DNA from: Phyllobacterium sp. YR531
GTDB lineage: Bacteria; Pseudomonadota; Alphaproteobacteria; Rhizobiales; Rhizobiaceae
DNA: 64,000 nucleotides
Direction of reading: 5' to 3'
NCBI RefSeq assembly: GCF_000282595.1
Contig: NZ_AKIZ01000038.1
Location: 186,001 to 250,000, forward strand
The translations under genes and the position numbers were made by a program. Every line of letters begins with the position of its first letter. Within the stretch, counting starts at the first letter, position 1. Below the pieces are notes generated by a model. That model saw nothing but the letters and a program-made list of their open reading frames with translations, was not told where the DNA came from and did no database searches. Positions 1 through 64,000 of this stretch are shown here, piece by piece.

Positions 1-341
1 CCTGAAAGCAGGATTCCATCATCCGACTTGGTGACAACAAAGGAAAATGGCTCCGCAAGCGGCAAAAGGGTGGTTTGATTGTCGACAATGCGCACGCCGG
101 TGATGTCATTGGTGATTTTCAACGCATCGGCCAGCGCTTCTTCCGATGGTGCAACGCCCTTCAGGATCAGATCGCGGCCGTCGACTTCAGCGCTGGCCCA
201 GTCATTTTGCGTTTCGAGCGCTGCGTTCGCCGCATCGGTGATGCGTGCATCAATCGGACCGGCAAGAAACCAGCCGGCAAGAACTGTGAGAAGCGCGATG
301 GTGATGATACCTGGCCAGAACCAGCTCTTTAAGGCGCGCAT
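1..341 (-). CDS. BON/OmpA-like membrane-anchored protein (5' part)
   Basis: This gene runs off the left edge and only its first 113 codons are visible. It starts at a minus-strand ATG with AGGACAGG just upstream. Residues 8-30 form one hydrophobic segment, probably an uncleaved anchor facing the periplasm. After it comes a stretch with WASAEVDGRDLILKG, which has the look of a BON-type domain (a small lipid- or envelope-binding fold). Many Rhizobiales carry a protein of this plan with an OmpA-like C-terminus, but that part lies outside the window. The plus strand also stays open here, with protein-like length but no start signal, so it is taken as a shadow. Confidence 0.6.
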   Translation of the reverse strand, partial: MRALKSWFWPGIITIALLTVLAGWFLAGPIDARITDAANAALETQNDWASAEVDGRDLILKGVAPSEEALADALKITNDITGVRIVDNQTTLLPLAEPFSFVVTKSDDGILLS

Positions 342-440
342 TTCAAACCTGTCCTTGTATTCGGCGAGTTGTACCGATGTTCTGCCTGATACGGGCAGCG
401 ATATCAACATGCGGCGGGCAGAGAATCAGGACCTGCAAAC

Positions 441-473
441 AAAAGAAAACCCGACAGCTTGCGCTGCCGGGTT
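441..473 (-). terminator. Rho-independent terminator of the first porin
   Basis: An 11-bp stem with one mismatch and a TTGC-type loop lies 25 bp beyond the porin stop codon. On the minus strand it is followed by TTTTCTTTT. Confidence 0.8.
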
Positions 474-497
474 CCAATCAACCAATCCAGTAAAGGA

Positions 498-1580
498 TTA
501 GAAGTTACGCTGGAAACGTACGATACCTGTGAAAGCGTCGTCGCCTGAACCACGATCTTCGTCAAACGAAGCGTAGTTTACTTCTGGAGTGATTACGAAG
601 CCTGGTACGATTTCGTAGTTCACGTTCAAAGCAGCAGCGAATGTGCCCTGTTCTTCGTAAGCAGCCTGGAAGTTAACAGTTGCCTTTTCGGAAACCTTAG
701 CGGACAGACCGCCCCAGATTGCGTAGTCGCCGTTCCATGAACCGTAGTAGTTGCCGCCTTCGGAAACAACATCAAAGTCGTCTTCGTTGGACTGATAACC
801 ACCCATGATGAAACCGGATACAGTGTCGGTGAACTTAACGTCCAAACGAACCTTACCAGCGAACTCTTCAACAACTGAGTCGTAAGCTGCAACAGCGGAG
901 ATACCACCCCAAGCCTGTTCAAACTTCACACCAGCAACAACGTGTGGCATGTAGTCTTCGATCAGGTGAGAAGAGTCACCCTGTTCCAAGCCGATCAAAG
1001 CGGAGAAACCGTTGCCGCCAGCAAAAGTGTAGCTGATCTGGTTTGTACGGCCGCCTGCATAAGCGATCGCGTCATCTGTGATCACGTTACCAGCAGAACC
1101 GGTCCATGTATCATACAGGGAGTCGGAAACACCAACGCGGAAACCACCGAGTTCGATGTAAGCGTGCGAGATGTAGCCGCCGTTGCTGTAGTATGAACCA
1201 GCATCGTCAACACCATTGTCGTCGTTGCCGCCGTATGCCTTGTGATCGAAACGTGTTTCGATGAAGGAACGCAGTGTGCCAAGCTCTGTTTCGCTACGTG
1301 CGTCGAAACGAACGGTCGCACGTGCCTGCTTTGCCCATGTGCCAAGCTCAGCGCCGTTGTAAGGATCGTCACCAGCTACTGCATCGTAACGAACGTAACC
1401 GCTGATCTTCAAGCAGGTTTCGGTGCCTGGGATGTAGAAGAAGCCAGCGCCGTATGTGTCGCAAACGCGAACATATTCGACAGGCTCTGGTTCAGCGACG
1501 ACAACTGCGTCTGCAGCGCGTGCGCCGGATACTGCAACGAGGGCTGCAGCGGAGCCGAGAAGTAGGCTCTTAATGTTCAT
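498..1580 (-). CDS. omp2: Omp2-type general porin, copy 1
   Basis: This is a 360-residue outer-membrane porin of the Brucella Omp2a/Omp2b family, a trimeric 16-strand beta-barrel for small hydrophilic solutes. A 22-residue signal peptide (MNIKSLLLGS...GARA) is followed by the family motif YGAGFFYIPGTETCLK. The chain ends in an aromatic beta-strand with terminal Phe (RFQRNF), the usual outer-membrane insertion signal. The ATG at 1580 was chosen because GGAGGTCAGAA sits directly upstream and the signal peptide begins there. Its codons are mostly C/G-ending, as expected for a strongly expressed gene. It faces away from a second copy at 2433. Which copy corresponds to omp2a or omp2b cannot be told from this window. 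Confidence 0.95.
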   Translation of the reverse strand: MNIKSLLLGSAAALVAVSGARAADAVVVAEPEPVEYVRVCDTYGAGFFYIPGTETCLKISGYVRYDAVAGDDPYNGAELGTWAKQARATVRFDARSETELGTLRSFIETRFDHKAYGGNDDNGVDDAGSYYSNGGYISHAYIELGGFRVGVSDSLYDTWTGSAGNVITDDAIAYAGGRTNQISYTFAGGNGFSALIGLEQGDSSHLIEDYMPHVVAGVKFEQAWGGISAVAAYDSVVEEFAGKVRLDVKFTDTVSGFIMGGYQSNEDDFDVVSEGGNYYGSWNGDYAIWGGLSAKVSEKATVNFQAAYEEQGTFAAALNVNYEIVPGFVITPEVNYASFDEDRGSGDDAFTGIVRFQRNF

Positions 1581-1597
1581 TTCTGACCTCCAGTCAA
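1459..1597 (-). repeat. Inverted repeat arm 1 (porin 5' end)
   Basis: This 139-nt segment covers the ribosome binding site, signal peptide and first codons of porin copy 1. It matches 2416-2554 in reverse orientation with a single mismatch that I could find. Downstream of it the two genes diverge quickly, even at synonymous sites. Confidence 0.9.
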
Positions 1598-2042
1598 AGT
1601 TAAAAATGGGTCTGGGCATTCCAATTTGGCTGAAGGACAACCTGTCCCCATCCCCTAAGTGCAAGAAGAAATGCTGTAACGCCCTTCCTCTCGACAGACC
1701 ATACTCGCCAGCGCTCGCGTTTCAACCACGAATGTCCTCTGGTACGCCTTGTGCAGGCTCTATGACCGGGCGCTGTTGCACAAAAGCCACGAAATCGCCG
1801 TCCCGTCTCCAATATCTTTACCACTCAGTAATATAGGTAACCCGAATTTTAATAAAATCCGCACGCACTTGCCGGTATTGGAACGGCTCTTCTGTGCAGA
1901 ATCGGCCATTACTAAGCGGTGAAATGCGAGTCACTGAATCGAATCAAGCCTTTGACCGGCAAATCTGTCCGCCATCGCACGGGGCAGTGGAATCATTCTG
2001 TGCAGTGTATTTGCGTTGCTCTACGTTCAATGGTGATCCCGC
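1598..2042. other. Gene-free stretch between porin 1 and the SMR gene
   Basis: About 445 bp without a convincing gene on either strand. It must hold the leftward porin promoter and probably a long 5' leader. I could not fix a promoter with confidence and saw no strong hairpin or operator. Confidence 0.5.
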
Positions 2043-2372
2043 ATGACATATGTTTACCTCCTTGCTGCCATAATCTTTGAAGTCATCGCCACTTCCGCAC
2101 TGAAACAGGCGGAAGGCTTTACACGCTTGATCCCATCTCTCGTCTGCATCTTCGGCTACGGCGCAGCGTTCTATCTGCTTTCGATTCCTATCAGAACCAT
2201 CCCGGTAGGTGTTGTTTATGCCATCTGGTCCGGTGCGGGCATCGTACTGATTGCAGCTGTCGGCTGGTTCTGGTTTCGCCAGACGCTCGATCTTGCGGCA
2301 ATCATTGGCCTGGCGCTCATTATAGCCGGCGTTCTTGTGGTTAATCTGTTTTCCAACTCGGTCGGCCACTAA
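2043..2372 (+). CDS. SMR-family multidrug/quaternary compound exporter
   Basis: A 109-residue inner-membrane protein with four transmembrane helices, the usual length for small multidrug resistance proteins that exchange cationic drugs for protons. The essential membrane glutamate is at residue 13 (IIFEVIATSALK), and the family WSG motif follows in helix 3 (YAIWSGAGIV). It resembles EmrE more than SugE because of the ALK after the glutamate, but the substrate cannot be inferred. It sits alone between two divergent porins and reads in the same direction as the second porin, 60 bp upstream of it, so read-through into that porin is possible. No terminator separates them. Confidence 0.9.
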   Translation: MTYVYLLAAIIFEVIATSALKQAEGFTRLIPSLVCIFGYGAAFYLLSIPIRTIPVGVVYAIWSGAGIVLIAAVGWFWFRQTLDLAAIIGLALIIAGVLVVNLFSNSVGH

Positions 2373-2415
2373 ACCTCAATATAATGGGCTTTTTGCCTCT
2401 GATCTCCGGCGAATC

Positions 2416-2554
2416 TTGACTGGAGGTCAGAAATGAACATTAAGAGCCTACTTCTCGGCTCCGCTGCAGCCCTCGTTGCAGTATCCGGCGCACGCGCCGC
2501 AGACGCAGTTGTCGTCGCTGAACCAGAGCCTGTCGAATATGTTCGCGTTTGCGA
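2416..2554 (+). repeat. Inverted repeat arm 2 (porin 5' end)
   Basis: Partner of 1459-1597. It begins at TTGACTGGAGGTCAGAA, 17 bases before the start codon, and stays nearly identical through codon 40 of the second porin. Confidence 0.9.
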
Positions 2555-3488
2555 TGCATACGGCGCTGGCTTCTTTTATATCCCTGGCACAGAGACATGC
2601 CTGAAGATTGGTGGTTACGTTCGTACTCAAGCTGTTGGCGGTGACAACGTTTATAGCGGCGACAAGTTTGAAACCTATCTCTGGCAATCTCGCGCTACGG
2701 TTCGTTTTGATGCTCGTTCGGAAACCGAACTCGGTACATTGCGCTCATTCATTGAGACGCGTTTTGACTACACTGTCGGCCGCAAAGACACGACCGTTGA
2801 CAATGTTCTGCAAGAAAACGCCGTTGATGGTGGCCAAACTACGACTCTTACTCATGCTTATATTGAACTGGGTGGCTTTCGCGTCGGTTTGACAGATTCT
2901 CAGTTTGATACATGGACCGGTTCTGCCGGTAACGTAATCGCCGACGATGTGATTTCGTATGCCGGTGGCCGTACAAACCAGATCAGCTACACCTTTGCCG
3001 GTGGCAATGGTTTCTCTGCCTTCGTAGGCGCAGAACAGGGTGATAGCGACCATATCATTGAGGACTATCTACCGCACGTTGTTGCAGGTGCGAAGTTTGA
3101 ACAGGCTTGGGGCGCGATTTCTGGTGTTGTTGGCTACGACTCAGTTGTTGAAGAGTTTGCTGGCAAAGTTCGTTTGGATGTGAAGTTCAACGATACTATT
3201 TCGGGATTTGTACTGGGCGGCTACAAGTCGGAAGATAGCTACTACGGTACGTGGAATGGTGACTACGCAATTTGGGCCGGACTGTCAGCGAAGGTATCAG
3301 AAAAGGCAGAAATCAACGGTCAAGTTGCTTACGAAGATGACGGCACTATCGCTGCTGCTCTGAATGTAAACTATGAACTGGTTCCTGGCTTTGTTGTCAC
3401 CCCCGAAATTGAATATACTAACTTCGGTGGCGAACGCGGTGACGACGACGCATTCGCTGGCGTCATTCGCTTCCAGCGCAATTTCTAA
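2433..3488 (+). CDS. omp2: Omp2-type general porin, copy 2
   Basis: A 351-residue paralogue of the porin at 498-1580, with the same signal peptide, the same YGAGFFYIPGTETCLK motif and the same terminal RFQRNF. The extracellular loop regions differ in length and sequence, for example around residues 60-75 and 115-140. Its codon use leans to T-ending codons (GTT, GGT, GAT), unlike copy 1, which hints at weaker expression or an older unselected divergence. In Brucella one of the two Omp2 genes is strongly expressed and the other weakly or not at all, and this bias would fit such a split. A strong terminator follows. Confidence 0.95.
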   Translation: MNIKSLLLGSAAALVAVSGARAADAVVVAEPEPVEYVRVCDAYGAGFFYIPGTETCLKIGGYVRTQAVGGDNVYSGDKFETYLWQSRATVRFDARSETELGTLRSFIETRFDYTVGRKDTTVDNVLQENAVDGGQTTTLTHAYIELGGFRVGLTDSQFDTWTGSAGNVIADDVISYAGGRTNQISYTFAGGNGFSAFVGAEQGDSDHIIEDYLPHVVAGAKFEQAWGAISGVVGYDSVVEEFAGKVRLDVKFNDTISGFVLGGYKSEDSYYGTWNGDYAIWAGLSAKVSEKAEINGQVAYEDDGTIAAALNVNYELVPGFVVTPEIEYTNFGGERGDDDAFAGVIRFQRNF

Positions 3489-3509
3489 TTCTTTCATTAG
3501 ATAAATCTA

Positions 3510-3540
3510 CCAACGCCGGGTTTGCCCGGCGTTGGCTTTT
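3510..3540 (+). terminator. Rho-independent terminator of the second porin
   Basis: The stem CCAACGCCGGG pairs with CCCGGCGTTGG around a short TTTG loop and is followed by CTTTT. It lies 22 bp after the porin stop codon. Confidence 0.9.
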
Positions 3541-3695
3541 CCGCTCAATCCATAAATCAACAAGCCATTTTCAGCGTTGGCAGTTTCAAACGGCACAAAG
3601 CTATACAAAACCATTTCGGTTCGGGCTCGTGCCAGCGGCGCACAGACATTTTCAGAGAAGGATTCCGGACCGGCCGCGAGCCGAGGAGATGAGAA

Positions 3696-3875
3696 ATGGT
3701 TGGACAGAGGCCCATTGGGTTGAAAATTGGTATCGCCGGTTATGGCTTTATCAAACGAAAGTCTATTAGCCTAAAGAGGCATGGCTGCGCGGATTGCGCT
3801 TTTCGGGAAGACAGCTACAACTTGGCATATATTTCCAAGTTTATTGTTTTATTGAACAGAGCGCGATTTTCATGA
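3696..3875 (+). CDS. Small ORF coupled to the integrase remnant
   Basis: A 59-codon frame with a good ribosome binding site (GAGGAGATGAGA) starting MVGQRPIGLKIGIAGYG. Its stop overlaps the start of the integrase remnant as ATGA, a layout usual for coupled genes. The G-I-A-G-Y-G segment looks like the start of a Rossmann-fold enzyme, so this may be the cut-off 5' end of some other gene rather than a small gene in its own right. No function is assigned. Confidence 0.3.
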   Translation: MVGQRPIGLKIGIAGYGFIKRKSISLKRHGCADCAFREDSYNLAYISKFIVLLNRARFS

Positions 3876-4578
3876 CTATTTCATCTGCGGCATTTGCCCC
3901 GCCTCCCCGCCAATCAGGGTTTGAATCGGCATTTTCGGTCCGTCTAGACTATGATCTCAACTACTCGCCAGCCAGTAATGGTTCCAAAAGACTGGTTAAA
4001 GAATATTCTCTCGGCAATTTGACTGCGCAATATATCAACATCCTTTGGGATGAGGGCTCGCATAAAACCAATGTGCGTTCTTTCCTTGGAGAGGTCAGTG
4101 AAATATTGGGCGGCCAGCGTTTCAGCATTTTTACGCAGGAGATGCTTGATTCTGTGATCGGAACCCTGCGCGAACGTGGCAATAGCAATGCTACCATCAA
4201 TAGAAAGATGGCTGCCTTGAGCAAACTGCTCCGGAAAGCGTCAAAAATGGGCGATATCTATAATCTGCCGGAGTTCCGAAGACAAAAAGAGCGGCAAGGC
4301 CGCATCCGCTTTCTCGAAAGTGATGAGGAAGCACGTTTGTTCTCCGCTGTACGATCTCGTTGCGAGGACAGTTACCGATTAAGTGTGTTCCTGGTTGATA
4401 CTGGCTGCCGTTTGGGCGAGGCCATCGGTCTTTCCTGGAATGATCTGCAGGACGCCCGCTCGACATCAGGCGTGTACAAATCTGGCTCGGCCATCAAACC
4501 CTGTCGATGACCATGCGCTATGCCCATCTGGCGACGAATGACCTGGATTCCTGCGTGGCTGTCTTGGAGCGCGGGTAG
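3872..4578 (+). pseudogene. Tyrosine recombinase/integrase, internally deleted (copy A)
   Basis: The start at 3872 gives an N-terminal SAM-like core-binding domain followed by the beginning of the catalytic domain, with the first catalytic arginine in DTGCRLGEAIGLSW. At about 4461 the frame breaks. The following DNA, in another frame, encodes the C-terminal part VQIWLGHQTLSMTMRYAHL with the nucleophilic tyrosine and stops at 4578. The segment that should carry the second arginine motif (HxLRHT) is missing. The gene is therefore a deletion-fusion product and cannot encode an active enzyme. It is most similar in style to XerC/D-like phage or island integrases. Confidence 0.85.
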
Positions 4579-4612
4579 TCAACGCTCAGTTGAATACGCC
4601 AAGACAATTCAG

Positions 4613-4786
4613 GTTGTCCCGCATATTCTGCGCCATACCTGCGCCTCCCGTCTGGTCCGCGGCGGTATCGACATCAGGCGTGTACAAATCTGGCTCGGCC
4701 ATCAAACTCTATCGATGACCATGCGCTATGCTCATCTGGCAACAAATGATCTGGATTCCTGCGTGGCTGTACTGGAGCGCGGATAA
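4613..4786 (+). pseudogene. Integrase C-terminal fragment (copy B)
   Basis: This stretch encodes VVPHILRHTCASRL then VQIWLGHQTLSMTMRYAHL and the end of the protein, so it carries the HxLRHT box, the later histidine and the tyrosine nucleophile. It lacks the N-terminal half. It follows copy A by only 34 bp and is nearly identical to copy A where they overlap. It is open in one frame from a start inside copy A at 4520, but no binding site supports expression. Confidence 0.85.
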
Positions 4787-5304
4787 GGTAGCAATCGGTT
4801 GGCTCGATCACAACATTAAGCGATTGGTGTGGAAGGCACGCGAGATTACCAACCAATGGCTGTAATCTCGTACCGAAACTTGCCAACGGGAGAGCGATCC
4901 TCGCCCGTTGAGCCCGTCCACGCATCACACCCTCATACAAGTAAACTAAGCTCGTATTTCGACAGTGCTTTGATCCGCGAACGACTAGAATAGTCGCCAC
5001 ACAACATGAATGAACTCAGGCCTGCACAGGCATCGTTGCTACAACATTGTCGGGGGAAGTGTGACGCTGGGCGGCACGGTTCCTAAAGCATGACTGCTAT
5101 TGTTCTCATGTACCAGTACCAACACGACCAGCTATTATTTTGATCACTTCTGCCTTTGAACGTGTAGCAATGGTCGCCGATCACGCATCAGGCTGGAATT
5201 TGTGTCGCTGTGCTGAGCGCATGAATGAAGCAGCGCGCCCATGAGCCAAGCTCTGCCTAAATGCTGGCATATAAATCCGGCCGGGGCATCTAATTCAAAT
5301 AGTA
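4787..5304. other. Gene-free spacer in the integrase remnant region
   Basis: Roughly 520 bp between integrase fragments B and C. No reading frame here has a ribosome binding site or recognisable domain, and I found no IS ends or terminal repeats. Confidence 0.5.
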
Positions 5305-5329
5305 ACACGATGCACATTGTGCATGGTGT
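5305..5329. promoter_or_regulatory. 25-nt dyad, possible operator
   Basis: ACACGATGCACA and TGTGCATGGTGT flank one central T. The arms are complementary except for one base. It lies in decayed integrase DNA, so it may be a surviving operator or recombination site. No gene is clearly controlled by it. Confidence 0.35.
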
Positions 5330-5383
5330 AATCCACGCTTCAAAACGTACTCAAAACATGGCCGATTGAAAGGGCCTTTTGCC

Positions 5384-5607
5384 ATGCTCAATCAGGTGCG
5401 GTTCCGCGCAATCTGGAACGAGGCGAAGGCCAAATTGGACTTGGCGCTGTCCCGCATATTCTGCGCCATACCTGCGCCTCCCGTCTGGTCCGCGGCGGTA
5501 TCGACATCAGGCGTGTACAAATCTGTCCCGGCCATCAGACACTTTCGATGACCAATCTGGCAACAAATGACCTGGATTCCTGCGTGGCTGTACTGGAGCG
5601 CGGATAG
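5384..5607 (+). pseudogene. Integrase C-terminal fragment (copy C)
   Basis: The first 65 bases encode NQVRFRAIWNEAKAKL, the kind of sequence expected just before the HxLRHT box, but a frame shift separates it from PHILRHTCASRL. The copy then continues to the same C-terminal end as copies A and B. A 12-bp in-frame deletion has replaced MRYAH by N, removing the catalytic tyrosine, and W-L-G is changed. It is more decayed than A or B. Confidence 0.8.
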
Positions 5608-5941
5608 TGAACAGTCCATTGGCTGTGCAAAGACGACAGGTTGTCCAATTTTTCCGGTAGATTGAACAATGCAGGGAAGCGGTTGTTTGAGTGAGCCGAT
5701 CTTATATCGAATGTCCAGAATGGTGACTGCCTGAGCAATCTCATTGAAATGCGATCCTTGATCCGGATTGAGATTCTGAGCAACTTCCTGATTTCGCGCC
5801 CGGTAACGCTGCCCCGCTTATCCTCTATCAGTCCGTCCTCAAGCCACCTCGCGAAGGTGTTACCGTTTCCGCGGTAACAGCAATTGCTCCACATCGGCCG
5901 TTTGGTTATGCTTTCGGCACAATCATAACTGAGGGTTATAG
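5608..5941. other. Gene-free stretch upstream of the LysR gene
   Basis: The first 40 bases resemble the sequence after integrase copy A (both end in CAGGTTGTCC). The rest holds no convincing gene. The promoter of the LysR gene should lie near its end. Confidence 0.45.
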
Positions 5942-6847
5942 ATGGATATCAATGCCGCGTTGCGGGCTTTTGTCAGGACAGTAGAAAAGGGCTCAGTCAC
6001 CGGCGCTGCCCGCGATCTGGCGATATCGCAACCTGCTGTTACCAAGCATCTGCGTAATCTCGAGCGCCATTTAAATGCAAGGCTGCTTGAGCGGTCATCA
6101 AGGAGCATGCGGCCTACCGCTCATGGGATGACGCTCTATGAAGCCAGCCGAAATGCCTTGGCATCGATAGATGCGGCAATCGAAGGCGTTCGCCGGGATA
6201 TGGGGGAAATCGAAGGCAATTTGCGGGTTCATGCCCCGTCCTGCCTCGGCGCACAGCACCTTCACGGAATGATCATGCAGTTTCAGGACGAGCATCCCGC
6301 GGTTACCGTTGATCTTATTCTGGACAATCGAACCGTTGACCTCGTTTATGAGAATTTTGACCTCGCCGTCTGTTACGGCAGAATCGATAATCAGGAAATC
6401 ATTGCCCGGCGGATCGGATGGATACAGCGTATTCTTGTTGCATCACCGGAATATCTGAAACGTGCAGGGCCAATTGAAACTGTGGAGCAGCTTGTCGGAA
6501 GCGATATTGTCGCAACGACTGTCATCCTTTCGCCGCGTGATAGTTTGATCCTTTGCAAGGGCGAACTGACCACTGAAATTACCGTACGCCCGGTTTTGAA
6601 AACAAATAGCGCCAATGTGCTGACGAGCAGTCTTTTGGCTGGGCGCGGTATTGGCCCAGTACAGGTAAACCTTGTCACCAAAGAACTGGCTGATGGCCTG
6701 CTTGTCCGGGTGCTCCCAGACTATACGGTAAAGCCCACGGAAGCCTTTTTAACCTACCCTTCCACGAAATTCATGAGGCCGGTCGTTCGCGCTTTCACAG
6801 ATTTCATCATTCCCAAATTGCGCGCGATCGACGGGATAAAAGTGTGA
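5942..6847 (+). CDS. LysR-family transcriptional regulator
   Basis: A 301-residue DNA-binding regulator. Residues 1-60 form the winged helix-turn-helix (SVTGAARDLAISQPAVTKHL), followed by the linker helix and a periplasmic-binding-like effector domain (about 90-295). The aspartate-rich start MDINAALRAFVRTVEKGS is typical of the subgroup that acts on an adjacent gene cluster, but no target is divergently placed here. Its upstream neighbour is decayed integrase DNA, so any former target may have been lost. The effector is unknown. Confidence 0.9.
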   Translation: MDINAALRAFVRTVEKGSVTGAARDLAISQPAVTKHLRNLERHLNARLLERSSRSMRPTAHGMTLYEASRNALASIDAAIEGVRRDMGEIEGNLRVHAPSCLGAQHLHGMIMQFQDEHPAVTVDLILDNRTVDLVYENFDLAVCYGRIDNQEIIARRIGWIQRILVASPEYLKRAGPIETVEQLVGSDIVATTVILSPRDSLILCKGELTTEITVRPVLKTNSANVLTSSLLAGRGIGPVQVNLVTKELADGLLVRVLPDYTVKPTEAFLTYPSTKFMRPVVRAFTDFIIPKLRAIDGIKV

Positions 6848-6870
6848 AATGCAGGCTCTGCATTTCACAC
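6842..6870. terminator. Bidirectional hairpin between convergent genes
   Basis: A perfect 13-bp stem (GTGTGAAATGCAG with its complement) and a 3-base loop. It includes the LysR stop codon and lies 10 bp from the end of the opposing transpeptidase gene. There is no long T-run, so termination efficiency is uncertain. Confidence 0.65.
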
Positions 6871-6880
6871 GAAACTGGCA

Positions 6881-7627
6881 TTAAGCCTCCGCTGGCGCTG
6901 CGCCAAGCGGGGATTGATGGACGACAATACGTGCGTGGTAAGGCACGCGATCATAGAGATCAATTGCGTCCTGGTTGATCAACCGCACACAGCCGGATGA
7001 GGTTGCCTTGCCGATAGATCGCCATTGCGGTGATCCATGCAGGCGATACAGCGTGTCCTGACCGTTCTGGAAGATATAAAGCGCCCGCGCGCCCAACGGG
7101 TTTTTAACACCCGGCTCCATTCCGCCGTTTTCGACCGAGAATTTTGCAAGCTCGGGCTGCCTTGCAATCATATCTGCCGGTGGTTTCCAGCGCGGCCAAT
7201 GCTGGCGCCAATGAATAATCCCCTCACCCTCCCAGGCAAATCCATCTCGGCCGATACCAACACCATAGCGCATTGCCGTGCGCCCGCCTGCCTCCACCAG
7301 ATAAAGGAAGCGTCCGGGCGTATCGACGACCACGGTGCCCGCGGGCTCGCCGGTTGGGTTCGCTACGCGCTGGCGATAATATTTCGGGTCCATCTGCTGA
7401 AAGGGTATCGCGGGGATAAGATGCCCGCCATCCTGCACGGCGGCATAGCGCAGTTCAAGTTCTGACGCCGGTGCCACGCCGGTTGGCAGCGAGGGCTGTA
7501 CAGGACGCGGCTCCGGCCTGACTTCGACGTTTTGCGTTGTTGTTGTGGTGCATCCGGCAAGTGCAGCGCTTGCTGCCATAGAACCGAAAACAAAAGTGCG
7601 ACGGGATAATTGAAGGGAGCTGGTCAT
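6881..7627 (-). CDS. L,D-transpeptidase (YkuD family), exported
   Basis: A 248-residue peptidoglycan cross-linking or anchoring enzyme of the ErfK/YbiS/YcfS type. The N-terminus SRRTFVFGSMAASAALAGC combines a twin-arginine-like motif with a lipobox, so it is predicted to be exported and possibly lipidated at Cys25. The YkuD domain spans about residues 95-238. The catalytic motif is clear: HGSPQWRSIGKATSSGCVRL, with the active-site cysteine in SSGC. Rhizobiales use L,D-transpeptidases heavily for cell wall 3-3 links and to attach outer-membrane proteins to peptidoglycan. The gene stands alone and converges on the LysR gene. Confidence 0.92.
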   Translation of the reverse strand: MTSSLQLSRRTFVFGSMAASAALAGCTTTTTQNVEVRPEPRPVQPSLPTGVAPASELELRYAAVQDGGHLIPAIPFQQMDPKYYRQRVANPTGEPAGTVVVDTPGRFLYLVEAGGRTAMRYGVGIGRDGFAWEGEGIIHWRQHWPRWKPPADMIARQPELAKFSVENGGMEPGVKNPLGARALYIFQNGQDTLYRLHGSPQWRSIGKATSSGCVRLINQDAIDLYDRVPYHARIVVHQSPLGAAPAEA

Positions 7628-7891
7628 ATTCTACACGTTCAGAGGCCAAGATTCGAACGCTAAGTAGTTGAGTTGGGATCAACATGTCTACACATATAGA
7701 TGTGATCGGCAGCATAACCAAAAGCTATATAATCGTGATTGACTGTGTGAATCTGGTGACTTCTCATCTCTGGCTGCGATCTTGATGTAACAGCTACGCT
7801 GTATTACTATAGCTTGTGCTGCTGTAGGACGCGTCGGCTTCAGGCCGGAGGGGCAATGCCCGCCTATGATGAGTGAAACAACAGTAGCGCC

Positions 7892-8527
7892 ATGCCCAAT
7901 ATCGAGAATCTCAGAAAACAAGCCAAACTCTATCTGCGATGGCACCGCGAGCACAGTCATCCGGTTGCAGAGCAAATCCGCCTATTCCTACCGCGGTTTC
8001 GCGATTTGACCGATAGGGAAATCCTGGACGCAGAGTTCAAACTCCACGATGCGCAACAGCTTGTTGCCGGACAATATGGTTTTGAAGATTGGGCAGCGCT
8101 CATCAAAGGAGTGGACGCAATGACAAAAGCAGAATCGCCAGCCGCCGATGCACCAATCATTCTTGCAGCGGAACCCCAGATTTTTGTTTCCGATATCGCG
8201 ATTGCCTGCCAATTCTACGTGGAAAAACTTGGCTTTCAGATCGCGTTCACCTATGGCGAACCGCCGTTTTACGCCCAACTTTTTCGGGGTGGTGGAAGAC
8301 TCAATTTTCGTAAAGTGAGCGGGCGGGTGTTCGACAGCCAGTTTCGTGTGCGGGAGCGGGACGCGATCTCTGCAACCCTGACGCTGGATAATTCCAAACT
8401 GCTGTTTCTGGAATATCAGGATGCAGGCATTGTTTTCCATCAGGCTTTGCGCACAGAACCATGGGGTTCACGCACATTCATTGTTGAGGACCCGGACGGC
8501 AACCTGATTTGTTTTGCCGGAAAATAA
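7892..8527 (+). CDS. VOC-family (glyoxalase/bleomycin-resistance-like) protein with N-terminal helical extension
   Basis: A 211-residue protein. Residues 1-75 are a charged helical region (LRKQAKLYLRWHREHSHPVA), of a kind often found ahead of other domains in alphaproteobacterial stress proteins. Residues 85-210 form a single vicinal-oxygen-chelate domain (PQIFVSDIAIACQFYVEKLG, ending VEDPDGNLICF). Members bind metals or hydrophobic toxins. The specific substrate cannot be inferred. It is followed 86 bp downstream by a RidA gene on the same strand, so the two may share a transcript. The ribosome binding site is poor. Confidence 0.85.
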   Translation: MPNIENLRKQAKLYLRWHREHSHPVAEQIRLFLPRFRDLTDREILDAEFKLHDAQQLVAGQYGFEDWAALIKGVDAMTKAESPAADAPIILAAEPQIFVSDIAIACQFYVEKLGFQIAFTYGEPPFYAQLFRGGGRLNFRKVSGRVFDSQFRVRERDAISATLTLDNSKLLFLEYQDAGIVFHQALRTEPWGSRTFIVEDPDGNLICFAGK

Positions 8528-8613
8528 GATCCTGCACAAAACTAAACGATCATGACTGTCATTGATGATGCAATATGTTGCCCGGCGTGAATGGGGAAAT
8601 GGAGTTTATCTAA

Positions 8614-8997
8614 ATGGAAAGACGCAAGATCAATGCAGCCGATGCACCAGTATCTGTCGGCGGCTACTCGCAGGCCGTTGAGGTCCGCTCTCCCGAGCGT
8701 ACGCTCTATATTAGCGGGCAAATACCAGTGGCAGCGGACGGAACTCTCCCCGAAAGTTTTGGAGATCAGGCAAGGCTTGTCTGGCGCAATATCGAAGCTC
8801 AATTGCGCGCGGCAGATATGTCGCTCGACAATCTGGTGAAGGTGAATGTTTTTCTTGCGGACCGCGCCTATGCCTTGGAAAACCGGGCTGTCCGAGCGGA
8901 GATTCTGCAAGACAGAGCGCCTGCCATGTCTGTCATCATTACGGAAATATTCGACAGCGCATGGCTATTGGAAATCGAAGCGATAGCAGTGGCTTAA
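8614..8997 (+). CDS. RidA/YjgF/UK114-family deaminase
   Basis: A 127-residue protein of the usual RidA length, which normally works as a trimer hydrolysing reactive enamine/imine intermediates released by PLP enzymes. The family arginine is in ENRAVRAEI and the pocket near YISGQIPVAADG is visible. The C-terminal half differs from the canonical GARPAR motif (here QDRAPAMSV), so it belongs to a RidA subgroup rather than the archetype and catalytic ability is not certain. It converges on a histidine kinase gene 17 bp away. Confidence 0.88.
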   Translation: MERRKINAADAPVSVGGYSQAVEVRSPERTLYISGQIPVAADGTLPESFGDQARLVWRNIEAQLRAADMSLDNLVKVNVFLADRAYALENRAVRAEILQDRAPAMSVIITEIFDSAWLLEIEAIAVA

Positions 8998-9014
8998 GCT
9001 GCCTGTTTCAACTG

Positions 9015-10223
9015 TCAGCTTTTCAGTGGCATCCGGAAGGTGAAACGCGTTTTTTCTGCAGTGGAAGCAGCGACCAATGTTCCGCCATGCGCACGCGCAA
9101 TCTCTGAGGCAATATAAAGGCCCAGTCCCAACCCCTGCTGGCTCGGACGCGATTGGCCACGAAAAAATGGCATGAAGAGCTGGTCGAGCGTTTCGGGCAA
9201 AATGGGGTCGCCACTATTGGTAACAGACAGTTCAAACGCGCTATTCGCGATGCCAGCATTGACATAGATGGTGCCTTTCGGCGCCCCATGGGTGATGGCA
9301 TTGCCGAGCAGGTTTGAGAGCAACTGCCCTACCCGCTCACGATCACATTTTACCGGGTCTTCGAAATCGAGGTTTGCCTCAATGGATTGGCCAAGTCCGA
9401 CCGAAACCAGTTCGTCAATTACCTGCACGAGGACCGGCTTCAGCGGCTGGTCGGCGTTGCTAGCCAGCGTGAGGCCGCTTCCCAATCGCGCCCGGGCAAG
9501 GTCAAGCACATTATCGATGAGGCCAGACATGCGCACGACACTGCCCCGGATCAAACTCACAATCTTTTCGGCCTGTTCGTTCAGCGGTGTGCGCTGGAGC
9601 AACCTTGTACCCGCATCGATGGAGGCAACCGGATTGCGCAGGTCGTGACCAAGAACGGCGATAAACTGTTCGCGAAATTCGGCAATCTTGCGCTCGTCCA
9701 CAAGCTCGGCCTGTGTTGAGGCCAGTCGCTCATTGGCATCCAGATGAAAGGCAATCAGCTCGGCAAAGAGCTTGAACATGCCGATTGTGCCAGGGTTTTT
9801 GAGTTTCATCGGGCGCGGATCAATTGCGCAAAGCGTGCCGAAGAATTTTCCACCCGGTAGAATGATCGGCATGGAGAGATAGCTCTGAAAGCCATATTTT
9901 GCAGGCGTATGATGTCCTTGATAGAGCGGATCAATTGCAACCTCGTCGATGACAATTGGCACACGCGAATCTCGGATTTCATCGCAAAGCGTTGTGCGGA
10001 CTTCCAGCTCGCCACCGGGTTTGATGCCAAAATTGATGGAATCGAGCACCTGACAAACGACCCAGCGATCTTCGGTCACCCGGGCCACCGCAGCAAAACC
10101 CATGCCTGTGGTGCGGCAGACCACGTCCAGAATGGAAGGAACAGCGCCGATGCGGTTGACCGCGTCGATATCCGCCTGAAACTCAGGGTTTGGCACAACG
10201 TCCAATATTTTCGTCTCGTTCAA
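9015..10223 (-). CDS. GAF-domain sensor histidine kinase
   Basis: A 402-residue cytoplasmic sensor kinase if translation begins at the TTG at 10223, which has GGAG 8 bases upstream. An in-frame GTG at 10256 without a binding site would add 11 residues. A GAF domain occupies about residues 20-165. It is followed by a HisKA dimerisation domain with the phospho-acceptor histidine in AVLGHDLRNPVASI and an HATPase domain with the N box (LLGNAITHG) and G box (GLGLGLYIASEIARAHGG). There are no membrane segments. The GAF and H-box style resembles redox- or light-responsive kinases of Rhizobiales. No response regulator is adjacent. Confidence 0.92.
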   Translation of the reverse strand: MNETKILDVVPNPEFQADIDAVNRIGAVPSILDVVCRTTGMGFAAVARVTEDRWVVCQVLDSINFGIKPGGELEVRTTLCDEIRDSRVPIVIDEVAIDPLYQGHHTPAKYGFQSYLSMPIILPGGKFFGTLCAIDPRPMKLKNPGTIGMFKLFAELIAFHLDANERLASTQAELVDERKIAEFREQFIAVLGHDLRNPVASIDAGTRLLQRTPLNEQAEKIVSLIRGSVVRMSGLIDNVLDLARARLGSGLTLASNADQPLKPVLVQVIDELVSVGLGQSIEANLDFEDPVKCDRERVGQLLSNLLGNAITHGAPKGTIYVNAGIANSAFELSVTNSGDPILPETLDQLFMPFFRGQSRPSQQGLGLGLYIASEIARAHGGTLVAASTAEKTRFTFRMPLKS

Positions 10224-10389
10224 CAGTCCAACTCCAAACCCTGTATAGAAGTACACAAGGTCACTGAGAACTATACGTTTTCTCGCGGAAGCAGAAGCTG
10301 TTTTTCAACTTGCGGTGGAACTGCAACAGTTTGCCGCTTGGCAAGGCTGGCCGAAGCAATTCCCACGCAAGATTAATTTGTTCTTTTGA

Positions 10390-11091
10390 TCAGATTGGCT
10401 TGAATTCCGGATCGATTTCCAGCGCCTTCTTGGTCCAGATATCGCCATAGTCGACATTCTGCCAATCCTTGAACCATGGACCGCCATTGGTGAAATGCAC
10501 GGCATGCGGATAGCCGCTTGCGGGCTTGTCGTTCCAGCCTTCAAGCCAGTTCCATTCCGTCGGAATTTCACCGATTTCATCATCCTGCGCCCATTGCATG
10601 CGGTGCAAATAGGCGCCGCTTTCACGGTTGATCAGTTCCGGCGTCAACTGGCGCGTCGACGGATGTTCGCAATTGAACAACATGAAGGACGACCAGTTCT
10701 TGCGCGGATAGGTTGTCTGTACCTTGCCATCCATCTTGACCCCGGCCTTCGGCTGATAGTCATGCTTGACGCAAGCAACAGCCTTGCTCTCATCGCGATA
10801 TTGCAGCAATTCCGCGACATCGGAGAAGAACAGGAAATCGCAATCGCAAAAAAGCGCCCAGCCCTTATACCCGGCCAGATATGGTGTGAAGAAGCGTGAA
10901 TAGGTGAATTCCGTTGATGCCAGCGGATCGACCTCACGGGTGTAGGCACCCTTGTCAACGAGATCCTGCAGGATGATCGGGTGCACATTCACCGGAATCG
11001 ATGCGTTTTTCAGGATGGTGGATTTTGCTACCTCATATGCGATGGGCTCGCGGGAATCCCAGCCTATGTAGATATCAAGTGACCTATCCAT
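10390..11091 (-). CDS. Glycosyltransferase with DxD motif
   Basis: A 233-residue soluble protein. The N-terminus DIYIGWDSREPIAYEVAK and the metal/nucleotide-sugar site WALFCDCDFLF are those of GT-A fold glycosyltransferases, similar in plan to GT8-like enzymes. HFTNGGPWFKDW near the C-terminus matches the terminal substrate-binding region of such enzymes. No sugar-pathway genes lie nearby, so the acceptor is unknown; a cell-surface polysaccharide or glycolipid is a guess. The ATG is supported by GGAAGC four bases upstream. Confidence 0.82.
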   Translation of the reverse strand: MDRSLDIYIGWDSREPIAYEVAKSTILKNASIPVNVHPIILQDLVDKGAYTREVDPLASTEFTYSRFFTPYLAGYKGWALFCDCDFLFFSDVAELLQYRDESKAVACVKHDYQPKAGVKMDGKVQTTYPRKNWSSFMLFNCEHPSTRQLTPELINRESGAYLHRMQWAQDDEIGEIPTEWNWLEGWNDKPASGYPHAVHFTNGGPWFKDWQNVDYGDIWTKKALEIDPEFKPI

Positions 11092-11274
11092 GATGCTTCC
11101 TTTGCATGTTTGGCTTTCGTGCCATGCTGTGTTTGGCGAGAAAATTGTTTATATGACAGAAATAGTCAAGTCATGGTGCAGTTCGCGTTACATGCAACTG
11201 TGAGTATGTTTTTTTATTGTCATGCCCGGGGATTTCAGGCTCTTTCACCAAACGAAAACCACATTGGAAATCAC

Positions 11275-11832
11275 ATGGAAAATCTGGCGGGCCATATACT
11301 GATCCTAACCGGGCCTCCGGGTTCGGGGAAAAGTACCACTGCGGAACTCCTCGTTGCCGAGTCTGGCATACCGGCTGTGCACCTGCATTCGGATGATTTT
11401 TGGCACTATATCAAAAGCGGGCTGATCCAGCCTTTTCTGCCGGAAGCCCATGCGCAGAATGAAACTGTGATTGATGTTCTTGCGGGTGCAGCGGAGCGTT
11501 ACGCCAAAGGCGGGTTTTTCGTGGTCGTTGACGGGATTATCGGCCCGTGGTTCCTTGACCCATTCCGCGCACTATCAGTGCCGCTGCATTACGTTGTACT
11601 ACGGCCTGCTTTGGAAGAAGCGATTGAACGCTGCCGTTTGCGCGGAGGCAATACGCTGACCGATCCCGGACCGATCAGCGCCTTGCATCAGCAGTTTTCG
11701 TCGCTTGGCACACTTGAGAACCATGTGCTCGATACGGCAGATTCAAGCCGCACCGGGACGCTGGCAGCCGTTCAGGCAGCCTTGGCCGACGAGAATTTTT
11801 ATCTTGCGTCGAGCTTCGTCAGGATTTCGTGA
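11275..11832 (+). CDS. P-loop nucleotide kinase-like protein
   Basis: A 185-residue AAA/P-loop protein with the Walker A motif GPPGSGKSTTAE at residues 13-20 and HLHSDDFWHYIK as the following acidic substrate/metal site. The layout resembles small-molecule kinases such as the shikimate/gluconate kinase group or aminoglycoside phosphotransfer-like P-loop proteins. The start was set at 11275 because the upstream in-frame region is not protein-like. The last 34 bases overlap the end of ampC on the opposite strand. The substrate is unknown. Confidence 0.8.
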   Translation: MENLAGHILILTGPPGSGKSTTAELLVAESGIPAVHLHSDDFWHYIKSGLIQPFLPEAHAQNETVIDVLAGAAERYAKGGFFVVVDGIIGPWFLDPFRALSVPLHYVVLRPALEEAIERCRLRGGNTLTDPGPISALHQQFSSLGTLENHVLDTADSSRTGTLAAVQAALADENFYLASSFVRIS

Positions 11833-12962
11833 GCAACCTCGATACGCTCCGTGTTGGGATAGTATTTGTTGGCAAGAATGACGATACCTAGTTGTTTTTC
11901 CGGAACGAATGCCACGTAAGCGCCAAATCCGTTGGTCGAGCCAGTCTTGTTGATCAGAACATCATCACGCGGCGCTGATGGCGGATTGATTACATCAACA
12001 GGCACCGGCTCCAAGGAAATTTTCGATGAATTACCCAGCCGCAACGCATCCAGCGCAACAGGATAGGAATATTGCTCCCATAACAAATCCTGGGTCATTA
12101 CACCGGCTTTGAAATAGCCCGTATGCGTGTTGGTGATCGCCTGCTGCAACTTGGCGTCCAGCTTCACCATATTCATGTTCGCCTGCATGACGCGGACCAT
12201 ATCCGTGACAGTGGTCTTTACGCCATAGGCTTCGGCAGACAAAACGGCTTTGCTGACTCGCGACGGCTTGTCCTTACTCGAATAGCCCTGCGCATAATCA
12301 GCCATCTTGCTTTTCGGCACGTTGATGTAGGTGCTGGTCAACCCTAGCGCAGGAAAGAGCTGACCTTCCATGAGCGAACTGAAGTCCTTCTTCATTGCTT
12401 TGGCGGTAATAACGCCAAGCATGCCAATGCTGGGATTTGCATAGGTCCGGGTTGTTCCGACCTTGTAGGCCGGCTTCCAGTTCTTCAGATAGGCCATCAT
12501 CTGCTTATCGGTTTTGACCTCGTCCGGCACCTGCAACGGGAAGCCGCCGGGTGTATGCGTAGCCAGATGCAGCAAGGCAACATCGCCAAATGCAGTGCCC
12601 TTTAGCGCTGGTAGATACTTTTCTACCTTATCGGAAAACGAAAGCTGGCCATTGACCTGCGCATAGGATGCGAGAGTTGCGACAAATGTCTTGCTGACCG
12701 AGCCGACCTCGAAAATTGTCGATGGCGTGATTGCCTTGCCCGTCTCTTTCGAAGCAACGCCATATTCAAAAATATAGGATTTTCCTTCGAAGATTACGCC
12801 GATCGCCATGCCGGGAATGGTGTTTTTGTCCATGACAGGCCGGATTGCGGCATCCACAACAGGCTTGATTTTGTCTGCATCATCTGCGGCATGGCCTTGC
12901 GTGACGAATGAGCAGGTAACAAGAAGAGAGGCTGTCAGCGCCGCGGCAGTTTTCAGTGTCAT
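11799..12962 (-). CDS. ampC: Class C beta-lactamase
   Basis: A 387-residue periplasmic serine beta-lactamase. A signal peptide of about 25 residues ends in QGHA-A. The three active-site boxes are intact: S88-V-S-K91 in FEVGSVSKTF, Y174-A-N in RTYANPS, and K339-T-G in INKTGSTNGFG. The start at 12962 has AAGGA 10 bases upstream. It is divergent from an ampR gene, the classical inducible arrangement, and Ochrobactrum species carry chromosomal AmpC enzymes of the OCH group with this layout. From memory the OCH sequences differ noticeably from this one, so it may be a distinct member. Its 3' end overlaps the kinase gene by 34 bp. Confidence 0.95.
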   Translation of the reverse strand: MTLKTAAALTASLLVTCSFVTQGHAADDADKIKPVVDAAIRPVMDKNTIPGMAIGVIFEGKSYIFEYGVASKETGKAITPSTIFEVGSVSKTFVATLASYAQVNGQLSFSDKVEKYLPALKGTAFGDVALLHLATHTPGGFPLQVPDEVKTDKQMMAYLKNWKPAYKVGTTRTYANPSIGMLGVITAKAMKKDFSSLMEGQLFPALGLTSTYINVPKSKMADYAQGYSSKDKPSRVSKAVLSAEAYGVKTTVTDMVRVMQANMNMVKLDAKLQQAITNTHTGYFKAGVMTQDLLWEQYSYPVALDALRLGNSSKISLEPVPVDVINPPSAPRDDVLINKTGSTNGFGAYVAFVPEKQLGIVILANKYYPNTERIEVAHEILTKLDAR

Positions 12963-13072
12963 GGTCGAATTCCTTGTCTCGATGATCGCTACAGGGCAGA
13001 TGTCTATTGGCACTGTGATCTCAAGACAAACGATGATATCTGGTATCTGACATAAGAAAAACTAGGTCAATC
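12963..13072. promoter_or_regulatory. Divergent ampC-ampR control region
   Basis: A 110-bp region that must hold both promoters and the AmpR site. Near the ampR side the sequence GATATCTGGTATCTGACA contains repeated ATCTG elements that could form part of a LysR-type T-N11-A site. This assignment is tentative. Confidence 0.5.
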
Positions 13073-13942
13073 ATGGTTCGCTCTTTCCTCCCACTGAATG
13101 GTCTGCGGGCTTTTGAAGCCTCTGCACGGCATCTGAGCTTTACCCGCGCCGCAATCGAACTTTACGTGACGCAGGCGGCGGTGAGCCAGCAGGTAAAAAG
13201 CCTTGAAGCCCGCCTCGGGGTACAGCTTTTTCAACGCCTGCCGAGAGGGCTGAAAATTACCGCCGAGGGTGAAGCGTTGCTGCCCGTTGTGACCGGCTCT
13301 TTTGACCAATTGGCAAACACACTTGAAAGAATCGAAGGCGGGCATGTGCGTGAGCTGCTGTTTCTGGGGGCAGTCGGTACATTTGCCGTAGGGTGGCTGC
13401 TTCCGCGATTGCCCGATTTCCAGCGGAAATATCCCTTTGTCGATGTGCGGCTGTCGACAAATAATAACCGCGTGGACCCTGCAGCGGAGGGGCTAGATTA
13501 CGCCATAAGGTTCGGCGATGGCTCATGGCATGGCACCGAAGCGACTCGCCTGTTCGAGGCACCGCTATCACCGCTATGCATCCCGGAGTTTGCTGAGAAA
13601 CTGCGTGAACCGGCAGACCTTGCCAATCAACCTTTATTGCGAAGCTATCGCAAGGACGAATGGAGCCGTTGGTTCGAGGCTGCGGGTGTCGCTGCTTCAC
13701 CGCAGGCGAGCAAAGGCATCGTATTTGATTCATCGCTCGCCATGATGGACGCCGCGTTGCAGGGTATCGGCGTTGCGTTGGCGCCGCCTTTGATGTTCTC
13801 CCGGCACCTTTCTTCCGGTGCAGTCCAACAGCCGTTCCAGACGTCGATAACACTTGGCAGCTATTGGCTGACAAGATTGCAATCACGCCTCCCCACTATG
13901 GCCATGCAGGCATTTTCCGATTGGATAACAGAGCAGGTTTAG
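13073..13942 (+). CDS. ampR: LysR-family regulator of beta-lactamase
   Basis: A 289-residue regulator that senses cell-wall muropeptides and switches ampC. It carries AmpR hallmarks along its length: LPLNGLRAFEASARHLSFT in the DNA-binding domain, RLSTNNNRVDPAAEGLDYAI, LRSYRKDEWSRWFEAAG and LGSYWLTRLQSR at the C-terminus. These are much closer to AmpR than to general LysR proteins such as the one at 5942. The gene is divergent from ampC with 110 bp between them. Neither ampG nor ampD is in the window. Confidence 0.95.
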   Translation: MVRSFLPLNGLRAFEASARHLSFTRAAIELYVTQAAVSQQVKSLEARLGVQLFQRLPRGLKITAEGEALLPVVTGSFDQLANTLERIEGGHVRELLFLGAVGTFAVGWLLPRLPDFQRKYPFVDVRLSTNNNRVDPAAEGLDYAIRFGDGSWHGTEATRLFEAPLSPLCIPEFAEKLREPADLANQPLLRSYRKDEWSRWFEAAGVAASPQASKGIVFDSSLAMMDAALQGIGVALAPPLMFSRHLSSGAVQQPFQTSITLGSYWLTRLQSRLPTMAMQAFSDWITEQV

Positions 13943-13983
13943 GAAGCAATCGCTCTGGGGATTTAACAGCAAGGATAAGCACT

Positions 13984-14496
13984 ATGAATCGCTGGTATTT
14001 GGGGCCAATCCTTGTTCTTACTCTGGCGTCTTGTTCAAAGCCTGAGACCATAAGCAACCTCAAATCGATCAATTGCCAGCAAATAGAACGATCCGAATTT
14101 GAAAACATTCTGCAGGATGAAACCAAACTCGGCATATTGGCGGCTCTTACCGGAGCACCACCAGTCAAAATGCGTTTCAACATCGACACAGCCGATATGA
14201 AAGATGTTGTATTGATCGTCTATTCGAGCCGTGCGGGCGAAGTTCCAATTTACCGAGGCCCGCTTACCGATGTGATCCGCCTGTTTCCAAAGCCGGAACT
14301 GTATGATCAAGGCGGTCTGGATAATCTTGACTTCAAATTATTCGATTTGAGTAAAACGAGGATATGCCGCCAGCAGCAGGATGGCGGCACTCAATATTGG
14401 GAGCGTGGGAAGAATATTCTTATCGAGTTTCTTGCCGAACGCGAAATCGATCCGAACTTTGGCACCCCACTGGGCCACAAGGTGCATCTGGAGTAG
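13984..14496 (+). CDS. Putative lipoprotein of unknown function
   Basis: A 170-residue protein with a short signal peptide and a lipobox (LVLTLASC). The ATG has AAGGATA upstream. The mature part has three further cysteines, no transmembrane helix and no domain I recognise; the segment VLIVYSSRAGEVPIYRGPL is the most protein-like. It follows ampR by 41 bp on the same strand and could be cotranscribed, but no functional link to beta-lactam response is known to me. Confidence 0.72.
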   Translation: MNRWYLGPILVLTLASCSKPETISNLKSINCQQIERSEFENILQDETKLGILAALTGAPPVKMRFNIDTADMKDVVLIVYSSRAGEVPIYRGPLTDVIRLFPKPELYDQGGLDNLDFKLFDLSKTRICRQQQDGGTQYWERGKNILIEFLAEREIDPNFGTPLGHKVHLE

Positions 14497-14499
14497 ATG

Positions 14500-14994
14500 C
14501 TATTTTTTCAAGGCATCCGGTTTGCCGTCATGCGGTCCAAGATCGCGCTTTGGAGCATCCGGCCAGATGTCCGTTCTGGTTTTGGCATGCTCGGGATCAA
14601 CTGGATAGATGATCTTCGCGCCGGGCTTGTTGGCTTCGCCAATCACAAGCAACCGAACTTCTGCATCACTATTGTTGATAAACGTATGCGCAATGCCGGT
14701 ACCCGAAGGAAACGCAACGCTGTCGCCTTCAACCAGACGATGCAGGTGGCCATCGATCCAGACGTCTGGTGTTCCTTCGACAACGAATACAAACTCTTCC
14801 TCGATGCTTTCAGCATGCGGAAATGAGGTACGGCGGCCGGGCGGCAGTCGTTCGTGATGGACACCAATTTGGGTGAGGCCGAGCTTTTTGCCAACCGAAG
14901 ACTGAATGGCGAGCAATTCACTGTCCCCGCGATAATGGCGATCATCCGGGCCCTCCATATCCTTCCAGTGGCCAATGAATTCGGGTCTGTTCAT
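14500..14994 (-). CDS. Cupin-domain protein
   Basis: A 164-residue protein with a single cupin fold. The metal-site pattern is visible in TSFPHAESIEEEFVFVVEG (His, Glu, Glu) and the second box in FPSGTGIAHTFINNSD (His). A C-terminal tail rich in charged residues follows (TRTDIWPDAPKRDLG). Such stand-alone cupins may be isomerases, dioxygenases or binding proteins, and nothing here narrows it down. The start at 14994 has GGAGACTT upstream. It converges on the lipoprotein gene with 3 bp between stops and is downstream of the small gene at 15018. Confidence 0.85.
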   Translation of the reverse strand: MNRPEFIGHWKDMEGPDDRHYRGDSELLAIQSSVGKKLGLTQIGVHHERLPPGRRTSFPHAESIEEEFVFVVEGTPDVWIDGHLHRLVEGDSVAFPSGTGIAHTFINNSDAEVRLLVIGEANKPGAKIIYPVDPEHAKTRTDIWPDAPKRDLGPHDGKPDALKK

Positions 14995-15017
14995 CTTCAA
15001 GTCTCCTGAAAAACGGT

Positions 15018-15389
15018 CTAGTGCCCAGATGATTCCAATGGCTTGCAGCAATTAGCGTCAAACATCAGTGTGTCACCCGCAAGTAAAAGGCCTGGCGTAT
15101 TCTTCCTCCACCACTGCGCAGCGATTGGCGAGGAAGCCTCAAGAATATGAATGGCCTGATCGGAGGGTACAACATAACCCCACCAGTTCTCCGCTTTGTA
15201 AGTCCAGCCAAACTTTCGTTTCACCTTTAACCAGATATCTTCCGAAGCGGCCAAGACCGATATGGCTGGCATCGAAACCGGACCATGCCGGGAGAACTCG
15301 TGCAAAGGCAATGTCAGGCCGACCCATGCCTTTCTGATTTCAAGCGGTGCATCGCCCTGTGGTACAGATGTAATTACGATTGCGTCCAA
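15018..15389 (-). CDS. Conserved hypothetical protein
   Basis: A 123-residue soluble protein starting at TTG, chosen because GAGG lies 7 bases upstream and the next in-frame ATG would cut off a well-conserved-looking start. The sequence EIRKAWVGLTLPL and the tryptophan-rich middle (KAENWWGYVV, AAQWWRKNTPG) look like a genuine protein, but I recognise no domain. It lies 23 bp upstream of the cupin gene on the same strand, so they are probably cotranscribed. Confidence 0.65.
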   Translation of the reverse strand: MDAIVITSVPQGDAPLEIRKAWVGLTLPLHEFSRHGPVSMPAISVLAASEDIWLKVKRKFGWTYKAENWWGYVVPSDQAIHILEASSPIAAQWWRKNTPGLLLAGDTLMFDANCCKPLESSGH

Positions 15390-15428
15390 TGAACTGCCTC
15401 GAGTTTAGGGGCAGGACCCCAGTAGCAT

Positions 15429-15881
15429 TCAAAGCCGGATCGCCGTTATCTCTTTTACTGTTCGCTTTACGAACATTGTATAATAGCGCGCCACATTACT
15501 GCCTTCCTGAAATATCCTGTCGCATAAAGCATCATATTCTTCCATGTCCGCAAGGCGCAGCATGAGGATAACATCGGTCTCTCCGGTCACACTATAGGCC
15601 TGCACGACCGCATTCTCCTTGTTGACGCGTTCCAGAAAGTGCTGCGAATGATGTTCCCCATGGCGTTCAAGCTCGACCGTGACAACGGCCTTCATCCCCT
15701 TACCGCTCTTGGCCGGATTAAGGATGGCCACAATGCGATCGATTATGCCGGTTGATTTGAGCCGCTGCAGACGCCGAAGGCAACTTGACGGCGACAGACC
15801 AACGATTTCCGCCAGACTGGCATTGGTACGTGAAGCATCCACCTGCAGCAGATCAAGAAGTTTCTTGTCGATACGATCCAT
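15429..15881 (-). CDS. Lrp/AsnC-family transcriptional regulator
   Basis: A 150-residue regulator with an N-terminal helix-turn-helix (RTNASLAEIVGLSPSSCLRRL) and a C-terminal RAM ligand-binding domain (AYSVTGETDVILMLRLADME). Members respond to amino acids. The ATG has AGGGTGGGA upstream. It is divergent from a nucleoside-recognition membrane protein gene with 116 bp between them, which probably contains the operator, so this membrane protein is the best candidate target. Confidence 0.92.
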   Translation of the reverse strand: MDRIDKKLLDLLQVDASRTNASLAEIVGLSPSSCLRRLQRLKSTGIIDRIVAILNPAKSGKGMKAVVTVELERHGEHHSQHFLERVNKENAVVQAYSVTGETDVILMLRLADMEEYDALCDRIFQEGSNVARYYTMFVKRTVKEITAIRL

Positions 15882-15907
15882 TCGATTCCCACCCTGAACA
15901 TCAACTT

Positions 15908-15922
15908 TGCAATATTATTGCA
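15908..15922. promoter_or_regulatory. Possible Lrp-family operator
   Basis: TGCAATATTATTGCA is a perfect palindrome with 6-bp arms and a 3-base AT centre, 27 bp upstream of the lrp-like gene and facing the divergent membrane-protein gene. Lrp/AsnC sites often have AT centres of this form. Confidence 0.5.
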
Positions 15923-15997
15923 TAAGAATGCATATTTTGACCACAAATGCGAATGGCTCCGCGCTACACGTTTTTGCGACTATCAAGGAGAGCCGTG

Positions 15998-16969
15998 ATG
16001 AAGCTTGGTACAATCCTCTATCGCAAGACCATTGATACGCTGGAAGTTTATTGGGAGCTGGTCCGCATCATTGTTCCAGTTACTATCGCAACGCAAATTC
16101 TGGTGGAACTGGGCGTCATACGCGCGGTATCGCCATATTTTGCTCCGGTCATGGAGCTTTACGGGCTTCCTCCGGAGCTTGCCCTGGCCTGGCTGACCGG
16201 CCTGCTGGTGGGGATATGGGGGGCCGTCGTGATCATATTCACGCTTGTTCCGCTTTCTGCGCTGAGTTCCGCAGATATGACGGTGCTTTCAGCCCTGTTA
16301 CTGTTTGCCCACGCTATCCCCATCGAACAACGCATTATTCAAAAAGCCGGCCCCGGATTTATCGCAACAGCAATCATCCGCATCGGGGGTGGAATGATTT
16401 TCGCCGCATTGCTGCACCAGATATTTGCAGCAACCGGCTGGCTGTCCGCACCATTGGCACCCGCTTGGATACCGATGAATCAGGCGACGGATTGGATGAG
16501 CTTTACTCTGGGCACGCTCAAGACGCTTGTGACCATGCTTGCTGTACTTCTGACTTTGAGCTGGTTGATGGAGCTGTTGAAAGTATCCGGCATTCTTGGC
16601 TGGGTGAACAAGGGCCTGTCGCCGCTGTTTTATCTCGCCGGTATTCGCCCTCAAACCGTGCCTGTCGTGGCCATCGGGCTTTTTCTGGGAATATCCTATG
16701 GCGGCGGACTGCTGATACGCGAGGCAAGAACAACTGCGCTCGAACCGCGCCAGATATTTCTTGCCTGTGTGTTCATGGGATTTGCCCACAGTATCATAGA
16801 AGACACCTTGCTCGTCGTTGCATTGGGCGCCGATCTGACGAGCATACTTTTTGGCCGCCTTATCTTTGCGGTGCTGGCAACGGCATTGGTGGCCTTGGCG
16901 CTAAGTGCAGCTTCGAATAATCTGTTCTTCGCAGCGCTGTTTCGCAGGAAGGCTTTGCAGCCAGGTTGA
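15998..16969 (+). CDS. Nucleoside-recognition (Gate domain) membrane protein
   Basis: A 323-residue inner-membrane protein with about eight hydrophobic segments and two related halves, as in the nucleoside-recognition domain proteins (SpoIIIJ/YjiH-type Gate domains). Conserved glycine-rich turns appear in [11 protein letters not shown] and [11 protein letters not shown], and the family acidic/His region in [13 protein letters not shown]. The substrate is not known for most family members. The start was moved to 15998 because AAGGAGA sits directly upstream. It is divergent from an Lrp-family regulator gene and is probably controlled by it. Confidence 0.85.
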
Positions 16970-17058
16970 TCGCCTGCAAAGCTTTTGTGGCACTCATTGC
17001 TGCAGCGCTCCTGCAATCCGAACTTGCGTCCACTGATTGTCATTGATAATTCGGCCCA

Positions 17059-17421
17059 ATGAACGAGATCGTGGAAATTGGCAATCAGCGTGTACTCAGA
17101 TTTGCGAAGGATGGAGCTTTGCTTCAGCTTCCCAGCGACGCAAATGATTTTCTGGGTGATGCATGGAGCGTGGAAGCAACGGTTCTGGCCATTCCGGTTG
17201 AACGGCTTGGCCCGGACTTCCTGAAACTGGAAACCCGCATTGCCGGAGAAGTATTCCAGAAGTTCGCCAATTATCACATGACATGCGCGATAATTGGCGA
17301 CATCACCACCGCTCTTGAGCGAAGCAATGCGTTTCGTGATTTTGTGCGCGAAACCAACAAAGGAAAAGCGCTGTGGTTTCTGACTGAGTTTGACCAGCTC
17401 AATGCCCGGCTGTCGTCTTAG
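17059..17421 (+). CDS. DUF4180 protein
   Basis: A 120-residue cytoplasmic protein of the DUF4180 type, recognisable from the C-terminal signature GDITTALERSNAFRDFVRET followed by KGKALWFL. Its function is not established; it is widespread in bacteria as a stand-alone domain. The ribosome binding site is weak. It converges on the small gene at 17430. Confidence 0.75.
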   Translation: MNEIVEIGNQRVLRFAKDGALLQLPSDANDFLGDAWSVEATVLAIPVERLGPDFLKLETRIAGEVFQKFANYHMTCAIIGDITTALERSNAFRDFVRETNKGKALWFLTEFDQLNARLSS

Positions 17422-17429
17422 AGCCTGTT

Positions 17430-17687
17430 CTATCTGGCCCGGTCTTTGGCATTCAAATCTTCCCAAGGATCGGCAAGAAGACATGCCTCTTCGCCGACAC
17501 ACCACACGGAGCCCGGCTCGTGATTTGTTTCGCTTTCAGCAAAGTGCACTGCTGATCCCTGATCAACAAAAATGCCTCCTACCTGTTTTCTCCGGTCGCA
17601 GACAACCCAATCGCCGCAGAGATTTCGGCCAACGAGAAATCTGCATTTTTCGCTCAGTTTCGGGGTATTCTCGACAAAATGTTTCAT
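17430..17687 (-). CDS. Small Rhizobiales conserved hypothetical protein
   Basis: An 85-residue protein with two short conserved-looking parts: RFLVGRNLCGDWVVCDRRK and VGGIFVDQGSAVHFAESE. The second resembles a pattern (GGLFVDRAAALHFA-like) I associate with short Rhizobiales proteins of unknown role. No signal peptide or membrane segment is present. Cysteines are frequent (4) but not arranged as a zinc ribbon. Confidence 0.55.
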   Translation of the reverse strand: MKHFVENTPKLSEKCRFLVGRNLCGDWVVCDRRKQVGGIFVDQGSAVHFAESETNHEPGSVWCVGEEACLLADPWEDLNAKDRAR

Positions 17688-17738
17688 ATGATACGCGCCT
17701 GCTTCAAGCTGGCGATCCTCAATTGATCAGTTGATTGC

Positions 17739-18680
17739 TCAGACGCGCCAAGCCAAAGTTGGCGGAGGCAAAAGTTTCAGTCCGTTGCTGTCTGCACCCA
17801 TTTGATCCAACGATGCACGGATTTTTGCCTCCGTATCGGGATTGACCGGAACGAGAGGCAGGCGGACATCATCACTTATCCCGCGCCGATGCTTCAAAGC
17901 GTACTTTACCGGGGATGGATTGGTGTCCAATGCGAAGGCCCGGTAGACCGGTTGCAGTTTTTTATCGATATAAGCCGCAGTTGCCCAATCGTCCTGACGG
18001 CATGCATCGCGCAATGCGGCATAGACATGTGGCAGAACATTGGAAATCACCGAGATAAAGCCATCGCCTCCAGACAGATTGAAGACACAAGCGGTTTCAT
18101 CGCTGCCGGACAAAAGCAGGAAGCGATCTTCAAAGATCGATCGGAGTTGTTCCGCCCCTTTTTCATTGCCGGTTGCATCCTTGATGCCGATTATAGCCGG
18201 AATTTGAGCCAGTCGATCCAATGTGCTGACCGTAAGCTCTACACCCGTTCTGGAGGGGACATTATAAGCGATGATTGGCAGCGCCGTGCGGGCAGCAATG
18301 GTTTCAAAATGCCGGGCAATGCCTTCCTGGCTGGGCTTATTGTAATAGGGTGTGACGATAAGGGCTGCATCAGCGCCGCAGGCGGCGGCAGAACACGTAT
18401 GAGCGACTGTCAGGTCTGTACTGTTGGTGCCGGTGCCGGCAATGATCGACACCCTGCCCTTTGCCTTGGAAACACAGGTCCTGATGATTTTAAGGCGCTC
18501 CTCCCAGTTAAGGGTTGGGGCCTCGCCTGTGGTTCCGCAAACCACAAGTCCATCGACACCTGATTGAATTTGCCATTCGACCAGATTTTCAAGTGCATGG
18601 TAATCGACCGCATTATTATTGAACGGTGTGACGAGCGCAGTGAAAAGGCCGCTAAAGCGATGATTTGGAAGCTTGTTCAT
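17739..18680 (-). CDS. dapA: 4-hydroxy-tetrahydrodipicolinate synthase family protein
   Basis: A 313-residue class I aldolase. The DHDPS features are all visible: CGTTGEAPTLNWEE (phosphate/pyruvate site), AYNVPSRTG with the catalytic tyrosine and the arginine that marks true DHDPS, and the Schiff-base lysine in GIKDATG. The reaction would join pyruvate and aspartate semialdehyde in lysine and diaminopimelate synthesis. The start at 18680 has AGAGGAAA upstream. Rhizobiales often carry several DapA-like paralogues, some with other aldolase functions, and this one lies away from other lysine genes, so it may not be the housekeeping copy. Confidence 0.85.
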   Translation of the reverse strand: MNKLPNHRFSGLFTALVTPFNNNAVDYHALENLVEWQIQSGVDGLVVCGTTGEAPTLNWEERLKIIRTCVSKAKGRVSIIAGTGTNSTDLTVAHTCSAAACGADAALIVTPYYNKPSQEGIARHFETIAARTALPIIAYNVPSRTGVELTVSTLDRLAQIPAIIGIKDATGNEKGAEQLRSIFEDRFLLLSGSDETACVFNLSGGDGFISVISNVLPHVYAALRDACRQDDWATAAYIDKKLQPVYRAFALDTNPSPVKYALKHRRGISDDVRLPLVPVNPDTEAKIRASLDQMGADSNGLKLLPPPTLAWRV

Positions 18681-18773
18681 AATTTCCTCTGGTCGCGCCA
18701 ATGCATCCGCAGCCAGCGGCTCAGTGACGACGATTGATGATGAAAATGATGGGAGGGGTTGTGTCTAAGGCAC

Positions 18774-18905
18774 CTATAGCAGATGCACGCGCAGACCAAC
18801 TGCTGCCGCAAGCAAAGCGGCGAGAACGAGGAAAGTCGCTGCCTGCAACAGGAAATCAGGCGCTGTGGCAGAACGGGATAGCCCTGATCGTGAATAGGTT
18901 TTCAT
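18774..18905 (-). CDS. Small single-pass membrane protein
   Basis: A 43-residue frame: a polar N-terminus (MKTYSRSGLSRSATAPDF) then an unbroken hydrophobic helix (LLQAATFLVLAALLAAAVGL) and a short tail. A GGAG sequence lies 9 bases upstream of the ATG. The start codon falls within a hairpin described separately. No similar named protein is known to me. Confidence 0.5.
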   Translation of the reverse strand: MKTYSRSGLSRSATAPDFLLQAATFLVLAALLAAAVGLRVHLL

Positions 18906-18938
18906 GCTGTGAACTCCATTTTGGTCACAACATGAAAA
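18899..18938 (-). promoter_or_regulatory. Hairpin over the start of the small membrane protein
   Basis: TTTTCATGCTGTGA and TCACAACATGAAAA can pair (13 of 14) around a 12-base loop. In the minus-strand mRNA the start codon would sit in the stem and the GGAG binding site in the loop, so this may control translation; it could equally be an operator. Confidence 0.4.
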
Positions 18939-19065
18939 TAGAAAGATCGAGATCGGGTTTCGATGCTGAGTTGGGGCTCAGGCTGTAAGGAATGTATAAG
19001 TTTGCTGTCAACGATAACTGTGATTCGACTCAACGCGGGCTCCAAGTTTGATAGGCCGTAAACAG

Positions 19066-19473
19066 CTAAACAACGCCCCGTCTAGTTGTCGTTGCCGCTC
19101 TCAACGCTTCCGTAGATTCCCGTCGTTTTCTTGCTATTTCGTTGGTTCTCTCAGTATCACCATCGGGAAGTCGAACGGGAACACTGAAAGCAAGCCGATT
19201 AGCGGCCCCACTTTTATGCTCACCGCCGCCCTCGAAACCAACGCCGAAAACTTTAAGGTTAGCGCCACCTTTACCAGACGTTTCAGCTGAAACAGCCACG
19301 TCAAAATCCACCCGCGTGAACAATCCATAGGCTCCAGAATTGATTAAGTTGCCGCCAAGGTCTGTGGAAACTAAGGTAGCGTTAACGTTATCGCCACCTT
19401 CAGCTTGTTGAGCCAACTTGACCCCTTCGACTATCTGTTGAAGGCTACTAGCTATGAAATCTTTGAGATCCAT
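19066..19473 (-). CDS. Stand-alone trypco2-type protein
   Basis: A 135-residue protein. The N-terminus MDLKDFIASSLQQIVEGVK, the FDVAVSAETS segment and the closing LAFSVPVRLPDGD match the pattern of the trypsin-co-occurring domain 2 (trypco2), known from predicted bacterial conflict systems where it accompanies proteases and NTPases. Here it is alone, with no partner gene. AGAGGCGG lies upstream of the ATG. Base composition is a little lower in GC than its neighbours. It lies just beyond the 3' end of a tRNA gene, a common landing site for mobile DNA. Confidence 0.7.
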   Translation of the reverse strand: MDLKDFIASSLQQIVEGVKLAQQAEGGDNVNATLVSTDLGGNLINSGAYGLFTRVDFDVAVSAETSGKGGANLKVFGVGFEGGGEHKSGAANRLAFSVPVRLPDGDTERTNEIARKRRESTEALRAATTTRRGVV

Positions 19474-19655
19474 CTGAAATACCGCCTCTACAAACCGAAT
19501 GGTTAGGATACACTTTGCTATTCTATGCTGAAAGCATTTGATCAATCCACGTCACACCGAGTCGCCGTCATGGATTGTGACCTAGTGGGACGGTAAGTGG
19601 GCTTAATGTCCGTAAGCGCCAAAAGTCTTCAAATTAGTATGTTAATTGAAATCGG

Positions 19656-19747
19656 TGGCGGAGAGGAAGGGATTCGAACCCTCGAGACCGTTTAACGGGT
19701 CTACTCCCTTAGCAGGGGAGCGCCTTCGACCACTCGGCCACCTCTCC
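19656..19747 (-). tRNA. tRNA-Ser (anticodon GCT)
   Basis: A complete minus-strand serine tRNA. The acceptor stem GGAGAGG pairs with CCTCTCC, the anticodon loop reads CTGCTAA, a long variable arm (GTAGACCCGTTAAACGGTCTC) is present, the T loop is GGTTCGAATCC and CCA is encoded. It reads serine AGC/AGU codons. Confidence 0.97.
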
Positions 19748-19914
19748 GAGGACGCTGACTAAAGATGAAACCCATTGTTGGCAAGGCTTTTGTTGGTGTG
19801 GTCCTCAAAAATCGAAATCCCTCGCCGTATTCAGTTTTGAATCCGGCAAAATGGCCCCGCCCCTCGACATCACGTCATCAGGTGAATAGCCTGCTGGCAG
19901 TGATGGGGGATATT

Positions 19915-20289
19915 ATGAGATTTTCAGGTAAAGCCGGGATATTGTTGCTGCTGGCAGGGGTTTACGCCTGCACTACCACTACCACGGGCGGTAGCAAGGA
20001 TCAGGTTACGGCGGATGCAAAAGCTTTGGTGATAACGTCCTATCAGTGTCAGGCATCTCTCGGCCGCGAGCCACACTATTCAGCCATTGAAAGCAGTGAA
20101 ACTGTACTCAAGGCCATAGGAAAATCACCTGAGGATGCAGACCGGACAGTACGTGGCTGGCTCAAGGGCGTGATTGCTTCGCCAAAGCAGCCAACCGACC
20201 TTGATTCGAAGACCTGCAAGGACAAGCTGCTGACTCTCGCCGAAAAGGTGCGGATCGGCTACGAATCTCTAAATCGTTTGAAAAAATAA
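19915..20289 (+). CDS. Putative lipoprotein
   Basis: A 124-residue protein with a signal peptide and lipobox LAGVYAC followed by a threonine run. The ATG is preceded by GGGGGA. The rest is hydrophilic with two cysteines (YQCQASLG, SKTCKDKL) that might form a disulfide. I recognise no domain. The gene begins 168 bp after the tRNA on the other strand. Confidence 0.7.
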   Translation: MRFSGKAGILLLLAGVYACTTTTTGGSKDQVTADAKALVITSYQCQASLGREPHYSAIESSETVLKAIGKSPEDADRTVRGWLKGVIASPKQPTDLDSKTCKDKLLTLAEKVRIGYESLNRLKK

Positions 20290-20464
20290 CGTTGATTTTT
20301 AGGGTAATAATCCGGCCCATTTTTGTAATTTTACTGCGCCAGATAAGCATTTTTCGCAAGCATGCGGAGTGTAAATGAAAGTCGCAAATCTTGAATTGAG
20401 AATTGGGAACCGGCGTCCTATCTGCACATTATAGGGGCTACATACCTCAATTGGAGATTGCAGA

Positions 20465-20629
20465 ATGACGACACCTACCGTTCCGCAGGATATTTACCTC
20501 CGTCACGAGAGAGAGTGGCAAATGTTGCGTCAGGCGATTGCCGAAAAGAAACCGGCAAATGACGAAAAGCAAGCGATGGAAAACCTGGCTCCGCGGCGCA
20601 AAACGCCTCTGACAGAGCAGCATCAGTAA
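20465..20629 (+). CDS. Small basic hypothetical protein
   Basis: A 54-residue hydrophilic protein (MTTPTVPQDIYLRHEREWQM...) with GGAG 8 bases upstream of the ATG and a strong terminator 25 bp downstream. The two signals together make it a likely real gene. It has no cysteines, membrane segment or known motif. Confidence 0.6.
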   Translation: MTTPTVPQDIYLRHEREWQMLRQAIAEKKPANDEKQAMENLAPRRKTPLTEQHQ

Positions 20630-20653
20630 GTCTGCATTCCTGATAATTTTAAG

Positions 20654-20687
20654 GCCCCGCCCGGTTTTCCGGTTTGCGGGGCTTTTT
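20654..20687 (+). terminator. Rho-independent terminator of the small gene
   Basis: GCCCCGC pairs with GCGGGGC, with a nested CCGG-TTTT-CCGG hairpin, followed by TTTTT. Confidence 0.9.
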
Positions 20688-20740
20688 GTTGGATGGATTG
20701 GGGGGCTGGGAATTGCAGGAACTTATTGCAAAACGAGTAT

Positions 20741-20860
20741 GCGTGGTTCGACAAGCTCACCATGAGGAAGGTGGGTTGATTGCATAGATTGTCGCCATCA
20801 TTGCAAATCAATCTGCCTGCCAAACACTAGCCTCCTCATGGTGAGCTTGTCGAACCACGC
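20741..20860. repeat. REP-like inverted repeat pair
   Basis: The 28-bp arms GCGTGGTTCGACAAGCTCAC... at 20741-20768 and its perfect complement at 20833-20860 enclose 64 bp. The same element, with small changes, occurs at 36881-37001. It is a dispersed intergenic palindrome of the REP/BIME kind. Confidence 0.85.
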
Positions 20861-20890
20861 AGAGCAGATGAGCAATATTGGTGCAGTGGC

Positions 20891-21478
20891 CTAATTAGAC
20901 CCCGGCCATGACCGCATGGCGATATCAACAAGGCGGTGAATTTCATCGCGCCCTATACCGCTGGTGGCTTGAACTGCCGTGCCTTGTGACACAGTCAGAA
21001 TATAACGGGCCAAATCTTCCGGATTGCTGTCGGCAGGCAAATCACCCTCGCGCTTGGCGCGTTCAAACCGGCGCGTCAAAGCCTTCTGGCCAACCTGTCG
21101 CCGCTCAATAATGGTTTTTTGAACCGCCTCGGCGGCTTCGCTGCAACCCATGGCAGCATTTATTCCAAGACATCCGCTGGGATTGCAGTCGCAGGTTTGC
21201 GCATTGGCGAATCCAAACAGCACATCGCGCGCCACGGAGCGCGCATCGGGCTGCTCCAGCGCTTTCCAGAAGAATGCCATGTAATTTTGTTCGTAGCGCT
21301 CAAGCGCCATACGAAAAAGCTCTTCTTTGTTTCCGAAAGTACCATAGAGGCTTGGCTTGGTTATGCCCATGCCGTCAGTCAGATCAGTGATCGACGTACC
21401 CTCATAGCCTTTACGCCAGAACAGTTCCAAGGCTGTCTGCAGAGCATCGTCTGCATCAAATTCCCTCGGGCGTCCCAT
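20891..21478 (-). CDS. TetR-family repressor of the RND efflux operon
   Basis: A 195-residue regulator. The N-terminal helix-turn-helix (GTSITDLTDGMGITKPSLYG) is followed by an all-helical ligand domain. A Cys-rich stretch NAQTCDCNPSGCLGINAAMG is typical of the AcrR/YcdC-like subgroup that responds to aromatic or oxidising compounds. The gene is divergent from a membrane fusion protein gene with two matching operator palindromes between them, so it very probably represses the pump and itself. Confidence 0.92.
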   Translation of the reverse strand: MGRPREFDADDALQTALELFWRKGYEGTSITDLTDGMGITKPSLYGTFGNKEELFRMALERYEQNYMAFFWKALEQPDARSVARDVLFGFANAQTCDCNPSGCLGINAAMGCSEAAEAVQKTIIERRQVGQKALTRRFERAKREGDLPADSNPEDLARYILTVSQGTAVQATSGIGRDEIHRLVDIAMRSWPGSN

Positions 21479-21500
21479 GGACAGTACTCCCTAAAAGAAT

Positions 21501-21516
21501 TATACCGTTCGGTATA
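21501..21516. promoter_or_regulatory. TetR operator 1
   Basis: TATACCGTTCGGTATA has 7-bp complementary arms around TT and lies 22 bp upstream of the repressor start codon. Confidence 0.75.
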
Positions 21517-21562
21517 AAATTCCATTGACAGCTGCTGTTCCGCAGCCTTATATCACCGTTCT

Positions 21563-21576
21563 ATACCGATCGGTAT
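21563..21576. promoter_or_regulatory. TetR operator 2
   Basis: ATACCGATCGGTAT is a perfect 14-bp palindrome sharing the TACCG half-site with operator 1. The two sites are 62 bp apart centre to centre, close to six helical turns, and lie upstream of the pump genes. Confidence 0.75.
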
Positions 21577-21659
21577 GGAACGTCAATGATGATTCCGGTG
21601 ATCCGGATTCCAGTTCACCATCCTCCCAAATGGTGAAAAATTCAAGCAGGATGACCACG

Positions 21660-22880
21660 ATGTCAATCAGCACACTCAAAAGAAATCTCGCCATTGGCGG
21701 CCTTGTTCTGGCGCTTGGCGTAGCAGGCGGCACCCAGGTTTTCGACTTCAGCAAAAGCCATGCGGAAGGCGAAAAACAGGCACCGGTACAGGCAACTCCC
21801 GTTTCAGTCGCATTGGTACAGCCCAAGCTGGTAAGCCAGTGGAGTGAATTCTCCGGCCGCCTTGAAGCAATCGATCAGGTCGAAGTGCGCTCCCGTGTGG
21901 CAGGCGCCGTACAGTCGATCCACTTCAAAGAGGGCTCTGTTGTCAAGCAGGGCGACCTTCTGGTGAAGATCGATCCGGCCACCTATGAGGCGGAAGTCGC
22001 CCGCGCCAAGGCGCAGGTCAGCGCAGCGGAATCAAGATTGGCTCTGGCCAAAAACGAACTTGAGCGCGGCAAGCGCCTCATCGACTCCCGTACCGTGTCA
22101 CAGAGCGATTATGACCAGCGTCAAAACGTTCAAGCCGGTGCATTGGCAGATCTTGAAGCCGCACAGGCAGTGCTCAAGACGGCAACGCTCAATCTTGAGT
22201 ATACGGATATACGCGCACCAATCAGTGGGCGGGTTGGCCGCATCGAGATCACACAGGGGAACCTGATTGCTGCCGGTCCTGCCGCACCATTGCTGACTTC
22301 GCTGGTTTCAATCAGCCCGATCTATGCAAGCTTTGAAGCTGACGAAAATGTTGTGGGAAGCGCTTTGGCTGACCTTCCCGAAGGTCTGAACAGCCGCGAT
22401 TTCGTTGATCGCATCCCCGTTCAAATGGACGTACAGGGTAAAGCTGATATTGATGGAAAGTTGCAGCTGATCAACAACAGCGTTGAAGCAAACAGTGGCA
22501 CAGTCAAAGTGCGCGCTGTCTTCGACAACAGCAATGGCCGGTTGATGCCGGGTCAGTTCGCCAAGGTTCGCATGGGTCAGGCAACTGAAAGGCAGGAACT
22601 GCTGGTTGACGAAAAGGCCGTAGGCACCGACCAGAACAAGAAATTCGTCATGGTGGTCAATCCGCAGAATGTCGCTGAGTATCGCGAGATTTCACTGGGT
22701 GGCAAGGCTGATGGCCTGCGTATCGTGACTGCTGGATTGCAGGCGGATGACAAGGTTGTCGTCAACGGCTTGCAGCGTATTCGGCCAGGTTCACTTGTTG
22801 CACCGGAAATGGTGGCAATGGGTGCAAACGCATCCAACCAGCTACAGGCTCAGGCCGATCAGGCCAAGGTCAAACAATAA
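21660..22880 (+). CDS. RND efflux periplasmic adaptor (membrane fusion protein)
   Basis: A 406-residue periplasmic adaptor of the MexE/AcrA type linking the inner-membrane pump to an outer-membrane channel. The N-terminus has a hydrophobic signal/anchor (LAIGGLVLALGVAGG) without a clear lipobox. It is followed by the barrel-sandwich (lipoyl-like) half VEVRSRVAGAVQSIHFKEGS, a helical hairpin of about 70 residues and the second half DIRAPISGRVGRIEITQGNL. The start at 21660 uses AGCAGGA as binding site. It is first in the operon with the pump at 23165, from which it is separated by a 280-bp spacer holding palindromes. Confidence 0.93.
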   Translation: MSISTLKRNLAIGGLVLALGVAGGTQVFDFSKSHAEGEKQAPVQATPVSVALVQPKLVSQWSEFSGRLEAIDQVEVRSRVAGAVQSIHFKEGSVVKQGDLLVKIDPATYEAEVARAKAQVSAAESRLALAKNELERGKRLIDSRTVSQSDYDQRQNVQAGALADLEAAQAVLKTATLNLEYTDIRAPISGRVGRIEITQGNLIAAGPAAPLLTSLVSISPIYASFEADENVVGSALADLPEGLNSRDFVDRIPVQMDVQGKADIDGKLQLINNSVEANSGTVKVRAVFDNSNGRLMPGQFAKVRMGQATERQELLVDEKAVGTDQNKKFVMVVNPQNVAEYREISLGGKADGLRIVTAGLQADDKVVVNGLQRIRPGSLVAPEMVAMGANASNQLQAQADQAKVKQ

Positions 22881-22883
22881 AGG

Positions 22884-22923
22884 CCATTGCGCCATGTGCT
22901 CAAGGTGAGGCATGGCGCAATGG
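22884..22923. repeat. 13-bp inverted repeat after the adaptor gene
   Basis: CCATTGCGCCATG and its exact complement, with a 14-base loop, begin 3 bp after the stop codon. It could be an mRNA stabiliser or a partial terminator between the pump genes. Confidence 0.8.
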
Positions 22924-22932
22924 CAAGCGATG

Positions 22933-23126
22933 CCGCGATATCTCTCCCCTTGTGGGAGAGAAAGCGATTTCAGCATCTTAGCTTCTTCGCTAAGTGCTAG
23001 AAATTGCCAGAGAGGGGATTTTGAATGATGCGTTTCAAATCCCCTCTCTTGGTTTTTCCAAGGATTTAGCCAAGAGGCTAAACCCAGGAAAACCCTTTCT
23101 CCCCCACAAGGGGGGAGATAACGCGG
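22933..23126. repeat. 194-bp composite palindromic element
   Basis: The ends CCGCGATATCTCTCCCCTTG at the left and its imperfect complement at the right form an outer stem of about 32 bp. Inside is a second palindrome at 23009-23049 (AGAGAGGGGATTTTGAA against its complement) and smaller hairpins such as CTTAGCTTCTTCGCTAAG. The plan is that of a small non-autonomous insertion of RIME/BIME/MITE type, common in Rhizobiales intergenic DNA. Confidence 0.8.
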
Positions 23127-23164
23127 CACCAATCGAACGCATCTAATTCTCAGGCGGAATCGCT

Positions 23165-26100
23165 ATGAATATTTCCAACTTCTTTATTGATCGCCCGGTC
23201 TTTGCGGGGGTCCTGTCCTTCATCGTTTTCCTTGGCGGTCTTATCGCGCTGACAACGATGCCGGTTTCTGAATATCCGGACGTTGTTCCACCATCCATTG
23301 TGGTGCGTGCGCAATATCCGGGTGCAAATCCCAAGGTTATTGCGGAAACTGTCGCAACGCCGATGGAAGAGTCCATCAACGGTGTTGAAGGCATGCTCTA
23401 TATGGGTAGTCAGGCGACTTCCGATGGCCAGCTGACACTGACTGTTACCTTTGCTCTCGGCACCGACCCGGACAAGGCACAGCAGCTGGTGCAGAACCGC
23501 GTTTCGCAGGCTGAACCACGCCTGCCGGAAGAAGTGCGGGCACTCGGCATCACCACGGTAAAAAGCTCGCCGGACCTGATGCTGGTGGTCAATCTGATTT
23601 CTCCGAATGATCGGTATGACATTACCTATCTGCGCAATTACGCCCTGATCAACATCAAGGATCGCCTTGCCCGCATTGACGGCGTTGGCGATGTGCAATT
23701 GTTTGGCTCGGGCGATTATTCCATGCGCATCTGGCTCGATCCGCAAAAGACTGCCGAGCTTGGCCTTTCCGCTACCGATGTTCTGGCCGAAATTCGCGCC
23801 CAGAACGTGCAGGCGGCGGCAGGTACAATTGGCGCCTCTCCGAATGAGAATGACGTCAATCTGCAATTGTCGGTAAATGCACAAGGGCGTCTCGCCACCG
23901 AAGAAGAATTCGGCCAGATCATCGTCAAAACCGCGCCAAACGGCGCGATTACGCATTTGCGGGACATTGCCCGTATCGAACTTGGTTCAGCGCAATATTC
24001 CCTGCGTTCACTGCTCGATAACAAATCGGCTGTGGCCGTTCCTGTGTTCCAGGCGCCGGGTTCCAATGCGATCCAGATCGCCGATCAGGTTCGCGCCGCC
24101 ATGGAAGAAGCCAAGCTGACCATGCCGGAAGGCGTCGATTACAAGATCGTATATGACACCACACAATTTGTTCGCGCCTCCATTGAGGCCGTGGTTCATA
24201 CGCTGCTTGAAGCTGTCCTGCTCGTCGTTCTTGTGGTTATCCTTTTCCTGCAAACGTGGCGCGCTTCGATCATCCCGCTGATTGCGGTTCCCGTATCGAT
24301 TGTCGGTACGTTCGCCGTCATGCACCTCTTCGGCTTTTCAATCAATGCACTCAGCCTGTTCGGTCTGGTTCTCGCCATTGGTATCGTGGTCGATGACGCC
24401 ATCGTGGTGGTTGAAAACGTCGAGCGAAATATTGAAAATGGACTGGCACCCCGCGCTGCAACCATACAGGCAATGCGTGAAGTCTCCGGACCGATCATTG
24501 CAATTGCACTCGTGTTGGTTGCCGTGTTCGTACCTTTGGCCTTTATCAGTGGCTTGACGGGGCAATTCTACCGCCAGTTCGCGCTGACCATTGCCATATC
24601 AACAGTCATTTCCGCATTCAACTCGCTGACGCTTTCGCCAGCCCTCGCAGCCCTGCTGCTCAAGGGGCATGACCAGCCGAAGGATGCTCTGACGCGGTTC
24701 ATGGACAAGACTCTTGGCTGGTTGTTCCGCGGTTTCAATGCCGTGTTTACCCGCGGTGCCAACGGCTACAGCAAGGGCGTACGAGGAGTTATTTCGCGCA
24801 AGACCATCATGATGGGCATCTACATTGTGCTTATCGGTGCGACGGCCCTGATGTTCCGCACAGTGCCGGGTGGTTTCGTGCCTCCTCAGGACAAGCAATA
24901 TCTGGTGGGCTTTACCCAGCTTCCGGATGGCGCGACGCTTGACCGTACGGAGTCTGTCGTCCGCCGTATTGGCGACATGGCCCTCTCGATCCCGGGCGTG
25001 GAGAGCACGATCGCCTTCCCCGGCCTGTCAATCGCCGGCTTTACCAACAGCTCGAATGCGGGTGTGGTTTTCGTCTCCCTGAAGCCTTTTGAGGAACGGA
25101 AAACTGCTGAGCTGAGTGCTGGTGCCATTGCCATGCAGCTGAACCAGAAGCTGGCCGGCATACAGGAATCGTTCAGTGCGGTGTTCCCGCCTCCCCCGGT
25201 TCAGGGCCTTGGTTCAATCGGCGGCTTCAAGCTGCAGATCGAAGATCGTAACGGTCTCGGCTATCAGGCGCTGGATGATGCAACCAAGGGCTTCCTGGCC
25301 AAGGCGGCAACAGCACCGGAACTGACCGGCCTGTTCACCAGCTACCAGATCAACGTGCCGCAGCTTTACGCCGATGTTGACCGTGCCAAGGCACGCCAAC
25401 TCAATGTATCGCTGCCGGAAATCTTCAACACGCTGCAAATCTATCTGGGTTCGGTCTATGTCAACGACTTCAACAAGTTCGGACGCACCTATTCCGTCCG
25501 TATGCAGGCGGAATCGAACTTCCGTGCCAAGGCTGAAGACATTGGTGACCTGAAAGTTCGCTCTGGTTCGGGAGAAATGATCCCGCTTTCGGCGCTGATC
25601 AAGGTCACCTCTACAGCCGGTCCGGACAGAGCGCAGCGTTACAACGGCTTCCTTGCCGCCGATGTGAACGGCAACACTGCACCCGGCTTCTCTTCCGGTC
25701 AGGCACGTGCTGCGGTTGAACGGATCGCTGCAGAAACCTTGCCTGCGGGTATCGGCTTTGAATGGACGGAACTGACCTATCAGGAAATCATCGCGGGTAA
25801 TTCAGCCTATCTGATCTTCCCGCTATCGATCCTTCTGGTGTTTCTTGTTCTCGCCGCTCAATATGAAAGCCTGTCGCTGCCGCTCTCGATCATCATGATC
25901 GTACCGCTCGGACTGCTCGCCGCCCTCACCGGCGTCTGGCTGACAGCCGGAGACAACAACGTCTTCACGCAGATTGGGCTGATCGTCCTTGTCGGGCTAT
26001 CCGCCAAGAACGCCATCCTGATCGTGGAGTTTGCGCGTGAGCTGGAGTTTGCCGGGGCGACACCCTTCAAGGCGGTGATCGAAGCGAGCAGGCTGCGGCT

Positions 26101-26383
26101 GCGGCCGATCCTGATGACGTCACTGGCATTCATCATGGGCGTTGTGCCTTTGGTGACCTCCACTGGTGCCGGTGCCGAAATGCGCAGCGCCATGGGTGTG
26201 GCGGTCTTTGCCGGCATGATCGGCGTGACCCTTTTTGGACTGTTCATGACGCCGGTTTTCTATGTTCTTGTTCGCGCAATGACAGGAAACCGACCCCTGA
26301 AAAGTCATCACGCAAGCACGTTCGAAGGTGATGCCAGCCACGATTCTGGCGCAATTGCCCACTCCGCAACCCCTGCTGAGTAA
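23165..26383 (+). CDS. RND multidrug efflux pump, inner-membrane transporter
   Basis: A 1072-residue HAE1-type pump (AcrB/MexF family), normal family length, using proton influx to expel drugs through the periplasm. The start MNISNFFIDRPVFAGVLSFI, the proton-relay aspartates in GIVVDDAIVVVENVERN, the conserved lysine region GLSAKNAILIVEFA and twelve transmembrane helices with two large periplasmic loops are visible. Its opening ISEYPDVVPP-like segment is closer to MexF than to AcrB. No outer-membrane factor gene follows, so it probably uses a shared TolC/BepC-type channel encoded elsewhere. AGGCGG precedes the ATG. Drug range cannot be read from sequence. Confidence 0.95.
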   Translation: MNISNFFIDRPVFAGVLSFIVFLGGLIALTTMPVSEYPDVVPPSIVVRAQYPGANPKVIAETVATPMEESINGVEGMLYMGSQATSDGQLTLTVTFALGTDPDKAQQLVQNRVSQAEPRLPEEVRALGITTVKSSPDLMLVVNLISPNDRYDITYLRNYALINIKDRLARIDGVGDVQLFGSGDYSMRIWLDPQKTAELGLSATDVLAEIRAQNVQAAAGTIGASPNENDVNLQLSVNAQGRLATEEEFGQIIVKTAPNGAITHLRDIARIELGSAQYSLRSLLDNKSAVAVPVFQAPGSNAIQIADQVRAAMEEAKLTMPEGVDYKIVYDTTQFVRASIEAVVHTLLEAVLLVVLVVILFLQTWRASIIPLIAVPVSIVGTFAVMHLFGFSINALSLFGLVLAIGIVVDDAIVVVENVERNIENGLAPRAATIQAMREVSGPIIAIALVLVAVFVPLAFISGLTGQFYRQFALTIAISTVISAFNSLTLSPALAALLLKGHDQPKDALTRFMDKTLGWLFRGFNAVFTRGANGYSKGVRGVISRKTIMMGIYIVLIGATALMFRTVPGGFVPPQDKQYLVGFTQLPDGATLDRTESVVRRIGDMALSIPGVESTIAFPGLSIAGFTNSSNAGVVFVSLKPFEERKTAELSAGAIAMQLNQKLAGIQESFSAVFPPPPVQGLGSIGGFKLQIEDRNGLGYQALDDATKGFLAKAATAPELTGLFTSYQINVPQLYADVDRAKARQLNVSLPEIFNTLQIYLGSVYVNDFNKFGRTYSVRMQAESNFRAKAEDIGDLKVRSGSGEMIPLSALIKVTSTAGPDRAQRYNGFLAADVNGNTAPGFSSGQARAAVERIAAETLPAGIGFEWTELTYQEIIAGNSAYLIFPLSILLVFLVLAAQYESLSLPLSIIMIVPLGLLAALTGVWLTAGDNNVFTQIGLIVLVGLSAKNAILIVEFARELEFAGATPFKAVIEASRLRLRPILMTSLAFIMGVVPLVTSTGAGAEMRSAMGVAVFAGMIGVTLFGLFMTPVFYVLVRAMTGNRPLKSHHASTFEGDASHDSGAIAHSATPAE

Positions 26384-26392
26384 CAAAATATA

Positions 26393-26428
26393 CGATGGCG
26401 CAGATAAATTTATTTGCCTGCGCCATCG
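26393..26428 (+). terminator. Hairpin after the RND pump gene
   Basis: CGATGGCGCAG pairs perfectly with CTGCGCCATCG around an AT-rich loop. The T-run is poor (TCTCT), so it may be only a 3' stabiliser. Confidence 0.6.
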
Positions 26429-26629
26429 TCTCTAACTCGTTGTAATAATAGTTTTTATTCTATCGCAGATTGCATCCTGCCTAAGTTGCACCCGTTAAAA
26501 TCCGCATATTGTCCGTTTTAGGGGTGACAAAAGATTTCAGGATGTTACAGTCTCGTGACCACGCCGATGTTCGGCCCTAACGATCATGACCTCACTACTT
26601 GCGAGGCCGTCAAATCGGGAGAGATGCAC

Positions 26630-26749
26630 ATGACAAGCGCTGCCAATGACAACCGCAAAATCAGTGATGGGTTTATTCCTCTGGTTGCGTTTCTGGTCGT
26701 AACTCAAGTTGCCGCCACCATTCTTCTGGCTCTGCCAAATTGGTATTGA
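26630..26749 (+). CDS. Tiny membrane protein 1
   Basis: A 39-residue frame (MTSAANDNRKISDGFIPLVA...) with a single hydrophobic helix and GGGAGAG upstream. An alternative ATG two codons earlier is possible. Its stop overlaps the possible start of the next frame. Confidence 0.5.
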   Translation: MTSAANDNRKISDGFIPLVAFLVVTQVAATILLALPNWY

Positions 26750-26841
26750 GACCCGAAACCACTGCGTCGAATTTTTCGCTTCTGCCAATAATGGCAGGGG
26801 CGATTATCCTTTTGATGATTATCGGCCTGCTGCTCATTTAG
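26746..26841 (+). CDS. Tiny membrane protein 2 (TTG start, coupled)
   Basis: A 31-residue frame whose TTG start would overlap the stop codon of the upstream frame (TTGA). It encodes a polar head and one very hydrophobic helix (MAGAIILLMIIGLLLI). Coupled translation is possible, but no independent binding site is visible, so the call is weak. Confidence 0.33.
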   Translation: MRPETTASNFSLLPIMAGAIILLMIIGLLLI

Positions 26842-26998
26842 TATTATCTACTGCGAACAAGCGGCCTGACGTTCTTTTTCATTGATCAAAAAACACAATC
26901 CGGCATCCTCTCCGGCTGCTATTCGTTTGCAAAAACCAATGATATAAACACTCCGTAATGCATCGCATAACTGACTGCTGTTCGCAGTGGAGGATATC

Positions 26999-27265
26999 AT
27001 GAGATTGTTGACTGTATCGGCGCTGCTAGGAGCAATTTTAATAGCCGGTTGCACGACAATGACACCTGAAGAACGCCGGGCAATCGATAGCCAGACCTGC
27101 TCATCATATGGTTTCAAGCGTGGCGGCGATGGTTTTGCCTCATGCCTGCTCAATCTGGAGCTGGATCGCCGGGCTGCATCGCGTGCGCAGTTTGATGACA
27201 TGCGCTTCAACAATCCGCCCATCATCTTTTATGGCGGTCACTACCGCCATCATCACCGGCGATAA
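26999..27265 (+). CDS. Small putative lipoprotein with His-rich tail
   Basis: An 88-residue protein with a lipobox LIAGC and the start supported by GTGGAGGA. The mature part has two cysteines (SQTCSSYGF, FASCLLNLEL) spaced as in a family of short Rhizobiales lipoproteins, an arginine-rich helix, and a C-terminus GGHYRHHHRR that could bind metal. Function unknown. Confidence 0.75.
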   Translation: MRLLTVSALLGAILIAGCTTMTPEERRAIDSQTCSSYGFKRGGDGFASCLLNLELDRRAASRAQFDDMRFNNPPIIFYGGHYRHHHRR

Positions 27266-27273
27266 AACAACGC

Positions 27274-27290
27274 CGCCGGACTGGCCGGCG
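27274..27290. terminator. Short GC hairpin between convergent genes
   Basis: CGCCGG and CCGGCG with a 5-base loop, between the lipoprotein gene and the DUF1236 gene. No T-run is present. Confidence 0.4.
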
Positions 27291-27319
27291 ACGCTGCTTC
27301 TCCCCTCAGAGTATTTGAT

Positions 27320-27838
27320 TTAGCGGACCCAAACGACCCGGCGTGTTTCGGTTTCAACCAGCGCCGGGCGATCATCCACATAGATGTATGAATAGCGTGG
27401 CTGATCCGGCACGGCCGCAAGCGGAACATCCGCAGGAACCATTGCACCAGTCGCCAACTCACCTTCTATGACGACAGGATCGCTTGGATGCTTCTCGACA
27501 TAGGTAAGCACTTCATCTGGAAACTCGCCGCCAGCGCTTGGACCACCGGTGTCTGAAAGGTAGACAACCTGCCTGTTATCCAACGAGACGATCACGGGGC
27601 GGCCTTCTACATAAATATACCCATAGCCCGGACTTTCGGGGATTTCACGAACGACTACATCTTCTGGCACGACATAGCCTTGCGACAAATCACCGTCGAT
27701 GACGACAGGATCAGACGGATTTGCGATGACATAATCACGGGCACTCTGTGGAACTTCAATAACCACAGTATCCTGTGCAAATGTCAGACCGGAGGTGGCG
27801 AGCAACGCCGCCGCGGTCAGTACAAGAATCTTTTTCAT
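27320..27838 (-). CDS. DUF1236 protein, exported, two repeats
   Basis: A 172-residue exported protein with a 21-residue signal peptide (MKKILVLTAAALLATSGLTF) and two related copies of a DUF1236-like unit. The halves share NPSDPVVIDGDLSQGYVVP / HPSDPVVIEGELATGAMVP and then YGYIYVEGRPVIV / YSYIYVDDRPALV. DUF1236 proteins are common periplasmic proteins in Rhizobiales with no assigned function. GAGAGGCC lies upstream of the ATG. Confidence 0.88.
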   Translation of the reverse strand: MKKILVLTAAALLATSGLTFAQDTVVIEVPQSARDYVIANPSDPVVIDGDLSQGYVVPEDVVVREIPESPGYGYIYVEGRPVIVSLDNRQVVYLSDTGGPSAGGEFPDEVLTYVEKHPSDPVVIEGELATGAMVPADVPLAAVPDQPRYSYIYVDDRPALVETETRRVVWVR

Positions 27839-28073
27839 TTCGTGGCCTCTCTGTTTATTTCAACTGTCCCACTGGCAGGAAAACCGCAACGACACCTGTT
27901 TGGTTCCAGATTTGTGGCACACGTCATGCGACAGGCTGAAACATACGACACATGCGCTACAGGCCGAATAAGGCGGTGCAACCACTGTCAAAACGAAAAA
28001 TTTCGATTGGTTTGCTGGGATTTCGGGTCAAGTTTTGCTGGCGCAGGTCAGGAAAACTGCTATCGATTTGCTC

Positions 28074-29192
28074 ATGGACCCGAAGCTTGTTCCCCTCATC
28101 GATTCCCTGCCCTCAACTGTGCCTTTCGTTGGCCCCGAAGCGATTGAACGCAAGCGCAACAGTGCATTTCGAGCGCGCCTCGGTGCCAATGAGAATGGCT
28201 TTGGCCCTGCCCCGTCAGTGATTGCCGCCATGCAGGAACATGCTGCAGAAACCTGGAAATACGCTGACCCGGAAAACTTTGATCTGAAACAGGCTTTGGC
28301 AAAATATCTGGGCGTTGCCCCGGCCAACGTCGTTGTCGGTGAAGGCGTTGATACGCTGCTAGGTCTTGCCGTGCGCCAATATGTAAGTGAAGGAACGCCT
28401 GTCGTCACATCGCTTGGTGCCTATCCAACGTTCAATTTTCATGTGGCAGGATTTGGCGGGCGGCTGGTGACAGTTCCCTATCGCGACGACCGGGAGGATC
28501 TGGGCGCACTGCTGGATGCGGTAAAACGCGAAAATGCGCCGCTGGTCTATTTCTCCAATCCGGACAATCCCATGGGAACCTGGTGGGAAGCGCCTGAGAT
28601 TGAGCGCTTCATCAATGCGCTGCCATCGACCACAATGCTTATTCTTGATGAGGCTTACGGCGAGACAGCACCGGCAAGTGCAAGACCTGCAATCGACATC
28701 TCGCGCAGCAACGTTCTTCGCATGCGTACTTTCTCCAAAGCCTACGGACTTGCGGGCATGCGCTGTGGCTATGCTATCGGCGCAGAAAAGCAGATCACGG
28801 CATTTGACAAAATCCGCAACCATTTCGGCATGAACAAGCTGACCCAGATCGCGGCGTTGGCCGCACTGAATGATCAGGACTATCTGGAAACAGTCGTCGA
28901 CAAGATCATCGCCGGTCGAGATCGCATAAGTGCAATCGCTGTTGCAAACTGTTTAAAGCCTATCCCATCGGCTACCAATTTCGTCACCATCGATTGCGGC
29001 AAGGATGGTGCATTTGCGCTATCGGTGCTGAACAGGCTTATTGAACAGGACGTATTTGTGCGCAAGCCTATGGCACCGGGGCTCGACCGCTGCATAAGGG
29101 TTAGCGTCGGACTTGATGGCGAACTTGATATTTTCGAGCAGCAACTGCCATTGGCTCTCAAAGCTGCAACATCCCAGTCAAAAGGAGAATAG
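28074..29192 (+). CDS. PLP-dependent aminotransferase (histidinol-phosphate aminotransferase-like)
   Basis: A 372-residue class I/II aminotransferase. The PLP lysine is in RTFSKAYGLAGMRCGYAIG. The substrate-anchoring FSNPDNPMGTW, the aspartate/tyrosine pair in LILDEAYGE and the C-terminal arginine in RCIRVSVG are all present. It resembles HisC but lies outside a histidine operon, and Rhizobiales carry several such paralogues acting on aromatic or other amino acids. The start is uncertain: no good binding site precedes 28074. It is followed after one base by a DUF423 gene, forming a two-gene operon. Confidence 0.88.
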   Translation: MDPKLVPLIDSLPSTVPFVGPEAIERKRNSAFRARLGANENGFGPAPSVIAAMQEHAAETWKYADPENFDLKQALAKYLGVAPANVVVGEGVDTLLGLAVRQYVSEGTPVVTSLGAYPTFNFHVAGFGGRLVTVPYRDDREDLGALLDAVKRENAPLVYFSNPDNPMGTWWEAPEIERFINALPSTTMLILDEAYGETAPASARPAIDISRSNVLRMRTFSKAYGLAGMRCGYAIGAEKQITAFDKIRNHFGMNKLTQIAALAALNDQDYLETVVDKIIAGRDRISAIAVANCLKPIPSATNFVTIDCGKDGAFALSVLNRLIEQDVFVRKPMAPGLDRCIRVSVGLDGELDIFEQQLPLALKAATSQSKGE

Positions 29193-29193
29193 T

Positions 29194-29556
29194 GTGGAAA
29201 TTAATCGGGTTTTCGCCGGATTGGGCGGTCTGTTCGGTGCGGCTGGCATTGCGGCCTATGCGGCAGCGGCTCACAGCACCAGCGGACATATGGCCACCAT
29301 TGCGCCAATCCTTTTCATCCACGCACCGGCATTCCTTTCGCTCTCGTTCCTCGGAAAATTGAGCCGCGCTTCCTATCTGGGCGGACTGATATTGATCCTC
29401 GGCCTGATTTTCTTCATTGGCGATCTGGTCTCCCGCGACTTTAACGGGGATAGGCTCTTTGCCTTTGCCGCGCCGTTGGGCGGTTCATTACTTATTCTTG
29501 GCTGGATTGTGGTTGCGGCAACGGCTTTCAAGGCATTGGATTTCAAACGCGATTAA
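29194..29556 (+). CDS. DUF423 membrane protein
   Basis: A 120-residue inner-membrane protein with four hydrophobic helices, the usual plan of DUF423 (YgdD/YwdK-type) proteins. It begins at GTG at 29194, supported by AAAGGAGAA 7 bases upstream; the preceding stop codon is at 29190-29192, so the two genes are tightly coupled. The conserved GxxGxAGxxAYAAAAH-like N-terminus is present. Function unknown. Confidence 0.85.
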   Translation: MEINRVFAGLGGLFGAAGIAAYAAAAHSTSGHMATIAPILFIHAPAFLSLSFLGKLSRASYLGGLILILGLIFFIGDLVSRDFNGDRLFAFAAPLGGSLLILGWIVVAATAFKALDFKRD

Positions 29557-29740
29557 CGTCATATCCAAGCTACGGCGGGTATAAAGAGCGCCGCTCTTTG
29601 TATCCCATTGTACAAATTTGCCCGTTCGTACATTCGATTACAATTCCGCTCAATCAGTACACAATTGCGATACCTCCTCGTCTTCTTGTGCACGGGAAGC
29701 TGCATTCCAGCCTCGTTCCGTTACTCAAGGAGTTAGATCC

Positions 29741-31030
29741 ATGTCTTCCACCATGCTCGTGCCGACGCGGCGCGGCTTTCTTGCCACTTCAGCCACTGCT
29801 TTGGTCGTTACCGCTGCCGGCTCCTTTAACCTGCTTGGCTTGCAATCAGCCTCCGCAGCCGAAAGCGATGCAATCCGGCCTTTCAGCGTCAATGTTCCCG
29901 AGGAAGACCTCGCTGACCTGCGCCGAAGGATTGTTGCAACACGCTGGCCTGCCAAGGAAACTGTCAGCGACCAGTCTCAAGGTGTACAGCTTTCCAAACT
30001 GAAAGAGCTGGTCGAATATTGGGGTACTGACTATGATTGGCGCAAAGTCGAGAAGCAGCTGAATGCCCTTCCGATGTTCGTCACGGAGATCGACGGGCTC
30101 AACATCCAATTCATTCACGTTCGCTCGAAGCACGAGAATGCCCTGCCTGTCATCATCACCCATGGTTGGCCCGGCTCCATTCTCGAGCTTCTCAAAGTGA
30201 TCGGCCCCCTTACCGATCCGACAGCATATGGCGGCACGGCTGCAGATGCTTTCGACGTCGTTATCCCATCCATGCCCGGCTACGGCTTTTCAAATCAGCC
30301 GACGGAGCCTGGTTGGGATGCGGACCGCATTGGTCTGGCATGGGACGTCTTGATGAAGCGGCTTGGCTATAAGCGCTATGTTTCGCAAGGTGGCGACTGG
30401 GGCTCCGTCGTTTCTGACAAGATGGCGCGGCAAAAGCCGGAAGGGCTGCTTGGCATTCATATCAACATGCCAGCAACCGTGCCGCCGGAAGCTGCTCGGG
30501 CGATGACCCTTGGCGAACCCGCTCCAGCAGGGCTGAGCGAAGTTGAGACGGCGGCCTATAATGCGCTCAATACATTCTTTTCCAAAAATGGTGCCTATGG
30601 CAGCATGATGACAACCCGTCCGCAAACAGTCGGCTACGGATTGTCGGACTCGCCAGTGGGTCTTGCCGCATGGATGTTCGATAAGTTCAATCAATGGACC
30701 TATAGCGGCGGCGATGCGGAAAAATCACTGACCAAGGATGAGATGCTCGATGACATCACATTATATTGGCTGACCAACAGCGCAATCTCCTCGGCACAGC
30801 TCTATTGGGAGAATAATGCCAATAACTTCAATGCGGTGGATATTTCACTTCCAACCGCCATCACCGTATTTCCGGGTGAGATTTATCAAACACCCAAGAG
30901 TTGGGCAGAAAAAAGCTATCACAACCTGATCTATTTCAACGCGGTTGATAAGGTCGGTCATTTCGCCGCTTGGGAAGAACCGCAGCTTTTCACCGAAGAA
31001 CTGCGCAAGGCATTCAAGACATTGCGCTGA
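29741..31030 (+). CDS. Tat-exported epoxide hydrolase-like protein
   Basis: A 429-residue enzyme. The N-terminus PTRRGFLATSATALVV is a twin-arginine signal. An epoxide hydrolase N-terminal domain (about 45-150) precedes an alpha/beta-hydrolase core with HGWPGS (oxyanion HG motif), the nucleophile aspartate in QGGDWGSVVS, and the catalytic histidine in DKVGHFAAWEEP. This is the juvenile-hormone-type epoxide hydrolase group of bacteria. AAGGAG precedes the ATG. Its natural epoxide substrate is unknown; export to the periplasm suggests an external compound. Confidence 0.92.
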   Translation: MSSTMLVPTRRGFLATSATALVVTAAGSFNLLGLQSASAAESDAIRPFSVNVPEEDLADLRRRIVATRWPAKETVSDQSQGVQLSKLKELVEYWGTDYDWRKVEKQLNALPMFVTEIDGLNIQFIHVRSKHENALPVIITHGWPGSILELLKVIGPLTDPTAYGGTAADAFDVVIPSMPGYGFSNQPTEPGWDADRIGLAWDVLMKRLGYKRYVSQGGDWGSVVSDKMARQKPEGLLGIHINMPATVPPEAARAMTLGEPAPAGLSEVETAAYNALNTFFSKNGAYGSMMTTRPQTVGYGLSDSPVGLAAWMFDKFNQWTYSGGDAEKSLTKDEMLDDITLYWLTNSAISSAQLYWENNANNFNAVDISLPTAITVFPGEIYQTPKSWAEKSYHNLIYFNAVDKVGHFAAWEEPQLFTEELRKAFKTLR

Positions 31031-31042
31031 ATACTGAAACAC

Positions 31043-31070
31043 CAAGACCCGGCGTCAACGTCGGGTCTTG
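31043..31070. terminator. Bidirectional hairpin after the hydrolase gene
   Basis: CAAGACCCGGCG pairs with CGTCGGGTCTTG (one wobble) around a TCAA loop, 12 bp after the stop codon and 13 bp from the end of the opposing gene. Confidence 0.75.
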
Positions 31071-31083
31071 AACCATTATCGAA

Positions 31084-31755
31084 TTAGAATACGGCAGCAA
31101 TAATCGCTGGCCAGTTGTTGATAATCGCAATGGAACCGACCGCAATTGCAAGCATACTGGCAAGCTTTCCAGTCGTTGGCAGACTATCGACACGTCCGCG
31201 AAGTTCTCCCCACGCTTCGGCAGATGGCAGGGCGTCCACTTTGGCGGCAAGTTGACCGAACGCTATCGCGGATGGGAGCGCGTCAACTTTCGCCGCAAGC
31301 TCGCCGAACGCCCTTGCGGAGGGCAGCGCATCAACTTTCGCAACAAGTTCACCAAAAGCCATTCCAGTTGGAAGAGTGTCCACCTTGGCTTTTAGATAGG
31401 CGACATCGCCTTTCAGACTGACAACATCGCCTTTCAGACTTGAAACATCACCCTTCAAACCGACGACATCGCCTTTTAAACCTGAAACGTCGCCTTTTAA
31501 GCCTGAAACATCGCTCTTCAAGCTTGAAACATCCCCGCTCAAACCTGAAACATTACCCTTCAGACTTATGATGCCCCCTTTCAAATCCGAAACATCGTTC
31601 CTTAAACCCGCAACATCCCGAACGACGGTGTCTAGTTTGACATCCATCTTCTCAAATGATTTTTCCAGCAATGCGACGCGTGTTTCCATACTGTCGACTG
31701 TGCCACTGCCATCACCCGACTTCAAGCGACCTAGACGTGTAACAGGTTGAGGCAT
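31084..31755 (-). CDS. Repetitive coiled-coil protein with C-terminal membrane anchor
   Basis: A 223-residue protein in three parts. Residues 23-53 form a helical, coiled-coil-like head. Residues 54-123 are about ten tandem heptads of the type DVSGLKG, with L at a fixed place, giving a regular parallel coiled coil. Residues 124-187 are four 16-residue units of the type KVDALPSARAFGELAA. The end (LASMLAIAVGSIAIINNWPA) is a hydrophobic anchor. The start ATG overlaps the upstream stop as TAATG, so translation is coupled to the gene at 31755-32231. The plan suggests a tethered rod or spacer. No named homologue is recognised. Confidence 0.85.
   Translation of the reverse strand: MPQPVTRLGRLKSGDGSGTVDSMETRVALLEKSFEKMDVKLDTVVRDVAGLRNDVSDLKGGIISLKGNVSGLSGDVSSLKSDVSGLKGDVSGLKGDVVGLKGDVSSLKGDVVSLKGDVAYLKAKVDTLPTGMAFGELVAKVDALPSARAFGELAAKVDALPSAIAFGQLAAKVDALPSAEAWGELRGRVDSLPTTGKLASMLAIAVGSIAIINNWPAIIAAVF
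31195..31596 (-). repeat. In-gene tandem repeats (21-bp and 48-bp units)
   Basis: At 31387-31596 about ten 21-bp units encode the LKGDVS-type heptads. At 31195-31386 four 48-bp units encode the VDALPS-type repeats. Such blocks can change copy number by slippage without a frame shift. Confidence 0.85.
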
Positions 31756-32231
31756 TAATCGGCACTCTTCAACCTGTCATTGCATTGCTTGTAGTAGCCG
31801 CCGCCTTTTGCAATCCACCGCGTTCCGCCCAAGGTATTTGCCGCCTTATTGACGCGATATTCCTCAAGGCAAGTATGCATGCGGGCTTTTGCTGGCTTCT
31901 CACCGGCAAATTTGGCTGCCACAGATGAGGGAAATGTTGTCGTGCCTGAAGATGGTTTTGCTTCCGGTTCCTTCTTGCTTGCGGTTTTCTTCGGTTTAAC
32001 ATCCGCCTGTTCGTCGGTGCTATCAGCTACATCGGCCTTTGGCTTCAGGCATTGAGCCTTGCGGAAATCACTCCACGACACGCCTTCCGCTTCGCCTGCG
32101 CTTTGCGCTGCCTTATACTTTGCGCTGCACTCCTTCATCGTCAGTGCATTTGCAGGAAAACTGGAAGGCAACAACATGAAAAAACCAGCCAGCCCAGCAG
32201 CCACATGGCGAAAAACGCGCGCATTCATCAT
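31755..32231 (-). CDS. Exported Rhizobiales protein with two Cys-paired repeats
   Basis: A 158-residue exported protein. A signal peptide ends near FPANA-L. Two related units follow, separated by a Lys/Pro/Ser-rich linker: MKECSAKYKAAQSAGEAEG...FRKAQC and MHTCLEEYRVNKAANTLGG...YYKQC. Each unit has a starting and a closing cysteine about 28-35 residues apart, so a disulfide-linked helical hairpin is likely. Such units are common in short periplasmic Rhizobiales proteins of unknown role. The start (32231 or 32228) has a weak binding site. It is coupled to the coiled-coil membrane protein downstream. Confidence 0.75.
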   Translation of the reverse strand: MMNARVFRHVAAGLAGFFMLLPSSFPANALTMKECSAKYKAAQSAGEAEGVSWSDFRKAQCLKPKADVADSTDEQADVKPKKTASKKEPEAKPSSGTTTFPSSVAAKFAGEKPAKARMHTCLEEYRVNKAANTLGGTRWIAKGGGYYKQCNDRLKSAD

Positions 32232-32367
32232 TAAAATCAACTTTCTAAAATAAGTATTCGGTTCGCAATGCCGCAACCCTATATGCATCCCCCCCCTCCT
32301 CCAATTGGACAAAGGTCTAACATGCATGCCTCTTGAATTAATTGAACGTTCGTTTTATTATTCTGCG

Positions 32368-33024
32368 ATGGCTCGAACGACAGGATCAGACGGTGAGAAG
32401 ACACGCAGCGCGATTGATGTCGCAGCCAAGCGGCTGATTGCGCGTATTGGATATGAGGCGATGTCCATGCGCCAGCTTGCAGAAGAAGTCGGAGTGCAGT
32501 CTGCCGCATTTTACCGCTATTATCCCAACAAGCAGGAATTGCTCTTTTCGGTCATGCGCGACCATATGGAGCGATTGCTTGGTGCCTGGAAGCAGGAAAG
32601 CAGCAAGGCGCAAGGCGTTCAGAACCGTTTCGCTGCCTTTATCCGTTTTCATATCCAATACCATGTGGAACGCCGGGAAGACGTTCATATTGCCAATATG
32701 GAACTGCGCAGCCTCTCCATTGACAATCTGGCAACGATCATAAGCCTTCGTTCGACCTATGAAAGCAGCTTGCGTGACATTCTGGATGACGGTGTCGAGA
32801 CCCGCGAATTTGATATTGCCGACATAGCGCTGACAACGCGGGCAATTATTGCCATGACTACCGGCGTCAATGTCTGGTTTCGTTCGGACAATCGCCTGAC
32901 GGCAAGCGAAGTGGCCGAAAATTATGTTGAGTTGGGATTGCGCCTTGTTGGTGCCAAGAAGATCGAAACAATTGAGAAGGGAGGACGTGATGTACCAGTC
33001 GGGCCTAAAATTCGGAGTTTCTGA
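32368..33024 (+). CDS. TetR-family regulator of the isovalerate cluster
   Basis: A 218-residue TetR regulator with the N-terminal helix-turn-helix ([20 protein letters not shown]) and a helical effector domain. Its last 35 bases overlap the isovaleryl-CoA dehydrogenase gene, so the two are cotranscribed and the regulator probably controls this catabolic operon. The upstream sequence GAACGTTCGTTTTATTATTC contains the palindrome GAACGTTC, a candidate operator. Leucine-degradation operons in other proteobacteria are also known to be controlled by either MerR- or TetR-family regulators. Confidence 0.88.
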
Positions 33025-34153
33025 AGAAATCCATGCGTTGCGCGAGACAGTGCACCGGTTCGCGCAGGCAAAAGTTGCGCCGCTCGCCGAGGAAACAGAC
33101 AAGAACAACCAGTTTCCAATGCATCTCTGGCAGGAAATGGGCGCGCTTGGCCTGCTTGGCATGACGGCTGACCCGGATTTTGGCGGCTCGGGAATGGGCT
33201 ACCTCGCCCACGCAATCGCCATGGAAGAGATTTCCCGCGCTTCAGCATCAATCGGCCTGTCCTATGGTGCGCATTCCAATCTTTGCGTCAACCAGATCAA
33301 CCGTTGGGGTACCACCGAACAGAAAGAAAAATACCTGCCGAGACTTTGCTCCGGCGAGCATGTGGGCGCATTGGCCATGTCGGAGCCGGGTGCAGGGTCA
33401 GACGTGGTTTCCATGAAATTGCGCGCCGACAAGAAGAACGATCGCTATGTGCTGAATGGCAACAAGATGTGGATCACCAACGGCCCCGACGCCGATACCC
33501 TTGTTGTTTATGCCAAGACTGATCCGGCTGCAGGCTCGCGCGGAATGACTGCTTTCCTGATTGAGAAAGGCTTCAAAGGCTTTTCAACAGCACAGAAACT
33601 CGACAAGCTTGGAATGCGCGGCTCCAACACCTGCGAACTGGTGTTCGAGGATTGCGAAGTGCCTTTTGAAAACGTGCTTGGCGAAGAGGGAAAAGGCGTC
33701 AAGATCCTGATGTCCGGCCTCGACTATGAACGCGTTGTGCTGGCTGGCGGGCCAATCGGCATCATGGCCGCCTGCCTTGATGTGGTTGTGCCTTATGTGC
33801 ATGAACGCAAACAGTTTGGTCAGTCCATCGGCGAATTCCAGCTCATGCAGGGCAAACTGGCGGATATGTACACGACGATGAATGCGTCACGCGCCTATGT
33901 CTATGCCGTGGCTTCCGCCTGTGACCGTGGCGAAACCACCCGCAAGGATGCTGCCGGCTGCATCCTCTACTCGGCTGAAAAAGCAACATGGTGTGCGCTT
34001 GAAGCCATTCAGGCTCTTGGTGGCAACGGGTACATCAACGATTATCCGACAGGTCGCTTGCTGCGCGATGCAAAGCTCTACGAGATCGGTGCCGGTACAA
34101 GTGAAATCCGCCGTATGCTGATCGGACGGGAGATGTTTGCCGAGAGTGCTTGA
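32990..34153 (+). CDS. ivd: Isovaleryl-CoA dehydrogenase
   Basis: A 387-residue FAD-dependent acyl-CoA dehydrogenase converting isovaleryl-CoA to 3-methylcrotonyl-CoA in leucine breakdown. The catalytic glutamate is in [15 protein letters not shown], at the position peculiar to isovaleryl-CoA dehydrogenases. Most other acyl-CoA dehydrogenases place it near the C-terminus, where this protein has [16 protein letters not shown] instead. FAD-site motifs ([19 protein letters not shown]) are intact. The ATG at 32990 has GGGAGG upstream. Electrons pass through ETF to ETF-ubiquinone oxidoreductase (encoded at 50.3-52.0 kb). Confidence 0.93.
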
Positions 34154-34334
34154 CCCGATTCCGCAATCATCACTGATCAAACAAATATTGATTTGAGGCC
34201 CGCAGAAAGAGATGATCTTATCTCAGCCATATCAATCGAACCATTCCGGACATGCACCGTCCAGCGCTTATTTTGCTGGGCGGAAGACTATATTTTTTGG
34301 ATTTTTATTATCTTTTTTCAGATTGGACCATTTT

Positions 34335-35207
34335 ATGGAAAACCCGCTTAACCGAAGAAAATTACTGTCCTTTATACCAGCGTCTGCCTTGCTCTCATTT
34401 TCTGGCGTGACTTTCGCCAAATCGCAAAAATTTTCGAGCATGAATGATCTTCGCCTCTATGTGATGGAGGTATTGGAGAAAATGCCGGACATGAGCGAAA
34501 TCACTGCCGATAAAAAAGTGGCCGCGCTTATCACCGGCAAATATAAAGGCAAGGAATTCGGCTTTGATCTCGCCAATCTTTATGGGCGAATGCAGGCGGA
34601 AGGCGATACGGACGTTTTGGAAGCGATAAGACAGCGGGTGGTGATTTTAGATTCCAGCGAAGCGATGACGAAGGATATCAAAGACCTTGTGGTTGTTCTT
34701 CGCTCACAGCAATATGTAGAAGTTACCGCAAAGCAGGGCGTCAAGATAAAACATAAGCAAATCGCCGGTAAGCTTCACGCGGTTTACATGGCTGATTTGC
34801 CAGAGGCGATGTCACCTTTTTCTGTTCAGGATTTACCGGGTTACTCTCTCGAGGAACTGCAAGATATCTCGCTTGAGAATGTGAAGGAAAAAATACCAGA
34901 CATTGAGAAAACAACTGTCGCAGATGTGGTTGATCGTTTTCAGGTGGGCAATAATACTTTTCTTTCCACCTCGCTTGTGCTGCTCGATAGTTTTTGGGGT
35001 TCTCTCGATAATAAATATCCCAAGGGCGCGATCTTTGTTGTGCCGCGCATGGATGAATTGTTTGTTATTGATGCAGCAATTCCGGGTGCTGCCGATATAG
35101 CCCGCGATGTTGTCAGGATTACTTTCAAGGAGGGCTTCAGCCTGCTTTCCGAAGAAGTTTACATCCATCGCAACAACAAAATTCAAGTTTTCGAGCCGTC
35201 GAACTAG
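34335..35207 (+). CDS. Exported DUF1444-like protein inside the catabolic operon
   Basis: A 290-residue protein with a twin-arginine-like signal ([19 protein letters not shown]). The middle and C-terminal parts ([20 protein letters not shown], then a segment with LLDSFWGSL and [12 protein letters not shown]) follow the order of motifs of DUF1444, a family otherwise usually cytoplasmic and of unknown role. Base use is more AT-rich than the flanking genes. It sits between the dehydrogenase and the carboxylase genes, which in other Brucellaceae are normally adjacent as I recall, so it is probably an insertion. The binding site is weak. The family assignment is tentative. Confidence 0.6.
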
Positions 35208-35230
35208 GCAGTAAATCGTCAGGAGACCGT

Positions 35231-36838
35231 ATGACCGTACTTCAGTCCCAAATCGACACCGCATCCGAAGCTTTTGCGGCCAATACGGAGCGTATGCGTG
35301 CACTTGTGGGCGATATCCGCGCCAAGGCTGAAACAGTCAGCAAGGGCGGAACTGACGAGGCACGTGCACGGCATACTTCGCGGGGCAAGCTCCTGCCCCG
35401 TGAACGTTTGGCCCAACTTCTCGATGCGGGTTCGCCATTTCTGGAAATCGGCCAGTTTGCAGCATGGGACATGTATGGTGACAATATCTCATCTGCTGGC
35501 ATGATTGCCGGGATCGGGCGTGTTTCCGGCAAGGAAGTCATGATCGTCATCAATGATGCCACGGTCAAAGGCGGCACCTATTATCCCTTGACGGTTAAGA
35601 AGCATTTGCGGGCGCAAGAAATCGCCATGCAGAACAATTTGCCCTGCCTTTATTTAGTGGATAGTGGCGGAGCAAACCTGCCCAATCAGGATGAGGTTTT
35701 TCCTGACCGCGAGCATTTCGGGCGTATTTTCTACAATCAGGCCAATATGTCGGCAGCAGGCATTCCACAGATCGCCGTGGTCATGGGGTCGTGCACGGCT
35801 GGCGGTGCCTATGTGCCCGCCATGTCTGAAGAAACGATCATGGTCAAAGGTCAGGCGACGATCTTTCTGGCTGGCCCGCCCCTCGTCAAGGCAGCCACTG
35901 GCGAAGAGGTTTCGGCGGAAGATCTCGGCGGTGCGGAGGTTCACACGCGCGAGTCCGGCGTTGCCGATCACTATGCCATGGATGACGCCCACGCACTGGC
36001 CATCGCCCGGCGCATTGTCGGAAACCTGAATCGGAAGAAAGAGATAGGGCTCGACCTTCGTAAAGTGATTCCACCGCTTTATGATCCACATGAACTTTAT
36101 GGCGTCGTGCCGACCGATCTGCGCCAGCCCTATGATGCGCGGGAGTTGATTGCCCGTATTGTCGATGGTTCAGAATTTGACGAGTTCAAGCAGAACTACG
36201 GAACATCGCTGATAACCGGCTTTGCACATCTCTACGGGATGCCGGTCGGGATCATCGCCAATAATGGCGTGCTGTTCTCTGAAAGCGCACTCAAAGGCAC
36301 CCATTTCATCGAACTGTGCACGCAGCGCGGCATTCCGCTGGTCTTCCTGCAAAACATTACCGGCTTCATGGTCGGCCGCTCGTATGAGGCGCGCGGCATC
36401 GCCAAGGATGGCGCAAAACTCGTCACGGCTGTTGCAACTGCCCGTGTACCGAAGGTGACGATGATCGTCGGCGGTTCGTTCGGCGCAGGCAATTACGGCA
36501 TGTGTGGCCGTGCCTTCTCACCGCGCTTCCTGTGGATGTGGCCGAATGCGCGTATCTCGGTCATGGGCGGTGAACAGGCAGCCACCGTTCTGGCGCTGGT
36601 CAAGCGTGAAGGTATTGAGCGCAAGGGTTCTGAATGGCCTGCTGCAGAGGAAGCCGCATTCCGTGCGCCGATCCTTGAAAAGTACGAACGCGAGGGACAC
36701 CCGCTCTATTCTTCGGCGCGGCTGTGGGATGATGGCATTATCGACCCGGCTAAAAGCCGCGAAGTATTGGCACTGTCACTCTCCGCCGCGCTCAACGCTC
36801 CGGTGGAAGATACTCGCTTCGGCATGTTCAGGATGTGA
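35231..36838 (+). CDS. mccB: Methylcrotonyl-CoA carboxylase, carboxyltransferase (beta) subunit
   Basis: A 535-residue biotin-dependent carboxyltransferase. Both crotonase-like halves are present: the acyl-CoA side with [18 protein letters not shown] and the carboxybiotin side with [19 protein letters not shown]. The match in length and in the [18 protein letters not shown] segment points to methylcrotonyl-CoA rather than propionyl-CoA carboxylase. It adds carbonate to 3-methylcrotonyl-CoA with the alpha subunit encoded after it. CAGGAGACC precedes the ATG, 23 bp after the DUF1444-like gene. Confidence 0.93.
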
Positions 36839-36880
36839 TGATGGAAACCTCATCGCCCGGTTTCTTTGCAACTCGGTTCC

Positions 36881-37001
36881 GCGTGGTTCGACAGGCTCAC
36901 CATGAGGAAGGGCGGCGGATTGCAGGAGCCAAGATGCTTCAGCTTAAAAAGCGTGATTGCAGAACACCAACCTTCCTCACGGTGAGCCTGTCGAACCACG
37001 C
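36881..37001. repeat. REP-like inverted repeat pair between mccB and mccA
   Basis: Arms GCGTGGTTCGACAGGCTCAC... at 36881-36910 and the complement at 36972-37001, one mismatch, about 60 bp apart. It is the same element as at 20741-20860. It extends the reading frame upstream of the true mccA start. Confidence 0.85.
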
Positions 37002-37034
37002 ACAATGCATATGCTCAACAAGCGAGATGCAATA

Positions 37035-39032
37035 ATGACAAAAATGTTCTCCAGAATCCTCATTGCCAATCGTGGTGAAATTGCCTGCCGCGTTATCCGC
37101 ACCGCGCGGCGCATGGGGATCGGCACCGTCGCCGTTTACTCCGATGCGGATGCGCAGTCGCTGCACGTTGCCCTGGCCGACGAAGCGGTCAACATCGGAC
37201 CAGCGCCTGTTACCGACAGCTATTTGCGGGCTGACCGTATCATTGAAGCAGCTCTTGCAACGGGAGCGGAGGCTATTCATCCCGGCTATGGCTTTCTTTC
37301 GGAAAACCCCGGATTCGTTGATGCGGTTGTGAAAGCGGGGCTGGTTTTCATTGGCCCGAGTTCAGATTCCATCCGCGCAATGGGCTTGAAGGATGCCGCC
37401 AAGCGCCTAATGGAAAAGGCTGGCGTGCCAGTCGTGCCCGGCTATCACGGCGAAGCGCAGGAACTTGTGGTGCTCGCTTCCAAGGCGCGTGAAATCGGCT
37501 ATCCGGTGCTGATCAAAGCCCGTGCCGGCGGCGGTGGCAAAGGCATGCGCAAGGTGGATAGTCCCGATGACTTTGCCGAGGCACTGGGAAGCGCACGCCG
37601 AGAGGCAAAAAGTGCCTTTGGTGATGATCGCGTTCTCGTCGAAAAATATGTAGCCAAACCGCGCCATATCGAAGTTCAGGTATTTGGCGATAATCACGGC
37701 AATGCGGTGCACCTCTATGAACGCGATTGCTCATTGCAGCGTCGCCATCAAAAGGTCATCGAGGAAGCCCCCGCCCCCGGTATTACACCCGAAATGCGGG
37801 CGGCAATGACCAGCGCTGCCGTGAAAGCAGCGCTGGCGATCAATTATTCCGGTGCAGGCACTATCGAATTCATCGTCGATGCCACTGATGGCCTCAAGCC
37901 CGATCGTTTCTGGTTTATGGAAATGAACACTCGCCTGCAGGTGGAGCATCCGGTTACGGAAATGGTTACCGGGCTTGATCTGGTCGAGTGGCAGTTGCGC
38001 GTTGCGGCTGGTGAAAAACTGCCCCTTACGCAAAAGCAGATCACGCTTAACGGCCATGCAGTTGAAGCACGCCTTTATGCCGAAGACCCCGCCCGAAGCT
38101 TCCTGCCAGCCATTGGTACCCTGCACCACCTGGCATTTCCGGTCGACGTGCCAAATGGTGAGATTCGGATTGAGACTGGTGTTCGCGCAGGCGATACGAT
38201 TTCGCCCTTTTACGATCCGATGATTGCCAAGGTCGTGGTTCATGGCTCCGATCGTTCATCCGCACTGGCAGCTATGGAAAATGCCCTCGTGCAAACCGAG
38301 ATTGCAGGAACCACAACCAATGTTGCCTTTCTGGCAGCTCTGGTTCGCCATCAGGGTTTCAGCAGCGGCGATGTCGACACCGGCCTGATAGATCGTGATC
38401 TTGCCAGCCTGGTTGCACCTGCAAACATTCCTGCCGGTGCAAGAGAACTGGCAATCGTCGTGGCTAGCGGTTTATTGGAAAAACCTGCATCAGATGATCC
38501 ATGGGCTTCCCTGCGTGGCTATAGTCACCTCGCCTCACCCGCTTATCCCGTGACATTCTCGGTAGACGAAAAGCCCGTTCGTTATGGCGTGTCTGTGATG
38601 GGGGATGAGCGTTTTGCCATTTCCGCTGCGGATGGCATCCTTGACGTGAAAATCCGGCGTGAAACAAAGGGTTGGCATGTCACGGGCAAAGGCATTAATC
38701 TTTACGCAAAAACCGCATCCATTCCCAACGGGATTGCCGTGCTTTCCACCGGCGCGGTTTCAAGCTTTTCCATTGCAGATCCTTTCCTGCTGGCAGAAGC
38801 GGCGGGAAACACGGGCGACAGGCTGAGTGCACCCATGCCTGGTTTGGTAAAGTCGGTCCGTGTCTCAGCAGGCGATACGGTAAAGAAGGGTCAGATACTA
38901 CTGGTACTGGAAGCAATGAAAATGGAGCACACCATTACAGCGCCCCATGATGGCAAAATTGCTGAGATCGTTGCGGAAGGTTCACAGGTAAAAGAGAAGT
39001 CGTCGCTGGTTCGATTCGAGACAAATGATTAG
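37035..39032 (+). CDS. mccA: Methylcrotonyl-CoA carboxylase, biotin carboxylase (alpha) subunit
   Basis: A 665-residue protein with a biotin carboxylase domain (residues about 5-450, ATP-grasp GGGGKGMRKV, catalytic FMEMNTRLQVEHPVTE) and a C-terminal biotinyl domain with the modified lysine in VLEAMKMEHTI. The start at 37035 was chosen because the known family begins at FSRILIANRGEIACRV. The region before it is the REP-like repeat. It works with the beta subunit at 35231. The cluster stops here, with no methylglutaconyl-CoA hydratase or HMG-CoA lyase following. Confidence 0.93.
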   Translation: MTKMFSRILIANRGEIACRVIRTARRMGIGTVAVYSDADAQSLHVALADEAVNIGPAPVTDSYLRADRIIEAALATGAEAIHPGYGFLSENPGFVDAVVKAGLVFIGPSSDSIRAMGLKDAAKRLMEKAGVPVVPGYHGEAQELVVLASKAREIGYPVLIKARAGGGGKGMRKVDSPDDFAEALGSARREAKSAFGDDRVLVEKYVAKPRHIEVQVFGDNHGNAVHLYERDCSLQRRHQKVIEEAPAPGITPEMRAAMTSAAVKAALAINYSGAGTIEFIVDATDGLKPDRFWFMEMNTRLQVEHPVTEMVTGLDLVEWQLRVAAGEKLPLTQKQITLNGHAVEARLYAEDPARSFLPAIGTLHHLAFPVDVPNGEIRIETGVRAGDTISPFYDPMIAKVVVHGSDRSSALAAMENALVQTEIAGTTTNVAFLAALVRHQGFSSGDVDTGLIDRDLASLVAPANIPAGARELAIVVASGLLEKPASDDPWASLRGYSHLASPAYPVTFSVDEKPVRYGVSVMGDERFAISAADGILDVKIRRETKGWHVTGKGINLYAKTASIPNGIAVLSTGAVSSFSIADPFLLAEAAGNTGDRLSAPMPGLVKSVRVSAGDTVKKGQILLVLEAMKMEHTITAPHDGKIAEIVAEGSQVKEKSSLVRFETND

Positions 39033-39158
39033 CTGTCTGAATTTTGATTGAGCGTCAGGTTCTTTTTGTTTTTGATTCTAACGCTCTGAATCAGCTTTTA
39101 CTATGCGTGATCTATTTCTGACAAGATTGCGCTAAGCAGAGACAAGGCCGGATATAAT

Positions 39159-39341
39159 TTATCCAACCTGTGTTGGCAGATTAGCAATAGCTGTTTCCAC
39201 CGCAGCAATGTTAAGCTCAAGTGTAGCAATCTTCTGCAAAGTATTATTGTCAGGAAATGCTTTCGATTTGGCACACATCAATATGAGTTGTGTTTGAGCT
39301 TCAGTTAAACTGGATAACAACCTCTCTAAATCGTCCAACAT
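39159..39341 (-). CDS. Small hypothetical helical protein
   Basis: A 60-residue frame starting MLDDLERLLSSLTEAQTQLI with heptad-like leucines and no membrane segment. An upstream extension to 39395 is possible but has no better start signal. It follows mccA convergently. Evidence for expression is limited to a weak binding site. Confidence 0.45.
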   Translation of the reverse strand: MLDDLERLLSSLTEAQTQLILMCAKSKAFPDNNTLQKIATLELNIAAVETAIANLPTQVG

Positions 39342-39590
39342 TTGTTTTCCGTTTTCATTATCAATCGCGCACACGCGCAGGTTGTAGCAATTCACCGCAT
39401 CTTCAATACGCGAAAAGCTTGAAAATTGTCAAAGCACATATGTCAGAAATATACCATTTATTTTACCAGTCGAACAAAATATTCGATCTGATCCGCGTTG
39501 AAGCTAGACAATTGGTATTATCTTTCACAAAAAACAGAAATGAACCGCTTTTGATTCAAATTTTATACTTTTTATTGTTGCGATTGAAAG
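39342..39590. other. AT-rich gene-free stretch
   Basis: About 250 bp of low GC with no reading frame carrying a start signal. No operator or repeat was recognised. Confidence 0.4.
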
Positions 39591-39857
39591 TTAGTGGGAT
39601 GTCATCCACTCGCGTGCTTCGCGCAGCGCAGTCGCGATATCGCCCTTTGACATCGTTGCCATAATCTCGGCGCGCAGTTCGGCAGCGCGATCACAACCTT
39701 TGATTGCAGCAATGTTGAACCATTTGTGAGCGGCCACCAGATCGACAGCGCAATCGCGCCCCGTTGCATACATGATACCCATTTCGAAAAGAATATCAGC
39801 CTGCGCTGCGCCACCGATGTGGCCATTTTCCAGATTTTGAAGGTCGAAGCGTGCCAT
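39591..39857 (-). CDS. Short Sel1/TPR-like protein
   Basis: An 88-residue protein matching a Rhizobiales family of single Sel1-like repeat proteins: MGIMYATGRDCAVDLVAAHK followed by WFNIAAIKGCDRAAELR and a closing AREWM. Sel1 units are helical pairs used in protein-protein contacts. Relatives I recall from Sinorhizobium have the same length and neighbour-free setting. The binding site is AGGGG upstream. Role unknown. Confidence 0.8.
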   Translation of the reverse strand: MARFDLQNLENGHIGGAAQADILFEMGIMYATGRDCAVDLVAAHKWFNIAAIKGCDRAAELRAEIMATMSKGDIATALREAREWMTSH

Positions 39858-40317
39858 TTTACCAAACCCCTGTTGAACCTAATTCGTATTTCAAACGAAA
39901 GCCCTGTCAGACTTCTGAGAACCGCCGTTTTGTTTGTTTGGCGTGCTCCTTTGATGTTTCCGATAATGAAGGAGAGGCTTGAAATTGCTGTTAAAAGGCA
40001 TGATTAACCGGAATCAAACAAAACAAAAACAACTCGTAAACTTCGGAATTCGTTAAATATAATGCTCCAGCAAATACGGGTATTTGCTGAAAATTCGCCT
40101 AAAATGCTGAAGTACGATTTCAAGCCTTTGCTAACCAAAGATCACGGTGACATACTGATGCTCATTGTTTTCCGGCTCTAGCCCGACGCCACTCAAAGGC
40201 AGAAACGCTCTCAATCAGCCCACTTCCCTTCGACCAGGTTTTCAATTACCTTTACGTGCGCGTAAGCATCATGCGAACAGGCGGGAGAGTTTGGTTCGCT
40301 TTTACCGGGAGGACATT
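39858..40317. other. Gene-free 460 bp upstream of the DUF2147 gene
   Basis: AT-rich at the left. It holds a perfect hairpin CAGCAAATA-CGGG-TATTTGCTG at 40068-40089 and a smaller TTACG-CGTAA hairpin near 40252. These may be regulatory elements of the downstream gene; no small gene was seen. Confidence 0.45.
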
Positions 40318-40665
40318 ATGAAATTCAAAATTCTGCTGGCATGCGCCAGCTTCGTTGTCATGACGGGAACTGCAATGGCTGAAGAGCCTATCGTTGGCTC
40401 GTGGAAGCGGCCTAATGGGACAATTATCCAATATTCGGCATGCGGCGGCGACAAATATTGCGGCACGGTGATGACCGGCGAATATAAGGGCAAATCGATT
40501 GGCTCGATGGCTGGCAAGGATGGCTCATACAAGGGCACAGTCAACAAGCTGGACGAAGGCAAGACATATAATGGCAAAGCCACAGCCAATGGCGGCACAC
40601 TTTCGCTGGCCGGCTGTGTCATGGGCGGCCTTATCTGCAAGAGCGAAAGCCTGACCCGCCAATAG
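40318..40665 (+). CDS. DUF2147 protein, exported
   Basis: A 115-residue periplasmic protein with a 21-residue signal peptide and the DUF2147 fold (a small lipocalin-like beta-barrel): EEPIVGSWKRPNGTIIQYSA, CGGDKYCGTVM and the closing GCVMGGLICKSESLTR. Four cysteines suggest two disulfides. GGGAGG precedes the ATG. Members are common in Rhizobiales and are of unknown function. A strong bidirectional terminator follows. Confidence 0.9.
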   Translation: MKFKILLACASFVVMTGTAMAEEPIVGSWKRPNGTIIQYSACGGDKYCGTVMTGEYKGKSIGSMAGKDGSYKGTVNKLDEGKTYNGKATANGGTLSLAGCVMGGLICKSESLTRQ

Positions 40666-40689
40666 GGCCAAGGCGTCTCGCCCCAAAAC

Positions 40690-40719
40690 AAAACAGGCAG
40701 GGGTTACCCTGCCTGTTTT
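40690..40719. terminator. Bidirectional terminator
   Basis: A perfect 13-bp stem AAAACAGGCAGGG with a 4-base loop, ending in TTTT on both strands, between convergent genes. Confidence 0.9.
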
Positions 40720-40723
40720 CATT

Positions 40724-41863
40724 TCAACGATGGAGGAACTCTTCCTTTATCGGTGCGTAAGCGCCATCATGCCAGATATTGATATCGTACTTGGCATCCT
40801 TGATATCGCCCTTCTCGTCAAAAACGATTGGACCGATGACAGTATTTACCGGCTTGCCGTCTTTCAAAACTTCGGCGACCTTTGCAGGATCATCGCTGCC
40901 CGCCCGCTCTATCCCTTGCGCGAATGCTTCGACGACCGCATAGGAAAACAGCGTAAAGCCATCCGGCACAAAGCCGCCAGCCTTGATCTTTTCCACTGCT
41001 GCCTTTGCTTCCGGTCTGGCTTGCGGATTGGCCGGGAACGTGAAGATCACACCTTCCGCCGCCGGTCCGGAAACCGCCCAGAAATCCGGTGATGCAATGG
41101 AATCACCCATCATCAGCTGGAACTTGAAGTTTTGGTCGGCCGCCTGGCGCAGGATCAAGCCTGCTTCCTGATGATAACCACCGAAATAAACAAAATCAGC
41201 TTTCAGATCCTTCAGCTTGGTAACAAGCGCCGAATAATCCTTTTCGCCGGCATTGATGCCGTCATAAAGAATCTCTTTCAGGCCAGCTTCATTCATCTTG
41301 CCCTTGACCGCATCAGCCAGGCCCTTGCCATAAGCGCCCTTGTCATGCAGCACGACGACGTTCTTGCCCTTGTATTTTTCGGCAATCCACGGCCCGACAA
41401 ATTCGCCCTGCGCATCGTCACGGGTGTAAAGGCGCATGATGGTGGGCCAGCCGTTCTTGGCGGCAGCATCGGTCAGTTCAGGATTTGACGAGGCAGGCGT
41501 CATCATCAACACGCCAGCTTCGGCATAAACAGCGGATGCCGGAATGCTTGATCCCGAGCAGGCATGGCCATCCACAAACTTGATGCCTGCAGCAACAATA
41601 CGGTTGGCAATGGAAACCGCCTGTTTTGGATCACAGACATCGTCCTCAATGACGAGTTTGATCTTGCGACCTGCAATACCACCCTTTTCGTTGATCGCAG
41701 CTGCTGCCGCCTGAGCCCCCTGCTTAAACTGATCGCCGATATTGGCAAGCTGGCCCGTCATCGGACCTGCGACAGCAATCTCAATATCTTCAGCAGCCAT
41801 GGCGGACGAGGTGCCGAACGCGGCAGCGAACAGACCGGCATAGAGTATTTTCTTGAAAGGCAT
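40724..41863 (-). CDS. Branched-chain amino acid ABC transporter, periplasmic binding protein
   Basis: A 379-residue periplasmic Leu/Ile/Val-binding protein (LivJ type). A 23-residue signal peptide ends in SSAMA-A. The ligand loop VDGHACSGSSIPASAVYAEAG and the disulfide pair (VCDPK, ACSGS) are the usual ones. The start at 41863 has GGGGGAACC directly upstream. No permease or ATPase genes (livHMGF) accompany it, so it shares a transporter encoded elsewhere, as several Brucella paralogues do. Confidence 0.93.
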   Translation of the reverse strand: MPFKKILYAGLFAAAFGTSSAMAAEDIEIAVAGPMTGQLANIGDQFKQGAQAAAAAINEKGGIAGRKIKLVIEDDVCDPKQAVSIANRIVAAGIKFVDGHACSGSSIPASAVYAEAGVLMMTPASSNPELTDAAAKNGWPTIMRLYTRDDAQGEFVGPWIAEKYKGKNVVVLHDKGAYGKGLADAVKGKMNEAGLKEILYDGINAGEKDYSALVTKLKDLKADFVYFGGYHQEAGLILRQAADQNFKFQLMMGDSIASPDFWAVSGPAAEGVIFTFPANPQARPEAKAAVEKIKAGGFVPDGFTLFSYAVVEAFAQGIERAGSDDPAKVAEVLKDGKPVNTVIGPIVFDEKGDIKDAKYDINIWHDGAYAPIKEEFLHR

Positions 41864-41972
41864 GGTTCCCCCTTTTTGTAAACACAAGCGGGTGGAGCCT
41901 ACATGCAATTGCAAGACGCGCCAGCGAAATTTGAGGGGCACAGATTGATGGCCCTATCGCACGGGTTGTCCC

Positions 41973-43193
41973 TCACCGCATTTTGCGCCGCAAGGACATC
42001 GCGCCAACCACCAGCATTGCCGCGGTTGAAACAGCCGCTCCCATGAAAAATGTAGTACTGGAGCCATGTGCATCCCAAACCCATCCGGCGGCCACGTTGC
42101 CCACCAATACGACCACACCCGTTATCAAATTGAAGACTCCAAAAGCGGTACCCTTGAGATTCTTGGGTGCCGTGTCTGCGATCAGGGTTGCGAGCAGCCC
42201 TTGGGAAAGCCCCATGTGAAGCCCCCACAAAACGATCCCCAATATAAAGATGCCGATGGATGAAGCAGCAGCCAGAACGATATAGGCAGTGGCAAGAACT
42301 GCAATACTGCCGACGAGCAAGCCTGATCGCCCGATTTTGTCCGACAATCGTCCAACCGGGTAGGCTGTGAGACCATAGACAGCGTGCATGATCACCATTG
42401 TTATGGGTATCCATGCTGGCGTAAACCCCGCTTCCTGTGACTTGAGAAGCAGAAATGCCTCGCTAAAACGTGCCAACGTCAACAGCGAAGCGAGGCCGAT
42501 CGCCACCCAAACGGCTCGGTTCAATAATATTATGTCAGCAAGACGGGGAATAGCTGGCGTACTTTGGGCAGACTGCGACTTGGGCTCTCTGATTCCCACC
42601 ACAAGCAGAACCATGGCCATTCCAGCCGGAATTATTGCGAGCCAGTAAACGGCAAGGATATTCCCATCAAAAGCAAACATGAGAGCGATCGCTATGAGTG
42701 GACCAATAAACCCGCCAACCGTATCGAGAGATTTTCGAAGACCAAAGCTTGCCCCGCGCAGCTCCGGTGGCGTCACATCGGCAATCAGAGCATCGCGCGG
42801 AGTACCACGGATACCTTTGCCTACACGGTCAATGCTCTTTGCGGCAACGATCCAGCCTACAGACACGGCAAGTGGAAAAATCAGCTTGGAAAGTGCGCCC
42901 AGCCCATATCCCAGAACCGCAAGCGGCTTCCTGCGGCCTGTCCAATCCGAAACAACACCAGATACAAGCTTGGTGGCTGTAGCTATGGCAACGGAGAGCC
43001 CTTCGATGAACCCCACGAGAACGGCAGATGCGCCAAGGCTACTGACCAGATAAAACGGCAGTAGCGTCTGTATCATTTCTGATGACACATCCATCAGCAG
43101 ACTGACTATCCCGAGTATCCATACGGTTCGAGGAATGGAGGTGCCCCGCACCGCGAGGGTAGATTCCGAATCCGGCAAATTGGCTGTTGTCAT
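41973..43193 (-). CDS. MFS transporter
   Basis: A 406-residue inner-membrane transporter with twelve predicted helices. The MFS motif A is in SGVVSDWTGRRKPL and again in PVGRLSDKIGRSG. The start TVWILGIVSLLMDVSSEMIQ is characteristic of a subgroup often found with stress or heavy-metal genes. The substrate is unknown. It lies 109 bp upstream of the LivJ-type gene on the same strand, so weak cotranscription is possible. Confidence 0.9.
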   Translation of the reverse strand: MTTANLPDSESTLAVRGTSIPRTVWILGIVSLLMDVSSEMIQTLLPFYLVSSLGASAVLVGFIEGLSVAIATATKLVSGVVSDWTGRRKPLAVLGYGLGALSKLIFPLAVSVGWIVAAKSIDRVGKGIRGTPRDALIADVTPPELRGASFGLRKSLDTVGGFIGPLIAIALMFAFDGNILAVYWLAIIPAGMAMVLLVVGIREPKSQSAQSTPAIPRLADIILLNRAVWVAIGLASLLTLARFSEAFLLLKSQEAGFTPAWIPITMVIMHAVYGLTAYPVGRLSDKIGRSGLLVGSIAVLATAYIVLAAASSIGIFILGIVLWGLHMGLSQGLLATLIADTAPKNLKGTAFGVFNLITGVVVLVGNVAAGWVWDAHGSSTTFFMGAAVSTAAMLVVGAMSLRRKMR

Positions 43194-43613
43194 AAATGCT
43201 TCTCGTCAGAATCCACTGAGCAAAGCCATAAAAGCAAGGCAGGATAGGGTCAACAGAGTAGAGGAACGCTCATCATTACAATACATCGATCCAGCTTCAG
43301 TGAAGAAACAGGCCAGCCTTAGACTAAGGTATAATTGTGCGCCAAAACCAACTCGAGTATAGATTGATTACTTTCAGAATGTTGCTGTTTTAAGTATCAA
43401 TTACAAAGATCGCTTTATTCTGCGAACGATATCTAAGAGACCAGAATGTTTACGCGCATCCTCCCAACGCGTGAATTTCAAGAGTTTCAGGGGTGGTGAG
43501 GCAGCGATTATTTCAAATGTCGCTTGCTTTAATGGTCTCAGCTGGATGGATTTCTTCCGGTTGAACGGAGCAGAACCTAGGGTTCGGATCAGGTTTTCTG
43601 ATTACGGGCAAAG
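43194..43613. other. Gene-free stretch with possible small RNA
   Basis: No convincing protein gene. Short hairpins at about 43573-43586 and ATCAG-CTGAT at 43589-43603 lead into the strong terminator at 43614. This arrangement fits the 3' part of a small RNA or of an attenuated leader, but the promoter could not be located with confidence. Confidence 0.4.
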
Positions 43614-43653
43614 AAAGGCAGCCAAGAAGTATTCTTCGTGGCTGCCTTTTTAT
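43614..43653 (+). terminator. Strong orphan Rho-independent terminator
   Basis: AAAGGCAGCC pairs with GGCTGCCTTT, with AAGAA-GTA-TTCTT nested inside, followed by TTATTTA. No protein gene precedes it on the plus strand. Confidence 0.85.
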
Positions 43654-43667
43654 TTACATGGGCATCA

Positions 43668-44080
43668 TCGAGCGTCTGCATTCACGGCACTGGGTTATTT
43701 GCACTCCAGTATCGGCGTATTCGCTTCCCGGAATCAAATATTTGCATTCCTCGGGTCAGGCGTCAGAATTCTTCGTATCAGCGATTGCATTTTTTGCATC
43801 GGGCATTTGCATTTTCCGTATCAACGATTGCGCTCTTCGCGTCAGCTATTTGCATTCCTGGTGCATCAGCGTTCCCGGCATAAAATATTTGCATACGCTC
43901 CAGATATTGCATTCCTTGTCTCATATAATTACTGGCCTCGCGTCGGGCATTAGCATCCCGGCATCAGATTTTTGCCTCCGCGCCAAATGTTGCATTCCTC
44001 GCTTCATATAATTGCATTGCTCACGCCGGGCATCAGCGTTCCTGGCATCAGATATTTGCATGCGTATCATCAGATCGCCC
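43668..44080. repeat. Degenerate 21-22-bp tandem array (~18 units)
   Basis: The sequence can be cut into about 18 successive units of 17-22 bp, most ending in ATTTGCATTC and many beginning with CCGGCATCAG. Examples are CCGGAATCAAATATTTGCAT, TTGCATCGGGCATTTGCATT and CTGGCATCAGATATTTGCAT. Units vary at about a third of positions. There are no spacers between them. All three plus-strand frames are long here because the unit is poor in stop codons, so protein coding is unlikely. Confidence 0.75.
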
Positions 44081-44190
44081 ATGAGTACGAGCGTAACCCG
44101 TAGGGCCAGACTAATGCGGTGGAAGCTTGATTGCCTTAATTGAAGGCCGGAACGCTCGGAGGCGTTCCAGTCAATTACCAGAACAGCGTA

Positions 44191-44892
44191 TCAGAGCGCT
44201 CTCTGGCCGAAGAGTATCTTCTGCGCTTCCTTATCATCCGCGAGGTTACGGCGTTCTTCCTTGCCAACTGCTACACCGCGTTCCACTGCCGGTCGTGCGC
44301 GAATGGATTCAAACCAGCGCTTCAGGTTCGGGAAATCGTTGAGGTCCTGCCCCTGATTGGCATGGGAAATTGTCCAGCCATAGGAAGCCATGTCGGCGAT
44401 GGAATACTCGCCCGCCAGATAGTCCCTGCCCTCAAGCCGGCGGTTCATCACGCCATACAGACGATTTACCTCATTGGTGTAGCGGTTGATGCCGTACTCG
44501 ATCTTTTCCGGCGCATAATTGCGGAAATGATGCGCCTGCCCTGCCATGGGTCCGAGCCCGCCAACCTGCCAGAAAAGCCATTCCTCGACGGCCACCCGAG
44601 TCCTTTCATCCTGCGGATAAAACTTACCAAACTTGCGGCCGAGATATTGTAAGATCGCACCGGATTCAAAAATTGAAATCGGTTCTCCATCCGGTCCCTC
44701 CGGATCAATAATGGCAGGCATGCGATTATTGGGCGCAATCTTCAGGAATGAGGGGGCAAATTGATCGCCCTTGCCGATATTGATCAGTTTCACACCATAA
44801 GGAACGCCGAGCTCTTCGAGCATGATGGAAATTTTCCATCCATTCGGTGTCGGCCAGTAATAAAGCTCGATCGGCTTGGTCTGGGTCGTCAT
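44191..44892 (-). CDS. Glutathione S-transferase (YghU/nu class-like)
   Basis: A 233-residue enzyme. Residues 1-85 are the thioredoxin-like domain (KPIELYYWPTPNGWKISIML, NNRMPAIIDPEG, SIFESGAILQYL), with glutathione-binding Asn/Glu-Ser in place. The rest is the helical domain, including a TISHANQGQDL segment. The TPNGWKIS motif is that of the disulfide-bond reductase YghU/YfcG group. GGAGA precedes the start at 44892, and the previously possible longer start has no binding site. Confidence 0.92.
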   Translation of the reverse strand: MTTQTKPIELYYWPTPNGWKISIMLEELGVPYGVKLINIGKGDQFAPSFLKIAPNNRMPAIIDPEGPDGEPISIFESGAILQYLGRKFGKFYPQDERTRVAVEEWLFWQVGGLGPMAGQAHHFRNYAPEKIEYGINRYTNEVNRLYGVMNRRLEGRDYLAGEYSIADMASYGWTISHANQGQDLNDFPNLKRWFESIRARPAVERGVAVGKEERRNLADDKEAQKILFGQRAL

Positions 44893-45069
44893 ATCCGTCT
44901 CCATGAGTGGGTCATCTGGATTTTTAAAGATAGGCACCGGTTGCGGGTTCACAAGGGCTCACGCAGCGCTTGTTGAACGCTTGATGAACAATGCTATCAG
45001 CGTCCGTTCAGCCGGGATGGGGCAAAGTCGTGACCAGATAATATCAAAGCCGCTTTTCGGGGAACAATA

Positions 45070-45234
45070 ATGTTAAACGCAACCGCCAATTATTCGCTGC
45101 TGTTTTTACGGGCATTGATCTTTTCTGCCATTCTTGTCGGCCCCGTTATTGCTTTTGCAGCAAGTTATGAAAGCCGCTCGCCATCAAATGGCGGCATAGG
45201 TCTGGTTCTCCTTGTAAGCCTGCAAAGAGTTTGA
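45070..45234 (+). CDS. Small exported or membrane protein
   Basis: A 54-residue frame starting MLNATANYSLLFLRALIFSA with a hydrophobic N-terminus that could be a signal peptide or anchor, and a polar tail. GGGGAA lies 5 bases upstream. It precedes the AMP nucleosidase gene by 44 bp and might be translated from the same mRNA. No homologue recognised. Confidence 0.5.
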   Translation: MLNATANYSLLFLRALIFSAILVGPVIAFAASYESRSPSNGGIGLVLLVSLQRV

Positions 45235-45278
45235 GCAAGCCGCTTTTCAACTGTCACATGAAGTCACTATATTAGGTG

Positions 45279-46787
45279 ATGGACAAACGAATCGGAACGA
45301 AGAAAATAGTCTCCATCAGCATGCCCGCTCATGTGGAGGCAGAAGAATTCACAGATGCCAAGGCCGCCGTTCAGGCGCTCAGCGCACTTTATGAACGCAA
45401 CACGCAGTTTCTGCGCGATTCCTTCGATAAAGTGGCAAAGGGTGAAGCTGGAGATGCAACTCATTTTAGAGCGTTTTACCCGGAAGTTCGCCTCTCGACA
45501 TCAAGCTACGCGCAGATCGACTCCCGCCTCGCCTTTGGGCATGTCTCTGCGCCTGGCCAATATTCGGCAACGATCACCCGCCCCGATCTGTTCGACAATT
45601 ATCTTGAAGAGCAGATCCGATTGCTGATCCGCAATCATGGCGGACCGGTAACTGTTCAGGAATCGACAACGCCGATCCCGATCCACTTCGCTTTCCTTGA
45701 AGGCACGCATGTTGAATCTTCGGTCGCCGACGCGTTCCTGTTGCCGCTGCGCGATCTGTTCGATGTACCGGATCTGGCTGCAACCGACGACCGAATCGTT
45801 AATGGTGAGTATGAGACCGACGATCTCGATAGCATCATGCCGCTCTCGCCCTTTACGGCGCAGCGGGTGGATTATTCGCTGCATCGCCTGTCGCACTACA
45901 CAGCGACGAAGCCGATGCACTTCCAGAACTATGTGCTTTTCACCAACTACCAGTTCTATATTGATGAATTCTGCGCGCTATCGCGCGGACTTATGGCCGC
46001 TGGCGGTGGCGGGTATGAGCGCTTTATCGAGCCGGGCAATCTCATCACCGAAGCTGGTGATGAGGCACCTACATCCGGCGTCCCCATCGGCAGGTTGCCG
46101 CAAATGCCGGCCTATCATCTGGCCCGTGAAGATGGCTCTGGCATCACAATGGTCAATATTGGCGTAGGGCCGTCCAATGCCAAGACAATCACCGATCATA
46201 TTGCCGTGCTTAGGCCACATGCCTGGCTGATGCTTGGCCATTGCGCAGGTCTGCGCAATACGCAGGCTCTGGGCGATTATGTGCTTGCTCACGCCTATGT
46301 GCGCGAAGATCACGTTCTGGATGACGACTTGCCGGTCTGGGTGCCTATTCCGGCACTGGCGGAAGTACAGGTCGCCCTAGAGCAGGCGGTGGCGGAAGTG
46401 ACCGGGCTTGAAGGCTATGATCTGAAGCGTATCATGCGCACAGGGACAGTTGCCACGATCGACAACCGGAATTGGGAACTGCGTGATCAGCGCGGCCCGG
46501 TGAAGCGGCTGTCACAGTCGCGCGCAATTGCCCTTGATATGGAATCTGCAACAATTGCTGCAAACGGTTTCCGTTTCCGCGTGCCTTATGGGACATTGCT
46601 TTGTGTTTCCGACAAGCCACTGCATGGCGAACTGAAACTGCCGGGCATGGCCACGGAGTTTTACAAGCGGCAGGTGGCACAACATCTGCAGATCGGTATC
46701 CGGGCGCTCGAGAAGCTGGCGGAAATGCCTCCCGAAAAGCTGCACTCCAGAAAACTGCGCAGCTTCTTCGAGATGGCATTCCAATAG
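45279..46787 (+). CDS. amn: AMP nucleosidase
   Basis: A 502-residue enzyme that splits AMP to adenine and ribose 5-phosphate and so regulates adenylate levels. The length and the segments MLGHCAGLRNTQALGDYVLA and ALDMESATIAANGFRFRVPY are characteristic of Amn. The C-terminal half is the phosphorylase-like nucleosidase domain and the N-terminal half is the Amn-specific regulatory domain. A GTG one codon earlier is possible. Both ATG and GTG have weak binding sites. Confidence 0.93.
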   Translation: MDKRIGTKKIVSISMPAHVEAEEFTDAKAAVQALSALYERNTQFLRDSFDKVAKGEAGDATHFRAFYPEVRLSTSSYAQIDSRLAFGHVSAPGQYSATITRPDLFDNYLEEQIRLLIRNHGGPVTVQESTTPIPIHFAFLEGTHVESSVADAFLLPLRDLFDVPDLAATDDRIVNGEYETDDLDSIMPLSPFTAQRVDYSLHRLSHYTATKPMHFQNYVLFTNYQFYIDEFCALSRGLMAAGGGGYERFIEPGNLITEAGDEAPTSGVPIGRLPQMPAYHLAREDGSGITMVNIGVGPSNAKTITDHIAVLRPHAWLMLGHCAGLRNTQALGDYVLAHAYVREDHVLDDDLPVWVPIPALAEVQVALEQAVAEVTGLEGYDLKRIMRTGTVATIDNRNWELRDQRGPVKRLSQSRAIALDMESATIAANGFRFRVPYGTLLCVSDKPLHGELKLPGMATEFYKRQVAQHLQIGIRALEKLAEMPPEKLHSRKLRSFFEMAFQ

Positions 46788-46790
46788 GGA

Positions 46791-47552
46791 TTATTTACGC
46801 GGTCCGGTCAGTGCAAAATAAGCGCCCTGCGGATCGCGGCCCTCAATGATCCAGGCATCACCCGGAACCTCCATAGGCTCGGTGGTTACCTGACCACCCT
46901 TTTCCTTGATGCGCGCAACTGCCGTATCGATGTCATCCACGATGAAGTAAAAGCGCCAGAGCTTAACATCGGAGGTATCTGTACTGGTCATCATGCCGCC
47001 ATACATTTGCCCGTCGACATTGAATATCTGGTAAGTGCCCATTGGCCCCATATCCATCGCCTCGCCCTTGGTCCAGCCAAACAGACTGGCGTAAAATGCC
47101 AAGGCTTTTTCAGCGTCATCAGAAACCAGTTCATGCCAGCCGATGGTGCCGGGCGTGAAGGGCGGCGGATAGCCACCGCGATCAGTTCTGGCGGGCTTGA
47201 ATAGCTGGAATGGTGCGCCCAGCGGGTCTGCGACAACCACGAATGTTCCAACCTCGGGAATATCCATGATCTCGGTATGAACCTTCCCGCCAGCCTGTTT
47301 GACGCGTTCGACGTAGGCAGGCACATCATCAACCATGACGTAGCCCGACCACATGGGCGGCACGCCCTCGACCTGTGCGTCCTTCGCAGACATCAAACCA
47401 GCTACCGGAGCTTTGTCGACGGTCAGCAGACGGTACCGGAAAGGTGAAGTAACGGAATCCTCCGCGCCCCAGCCCACGACATAGGTATAAAAAGCCTCGG
47501 CGGCTTGCGCATCGCTTGTCAGCAATTCGTACCAGATAAAACTCCCGCTCAT
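46791..47552 (-). CDS. Two-domain VOC (glyoxalase-like) protein
   Basis: A 253-residue protein made of two tandem VOC domains (about 3-120 and 128-250). Each has a typical beta-alpha-beta opening (FIWYELLTSDAQAAEAFYTY; IGWHELVSDDAEKALAFYAS) and a closing strand (VVADPLGAPFQLF; EGRDPQGAYFALTG). They may bind or transform hydrophobic compounds. GGGAGG precedes the ATG. It is divergent from a MarR gene, which is a likely regulator, and ends 3 bp after amn on the other strand. Confidence 0.9.
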   Translation of the reverse strand: MSGSFIWYELLTSDAQAAEAFYTYVVGWGAEDSVTSPFRYRLLTVDKAPVAGLMSAKDAQVEGVPPMWSGYVMVDDVPAYVERVKQAGGKVHTEIMDIPEVGTFVVVADPLGAPFQLFKPARTDRGGYPPPFTPGTIGWHELVSDDAEKALAFYASLFGWTKGEAMDMGPMGTYQIFNVDGQMYGGMMTSTDTSDVKLWRFYFIVDDIDTAVARIKEKGGQVTTEPMEVPGDAWIIEGRDPQGAYFALTGPRK

Positions 47553-47609
47553 GGCTGTTCCTCCCAAAACATTAAGCTGTGATATCAGCATCTCAATATT
47601 GACAATTAA

Positions 47610-47621
47610 GTTGATATCAAC
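47610..47621. promoter_or_regulatory. Possible MarR operator
   Basis: GTTGATATCAAC is a perfect 12-bp palindrome in the 80-bp divergent region, 11 bp upstream of the MarR start codon. A related GATATCAG sits at 47581. Confidence 0.55.
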
Positions 47622-47632
47622 ATAAATGAATC

Positions 47633-48079
47633 ATGTCAAAGATGATAACCGTTCCCTACGAAACCACCCTCTATGTCCGGGACAATTGTATGTGCCTGAC
47701 TGTCCAACGGGCCGCACGTGCATTGGCGCGAATGTTTGATGAAGCATTGCGCCCGCATGATCTGACCAATGGCCAGTTTTCACTGCTGATGTCATTGAAC
47801 CGGCCCGAGCCGCCAAATCTCAGCTCCGTAGCCTCTTTGCTTGCGATGGACCGCACGACATTGACCGCCGCACTGAAGCCTATGGAAAGACGCGGTCTTG
47901 TTAAGGTTATTATCGATCCGAGTGACAAGCGAAGCCGCCTGCTGGCATTGACGCAACAAGGCATGAGCCTTCTGGCGGATGTGATGCCGATATGGGTAAG
48001 CACGCACGGTGATCTGGAGCAGGTTTTGACCTTGGGCGAGCAAGGACGACTGCTTGCCGATCTGAGAAAGCTTCTCTGA
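47633..48079 (+). CDS. MarR-family transcriptional regulator
   Basis: A 148-residue winged-helix regulator with the MarR wing pattern LKPMERRGLVKVIIDPSDKR and DRTTLTAALKPME as recognition helix. MarR proteins respond to phenolic or oxidative signals. It is divergent from the two-domain VOC gene and its stop meets the VOC gene on the other strand at 48080, so one or both VOC genes are plausible targets. Confidence 0.92.
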   Translation: MSKMITVPYETTLYVRDNCMCLTVQRAARALARMFDEALRPHDLTNGQFSLLMSLNRPEPPNLSSVASLLAMDRTTLTAALKPMERRGLVKVIIDPSDKRSRLLALTQQGMSLLADVMPIWVSTHGDLEQVLTLGEQGRLLADLRKLL

Positions 48080-48430
48080 TCATTTGTGCTGCAGCACATT
48101 GATGATAGCGCCTGAGGGATCGCGCACATAAAAACGGCGCACGCCCCACGGTTCATCGGTAATCTCATAAACGATCTCATGGCCGCCGGCATTGGCAAGT
48201 TCATAGACATTGTCCACATCATCGACTTCTATCGATATTTGTGGAACCATGGTGCCGGAGCCACCCTCGCTCGCCACACTCAATTGGGGTTTCATAATCG
48301 CCGTCGAAGCGAATGTCACAATCCAACCGTGGTCCATGACAACATCCAGACCGAACAATGTCTCATAAAACGAGCGAGAGGCCTGCGGGTCGTTCGCAGC
48401 AAGATTGGCAACAATACGTTTTACAGCCAT
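48080..48430 (-). CDS. Single-domain VOC protein
   Basis: A 116-residue protein consisting of one VOC domain, with VKRIVANLAANDPQASRSFY at the start and RRFYVRDPSGAIINVLQHK at the end. It resembles bleomycin-resistance/glyoxalase proteins. GATGGAG precedes the ATG. It lies downstream of the duplicated small-protein locus on the same strand and might be read through from it. Confidence 0.88.
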   Translation of the reverse strand: MAVKRIVANLAANDPQASRSFYETLFGLDVVMDHGWIVTFASTAIMKPQLSVASEGGSGTMVPQISIEVDDVDNVYELANAGGHEIVYEITDEPWGVRRFYVRDPSGAIINVLQHK

Positions 48431-48496
48431 GTAATTACTCCATCGTCACAAACCGTAGTGGATAATTTTGTTGAACGAAAGTCCAACCACAAGTTG

Positions 48497-48525
48497 CTTG
48501 GAAATACCTGCAATGATGTTATATT
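48497..48525 (+). promoter_or_regulatory. Predicted sigma-70 promoter, copy 1
   Basis: CTTGGA and TATATT with a 17-base spacer, close to the alphaproteobacterial pattern. It reads toward the hairpins and opposite to the small ORF. Confidence 0.6.
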
Positions 48526-48531
48526 CAGAAG

Positions 48532-48624
48532 TGGAGTGAGGGGCGGACTTCCGCCCACCCCTCTTTTTGCTTACTGCTTGAAATGGACCCGGATGCTGAG
48601 CGACCAGCTAGTCCGGGTTCTTTT
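48532..48624 (+). ncRNA. Predicted antisense RNA, copy 1
   Basis: From the predicted start the RNA would contain hairpin 48538-48563 followed by TTTTT, and then hairpin GACCCGGA/TCCGGGTT ending at 48620 with TTTT. It would be about 37 nt if the first hairpin ends it, or about 93 nt if the second does. It covers, in antisense, about the 3' half of the small minus-strand gene at 48571. Confidence 0.5.
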
Positions 48625-48660
48625 CATAGTAAGCGTAACGCTAAACGGCATGTACCGCAT
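48571..48660 (-). CDS. 29-residue basic peptide, copy 1
   Basis: ATG-started frame with a GGAGG site 8 bases upstream (CTGGAGGTAATCT). It encodes MRYMPFSVTLTMKRTRTSWS then LSIRVHFKQ, a basic peptide whose alternating polar/hydrophobic pattern suggests a beta-strand or surface-active peptide. Compared with copy 2 most differences are synonymous or conservative. An antisense RNA is predicted from the opposite strand. Function unknown. Confidence 0.55.
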   Translation of the reverse strand: MRYMPFSVTLTMKRTRTSWSLSIRVHFKQ

Positions 48661-48903
48661 AGATTACCTCCAGTTTTAACGGCAAGGCTGATGCCCAGTC
48701 GGGAAGCCTATCTGCCCGATGGACCGGTCGCTCGATCCACACTGCTTTTGCCATTGGAACCGGAGAACAATTGACTTGAATCAAATATGACAGCAACGAA
48801 TGCAGGGTTGTAAAAACCAGCACTCGGCGGTGTATTGGGTTGCTAATTCTGCTTGGTTTGGGATCGTAAATTGCGAGTTTACTTAATATCCAACCACAAG
48901 TTG

Positions 48904-48932
48904 CTTGGAAATGCCTGCAATGATGTTATATT
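48904..48932 (+). promoter_or_regulatory. Predicted sigma-70 promoter, copy 2
   Basis: The same CTTGGA - 17 - TATATT arrangement, preserved in copy 2. Confidence 0.6.
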
Positions 48933-48938
48933 CAGAAG

Positions 48939-49031
48939 TGGAGTGAGGGGCGGACTTCCGCCCACCCCTCTTTTGTTGACTTATCTGAAATGGACCCGGA
49001 TGCTGAGTGACCAGCTTGTCCGGGTCTTTTT
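48939..49031 (+). ncRNA. Predicted antisense RNA, copy 2
   Basis: Same plan as copy 1: first hairpin 48945-48970 plus TTTT, second hairpin GACCCGGA/TCCGGGTC, a perfect 8-bp stem, plus TTTTT at 49027-49031. The stems are kept although loops have changed. Confidence 0.5.
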
Positions 49032-49067
49032 CATTGTCAACGTGACGCTAAACGGTAGCAACCGCAT
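48981..49067 (-). CDS. 28-residue basic peptide, copy 2
   Basis: Paralogue of the peptide at 48571-48660, encoding MRLLPFSVTLTMKKTRTSWS then LSIRVHFR, also with GGAGG upstream. Codon changes GTT/GTC, CTT/TTG, ACT/ACA (twice) and TCG/TCA leave the protein unchanged, and R/K is conservative. This pattern favours a coding role. Confidence 0.55.
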   Translation of the reverse strand: MRLLPFSVTLTMKKTRTSWSLSIRVHFR

Positions 49068-49307
49068 AGTTCACCTCCAGTTTTAATGGCAAGGCTGATG
49101 CCCAGTCGGGAAGCCTATCTTCCCGATGGATCGGTTCGCTCGATCCACACTGCTTTTGCCATTGGAACCGGAGAACAATTGACTTGAATCAGATGTGACA
49201 GCAACGAATTCAGGGTTGTATAAATCGTTTAGAGAATGGTTTGCGGGTTGTTGTCAGAACGCGCGCAGCGCATCTTGATTGCGTCGCAATTGGCGGTTTA
49301 ATGCGGA

Positions 49308-50309
49308 ATGATGAAAACCAAGACCAATCAATCCTGGATGAAGCTAGCCGCCGTATTGGTGCCGGTGCTTTTTTCAATACCATTGGTGCTCGGATTCTTC
49401 GGCGCCGCGCATCCGGCACTAGATTCATTCTCGCATCTGCGTATGCATCTTGCCGTATTCATGGCGCTTTCTGCCACTCCTGCCCTGTTCTTTCGCCTAT
49501 GGCGCGAGGGAATTATGGCGATGGTTTTGGCACTGACGGCTTTGGCAACTGTACTGACACCGCCGTCCGGTCCCAGTGCGGAGGCTGCTCCAACACTACA
49601 AGCGCAATACAAGCTGCTGCAACTGAACCTGCGCTATGACAACGAGCAGCAGGCAGATGTTTTCCGGCTGATTGGCAGGGAGTCGCCCGATGTCATTGCT
49701 TTGCAAGAGGTTTCCGACAATTGGCGGCCGCGTCTCAAAACTATCGAAGCACGTTATCCCTATACGTTCTATTGCTCCAACCGCAGCCGTATCGGCGGCG
49801 CGGCAATTCTTTCGCGGCGCCCATTTGCAATGGGGTCGACGCCGATATGTGTCGATAGCCTCGTTGCAATTGCGCGAATAGATTTTGGCGGGCGCAGCGC
49901 CATCATAACTTCATTGCATCTGGATTGGCCGTGGCCATTCGCACAGGATTGGAATGTTGAAGAAGTCCGGCCTTATTTTGAGAAACTCGAAGGACCGTTG
50001 ATTATTTCAGGCGACTTCAATGCTGTGCCTTGGAGCCAGACGCTCAAGAACATCACTCAATATAGCAAAACCCGTCTTGCCGAAGGTTTGCGTCCAAGTT
50101 GGCTGGTGAATGGAACTCTTGCCCATGCGGCAAAATGGGTTGGTCTACCGCTGGATCATATACTGGTTTCTGACAGAATCGTTGCAGCGCGTGTTGAAAG
50201 TCTCGAACCCGTCGGTTCCGACCACCTGCCGCTGCTGCTACGGTTTTCAATTACCGGAGTTGACGACAGTAATGAGCCGGAACAGCAGACAGTGATGCTC
50301 CAACAGTAA
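49308..50309 (+). CDS. Membrane-anchored endonuclease/exonuclease/phosphatase-family protein
   Basis: A 333-residue protein. Two N-terminal hydrophobic segments (LAAVLVPVLFSIPLVLGFFG and a later one near 60-85) anchor it in the inner membrane. The rest is an EEP domain (about 100-320) with the catalytic signatures LQEVSDNW, SGDFNAVPWS and GSDHLPLLL, as in DNase I-like enzymes. The substrate (nucleic acid, phospholipid or cyclic nucleotide) is not known; membrane-tethered EEP proteins are common in alphaproteobacteria. Confidence 0.88.
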   Translation: MMKTKTNQSWMKLAAVLVPVLFSIPLVLGFFGAAHPALDSFSHLRMHLAVFMALSATPALFFRLWREGIMAMVLALTALATVLTPPSGPSAEAAPTLQAQYKLLQLNLRYDNEQQADVFRLIGRESPDVIALQEVSDNWRPRLKTIEARYPYTFYCSNRSRIGGAAILSRRPFAMGSTPICVDSLVAIARIDFGGRSAIITSLHLDWPWPFAQDWNVEEVRPYFEKLEGPLIISGDFNAVPWSQTLKNITQYSKTRLAEGLRPSWLVNGTLAHAAKWVGLPLDHILVSDRIVAARVESLEPVGSDHLPLLLRFSITGVDDSNEPEQQTVMLQQ

Positions 50310-50317
50310 GATTTGCT

Positions 50318-51985
50318 CTACATATTGGTGTAGACAGGCCCCTCACCACCTTGCGGGGGCACCCAGTTGATATTCTGGTTCGGGTCTTTGATATCGCAGG
50401 TTTTGCAGTGAACGCAGTTTTGCGCGTTGATCACAAATTTCGGGCCGGTCGATTCCTCTACCCACTCATAAACACCCGCCGGACAATAACGGGTTGATGG
50501 TCCGGCATAAATATCGTGCTCAGAGGTCTTTTGAAGCGCCATGTTCTTGACGATCAGATGAGCCGGCTCATTCTCTTCGTGGTTTGTATTGGACAGGAAT
50601 ACGGAGGAGAGACGATCAAACGTCAGGACGCCATCCGCCTTTGGATAGGCAATGGGTTTGTAATTTGCAGCCGGCTCCAAGGATGCGGCGTCGTTCTTGC
50701 CGTGTTTCCAGGTCCCAAAGGGTGACCACCCACCGAAAATCGTGTTGAGCCACATATCGAGACCGCCAAGGGCTACGCCGCCAATGGTTCCAAGCTTGGA
50801 CCACATAGGTTTGACGTTGCGGACGCGCTTGAGATCTTTGCCGATCTCACTCGTACGCCAGGCGTTTTCATAAGAAATAAGCTCATCATTGGCGCGGCCC
50901 GCTGTCAGGGCCTCCGCGACGTGCTCCGCAGCCAGCATGCCCGAAAGCATGGCATTGTGTGATCCCTTGATACGCGGGACATTGACGAAACCAGCGGAAC
51001 AGCCGAGCAGCGCTCCGCCCGGGAAGGAAAGTTTTGGAACGGACTGCCAGCCGCCTTCAGTAATTGCGCGCGCACCATATCCAAGACGTTTGCCGCCTTC
51101 GAAAATATCGCGGATCGCAGGATGGGTCTTGAAGCGCTGGAATTCTTCGAATGGAGATAGATAGGGGTTCTTGTAGTTCAGGTGCATCACGAACCCGACC
51201 GCGACCGTATTGTCCTCAAGATGATAGAGGAACGACCCGCCGCCCGTCTTCATATCGAGCGGCCAGCCAAATGAATGCTGTACGAGGCCGAGCTTATGCT
51301 TGGCAGGATCGATCTGCCAGAGTTCTTTCAAACCGATGCCGAATTTTGCCGGCTCCTTGCCTTCATCCAGTTTAAACTGATTGATCAACTGCTTGGCGAG
51401 TGAGCCGCGCGCGCCTTCTGCAATCAGCGTATATTTGCCGAGCAGTTCCATGCCACGCGTATAGGCCGGGCCATGTGAGCCGTCCTTCTCGATGCCCATA
51501 TCGCCTGTCGCAACGCCGATAACAGCACCGGCTTCATTGTAAAGCACTTCCGTTGCAGCAAAGCCCGGATAAATCTCGACACCGAGTTCTTCTGCTTTGG
51601 TGCCGAGCCAGCGGCAGACATTGCCGAGCGAGACAATGAAATTACCGTGATTGTTCATCAGCGGTGGCATGGCAAAGTTCGGCAAGCGGACTGAGCCTGC
51701 GGGCCCAAGGACCAGAAAGTGATCGGCGGTAACAGGCGTCTTGAAGGGGTGCCCCTCCTCTTCGCGCCAGCCGGGCAAAAGCTTGTCGACACCGATAGGA
51801 TCGACCACAGCGCCGGAAAGAATGTGCGCACCGACTTCGCCGCCCTTTTCAAGAACAACGACCGAAAGCTCCGGGTTGATCTGCTTGAGCCTGATGGCAG
51901 CGGAAAGACCCGATGGGCCACCACCAACAATCACGACATCAAACTCCATGCTCTCGCGCTCTGGAAGTTCAATTGCCTCGCTCAT
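50318..51985 (-). CDS. etfD: Electron transfer flavoprotein-ubiquinone oxidoreductase
   Basis: A 555-residue inner-membrane enzyme that passes electrons from ETF to ubiquinone for acyl-CoA dehydrogenases, including isovaleryl-CoA dehydrogenase. FAD binding is visible at the N-terminus (FDVVIVGGGPSGLSAAIRLK). The C-terminal 4Fe-4S cluster cysteines are in TRYCPAGVYEW and AQNCVHCKTCDIKDP, and the DPNQNINWVPP end is the family one. GGAGGAATGC precedes the ATG. Gene naming varies (etfD, etf-QO). The cluster at 32-39 kb would use it. Confidence 0.95.
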   Translation of the reverse strand: MSEAIELPERESMEFDVVIVGGGPSGLSAAIRLKQINPELSVVVLEKGGEVGAHILSGAVVDPIGVDKLLPGWREEEGHPFKTPVTADHFLVLGPAGSVRLPNFAMPPLMNNHGNFIVSLGNVCRWLGTKAEELGVEIYPGFAATEVLYNEAGAVIGVATGDMGIEKDGSHGPAYTRGMELLGKYTLIAEGARGSLAKQLINQFKLDEGKEPAKFGIGLKELWQIDPAKHKLGLVQHSFGWPLDMKTGGGSFLYHLEDNTVAVGFVMHLNYKNPYLSPFEEFQRFKTHPAIRDIFEGGKRLGYGARAITEGGWQSVPKLSFPGGALLGCSAGFVNVPRIKGSHNAMLSGMLAAEHVAEALTAGRANDELISYENAWRTSEIGKDLKRVRNVKPMWSKLGTIGGVALGGLDMWLNTIFGGWSPFGTWKHGKNDAASLEPAANYKPIAYPKADGVLTFDRLSSVFLSNTNHEENEPAHLIVKNMALQKTSEHDIYAGPSTRYCPAGVYEWVEESTGPKFVINAQNCVHCKTCDIKDPNQNINWVPPQGGEGPVYTNM

Positions 51986-52140
51986 GCATTCCTCCTGCAG
52001 TAAATTCCCTTATGCACCTTACGGTACGCAGTTTTTTCGATTTGTAGCCTAACAATAGCTGTTTGCTACAGTGAGTCGCGCATATCAGATGCGGCCAATT
52101 GCCCTCATTCCACGACTGGCAGGGTAAATTTATATTTACT

Positions 52141-52156
52141 TTAACGTAAACGTCAA
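52141..52156. promoter_or_regulatory. LiuR-like operator upstream of the ETF-QO gene
   Basis: TTAACGTAAACGTCAA, read on the other strand as TTGACGTTTACGTTAA, is an imperfect palindrome of the kind reported for the MerR-family LiuR regulators of branched-chain amino acid degradation. It is 155 bp upstream of the ETF-QO start codon. Confidence 0.4.
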
Positions 52157-52187
52157 TAATTGAAACAAGATGAGGCGAAGTGACACG

Positions 52188-52382
52188 TCACTGACCGTAT
52201 AGGAATATGTCTTCGATCCGGCAGTCAAACAGAGTTGAAATCTTGAAAGCCAGCGGCAAACCGGGATCGTATTTTCCGGTCTCGATGGCATTGACTGTCT
52301 GGCGTGAAACATCGAGCCGGTCCGCGAGTTCACCTTGTGACCAGCCCTTTTGACTACGCAGAATTTTCAGCGAATTTTTCAT
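52188..52382 (-). CDS. XRE-family small DNA-binding regulator
   Basis: A 64-residue helix-turn-helix protein (SLKILRSQKGWSQGELADRL, VSRQTVNAIETGKYDPGL), the size of an antitoxin-like or Cro-type regulator. Its start overlaps the stop of the membrane protein gene upstream as ATGA, so translation is coupled. Its short C-terminal tail ISTLFDCRIEDIFLYGQ is the dimerising kind seen in this group (YozG-like). It presumably controls its own small operon. Confidence 0.88.
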   Translation of the reverse strand: MKNSLKILRSQKGWSQGELADRLDVSRQTVNAIETGKYDPGLPLAFKISTLFDCRIEDIFLYGQ

Positions 52383-52759
52383 CGATAGCGCAGTTGTCCG
52401 ATGATGGTCCCGACAAACCAAAGGCCCGCCATCAAAGGCCAGACCACAAACATCGAAAGGCTTGGCAGGCCGATATTTTCCAGAAAGCCATAGCTGAATG
52501 TAATAAGCGCAGTTCCGGCAAACGCAACGCCGATAGCTTCCAGCTGAATTTTGCGCGCAAGCTCGTCCAGTCGGCGCAAGCCACGCAGGATAACCCAACA
52601 TATGGCGAGGCCCGGCAGCATGGGCAGCAGTGTGAGTGCGAGGCGCATCAACTCGCCCTGCCCGCCCACTGAAAGCAGCCGGAGCGAAAGCACCAGACAA
52701 ACAATATAGGCGGCCAACGCACCACCAAGCTCAAACGCATATCTGCCAAACTTCGTCAT
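52379..52759 (-). CDS. Small four-helix membrane protein
   Basis: A 126-residue inner-membrane protein with about four hydrophobic helices (YAFELGGALAAYIVCLVLSL, LTLLPMLPGLAICWVI and others) and no recognised motif. GAGG lies 8 bases before the ATG. It is first in a two-gene operon with an XRE regulator. Such membrane protein/XRE pairs are widespread and their function is not established. Confidence 0.78.
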   Translation of the reverse strand: MTKFGRYAFELGGALAAYIVCLVLSLRLLSVGGQGELMRLALTLLPMLPGLAICWVILRGLRRLDELARKIQLEAIGVAFAGTALITFSYGFLENIGLPSLSMFVVWPLMAGLWFVGTIIGQLRYR

Positions 52760-52919
52760 TTTCACACCTCATCAAACGATGTTGGGTATCTACCGGAGGC
52801 ATCAAACACCTGTCAAGTTTCCTTTACATATACCTTTAGTTGCACCTTCAGTCTTTTCCGTCATAATCCTGTTATCGAGTTGCCGACCACGTTTGATTTC
52901 AAACCCTTGGGAGGGCCGG

Positions 52920-53525
52920 ATGAAGTGGCTACGTCTGCACACGCTTGGGAGGAGCCTGATCGTCTTTTGGGTCTTTTACTCCTTGACCGGGCAAGCGACT
53001 GCCGAATCCGGAAAATTATGGAGTGCAGGCCGTTACACGTTTTCCGATGAAATGGGTGGATTCACCATTACTGGCATAAGCGGCAAGGGCACGCGGCAGG
53101 ACCCCATTGTTCTGGCGGAGGAGTTTCATTCCACGGCACCCACCGTCCTCATCATTCGAACCGAACAAACCAACCTGAAAGATCCGGCTGAAGACATCGG
53201 CATCCTGTTTCATTTGCGGGTCGAAGCAGTTAATGGCAGCGGCCATCCGTGGGTGGAATTCGGTTTTGAGTTACAGGAACAGTTGAATGTGCCGAGCGAT
53301 TATGGAGACGGGCTTTCATTCTATCAGCCGGGCGACAAGAAAGACGCCATAGATTCGCGGGGCTATGCAAGCTTCAGCGATGATTTCGAACCCTATGACA
53401 GAATGATTTTCCGCGATGGGAAGATCGATCCCAGCGAGAATGCGAGCTTTGGTTTTCCGATTGCCGACTTCACACCCAAGCGCACATTCTATCTCGTACA
53501 GGACCCGCGCATTCCATCCTCGTAA
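52920..53525 (+). CDS. Exported conserved hypothetical protein
   Basis: A 201-residue protein with a signal peptide ending near TGQATA-E. The mature part is mostly beta and hydrophilic, with regions such as IRTEQTNLKDPAEDIGILFH, PWVEFGFELQEQLNVPSDYG and FYLVQDPRIPSS. TTGGGAGGG precedes the start at 52920. I recall similar exported proteins in Rhizobiales but no named domain. It is followed 66 bp later by the uracil-DNA glycosylase gene. Confidence 0.72.
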   Translation: MKWLRLHTLGRSLIVFWVFYSLTGQATAESGKLWSAGRYTFSDEMGGFTITGISGKGTRQDPIVLAEEFHSTAPTVLIIRTEQTNLKDPAEDIGILFHLRVEAVNGSGHPWVEFGFELQEQLNVPSDYGDGLSFYQPGDKKDAIDSRGYASFSDDFEPYDRMIFRDGKIDPSENASFGFPIADFTPKRTFYLVQDPRIPSS

Positions 53526-53591
53526 TTATGACGTCTTACGCTTGCAATAGAGGCGGCAATTTGCGACTTCAGGGATGAGAAGGATAACCGA

Positions 53592-54434
53592 TTGTCAACG
53601 TTAAGCGAAATCTTGCACTTTTATGCCGAAGCGGGTGTTGATACCCCGTTGGACGAAGCGCCCATTGACCGATTTTCGCAGGTTGATACCAAACGTGCAC
53701 CTACCCAACCAGTGCCCGCTGCCGCTCGCAGCACCGTCGCACCGTCGCCTGTAGCGGCAAAATCTGCGCCGGAAGCAGCTGGCCCAGCGCCCTCAACGCT
53801 CAGCAAGGCTTCTGTGCCGGATGACGCGAAAATAGCAATGGCCCGCCAGATGGCAGCAAGCGCGAACACACTGGAGGAATTGCGGGAGCAACTCGCAGCC
53901 TTTGACGGCTGTAACCTCAAGTTCACTGCAAAGAATCTTGTCTTCGCCGATGGAAATCCGCAGGCGGCGATAATGTTTATCGGGGAAGCTCCAGGCCGCG
54001 AGGAAGATTTGGAAGGCGTGCCGTTCATCGGGCGTTCCGGTCAATTGCTCGACCGGATGTTCGCTGCAATCGGACTTGACCGGCAAAGTGTCTACATCGC
54101 CAACACAATTCCATGGCGTCCACCCGGCAACCGAACGCCAACGCCACTGGAAACAGAGATTTGCCGCCCCTTCTTCGAGCGGCAGATTGAACTGGCAAAT
54201 CCAAAACTGCTGGTCGCTCTTGGCGGACCTGCAGCGAAAGCGCTGACAAATGCCACGGAAGGCATCTTGCGGCTTCGCGGCAACTGGAAAACTCACCTGA
54301 CCGTTTCGGGCAATCAAATCCCGGTCATGCCGACGCTGCATCCTGCCTACCTACTGCGCAATTCAGCACAGAAAAGGTTTGCCTGGAGAGATTTTGTCAA
54401 CATCAAGTTGCGGTTGCGCGCGCTCACTGATTAG
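53592..54434 (+). CDS. Uracil-DNA glycosylase (family 4-like), iron-sulphur cysteines partly lost
   Basis: A 280-residue DNA repair enzyme with a variable Pro/Ala-rich N-terminus and a UDG domain (about 105-278). Motifs: GEAPGREEDLEGVPFIGRSG, PPGNRTPTPLETE and TLHPAYLLR. The start is TTG at 53592, with GAAGGAT upstream; no ATG is near. Of the four cysteines that normally hold the 4Fe-4S cluster of family 4, only those in FDGCNL and EICRPF are seen. The partner of the first is absent and the other is replaced by W in IPWRPP. It is therefore probably cluster-free, as seems usual in the alphaproteobacterial clade I recall. Confidence 0.85.
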   Translation: MSTLSEILHFYAEAGVDTPLDEAPIDRFSQVDTKRAPTQPVPAAARSTVAPSPVAAKSAPEAAGPAPSTLSKASVPDDAKIAMARQMAASANTLEELREQLAAFDGCNLKFTAKNLVFADGNPQAAIMFIGEAPGREEDLEGVPFIGRSGQLLDRMFAAIGLDRQSVYIANTIPWRPPGNRTPTPLETEICRPFFERQIELANPKLLVALGGPAAKALTNATEGILRLRGNWKTHLTVSGNQIPVMPTLHPAYLLRNSAQKRFAWRDFVNIKLRLRALTD

Positions 54435-54538
54435 GCCATACGGCCTCACCTGCCGCAAAACCGGAGTCGCAGTGTCGTAATTTCCGGCGCGTTGCACCCG
54501 CCGCGCGCTGTAGGCTCAGTGACAATCAGGATAAACTC

Positions 54539-55795
54539 ATGTTTCGCCAGCTTTTGCCCATTACGGCGCTTTTGACCAGCACATTTTTGATGCTGACAGC
54601 CGGAGGCTTGGCAGGCATTTTGCTGCCGCTTCGCGCTGGCATGGAAGGCTGGACGCCAACGACCATTGGCTGGATGGGTACAGGCTATGCGCTCGCCTTC
54701 ACCGGCGGTTGCATTGTCGTTCCGCGCCTTGTGCGCCGCGTCGGCCATGTGCGTGTTTTCGCGGTGCTTCTTACTCTGCTGAGCATGTCGATGCTCATGC
54801 ATGGGCTGATCATGGATCCATGGGCTTGGACGTTGTTCCGGGCTTTGGCTGGCTTTTCGTTAGCTGGCAGTTACATGGTTATCGAGAGTTGGCTCAACGA
54901 GCGCGTGACCAATGCTACACGCGGCATGGTTTTCTCCATCTACATGATCGTTTCCATGCTCGGCCTGCTGGTGGGACAATACATATTGCCTTTTGGAAAT
55001 CCGGCAACGCACGTGCTGTTCATGATCGGCGCTCTGATATATGCCTCGGCGCTGGTGCCGACGGGTCTATCCAATGCGCAATCCCCTCGCCCGCTTACGC
55101 AGGTATCGCTTGATTTACCGGGTCTCTATCGCAAATCACCTGCTGCAATGGTGGGTTCGCTGCTGGCCGGGATCATTGCGGGTGCCTGGAACTTCCTTTC
55201 GGCAGTGTATGGACGCGATATCGGCCTTTCGACATTTGGTATTGCGACCATGATCGCCAGCTCTATGATTGGCGGTGCGCTGTTTCAATATCCCATTGGC
55301 CGAATTTCAGATTTCGTGGACCGGCGCTACGTGATGGTTGTGGCTGGTATTGGCGGTGTGCTGATCTCGATTACGATGATCCTGGTCCAGCCCAACACGC
55401 CATGGGTGGTCTATACGCTGATGTTTGCGTTCGGAACTGTGCTATTTCCGATCTATTCGCTTAATGTTGCCCACGCCAATGACTTCGCCGAGCCAAGCGA
55501 ATTCGTGAAAATCTCGAGTGGTCTACTGATCGTCTATGGCATTGGCAGTATGATCGGGCCGCAGATCGCTGGCCGCCTGATGGATATGAATGGTCCGTCC
55601 GGCTTCTTCGTCACCATGGCAATGACATATGCGGCCTATGGCGGGTATGCATTCTGGCGCAGCCTGCGCCGAGCCTCACAGGCACCGTCAGACCGTCCTG
55701 ACTTTGCCATCGGTGCTCATGACAGGCCGCAAACACCGGAAACGTTCAACCTTCACCCGCTCAGCGAAGGCGTGCCCGATCAACAAAAGTCTTAG
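54539..55795 (+). CDS. MFS transporter (YcaD-like)
   Basis: A 418-residue inner-membrane transporter with twelve predicted helices. The subgroup features FRALAGFSLAGSYMVIESWL and PIGRISDFVDRRYVM (motif A) match the YcaD-like MFS group. The substrate is unknown. AGGATAAACTC precedes the ATG. The last four bases overlap the EamA gene on the other strand. Confidence 0.9.
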   Translation: MFRQLLPITALLTSTFLMLTAGGLAGILLPLRAGMEGWTPTTIGWMGTGYALAFTGGCIVVPRLVRRVGHVRVFAVLLTLLSMSMLMHGLIMDPWAWTLFRALAGFSLAGSYMVIESWLNERVTNATRGMVFSIYMIVSMLGLLVGQYILPFGNPATHVLFMIGALIYASALVPTGLSNAQSPRPLTQVSLDLPGLYRKSPAAMVGSLLAGIIAGAWNFLSAVYGRDIGLSTFGIATMIASSMIGGALFQYPIGRISDFVDRRYVMVVAGIGGVLISITMILVQPNTPWVVYTLMFAFGTVLFPIYSLNVAHANDFAEPSEFVKISSGLLIVYGIGSMIGPQIAGRLMDMNGPSGFFVTMAMTYAAYGGYAFWRSLRRASQAPSDRPDFAIGAHDRPQTPETFNLHPLSEGVPDQQKS

Positions 55796-56775
55796 CCTTG
55801 GGGCGTCGATGCCTTTTTAGCACGGGCGCGGGCAAGGCCAAGGCGATGCTCGCGGTATATGATAAAGATGCCAGCGCCGATAACTATGGTAGCGCCAATG
55901 ATCATTTCCCATGTGGGGATATCCCCGAACAGTAAATAGCCGATAGCAAGTCCAAGCAGCATCGATGTGTATTCAAACGGCGCAATTGCAGACATGTCCG
56001 CATGGCGATAGCTTTCCGTCAAAAGGATCTGCGCCACACCGCCCGCAATACCGGCCATAATCAGATAGGTTGCCTGCAGTCCTGTTGGCCAGACCCAGCC
56101 GAACGGAAAGCTTACCAGGGCAATCAGGCTGGAGGCGATGGAGAAGTAAACGACAATGGTAGGCGTGCGTTCTGTCTGCACCAGTCTGCGTACCAACAGC
56201 ATGGCGATGGCCGCAAGGCCAGCTCCCCCCAGCGTCGCCAATGCTCCAACTGCCTGATCGCCGCCAAATTCGCTTTCACCCGTGAAGAATGACATGCGCG
56301 GCCAAAGGATGATCAGGACACCAATGAGGCCAACGCCAACCGCCGACCAGCGATAAAGCCGCACCGTCTCTTTGAGGAAAATTGCACTGCATACGACAGT
56401 CAAAAGTGGTGTCGCATAGCTGATGGCGATTGCCTCCGGCAGTGGCAGTTTGGTCAAGCCGTAAAAGCTCATGCTCATGGCACTTACACCGACAAACCCG
56501 CGCCAGAAATGGCTGAAAGGCTCTTTGGTTTTGAAAGCAACACTGAGTTGCCCTTGCCAGGCGATGAAGGCGATGACCGGAAAGATTGCAAAAAAGGATC
56601 GGAAGAAGACAAGCTGCCCGGCAGGGATTCCGTCGGAGGCTTTCAGCAGGCTGGACATGCAGACGAAGACACACACCGAGGCGATCTTCAGGCCGATTCC
56701 GAGCATGACATTCATGGTGCGAACGGCGTTCGCGTTGAGCGGTTCACCTTCTTTCGGGTGAACATTGGTAGTCAC
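55792..56775 (-). CDS. EamA/DMT-family exporter
   Basis: A 327-residue protein with ten transmembrane helices in two EamA repeats, the RhaT/drug-metabolite transporter plan. First repeat: AGQLVFFRSFFAIFPVIAFI and LPLPEAIAISYATPLLTVV. Second repeat: ESYRHADMSAIAPFEYTSML. It starts at GTG at 56775 with AAGGA 10 bases upstream. The substrate is unknown, but relatives export amino acids, metabolites or S-adenosyl compounds. Confidence 0.88.
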   Translation of the reverse strand: MTTNVHPKEGEPLNANAVRTMNVMLGIGLKIASVCVFVCMSSLLKASDGIPAGQLVFFRSFFAIFPVIAFIAWQGQLSVAFKTKEPFSHFWRGFVGVSAMSMSFYGLTKLPLPEAIAISYATPLLTVVCSAIFLKETVRLYRWSAVGVGLIGVLIILWPRMSFFTGESEFGGDQAVGALATLGGAGLAAIAMLLVRRLVQTERTPTIVVYFSIASSLIALVSFPFGWVWPTGLQATYLIMAGIAGGVAQILLTESYRHADMSAIAPFEYTSMLLGLAIGYLLFGDIPTWEMIIGATIVIGAGIFIIYREHRLGLARARAKKASTPQG

Positions 56776-56841
56776 GGTGAGATATTCCTTGAAACTTGGA
56801 GCAACTTGTAAGGATGGTATGGAAATTTAACTGATATATCT

Positions 56842-57006
56842 TTACGACCGTTTCTGAGGCGGCGCCAGACGAAAACCAATCACGTTGCGTTTTTGCTCCA
56901 TATATCCGGTGAGTGCCCGCATTTGTTGTGCGCGGTGCAAAACACGGTTAGGGTCCGCCAAAATGGAACGGTCTGTTTCTTCATCGAAACTCCAGTACCG
57001 TTCCAT
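56842..57006 (-). CDS. Small basic hypothetical protein
   Basis: A 54-residue frame MERYWSFDEETDRSILADPN... with the run of arginines and glutamines RVLHRAQQMRALTGYMEQKR in its middle. It looks like a helical regulatory peptide, but no good binding site is seen (GGAG lies 14 bases upstream). It lies divergent to pepN. Could be spurious. Confidence 0.4.
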   Translation of the reverse strand: MERYWSFDEETDRSILADPNRVLHRAQQMRALTGYMEQKRNVIGFRLAPPQKRS

Positions 57007-57084
57007 CTTTTTTGTTATGCGCAACTCCGGACGGAAAACCGGTTCCCACTTTTCCTGGAATTGCTTTTAAAGGACAGTTATCCA

Positions 57085-59730
57085 ATGCGTACCGATACCG
57101 GCCAAGTTTTTCACTTGGAAGACTACAAGCCAACCGATTTTCTTATTCCTGAGACCCACCTCGATTTCAGTCTGCACCCGGAGCGGACAATCGTTAAGTC
57201 CACGCTGAAGATCGAACGCAGGGAAGGTGTCGCACTCGACACGCCGCTCGTGCTGGATGGTGATGAGTTAACGCTGGCGGGAATTCGCATTGACGGAGTG
57301 GCCTTGGGTGACAATGCCTATGTGGTCACACCTGACCGGCTGGAAATCCGCGGGTTACCGGACACCGATGCATTCACCCTTGAAATCACTACCGAGATCA
57401 ACCCAACCACCAATCGGCAACTGACCGGCCTTTATCGCTCAAGCAATGTATACTGCACCCAGTGCGAGGCAGAAGGATTTCGGCGCATTACTTACTATCT
57501 GGATCGCCCGGACCTGTTGTCAGTGTACACGGTCCGCATCGAAGCCGAAGCGAGCGCGGCTCCACTTTTGCTTTCGAACGGCAATCCGGGTGAAAAAGGT
57601 TCGCTTGATGGCAAGCGTCATTTCGCTACCTGGCATGATCCGCATCCAAAACCCGCTTATCTTTTTGCGCTCGTCGCAGGCGATCTTGGTGTCATAACCG
57701 ACACATTTACCACGGCCTCGGGACGTTCCGTTGATCTTGGCATCTATGTCGAGCATGGTAAGGAAAGCCGCGCCCTCTATGCCATGGATGCGCTGAAACG
57801 CTCCATGAAATGGGACGAAGAAAAATTCGGACGCGAATATGATCTCGATGTTTTCAATGTTGTTGCCGTGTCGGATTTCAACATGGGCGCCATGGAGAAC
57901 AAGGGCCTTAATGTCTTCAACGACAAGTACGTCCTTGCAGAACCGGACACGGCGACCGACGTGGACTATGCCGGTATTGAGGCCGTCATCGCCCATGAAT
58001 ATTTCCACAATTGGACAGGAAACAGAATCACTTGCCGCGACTGGTTCCAGCTTTGTCTCAAGGAGGGCCTGACCGTTTATCGCGATCATGAATTCTCTGC
58101 CGATATGCGCTCTCGTGCCGTCAAACGCATTGCCGAAGTCAAAGGCCTCAAAGCCCATCAATTTCCGGAAGATGCAGGTCCCCTCGCCCATCCGGTTCGC
58201 CCCCGCCAGTTCCGCGAGATCAATAATTTCTACACATCGACCGTTTACGAAAAAGGTTCTGAAGTGGTTCGCATGATCCACACGATCCTTGGTGCAGAGA
58301 CGTTCCGCAAGGGCATGGACCTGTATTTTGAGCGCCATGACGGCGATGCGGCAACAATCGAAGATTTCATCAAAGTATTCGAAGACGCATCCGGCGAAGA
58401 TTTGAGCCAGTTCGCGCTCTGGTACGATCAGGCGGGAACGCCAAACCTTGCCATCACCTATGATTATGATCAGGCCACAAAGACTTTCGAGATCGAGATT
58501 GAACAATCTCTGAAACCTACTCCCGGCCAGCCCTCAAAAAAGCCGATGCATATTCCGATACAGTTCGGACTTCTGGGAACCAAAGGGCGTGAAATAAAGC
58601 CACGTGCCACCAAGGGCGGGCTGGTGAAAGAAGATGTTATCCATCTGCGTAAACGCAAGGAACGTTTTACCTTCTCAGGCATAACCGAGCGGCCAGTGCC
58701 TTCACTGCTGCGCGGCTTTTCAGCCCCGGTGACAATGACCAGCGAACTCACCCGCTCAGATCTGGTCTTTCTGGCACGGAACGACCGAGATGAAGTGACA
58801 CGCTGGCAGGCTCTCACACAGCTGCTCAACTCCAAGCTCACCAGCAATTCGAAACGCGTGCGTGGTGGCAAGCCCGCGACCATTGAAAGCTCTTCAATCA
58901 AGCTTCTGGGCGAACTGGCATTCAACAATAGTTTGGATGAAGCTTTCCGCGCCCTGTGCCTCAGCATTCCATCAGAGAGTGATATTGCTCGTGAGCTTGG
59001 TGCAAATATCGACCCGGACGCCATTCTTGGCAGTCGCGATGCACTTATCCGCGCTGTAGCCGAGGCCCATGGCGAAAAGTTCAGCCAGTTATATGCTGAG
59101 CTTGAACATCATGGCACGTTCAATCCGGATGCGGCCGGCGCTGGTAGACGTTCTTTGCGTAACGTCCTGCTGGATTATCTGAGTGTTGCAGATGGCTCGC
59201 CGAAACGTGCTGCCGCTCAGTTCAAGCAAGCCAACAACATGACCGACCGCGCCGCAGCTCTTGGCGTTCTTGTGCAACGCTTTGGCACAAGCAGCGCCAC
59301 CAATGACGCGCTGCAGGCATTTGAAGCACGCTATGGCAATGATGCGCTGGTAATGGACAAGTGGTTTGTCGTGCAAGCCCTGCAGCCGGGCGAAAGCGCT
59401 CTTGGCAAAGTGCGCGAACTGATGACGCACCGGCTGTTCTCACTCGACAACCCCAATCGCACACGTTCGCTCATCGGAGCATTTTCCAGCGGCAACCAGA
59501 CCGGATTCAATCGTGCGGATGGCAAAGGCTATCAATTCTTCGCTGAAACGATCCTCACCATAGACAAGAAAAATGCGCAGCTCGCGGCCAGACTTTTGAC
59601 TGCAATGCGCTCTTGGCGGTCCTTTGAACCGGAGCGCCGCGAGCACGCCAGGGAAGCTCTTGCCAGCATCGCAACAGTCGCTGGATTATCGGCGGATGTG
59701 CGCGATATCGTCGAGCGGACACTCGCCTGA
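57085..59730 (+). CDS. pepN: Aminopeptidase N
   Basis: An 881-residue cytoplasmic M1 zinc aminopeptidase, the usual length for bacterial PepN. The exopeptidase motif is in NMGAMENKGLNVF. The zinc site HEYFHNWTGNRITCRDWFQL is followed by KEGLTVYRDHEF, giving HExxH and the third ligand Glu 18 residues later. The start at 57085 begins MRTDTGQVFHLEDYKPTDFL with AGGACAG upstream; the in-frame extension before it is not protein-like. A perfect hairpin follows. It acts late in protein turnover. Confidence 0.95.
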   Translation: MRTDTGQVFHLEDYKPTDFLIPETHLDFSLHPERTIVKSTLKIERREGVALDTPLVLDGDELTLAGIRIDGVALGDNAYVVTPDRLEIRGLPDTDAFTLEITTEINPTTNRQLTGLYRSSNVYCTQCEAEGFRRITYYLDRPDLLSVYTVRIEAEASAAPLLLSNGNPGEKGSLDGKRHFATWHDPHPKPAYLFALVAGDLGVITDTFTTASGRSVDLGIYVEHGKESRALYAMDALKRSMKWDEEKFGREYDLDVFNVVAVSDFNMGAMENKGLNVFNDKYVLAEPDTATDVDYAGIEAVIAHEYFHNWTGNRITCRDWFQLCLKEGLTVYRDHEFSADMRSRAVKRIAEVKGLKAHQFPEDAGPLAHPVRPRQFREINNFYTSTVYEKGSEVVRMIHTILGAETFRKGMDLYFERHDGDAATIEDFIKVFEDASGEDLSQFALWYDQAGTPNLAITYDYDQATKTFEIEIEQSLKPTPGQPSKKPMHIPIQFGLLGTKGREIKPRATKGGLVKEDVIHLRKRKERFTFSGITERPVPSLLRGFSAPVTMTSELTRSDLVFLARNDRDEVTRWQALTQLLNSKLTSNSKRVRGGKPATIESSSIKLLGELAFNNSLDEAFRALCLSIPSESDIARELGANIDPDAILGSRDALIRAVAEAHGEKFSQLYAELEHHGTFNPDAAGAGRRSLRNVLLDYLSVADGSPKRAAAQFKQANNMTDRAAALGVLVQRFGTSSATNDALQAFEARYGNDALVMDKWFVVQALQPGESALGKVRELMTHRLFSLDNPNRTRSLIGAFSSGNQTGFNRADGKGYQFFAETILTIDKKNAQLAARLLTAMRSWRSFEPERREHAREALASIATVAGLSADVRDIVERTLA

Positions 59731-59764
59731 TCGGCTCAAAAAACTTATCCACCGGTCCATTTCC

Positions 59765-59797
59765 AAATTCCCTCCGGACACCCTCCGGAGGGAATTT
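59765..59797 (+). terminator. Hairpin after pepN
   Basis: AAATTCCCTCCGG and its exact complement around a 7-base loop, 34 bp after the stop codon. No long T-run, but the A/T-flanked 13-bp stem fits a terminator or an mRNA stabiliser. Confidence 0.65.
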
Positions 59798-59980
59798 GAG
59801 TCATATCAAAGGCTTATCGGCTATCCTTTTGATTATGATTCCGCCTGCCACAAGTGTTGATAAATATTTAACAAAAGGGCTAGACACGAAGAATCAGTTT
59901 TGATTCACTACAGGTGCTTCGGATGTGCGGCGTGTCGAAGCAAATCACTGAATACAAAGGCAAAATGAGGGGGCCACTCG

Positions 59981-62311
59981 ATGGCAAATGCGGACGCGTA
60001 TCGCGCGCCGACGGGGAAGAATTATGCCGGAAGCAAGGTTGGGGCAAAGCCGCGCAACAAGCTTTCCGGACACATAAGACTTCTTGCTGACCCTGCTTAC
60101 GGAAAGCTGCTTGCAGCTGAGCCGTATCTGCGCCGTGCCATCCCGCCACTCATTATTGTTTTCCTGCTCGTCCTTGCTGTCGTCCGTTCGATGTCGCTTC
60201 TTGCCTGGCGCGACGATACCGAACGTACTGCACGCGCCACGCTTGCAATTGCTGCCAGCCATGTGGCCAGCGTCATCGATAACCGCATGAACAAGGGCGA
60301 GACTCTTGGTGCTGGAGATTTGCAGAACATACTGAGCGAAATGCGCTCGAACGATCTGATCCCGGATGGAATGTGGTTTGCCATAGCAACCCCTGAAGCC
60401 AATATTGTTGCTGCCTCCGATGGTATGGATCATTGGCGCAACAGGAACCTCGAAGCCTTTATTACAGAGGGTCAGCCACTGTTTCTTTTTGGAGCAAGAG
60501 CGGGTGCAATGCCGGTGAAGGTAGAGGGTACGCCAGCTTTTGCCGCCTTTTCCCGCTCTGAAAACAATGCCTATTCCGTTCTGGTTGCGCATTCAGTGGA
60601 AGCGATTTTCGCTGACTGGCGTAGCACCGTTTCAATGAATGTCACGATGTTCGCAGGCACTGCAACGATCATGCTGATCGTACTCTACGCATATTTCAGC
60701 CAGTCAGCCCGGGCGCAGGATGCGGATGCGCTCTACCAGCATACGCAGGCACGGGTGGATACGGCACTGGCCCGCGGACGCTGCGGCCTGTGGGATTGGG
60801 ACATGGCACGTGGCCGTGTCTACTGGTCACGCTCGATGTATGAGATGCTGGGTTACGAGGCCTATGACTCCATCCTGTCACTCGGTGATATTTCAGCAAT
60901 CATCCATCCCGATGATGACAAGCTTTATGCCGTTGCCGCGCAGGTAGCCGCCAGCGAAGTTACCCAGATGGACCGGGTGTTCCGCATGCGTCACGCGGAA
61001 GGTCACTGGGTCTGGATGCGTGTTCGCGCTCAGGTCGCCGACACTGACAATCTGGGCGACTTGCATCTGGTTGGTGTGGCTGTAGATGTCAGCGAGCAGC
61101 ATAGGTTCGCACAGGCAACTGCACAGGCAGACCAGCGTATCCGCGAAGCCATCGAAAGCATTTCGGAAACCTTCGTCCTTTGGGATGCGGAAAACCGTCT
61201 TGTCATGTCCAATGGCAAGTTCAATGAATATTCCGGCCTTGCCAATGAATGCTTGCTGCCCGGGATTGGCCGCGATGAGTTGGAGCCACGCATTCGTGCC
61301 TTCGCTTCTGAAAAGCGCATGGCCAACGAACATGGCCGTAATGGAGCTTTGACCTTTGAACGGCAACTTGCTGACGGCCGCTGGCTACAGGTCAATGAGC
61401 GGCGCACGCAGGATGGTGGGCTGGTTTCCGTCGGCACAGATATCACGCAGTTGAAAGTGCATGAGGAACGGCTGATCGATAGCGAGCGCCGCCTGATGGC
61501 AACAATTCATGACCTCAGCCTTGCGCGCAAATCGGAAGTTGAACGCACGCTGGAATTGACCGAGCTGAACAGTAAATACGCAGTGGAAAAGGAACGCGCC
61601 GAGGCTGCCAACCGGGCGAAATCCGAATTCCTCGCCAATATGTCTCACGAGCTGCGCACCCCGCTTAATGCCATCATCGGCTTCTCAGAGATCATGCACA
61701 CGGGAACATTCGGCGCGTTGGGTTCGGACCGTTATGTTGAATATGTTCAGGATATTCACACCAGTGGCAATTATCTCTTGAACGTGATCAATGACATCCT
61801 CGATATGTCTAAGATCGAAGCTGGTCATTTCACACTGGACCGCGAAGAAATTGACCTGTGCCCGCTTATCCGCGAGACAGTGCGTGTTGTATCCCTGCAA
61901 GCGCAGGCAAAAGAGGTGAAAGTAGATACGCGCATCGACGAGTGTGTCACACTCGACGCAGATCGCCGCGCCATCAAGCAAATATTGATCAACCTGCTTT
62001 CTAATGCCGTCAAATTCACCAGCACAGGCGGGCGCATCTCCGTACGTGCTCGCAAGGTCTCAGGCGCATTGGTGCTGACCATCGAGGATACCGGCTGCGG
62101 CATTCCCAAATCTGCGCTGAAGAAAATTGGCCAGCCGTTCGAGCAGGTCGAAAACCAATTCACCAAATCCCATGCCGGTTCCGGCCTTGGTCTCGCGATC
62201 TCGCGCTCGCTGACACAATTGCATGGTGGCGCCCTCAAAATCCGCTCGCAGGAAGGTATCGGAACGATTGTCTCGGTCCGCATTCCAACGCGGTTGGCTG
62301 AAGCTGCTTAG
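59981..62311 (+). CDS. PAS-domain sensor histidine kinase, PleC/PdhS-like
   Basis: A 776-residue inner-membrane kinase. Two membrane segments (about 53-70 and 222-242) enclose a periplasmic sensor region. Two PAS domains follow (about 265-370 with RCGLWDWDMARGRVYWSRSM, and 380-500 with ISETFVLWDAENRLVMSNGK), then a coiled linker, a HisKA domain with the histidine in FLANMSHELRTPLNAIIGFS and an HATPase with LSNAVKFTSTGG and AGSGLGLAISRSL. The H-box sequence and its place beside glnE match PleC-type kinases of Rhizobiales that control the cell cycle through DivK, but this is recalled context, not proof. AGGGGGCC precedes the ATG. Confidence 0.85.
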   Translation: MANADAYRAPTGKNYAGSKVGAKPRNKLSGHIRLLADPAYGKLLAAEPYLRRAIPPLIIVFLLVLAVVRSMSLLAWRDDTERTARATLAIAASHVASVIDNRMNKGETLGAGDLQNILSEMRSNDLIPDGMWFAIATPEANIVAASDGMDHWRNRNLEAFITEGQPLFLFGARAGAMPVKVEGTPAFAAFSRSENNAYSVLVAHSVEAIFADWRSTVSMNVTMFAGTATIMLIVLYAYFSQSARAQDADALYQHTQARVDTALARGRCGLWDWDMARGRVYWSRSMYEMLGYEAYDSILSLGDISAIIHPDDDKLYAVAAQVAASEVTQMDRVFRMRHAEGHWVWMRVRAQVADTDNLGDLHLVGVAVDVSEQHRFAQATAQADQRIREAIESISETFVLWDAENRLVMSNGKFNEYSGLANECLLPGIGRDELEPRIRAFASEKRMANEHGRNGALTFERQLADGRWLQVNERRTQDGGLVSVGTDITQLKVHEERLIDSERRLMATIHDLSLARKSEVERTLELTELNSKYAVEKERAEAANRAKSEFLANMSHELRTPLNAIIGFSEIMHTGTFGALGSDRYVEYVQDIHTSGNYLLNVINDILDMSKIEAGHFTLDREEIDLCPLIRETVRVVSLQAQAKEVKVDTRIDECVTLDADRRAIKQILINLLSNAVKFTSTGGRISVRARKVSGALVLTIEDTGCGIPKSALKKIGQPFEQVENQFTKSHAGSGLGLAISRSLTQLHGGALKIRSQEGIGTIVSVRIPTRLAEAA

Positions 62312-62312
62312 A

Positions 62313-64000
62313 TCAACTAGACTTCGGCTGTTTCCGTGCATCTTTCAAAATCGCATCGAAGATTTTTCGCACTGATTTGGCACTGTCCTTCAACTGACTT
62401 TCAAGCCGCTGTAAATCCGGAAGATCGCATGACCGGCAAAGCTGCTCCACAAGCCCGGGCGGAAAATCCTCACGCTTCGCAGCTCCATTGAGACACAGGC
62501 GGATAAGCTGAGTTACTACCGTATAGAGATTGGCTGCATCGACCAGCGTGTCTATGGTTGCCGGATCGACCAAATCCGGGTTGAGCTTGCCAAGCACCTC
62601 TGCCGTCGACTGCGCGATAACGGACCCTTCGACATTGCCGGTCAACACTGCAAATTGCGCAACGAACTCAAGATCGATAATGCCACCTGGCACAAGCTTC
62701 AAATCCCACTCGTCGCGCGGCGGTTTTTCTTCCTCGATCATGGCGCGCATCTCGGCAACGTCCTTGGCAATTTTCGATGTATCGCGTTGCAGCGCCAATA
62801 TTTCAGTAACATCCTTTTCAATCTCGGCAAAGAATGCGGTATCGCCCGCGACAGGGCGGGCGCGGCTGAGTGCCATATGCTCCCAAGTCCATGCCTCCGT
62901 ACGCTGATACTTGCGAAAAGAGTCGATATGAGTGGCGACCGGACCCTTATTGCCGGAGGGGCGCAGGCGAAAATCAACCTCGTAAAGCACACCCTCGGCG
63001 GTCGGTGCAGACAGTGCCGCGATCAGCCGCTGCGTCAGGCGCATATAATATTGTGAAGGGGCGAGTGGTTTTGCGCCGTCGGATTCTTCAGCAGTTTCGT
63101 CATGGTCGTACAAGAGAATCAGATCGATATCCGAACCTGCCGTCAATTCACGGCTGCCGAGCTTGCCCATGCCGAGTATAGCGATATGCCCACCACTAAT
63201 CTTGCCATGTTTGCTGTCAAACTCGTCGATGACCGCGTGGAGCGCGCTATCTATGACAAGATCAGCCAGATCAGAAAATGCCTTGCCTGCCCGAGCGCCG
63301 TCAATTGCGCCGGTCAGCAGCCTTATGCCGATGAGAAAACGATGTTCGGCGGCGAAAATGCGCAGGCGGTCCAAGACATCTTCATAGACCTTCGACGGTC
63401 CGAGAAAGCTTGTGAGACGCTCAGCCAGATAGGCGTGTGTAGGCACGTCGGCAAAAATTGCGGGGTCGAGCATGCCATCGAAAATGTGCGGCTTGCGGGT
63501 GATAATATCAGCAAGTCGTGGCGCTGCCCCCATGATCAGCACGAGCAGATCAAGCAGGCGCGGATTGGACTGTAGCAAACTGAACAGCTGGATACCGGCC
63601 GGAAGCCCCTTTATCATCTCGTCAAAGCGCATGAGGGCTTCATCCGCGCGGCTGGTCGCGCCAAATGCTTTCAGCAGCACAGGCGTCAGCTCGGTCAGCC
63701 TTTCTCGCGATTCAGCCGACTGCGTAGCGCGGTACCGCCCAAAATGCCATGTGCGGATAACCCGGCAAATATCGCTTGGCCGCTCAAAACCGAACTTTGC
63801 CAAGGTTTCCAAAGTATCGGGGTCATCGACATCGCCAGTAAAAACCAGATTGCCCGCCTCTCCCGCCAAATCCTGCGCCTGCTCGAACAGTGCCGCGTAA
63901 TGGGTCTCGACGGTCTTCAAGGCTTGTCGGAAGTCTTCCGTGAAGGTGTCCGTATCGTGATAACCCATGAGACAAGCAACGCGGCGGAAGTTTTCGTCAT
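62313..64000 (-). CDS. glnE: Glutamine synthetase adenylyltransferase/adenylyl-removing enzyme (C-terminal part)
   Basis: Only the last 562 codons are visible; the gene continues past the right edge. GlnE regulates glutamine synthetase by adding and removing AMP. The second nucleotidyltransferase domain shows HIAILGMGKLGSRELTAGSD followed by IDLILLYDHDE, with the catalytic aspartates in SDIDL. The FEVDFRLRPSG-like acidic segment (LYEVDFRLRPSGNKGPVAT) and PGGIIDLEFVAQFA are further family motifs. The frame remains open through position 64000. It ends 1 bp after the PleC-like gene on the other strand. Confidence 0.93.
   Translation of the reverse strand, partial: DENFRRVACLMGYHDTDTFTEDFRQALKTVETHYAALFEQAQDLAGEAGNLVFTGDVDDPDTLETLAKFGFERPSDICRVIRTWHFGRYRATQSAESRERLTELTPVLLKAFGATSRADEALMRFDEMIKGLPAGIQLFSLLQSNPRLLDLLVLIMGAAPRLADIITRKPHIFDGMLDPAIFADVPTHAYLAERLTSFLGPSKVYEDVLDRLRIFAAEHRFLIGIRLLTGAIDGARAGKAFSDLADLVIDSALHAVIDEFDSKHGKISGGHIAILGMGKLGSRELTAGSDIDLILLYDHDETAEESDGAKPLAPSQYYMRLTQRLIAALSAPTAEGVLYEVDFRLRPSGNKGPVATHIDSFRKYQRTEAWTWEHMALSRARPVAGDTAFFAEIEKDVTEILALQRDTSKIAKDVAEMRAMIEEEKPPRDEWDLKLVPGGIIDLEFVAQFAVLTGNVEGSVIAQSTAEVLGKLNPDLVDPATIDTLVDAANLYTVVTQLIRLCLNGAAKREDFPPGLVEQLCRSCDLPDLQRLESQLKDSAKSVRKIFDAILKDARKQPKSS

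Follow-up and report, generated by a model that had tools for sequence, protein, structure and literature searches.

Unrelated degenerate tandem arrays at the 3' border of a conserved structured RNA in Phyllobacterium

The locus and its structured RNA

The window, that is the whole stretch of 64,000 nucleotides of Phyllobacterium DNA that was analysed, contains a degenerate tandem array (43663-44083, not assigned to a strand) which begins directly 3' of the intrinsic terminator of a conserved structured non-coding RNA (ncRNA) gene located on the plus strand (43336-43655). An MFS transporter gene on the minus strand (41973-43193) is the left neighbour of the ncRNA, and the spacer that holds the array is bordered on the right by a glutathione S-transferase (GST)-like gene (44191-44952, minus strand) convergent with the ncRNA. 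The genes around the array are those for the MFS transporter, a periplasmic binding protein, GST and AMP nucleosidase, and no gene for replication or partition (Rep/Par) was found among these neighbours. An earlier reading of the sequence alone had correctly placed the array just after a strong terminator. It had also described the surroundings as a gene-free kilobase and looked to the Brucellaceae for relatives, neither of which holds, as the ncRNA gene occupies 43336-43655 and the genome is that of a Phyllobacterium.

The MFS transporter gene separates the ncRNA from the binding-protein gene, and in the sister species (G006) the binding-protein gene adjoins the ncRNA directly. In several species the ncRNA is found beside a chrB-like gene (L042 4037-4121; L126 3407-4321), so that its neighbours are GST genes in some species and chromate-resistance genes in others. 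The chrB-a RNA motif (RF03078) was observed near the ncRNA in P. brassicacearum.

The ncRNA is about 320 nt long, scores 204.8 bits with our covariance model R2 and folds with a z-score of -4.3. It is closed by a long-range stem (UUCUGC/GCAGAA) and carries a nearly invariant CCUCCC loop. In the alignment of 12 homologues, 21 double-change cells were found compared to 7.4 in shuffled alignments, with none of 500 shuffles reaching 21 and with much lower values in slid controls, and this covariation supports a common structure. The CCUCCC loop may pair with a downstream GGGAGG to form a pseudoknot, which we regard as possible only because this helix shows no compensatory change. The covariance model found the ncRNA at full length in 15 of the 20 Phyllobacterium genomes; G014 adds a divergent copy, which brings the total to 16 of 20. 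Beyond the genus, only weak and short matches, none of them convincing, were found in the 248 genomes of the family and 377 genomes of the order that were sampled, where the searches ran with stricter filters. No Rfam family matched at its gathering score, and a search of the literature on Phyllobacterium sRNAs and on Rhizobiales minisatellites returned nothing relevant. As a structured RNA that seems undescribed, the ncRNA is found across the genus and is apparently restricted to Phyllobacterium, where harmless plant-associated strains are available for its study.

An anti-Shine-Dalgarno loop has been described in other sRNAs of the Rhizobiales (PMC3927594), and the ncRNA shares the CCUCCC stem-loop with the trans-acting sRNAs of this order, namely the SmelA075/SmelA099 family (PMC3927594) and AbcR1. 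In contrast to these, it has a single such loop in its roughly 320 nt, together with the closing stem and the possible pseudoknot, and it is apparently confined to one genus and has no Rfam match. The resemblance observed is one of a loop feature.

The ncRNA is preceded on the plus strand by an inverted repeat of the TTAGAC-N4-GTcTAA type (TTAGACTAAGGTATAA, 43319-43334), which reads TTAGAC-TAAG-GTATAA and overlaps a -10-like TATAAT, making it a putative promoter or operator of the ncRNA. At the other end, the terminator hairpin AAAGGCAGCCA...TGGCTGCCTTTTT (43616-43655, plus strand) is part of the ncRNA model, although a simple scan for consensus terminators did not list it; it also matches model R2 on the minus strand and may therefore stop transcription from both sides. 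For transcription of this predicted RNA, the signals seen are the promoter-like repeat and the terminator. The longer sequence TTAGACTAAGGTNTAATTG occurs exactly in the window and in 11 related records of our collection (Phyllobacterium or Rhizobiales). Exact copies were also observed in five Pseudoalteromonas records, in which the ncRNA model gave no convincing match, and a copy of the TTAGAC-N4-GTCTAA inverted repeat with one mismatch lies elsewhere in the window (32305-32320). A hairpin nearly identical to the terminator (AAAGGCAGCCAAGAA...TGGCTGCC) occurs elsewhere in this genome, in an unrelated location (contig C16, L006 1501-1540).

Units and periodicity of the array

The array consists of about 20 units arranged head-to-tail, mostly 21-22 bp in length with a range of 17-25 bp, which have a mean identity of 73% to the 22-bp consensus CATCAGATATTTGCATTCCTCG. 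These limits are slightly wider than the about 18 units of 17-22 bp between 43668 and 44080 that had first been noted; the array itself was confirmed. The autocorrelation at lag 22 was 0.44 against 0.26 expected from composition, with a maximum over all lags of 0.37 in 2000 shuffles. Wrap-around profile fitting gave 344 bits compared to at most 131 bits in 40 shuffles, and Tandem Repeats Finder (TRF), at a lenient setting, returned a period of 22 with 18.9 copies (43677-44075). The array stands far above shuffled sequence and is real. Being non-coding, with tandem units in the range of 10-100 bp that repeat above chance and with a period that is not a multiple of three, it belongs with the non-coding bacterial minisatellites.

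Partial higher-order periodicities of 43 bp and 83 bp were also found. At the standard setting TRF splits the array and reports the 83-bp higher-order repeat as a sub-block of 2.4 copies (43863-44061, no strand assigned), with a score of 242, where 200 dinucleotide shuffles reached no more than 47. This points to a later duplication of blocks of about four units that had already diverged. The columns of the units have decayed unequally (chi-square p 0.005), and the same was found for the array of a second species, G011 (p 7e-11). A shared duplication history can cause such inequality and so can constraint, which leaves room for some constraint on the units.

The array is single-copy in its own 5.0-Mb genome and no transposed copies of it were found there. 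Plasmid and phage collections yielded no similar DNA, leaving a phage or plasmid origin without a match, and among 397 genomes of the order only short marginal matches of about 20-43 bp were found outside its own genome. Neither strand of the array has RNA structure beyond chance (z 0.24 and 0.77).

Arrays at the same border in related species

Arrays follow the ncRNA terminator in three of the 16 ncRNA loci, two of which belong to sister species, so that only two independent events may be represented. In the sister species, the spacer beyond the terminator shows repeats of a 20-bp unit close to AGCCTTATCGGCTCGGCTGC, with a profile fit of 174-184 bits where the shuffles reached at most 117-118. 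G011, which is not a sister species, has an array of about 660 bp after the terminator with units of 26-28 bp, a 106-bp higher-order repeat and a lenient TRF score of 569. No array was found at the remaining 13 loci, several of which are stored on the opposite strand and were judged by the TRF scan and by reading of the re-oriented spacer; for G013 and G014 the absence rests also on the profile fit.

The units of the three arrays have no detectable similarity to each other, and homology of the arrays between species was accordingly set aside. The gene that follows the array is convergent and GST-like in the window and in the sister species, whereas in G011 it is co-directional and chrB-like, which indicates that the array follows the 3' end of the ncRNA and not the neighbouring gene. 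On the ncRNA strand all three arrays are low in A (16-20%), and C exceeds G in the window and in the sister species with the reverse in G011; a Rho-utilisation site common to all three arrays was rejected on this reversed composition.

The units show no relation to the ncRNA above shuffles, apart from a single borderline score across species, and neither repeats templated by the ncRNA nor pairing of the ncRNA with its own array gave a match above shuffles. The GGA-rich minus-strand units were also considered as a sponge for the CCUCCC loop, but by eye this motif is not apparent in the unit of the sister species.

Origin of the arrays and competing explanations

We favour, at a probability of roughly 60%, the explanation that the array is a non-coding minisatellite, and that the region 3' of the ncRNA is a mutational hot spot where such arrays recurrently form and decay. 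Repeated tandem duplication and decay are evident in the array itself. The duplications, by slippage or by unequal exchange, would have acted on local sequence just downstream of the ncRNA, and the array would now decay by substitution and small indels with no conservation of the unit sequence. Successive duplication plus decay predicts the strong periodicity, the 83-bp higher-order repeat and the 73% identity of the units, and the suggestion of a decaying satellite in the sequence-only reading fits the array. What recurs is the place and not the sequence, even between sister species; related species would have formed arrays of other units, or replaced them, at the same 3' border, making the 3' end of the ncRNA a hot spot for both the birth and the turnover of arrays. 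Either the strong terminator or the transcription of the ncRNA might promote duplication, for example through a hairpin, an R-loop or conflicts between replication and transcription, and the array would have no sequence-specific function.

Non-coding minisatellites in bacteria are uncommon and usually species-specific (Subirana and Messeguer 2019, PMC6749651). Like the intergenic minisatellites and VNTR loci described there, the array is head-to-tail, non-coding, degenerate and species-specific, with units of tens of bp and with higher-order duplication. It differs from them in that arrays of unrelated units recur at one ncRNA 3' border and were not found elsewhere in the genome portions sampled. 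The kind of minisatellite is known, and the unusual point is that unrelated arrays use a single ncRNA 3' border again and again. Compact bacterial genomes rarely hold such minisatellites, and this border offers a natural test site for what seeds them, in particular for whether the termination of transcription promotes tandem duplication.

The arrays might instead act through their repetitiveness or length, serving as a spacer, an insulator or an element related to transcription that separates the ncRNA from the gene beyond it. Such an element might, for instance, take up read-through or buffer convergent transcripts that collide. A sequence-independent function of this sort would suit the finding that arrays of differing units hold one position with respect to the ncRNA in three species, and likewise the A-poor composition of all three arrays. 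However, most ncRNA loci (13 of 16) do without an array, the neighbour and its orientation vary, the array lacks RNA structure, and the excess of C over G that Rho loading would want is reversed in G011. We consider this function improbable, although it survives better than the explanations that follow.

A closer coupling, in which the ncRNA and the array form one system and the ncRNA or its transcription drives or uses a downstream array of freely changing sequence, would also lead species to differ in their arrays at the same 3' border. We give this coupling only a small chance of being correct.

It is likewise distinctly unlikely that the array binds protein in the manner of iterons, centromere-like sites or targets of nucleoid proteins, as the sequence-only reading had proposed from the iteron-like unit length. 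The 21-22 bp spacing of the units and the unequal conservation of their columns would agree with protein binding, and plasmid iterons and partition centromeres are likewise direct repeats of about 20-22 bp without spacers. Unlike these, the array adjoins no Rep/Par gene, and neither the sister species (20 bp) nor G011 (26-28 bp) shares its unit sequence, its unit length or its helical phase, which argues against an iteron, a partition site or an IHF array. The nearest motif is that of IHF (WATCARNNNNTTR compared with CATCAGATATTTG), with one perfect site and two sites with one mismatch in 0.42 kb where about 0.6 sites with at most one mismatch would be expected. With three such sites in about 20 units, most units lack the motif, no site with at most one mismatch occurs in the array of the sister species, and the spacing of the units is smaller than the footprint of IHF, which covers about 30-35 bp. 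A location at the origin or terminus was rejected as well for G013, the relative in which this could be read: according to the skew and dnaA its origin lies at about 1.2 Mb, the skew switches in the opposite sense at about 2.6 Mb, and the ncRNA is at 1.98 Mb. A search with a dif-type pattern found nothing.

Very unlikely too is that the ncRNA and the arrays came to lie together by accident, with Phyllobacterium having such arrays in many of its spacers. A TRF scan of five genomes, covering about 2.06 Mb in all (arrays of at least 120 bp with a period of at least 12), found no non-coding arrays other than those after the ncRNA, and all others were located in ORFs. Among 546 ORF-poor segments of 250-280 bp, the arrays of the window genome and of G011 had the two highest profile scores (0.87 and 0.73 bits per base, with a 99th percentile of 0.49), followed by a perfect heptamer microsatellite (0.617) and a coding-looking segment (0.558); the array spacer of the sister species, scored separately, reached about 0.62-0.66 bits per base. 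Heptamer microsatellites do occur elsewhere, namely a perfect ACTCACC-type array of well over ten copies in G013 (L137, about 3230-3350) and, in P. endophyticum, a comparable array of 7-bp GTCTCCA units (L029 1622-1677), and each genome was scanned in part (about 0.4-0.46 Mb). As no other degenerate non-coding array was found in this sample, a density below about 1.5 arrays per Mb can be estimated from the TRF scan, which gives about 0.001 arrays expected beside the 15 further ncRNA ends. Co-location by chance is therefore unlikely in this partial scan, in which the array of the window was the starting point.

A decayed protein-repeat gene, for which the few plus-strand stops in the window array (4 against 16 expected) might speak, is already largely refuted and extremely improbable, because the scarcity of stops follows from the repetition of one stop-free unit, the 22-bp period is not divisible by three, the two ORFs that span the array have no Pfam match, and the arrays of the sister species and of G011 contain stops in all frames of both strands.

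Apart from the array, the window holds a minus-strand gene with coding repeats of 21/42 bp and 48 bp (31084-31755), whose product is a coiled-coil protein with an LPP match, and a similar repeat-containing ORF occurs in the sister species (L205 8195-8791).

Follow-up and report, generated by a model that had tools for sequence, protein, structure and literature searches.

Two tandem units in the Phyllobacterium window

Self-comparison of the window, that is the whole stretch of 64,000 nucleotides from Phyllobacterium sp. YR531 analysed here, revealed two direct copies of a unit of about 335 bp, which share 91% identity at a spacing of 407 bp. The first-pass annotation had already described this unit as occurring twice, with a length of 332 bp. 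On its minus strand each unit carries a structured leader, a GGAGG and an ORF of 28 or 29 codons followed by a post-stop hairpin, and on its plus strand TTGGAA-16-TATATT and a T-run hairpin located within the ORF. Because more than 200 diverged copies show this same set of ORF, hairpins and promoter, the paired units at 48482-49224 are confirmed as real and well beyond chance.

48482-48816, minus (peptide-sense) strand: repeat unit, copy 1, from window self-comparison
48889-49224, minus strand: repeat unit, copy 2, from window self-comparison
48794-48810, minus strand: upstream element CAACCCTGCATTCGTTG, copy 1, possible sense promoter or operator element
49202-49218, minus strand: upstream element, copy 2 (1 mismatch), possible sense promoter or operator element

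The element CAACCCTGCATTCGTTG has 5-bp inverted arms (GCAAC/GTTGC) and sits upstream of the Phyllobacterium leaders; its matches in the own genome lie mostly close to units or unit remnants, and it is possibly a sense promoter or an operator element. The sole Rfam match at gathering level in the window is a tRNA gene at 19659-19747 on the minus strand.

The peptide gene

48571-48660, minus strand: peptide ORF, copy 1, 29 aa, MRYMPFSVTLTMKRTRTSWSLSIRVHFKQ, following GGAGG
48981-49067, minus strand: peptide ORF, copy 2, 28 aa, following GGAGG

The minus-strand frames of 28-29 codons behind GGAGG noted in the first-pass annotation were recovered at 48660-48571 and 49067-48981. Comparison of the copies yielded the family pattern MWxxPxSITLxxKRTRTSWQxxxRVxF. 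Altogether 220 unique intact units were gathered, and codons were counted in the 202 ungapped ORFs among them: P5 is present in 199/202 and encoded by all four proline codons, L10 is encoded by every CTN codon, and T15, R16, W19, R24 and V25 are near invariant. The two window copies differ by 6.5 synonymous versus 5.5 nonsynonymous changes (pS 0.35, pN 0.09), so that the synonymous bias from which selection on the peptide had been suspected holds for this pair and, as purifying selection, family-wide. Their pN/pS is 0.26, that across 6098 pairs overall is 0.51, and the shifted frames gave 0.88 and 1.47. The codon variety at P5 and L10, together with a low pN/pS in the true frame only, indicates that the peptide is under purifying selection in one frame only and that the ORF is real.

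These codon data largely refute the reading of the unit as a transposable or palindromic repeat element in which the ORF would be incidental. Its copies are indeed dispersed as well as tandem, intergenic and in some cases decayed; selection in a single frame argues against such an element, as do the syntenic position of chromosomal copies between species and the absence of any visible terminal repeats, transposase or target-site signal, which leaves it very improbable.

The family peptides have a mean net charge of +4.8 and a mean GRAVY of 0.13, the best 15-residue window averaging 0.40, and hydrophobicity analysis found no transmembrane stretch in them. Hydrophobicity in them has a beta periodicity, with a beta moment of 0.74 versus an alpha moment of 0.23, and versus 0.34 in shuffled peptides. 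AlphaFold, provided with 61 relatives, returned two strands forming a beta-hairpin with a pLDDT of 82, and the peptide is therefore predicted to be a cationic beta-hairpin without a transmembrane helix. A small ORF (<60 codons) with a Shine-Dalgarno sequence (SD) and protein-level selection, as in type I toxin genes, is present, while the hydrophobic peptide with an alpha-helical transmembrane segment that is found in most type I toxins is absent.

A predicted antisense RNA whose terminator lies in the peptide codons

48498-48525, plus strand: antisense promoter TTGGAA-16-TATATT, copy 1 (equal to CTTGGA-17-TATATT at 48497-48525), from conservation and promoter scan
48905-48932, plus strand: antisense promoter, copy 2 (CTTGGA-17-TATATT at 48904-48932), from conservation and promoter scan
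48533-48625, plus strand: predicted antisense RNA, copy 1, GGAGTG to T-run, ends deduced
48940-49032, plus strand: predicted antisense RNA, copy 2, ends deduced
48585-48625, plus strand: antisense terminator hairpin and T-run within the peptide codons, copy 1, from third-position covariation with 0 sense-strand G.U
48992-49032, plus strand: antisense terminator hairpin and T-run, copy 2, from third-position covariation

On the strand opposite to the peptide gene, past the 3' end of the mRNA, the units carry a conserved promoter, CTTGGAAA-N-TATATT, followed by GGAGTG. TATATT with 0-1 mismatch was found in 98/130 diverged units versus 18 in shuffles. A promoter scan of the region detected exactly two sites, both of them the CTTGGA-17-TATATT sequences seen at first pass, a number that is not significant alone given 1.1 ± 1.0 sites in shuffles.

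The terminator hairpin pairs codons 14-17 with codons 22-25 of the ORF, and three synonymous third-position pairs covary within it. The third positions of codons 16 and 23 pair in 201/202 ORFs (GC 152, CG 42, AT 5, TA 2), with 124 expected. At the synonymous pairs 14.3-25.3 and 15.3-24.3 we counted 38 A.C and 0 G.U on the sense strand; such combinations are wobbles in the antisense RNA only, and therefore it is the antisense-strand structure that is selected. At least five T in eight follow the ORF hairpin in 183/202 cases, and arginine 14 is AGA or AGG in 110/116, producing the T-run. These counts indicate that the peptide gene also encodes the terminator of its own antisense RNA. Another type I feature, an overlapping antisense gene that has a promoter and a terminator of its own, is found here by comparison only, and that comparison lends strong support to the earlier suggestion that the locus encodes a small protein together with an antisense regulator.

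In the frame-broken copies L098, L243 (ORF copy at 1993), L247, L259 and L084, the break lies in the A-run of codons 13-15, which also supplies the T-tract of the antisense terminator; in L243, the adjacent tandem copy carries one extra A in this run, which is possibly a slippage hot spot or a phase switch. Frame-broken copies retain the antisense hairpin (L247, L259 and that on contig C35 of the source genome; small numbers), a pattern that would be expected of an RNA outliving the toxin.

The mRNA leader, the post-stop hairpin and the predicted Shine-Dalgarno lock

48672-48760, minus strand: structured 5' leader (P1-P4), copy 1, covariance model match 48658-48753 with 65 bits, and covariation
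49079-49168, minus strand: structured 5' leader, copy 2, covariance model match 49065-49161 with 73 bits
48538-48563, minus strand: hairpin after the stop codon, copy 1, from wobble counts
48945-48970, minus strand: hairpin after the stop codon, copy 2, from wobble counts
48667-48671, minus strand: SD GGAGG, copy 1, pairs with CTCC 48533-48536
49074-49078, minus strand: SD GGAGG, copy 2, pairs with CTCC 48940-48943
48531-48538, minus strand: conserved anti-SD CACTCCAC at the mRNA 3' end, copy 1, from covariation and fold
48938-48945, minus strand: conserved anti-SD CACTCCAC, copy 2, from covariation

The leader consists of three hairpins (P2, P3 and P4) closed by a helix, P1, that ends immediately before the SD; P1 rests on reading the sequences, the counted structure excluding it. 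When 47 diverse leaders were aligned by sequence only, covariation scored 0.537, compared with 0.284 in shuffles and at most 0.148 in slid versions, and double-changed cells numbered 108 versus 33. This covariation demonstrates a structured, covarying leader on the putative peptide mRNA.

Of the two plus-strand hairpins with T-runs listed in the first-pass annotation, only the second, that with the T-run inside the ORF, belongs to the plus RNA, whereas the first, the post-stop hairpin, is selected on the minus-strand mRNA. Read on the sense strand, the latter shows 227 G.U versus 29 A.C, and its loops are commonly GNRA (GAAA-type); the sense-strand G.U excess and these loops therefore point to a hairpin working in the mRNA.

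Downstream of the post-stop hairpin lies CACTCC, and the bases flanking its CTCC covary with those flanking the GGAG of the SD. Among 48 representatives, each <72% similar to the others, the first flanking position is Watson-Crick in 39/48 (expected 15.8, z 7.5) and the second in 29/48 (expected 14.3, z 5.1); slid controls for this covariation were null. The minimum-energy fold of the window mRNA likewise includes a UGGAG/CUCCA helix (z -7.0). The covariation demonstrates, for the predicted mRNA, that the SD pairs with CTCC at the 3' end. Occlusion of the SD is thus given by covariation and fold, and a distant anti-SD occluding the SD is a described hallmark of type I toxin mRNAs (PMC6733600); because of the role described there, we infer an effect on translation, namely that the full-length peptide mRNA would be translationally shut. 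In a subgroup (L245, L246, L249, L252 and L254) the SD is TTGGAGTGAAGCG and the usual CACTCC after the 3' hairpin is missing, for which reason the lock in this subgroup may differ from that of the others. A conserved sense sigma-70 promoter was sought upstream of the leader with no -10 enrichment, and no mRNA terminator was found.

A structured leader, a small ORF and hairpins would also be found in an attenuator, leader peptide or riboswitch controlling a downstream gene. The gene downstream of the units is not constant, however; the units stand in tandem arrays, the SD lock targets the peptide ORF itself, and the leader covariance model, which finds units independently of the ORF, gives matches that are followed by the peptide ORF or its remnants in nearly all cases inspected, so that we consider such a regulator hardly credible.

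Distribution and mobile elements

Besides the window pair, four further intact units lie in the source genome: contig C14 has two of them and C19 has a tandem pair. Decayed remnants are found on C35, C39 and C15. By DNA search, copies were detected in 19/19 other sampled Phyllobacterium genomes. A peptide profile found the family in 65/298 Rhizobiaceae genomes (29/109 genera), with up to 13 copies each, often in tandem, and in 13/297 Hyphomicrobiales genomes including five further families; the same profile gave 0 matches in 288 other genomes from the class Alphaproteobacteria, all these genome searches being samples of the groups. Neighbouring units of a tandem share one strand in every case and are separated by 272-425 nt. 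As copies are related, permutation p-values overstate independence, for which reason the tests drew on diverged representatives and slid controls wherever this could be done.

Units were also found on about 43 plasmid records (Sinorhizobium, Agrobacterium, Roseibium, Microvirga, Ancylobacter and Ochrobactrum) and about 19 phage records (16 and 14 in two overlapping searches), where nearly all unit sites are without an annotated gene. pLM21S1, a relative of RHEph10 with a replication system of RepC type, belongs to a phage-plasmid group (PMC5537653, PMC4447125); pLM21S1 and RHEph10 each contain a unit, and several unit-bearing phages are members of the phage-plasmid group. An annotated methyltransferase gene neighbours the unit, at a distance of no more than about 2 kb, on three plasmids that come from different genera (L074, L280 and L281). 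The freshwater phage contig MW462191 (L067) carries two tandem units between the portal and terminase genes, and a third site that falls under an annotated hypothetical protein.

Within Phyllobacterium, the region at 46.7-50.3 kb has the same neighbours, with 1-3 tandem units, in L009, L014, L015, L025, L160, L170, L204, L224 and L243. Since the locus is syntenic and retained between Phyllobacterium species, a host function rather than addiction possibly fits as well. Such retention of one to three copies speaks for a reading in which the same SD lock and antisense device control a non-toxic small protein, e.g., a beta-hairpin inhibitor or binder acting in stress, plasmid biology or phage competition; the peptide is without type I toxin features, and a basic beta-hairpin such as the one modelled by AlphaFold could bind nucleic acid or protein. 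Double repression, plasmid and phage carriage, tandem amplification and frameshifted copies are, however, typical of toxin modules, and we regard a non-toxic product as possible, if rather unlikely.

A putative type I-like module

We favour, with a probability of about 0.62, the reading of each unit as a self-contained module like a type I toxin-antitoxin system, combining an SD lock with a convergent antisense RNA. The minus-strand mRNA would comprise the structured leader, the ORF of the 28-29-aa cationic beta-hairpin and the 3' hairpin ending in CACTCC, and pairing of its SD with the 3' CTCC would keep the full-length form shut. An antisense RNA of ~93 nt would begin at its own sigma-70-type promoter past the mRNA 3' end, read back across the 3' hairpin and into the ORF, of which it would cover the second half, and stop at the terminator in the KRT/RKT-R codons. 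Normally, this RNA may neutralise the mRNA via pairing at the 3' end and RNase III cleavage, and the SD could be freed when the mRNA is trimmed at its 3' end or the antisense RNA is lost. The released peptide would then be harmful or growth-modulating, and the module might stabilise plasmids and phage-plasmids; chromosomal copies may be tandemly amplified, decaying descendants or serve a stress role. Against this reading stand the lack of a transmembrane helix and the failure to find a conserved sense promoter or an mRNA terminator.

The units would best be filed as a new type I-like family rather than as a proven type I member, because a transmembrane toxin is absent and toxicity is a prediction. 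At about even odds we place the wider proposition of an unannotated type I-like family on Hyphomicrobiales chromosomes, plasmids and phage-plasmids, whose toxin would be a cationic amphipathic beta-hairpin and whose antitoxin RNA would have its terminator written synonymously into the toxin codons. The genes are unnamed in the family libraries searched and in the annotated plasmid and phage records, and the family occurs in about a fifth of the sampled Rhizobiaceae genomes, in relatives of model organisms (Sinorhizobium, Agrobacterium) and in phage-plasmids. From sequence evidence, an SD lock, an antisense RNA with predicted ends and a codon-hidden terminator are predicted. If toxic, the peptide would represent a structurally new toxin class, missed by screens that demand a transmembrane helix, and a new candidate cause of rhizobial plasmid stability.

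Comparison with known systems

Searches against Rfam with gathering and relaxed thresholds returned weak chance matches only, e.g., SorY with 19.6 bits versus a gathering score of 111, and Pfam, NCBIfam, PHROGs, PADLOC and PDB sequence searches gave no significant match. The best Foldseek hit against the PDB had an E of 3.6. The peptide motif was not found in the literature, nor were type I systems in rhizobia and relatives, the latter being no proof of absence.

The first-pass annotation had named Ldr/Rdl and Ibs/Sib as models. Like the family described here, the E. coli systems Ldr/Rdl, Ibs/Sib and Zor/Orz consist of very small peptide genes arranged in tandem, each paired with a cognate antisense RNA; they differ in their hydrophobic toxins, in lacking any sequence relation and in antisense RNAs that for the most part target the leader or the entire ORF. 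Sequence membership in Ldr/Rdl or Ibs/Sib was rejected, no Pfam, NCBIfam or Rfam match being found. The type I-like layout itself stood, with the covariation between SD and mRNA 3' end added to it, and these systems are not the nearest models, the peptide having no transmembrane stretch.

In hok/Sok and aapA/IsoA, too, a far-downstream anti-SD occludes the SD in the full-length toxin mRNA by a long-distance 5'-3' interaction (PMC6733600), and a small ORF of toxin size, an antisense RNA and multiple loci are shared. Their toxins are hydrophobic helices without sequence relation to our peptide, and, unlike in these systems, the antisense RNA here overlaps the mRNA at its 3' end and in the 3' half of the ORF. 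Membership in the hok/Sok family, with its mok-hok coupling and Sok antisense to the leader, was rejected given an antisense RNA over the 3' half.

SymE/SymR and RalR/RalA are type I systems with toxins that are not membrane peptides (PMC8309996); SymE and RalR are nucleases, however, and a peptide of ~28 aa is too small for an enzyme. TxpA/RatA and BsrG/SR4 of Bacillus subtilis have convergent transcripts with a 3' overlap of about 75-120 nt (PMC4147584), are located on mobile elements and have antitoxins that act at a distance on the SD or via RNase III, which we list as shared. Unlike the family described here they encode transmembrane toxins, and neither an antisense terminator nested in peptide codons nor a four-helix leader belongs to them; the convergent 3' overlap is common to both in layout only, with no sequence relation. 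Nearer models than those first named are TxpA/RatA and BsrG/SR4, which the units resemble in their 3'-overlap layout, and the hok and aapA mRNAs, which they resemble in their 5'-3' lock.
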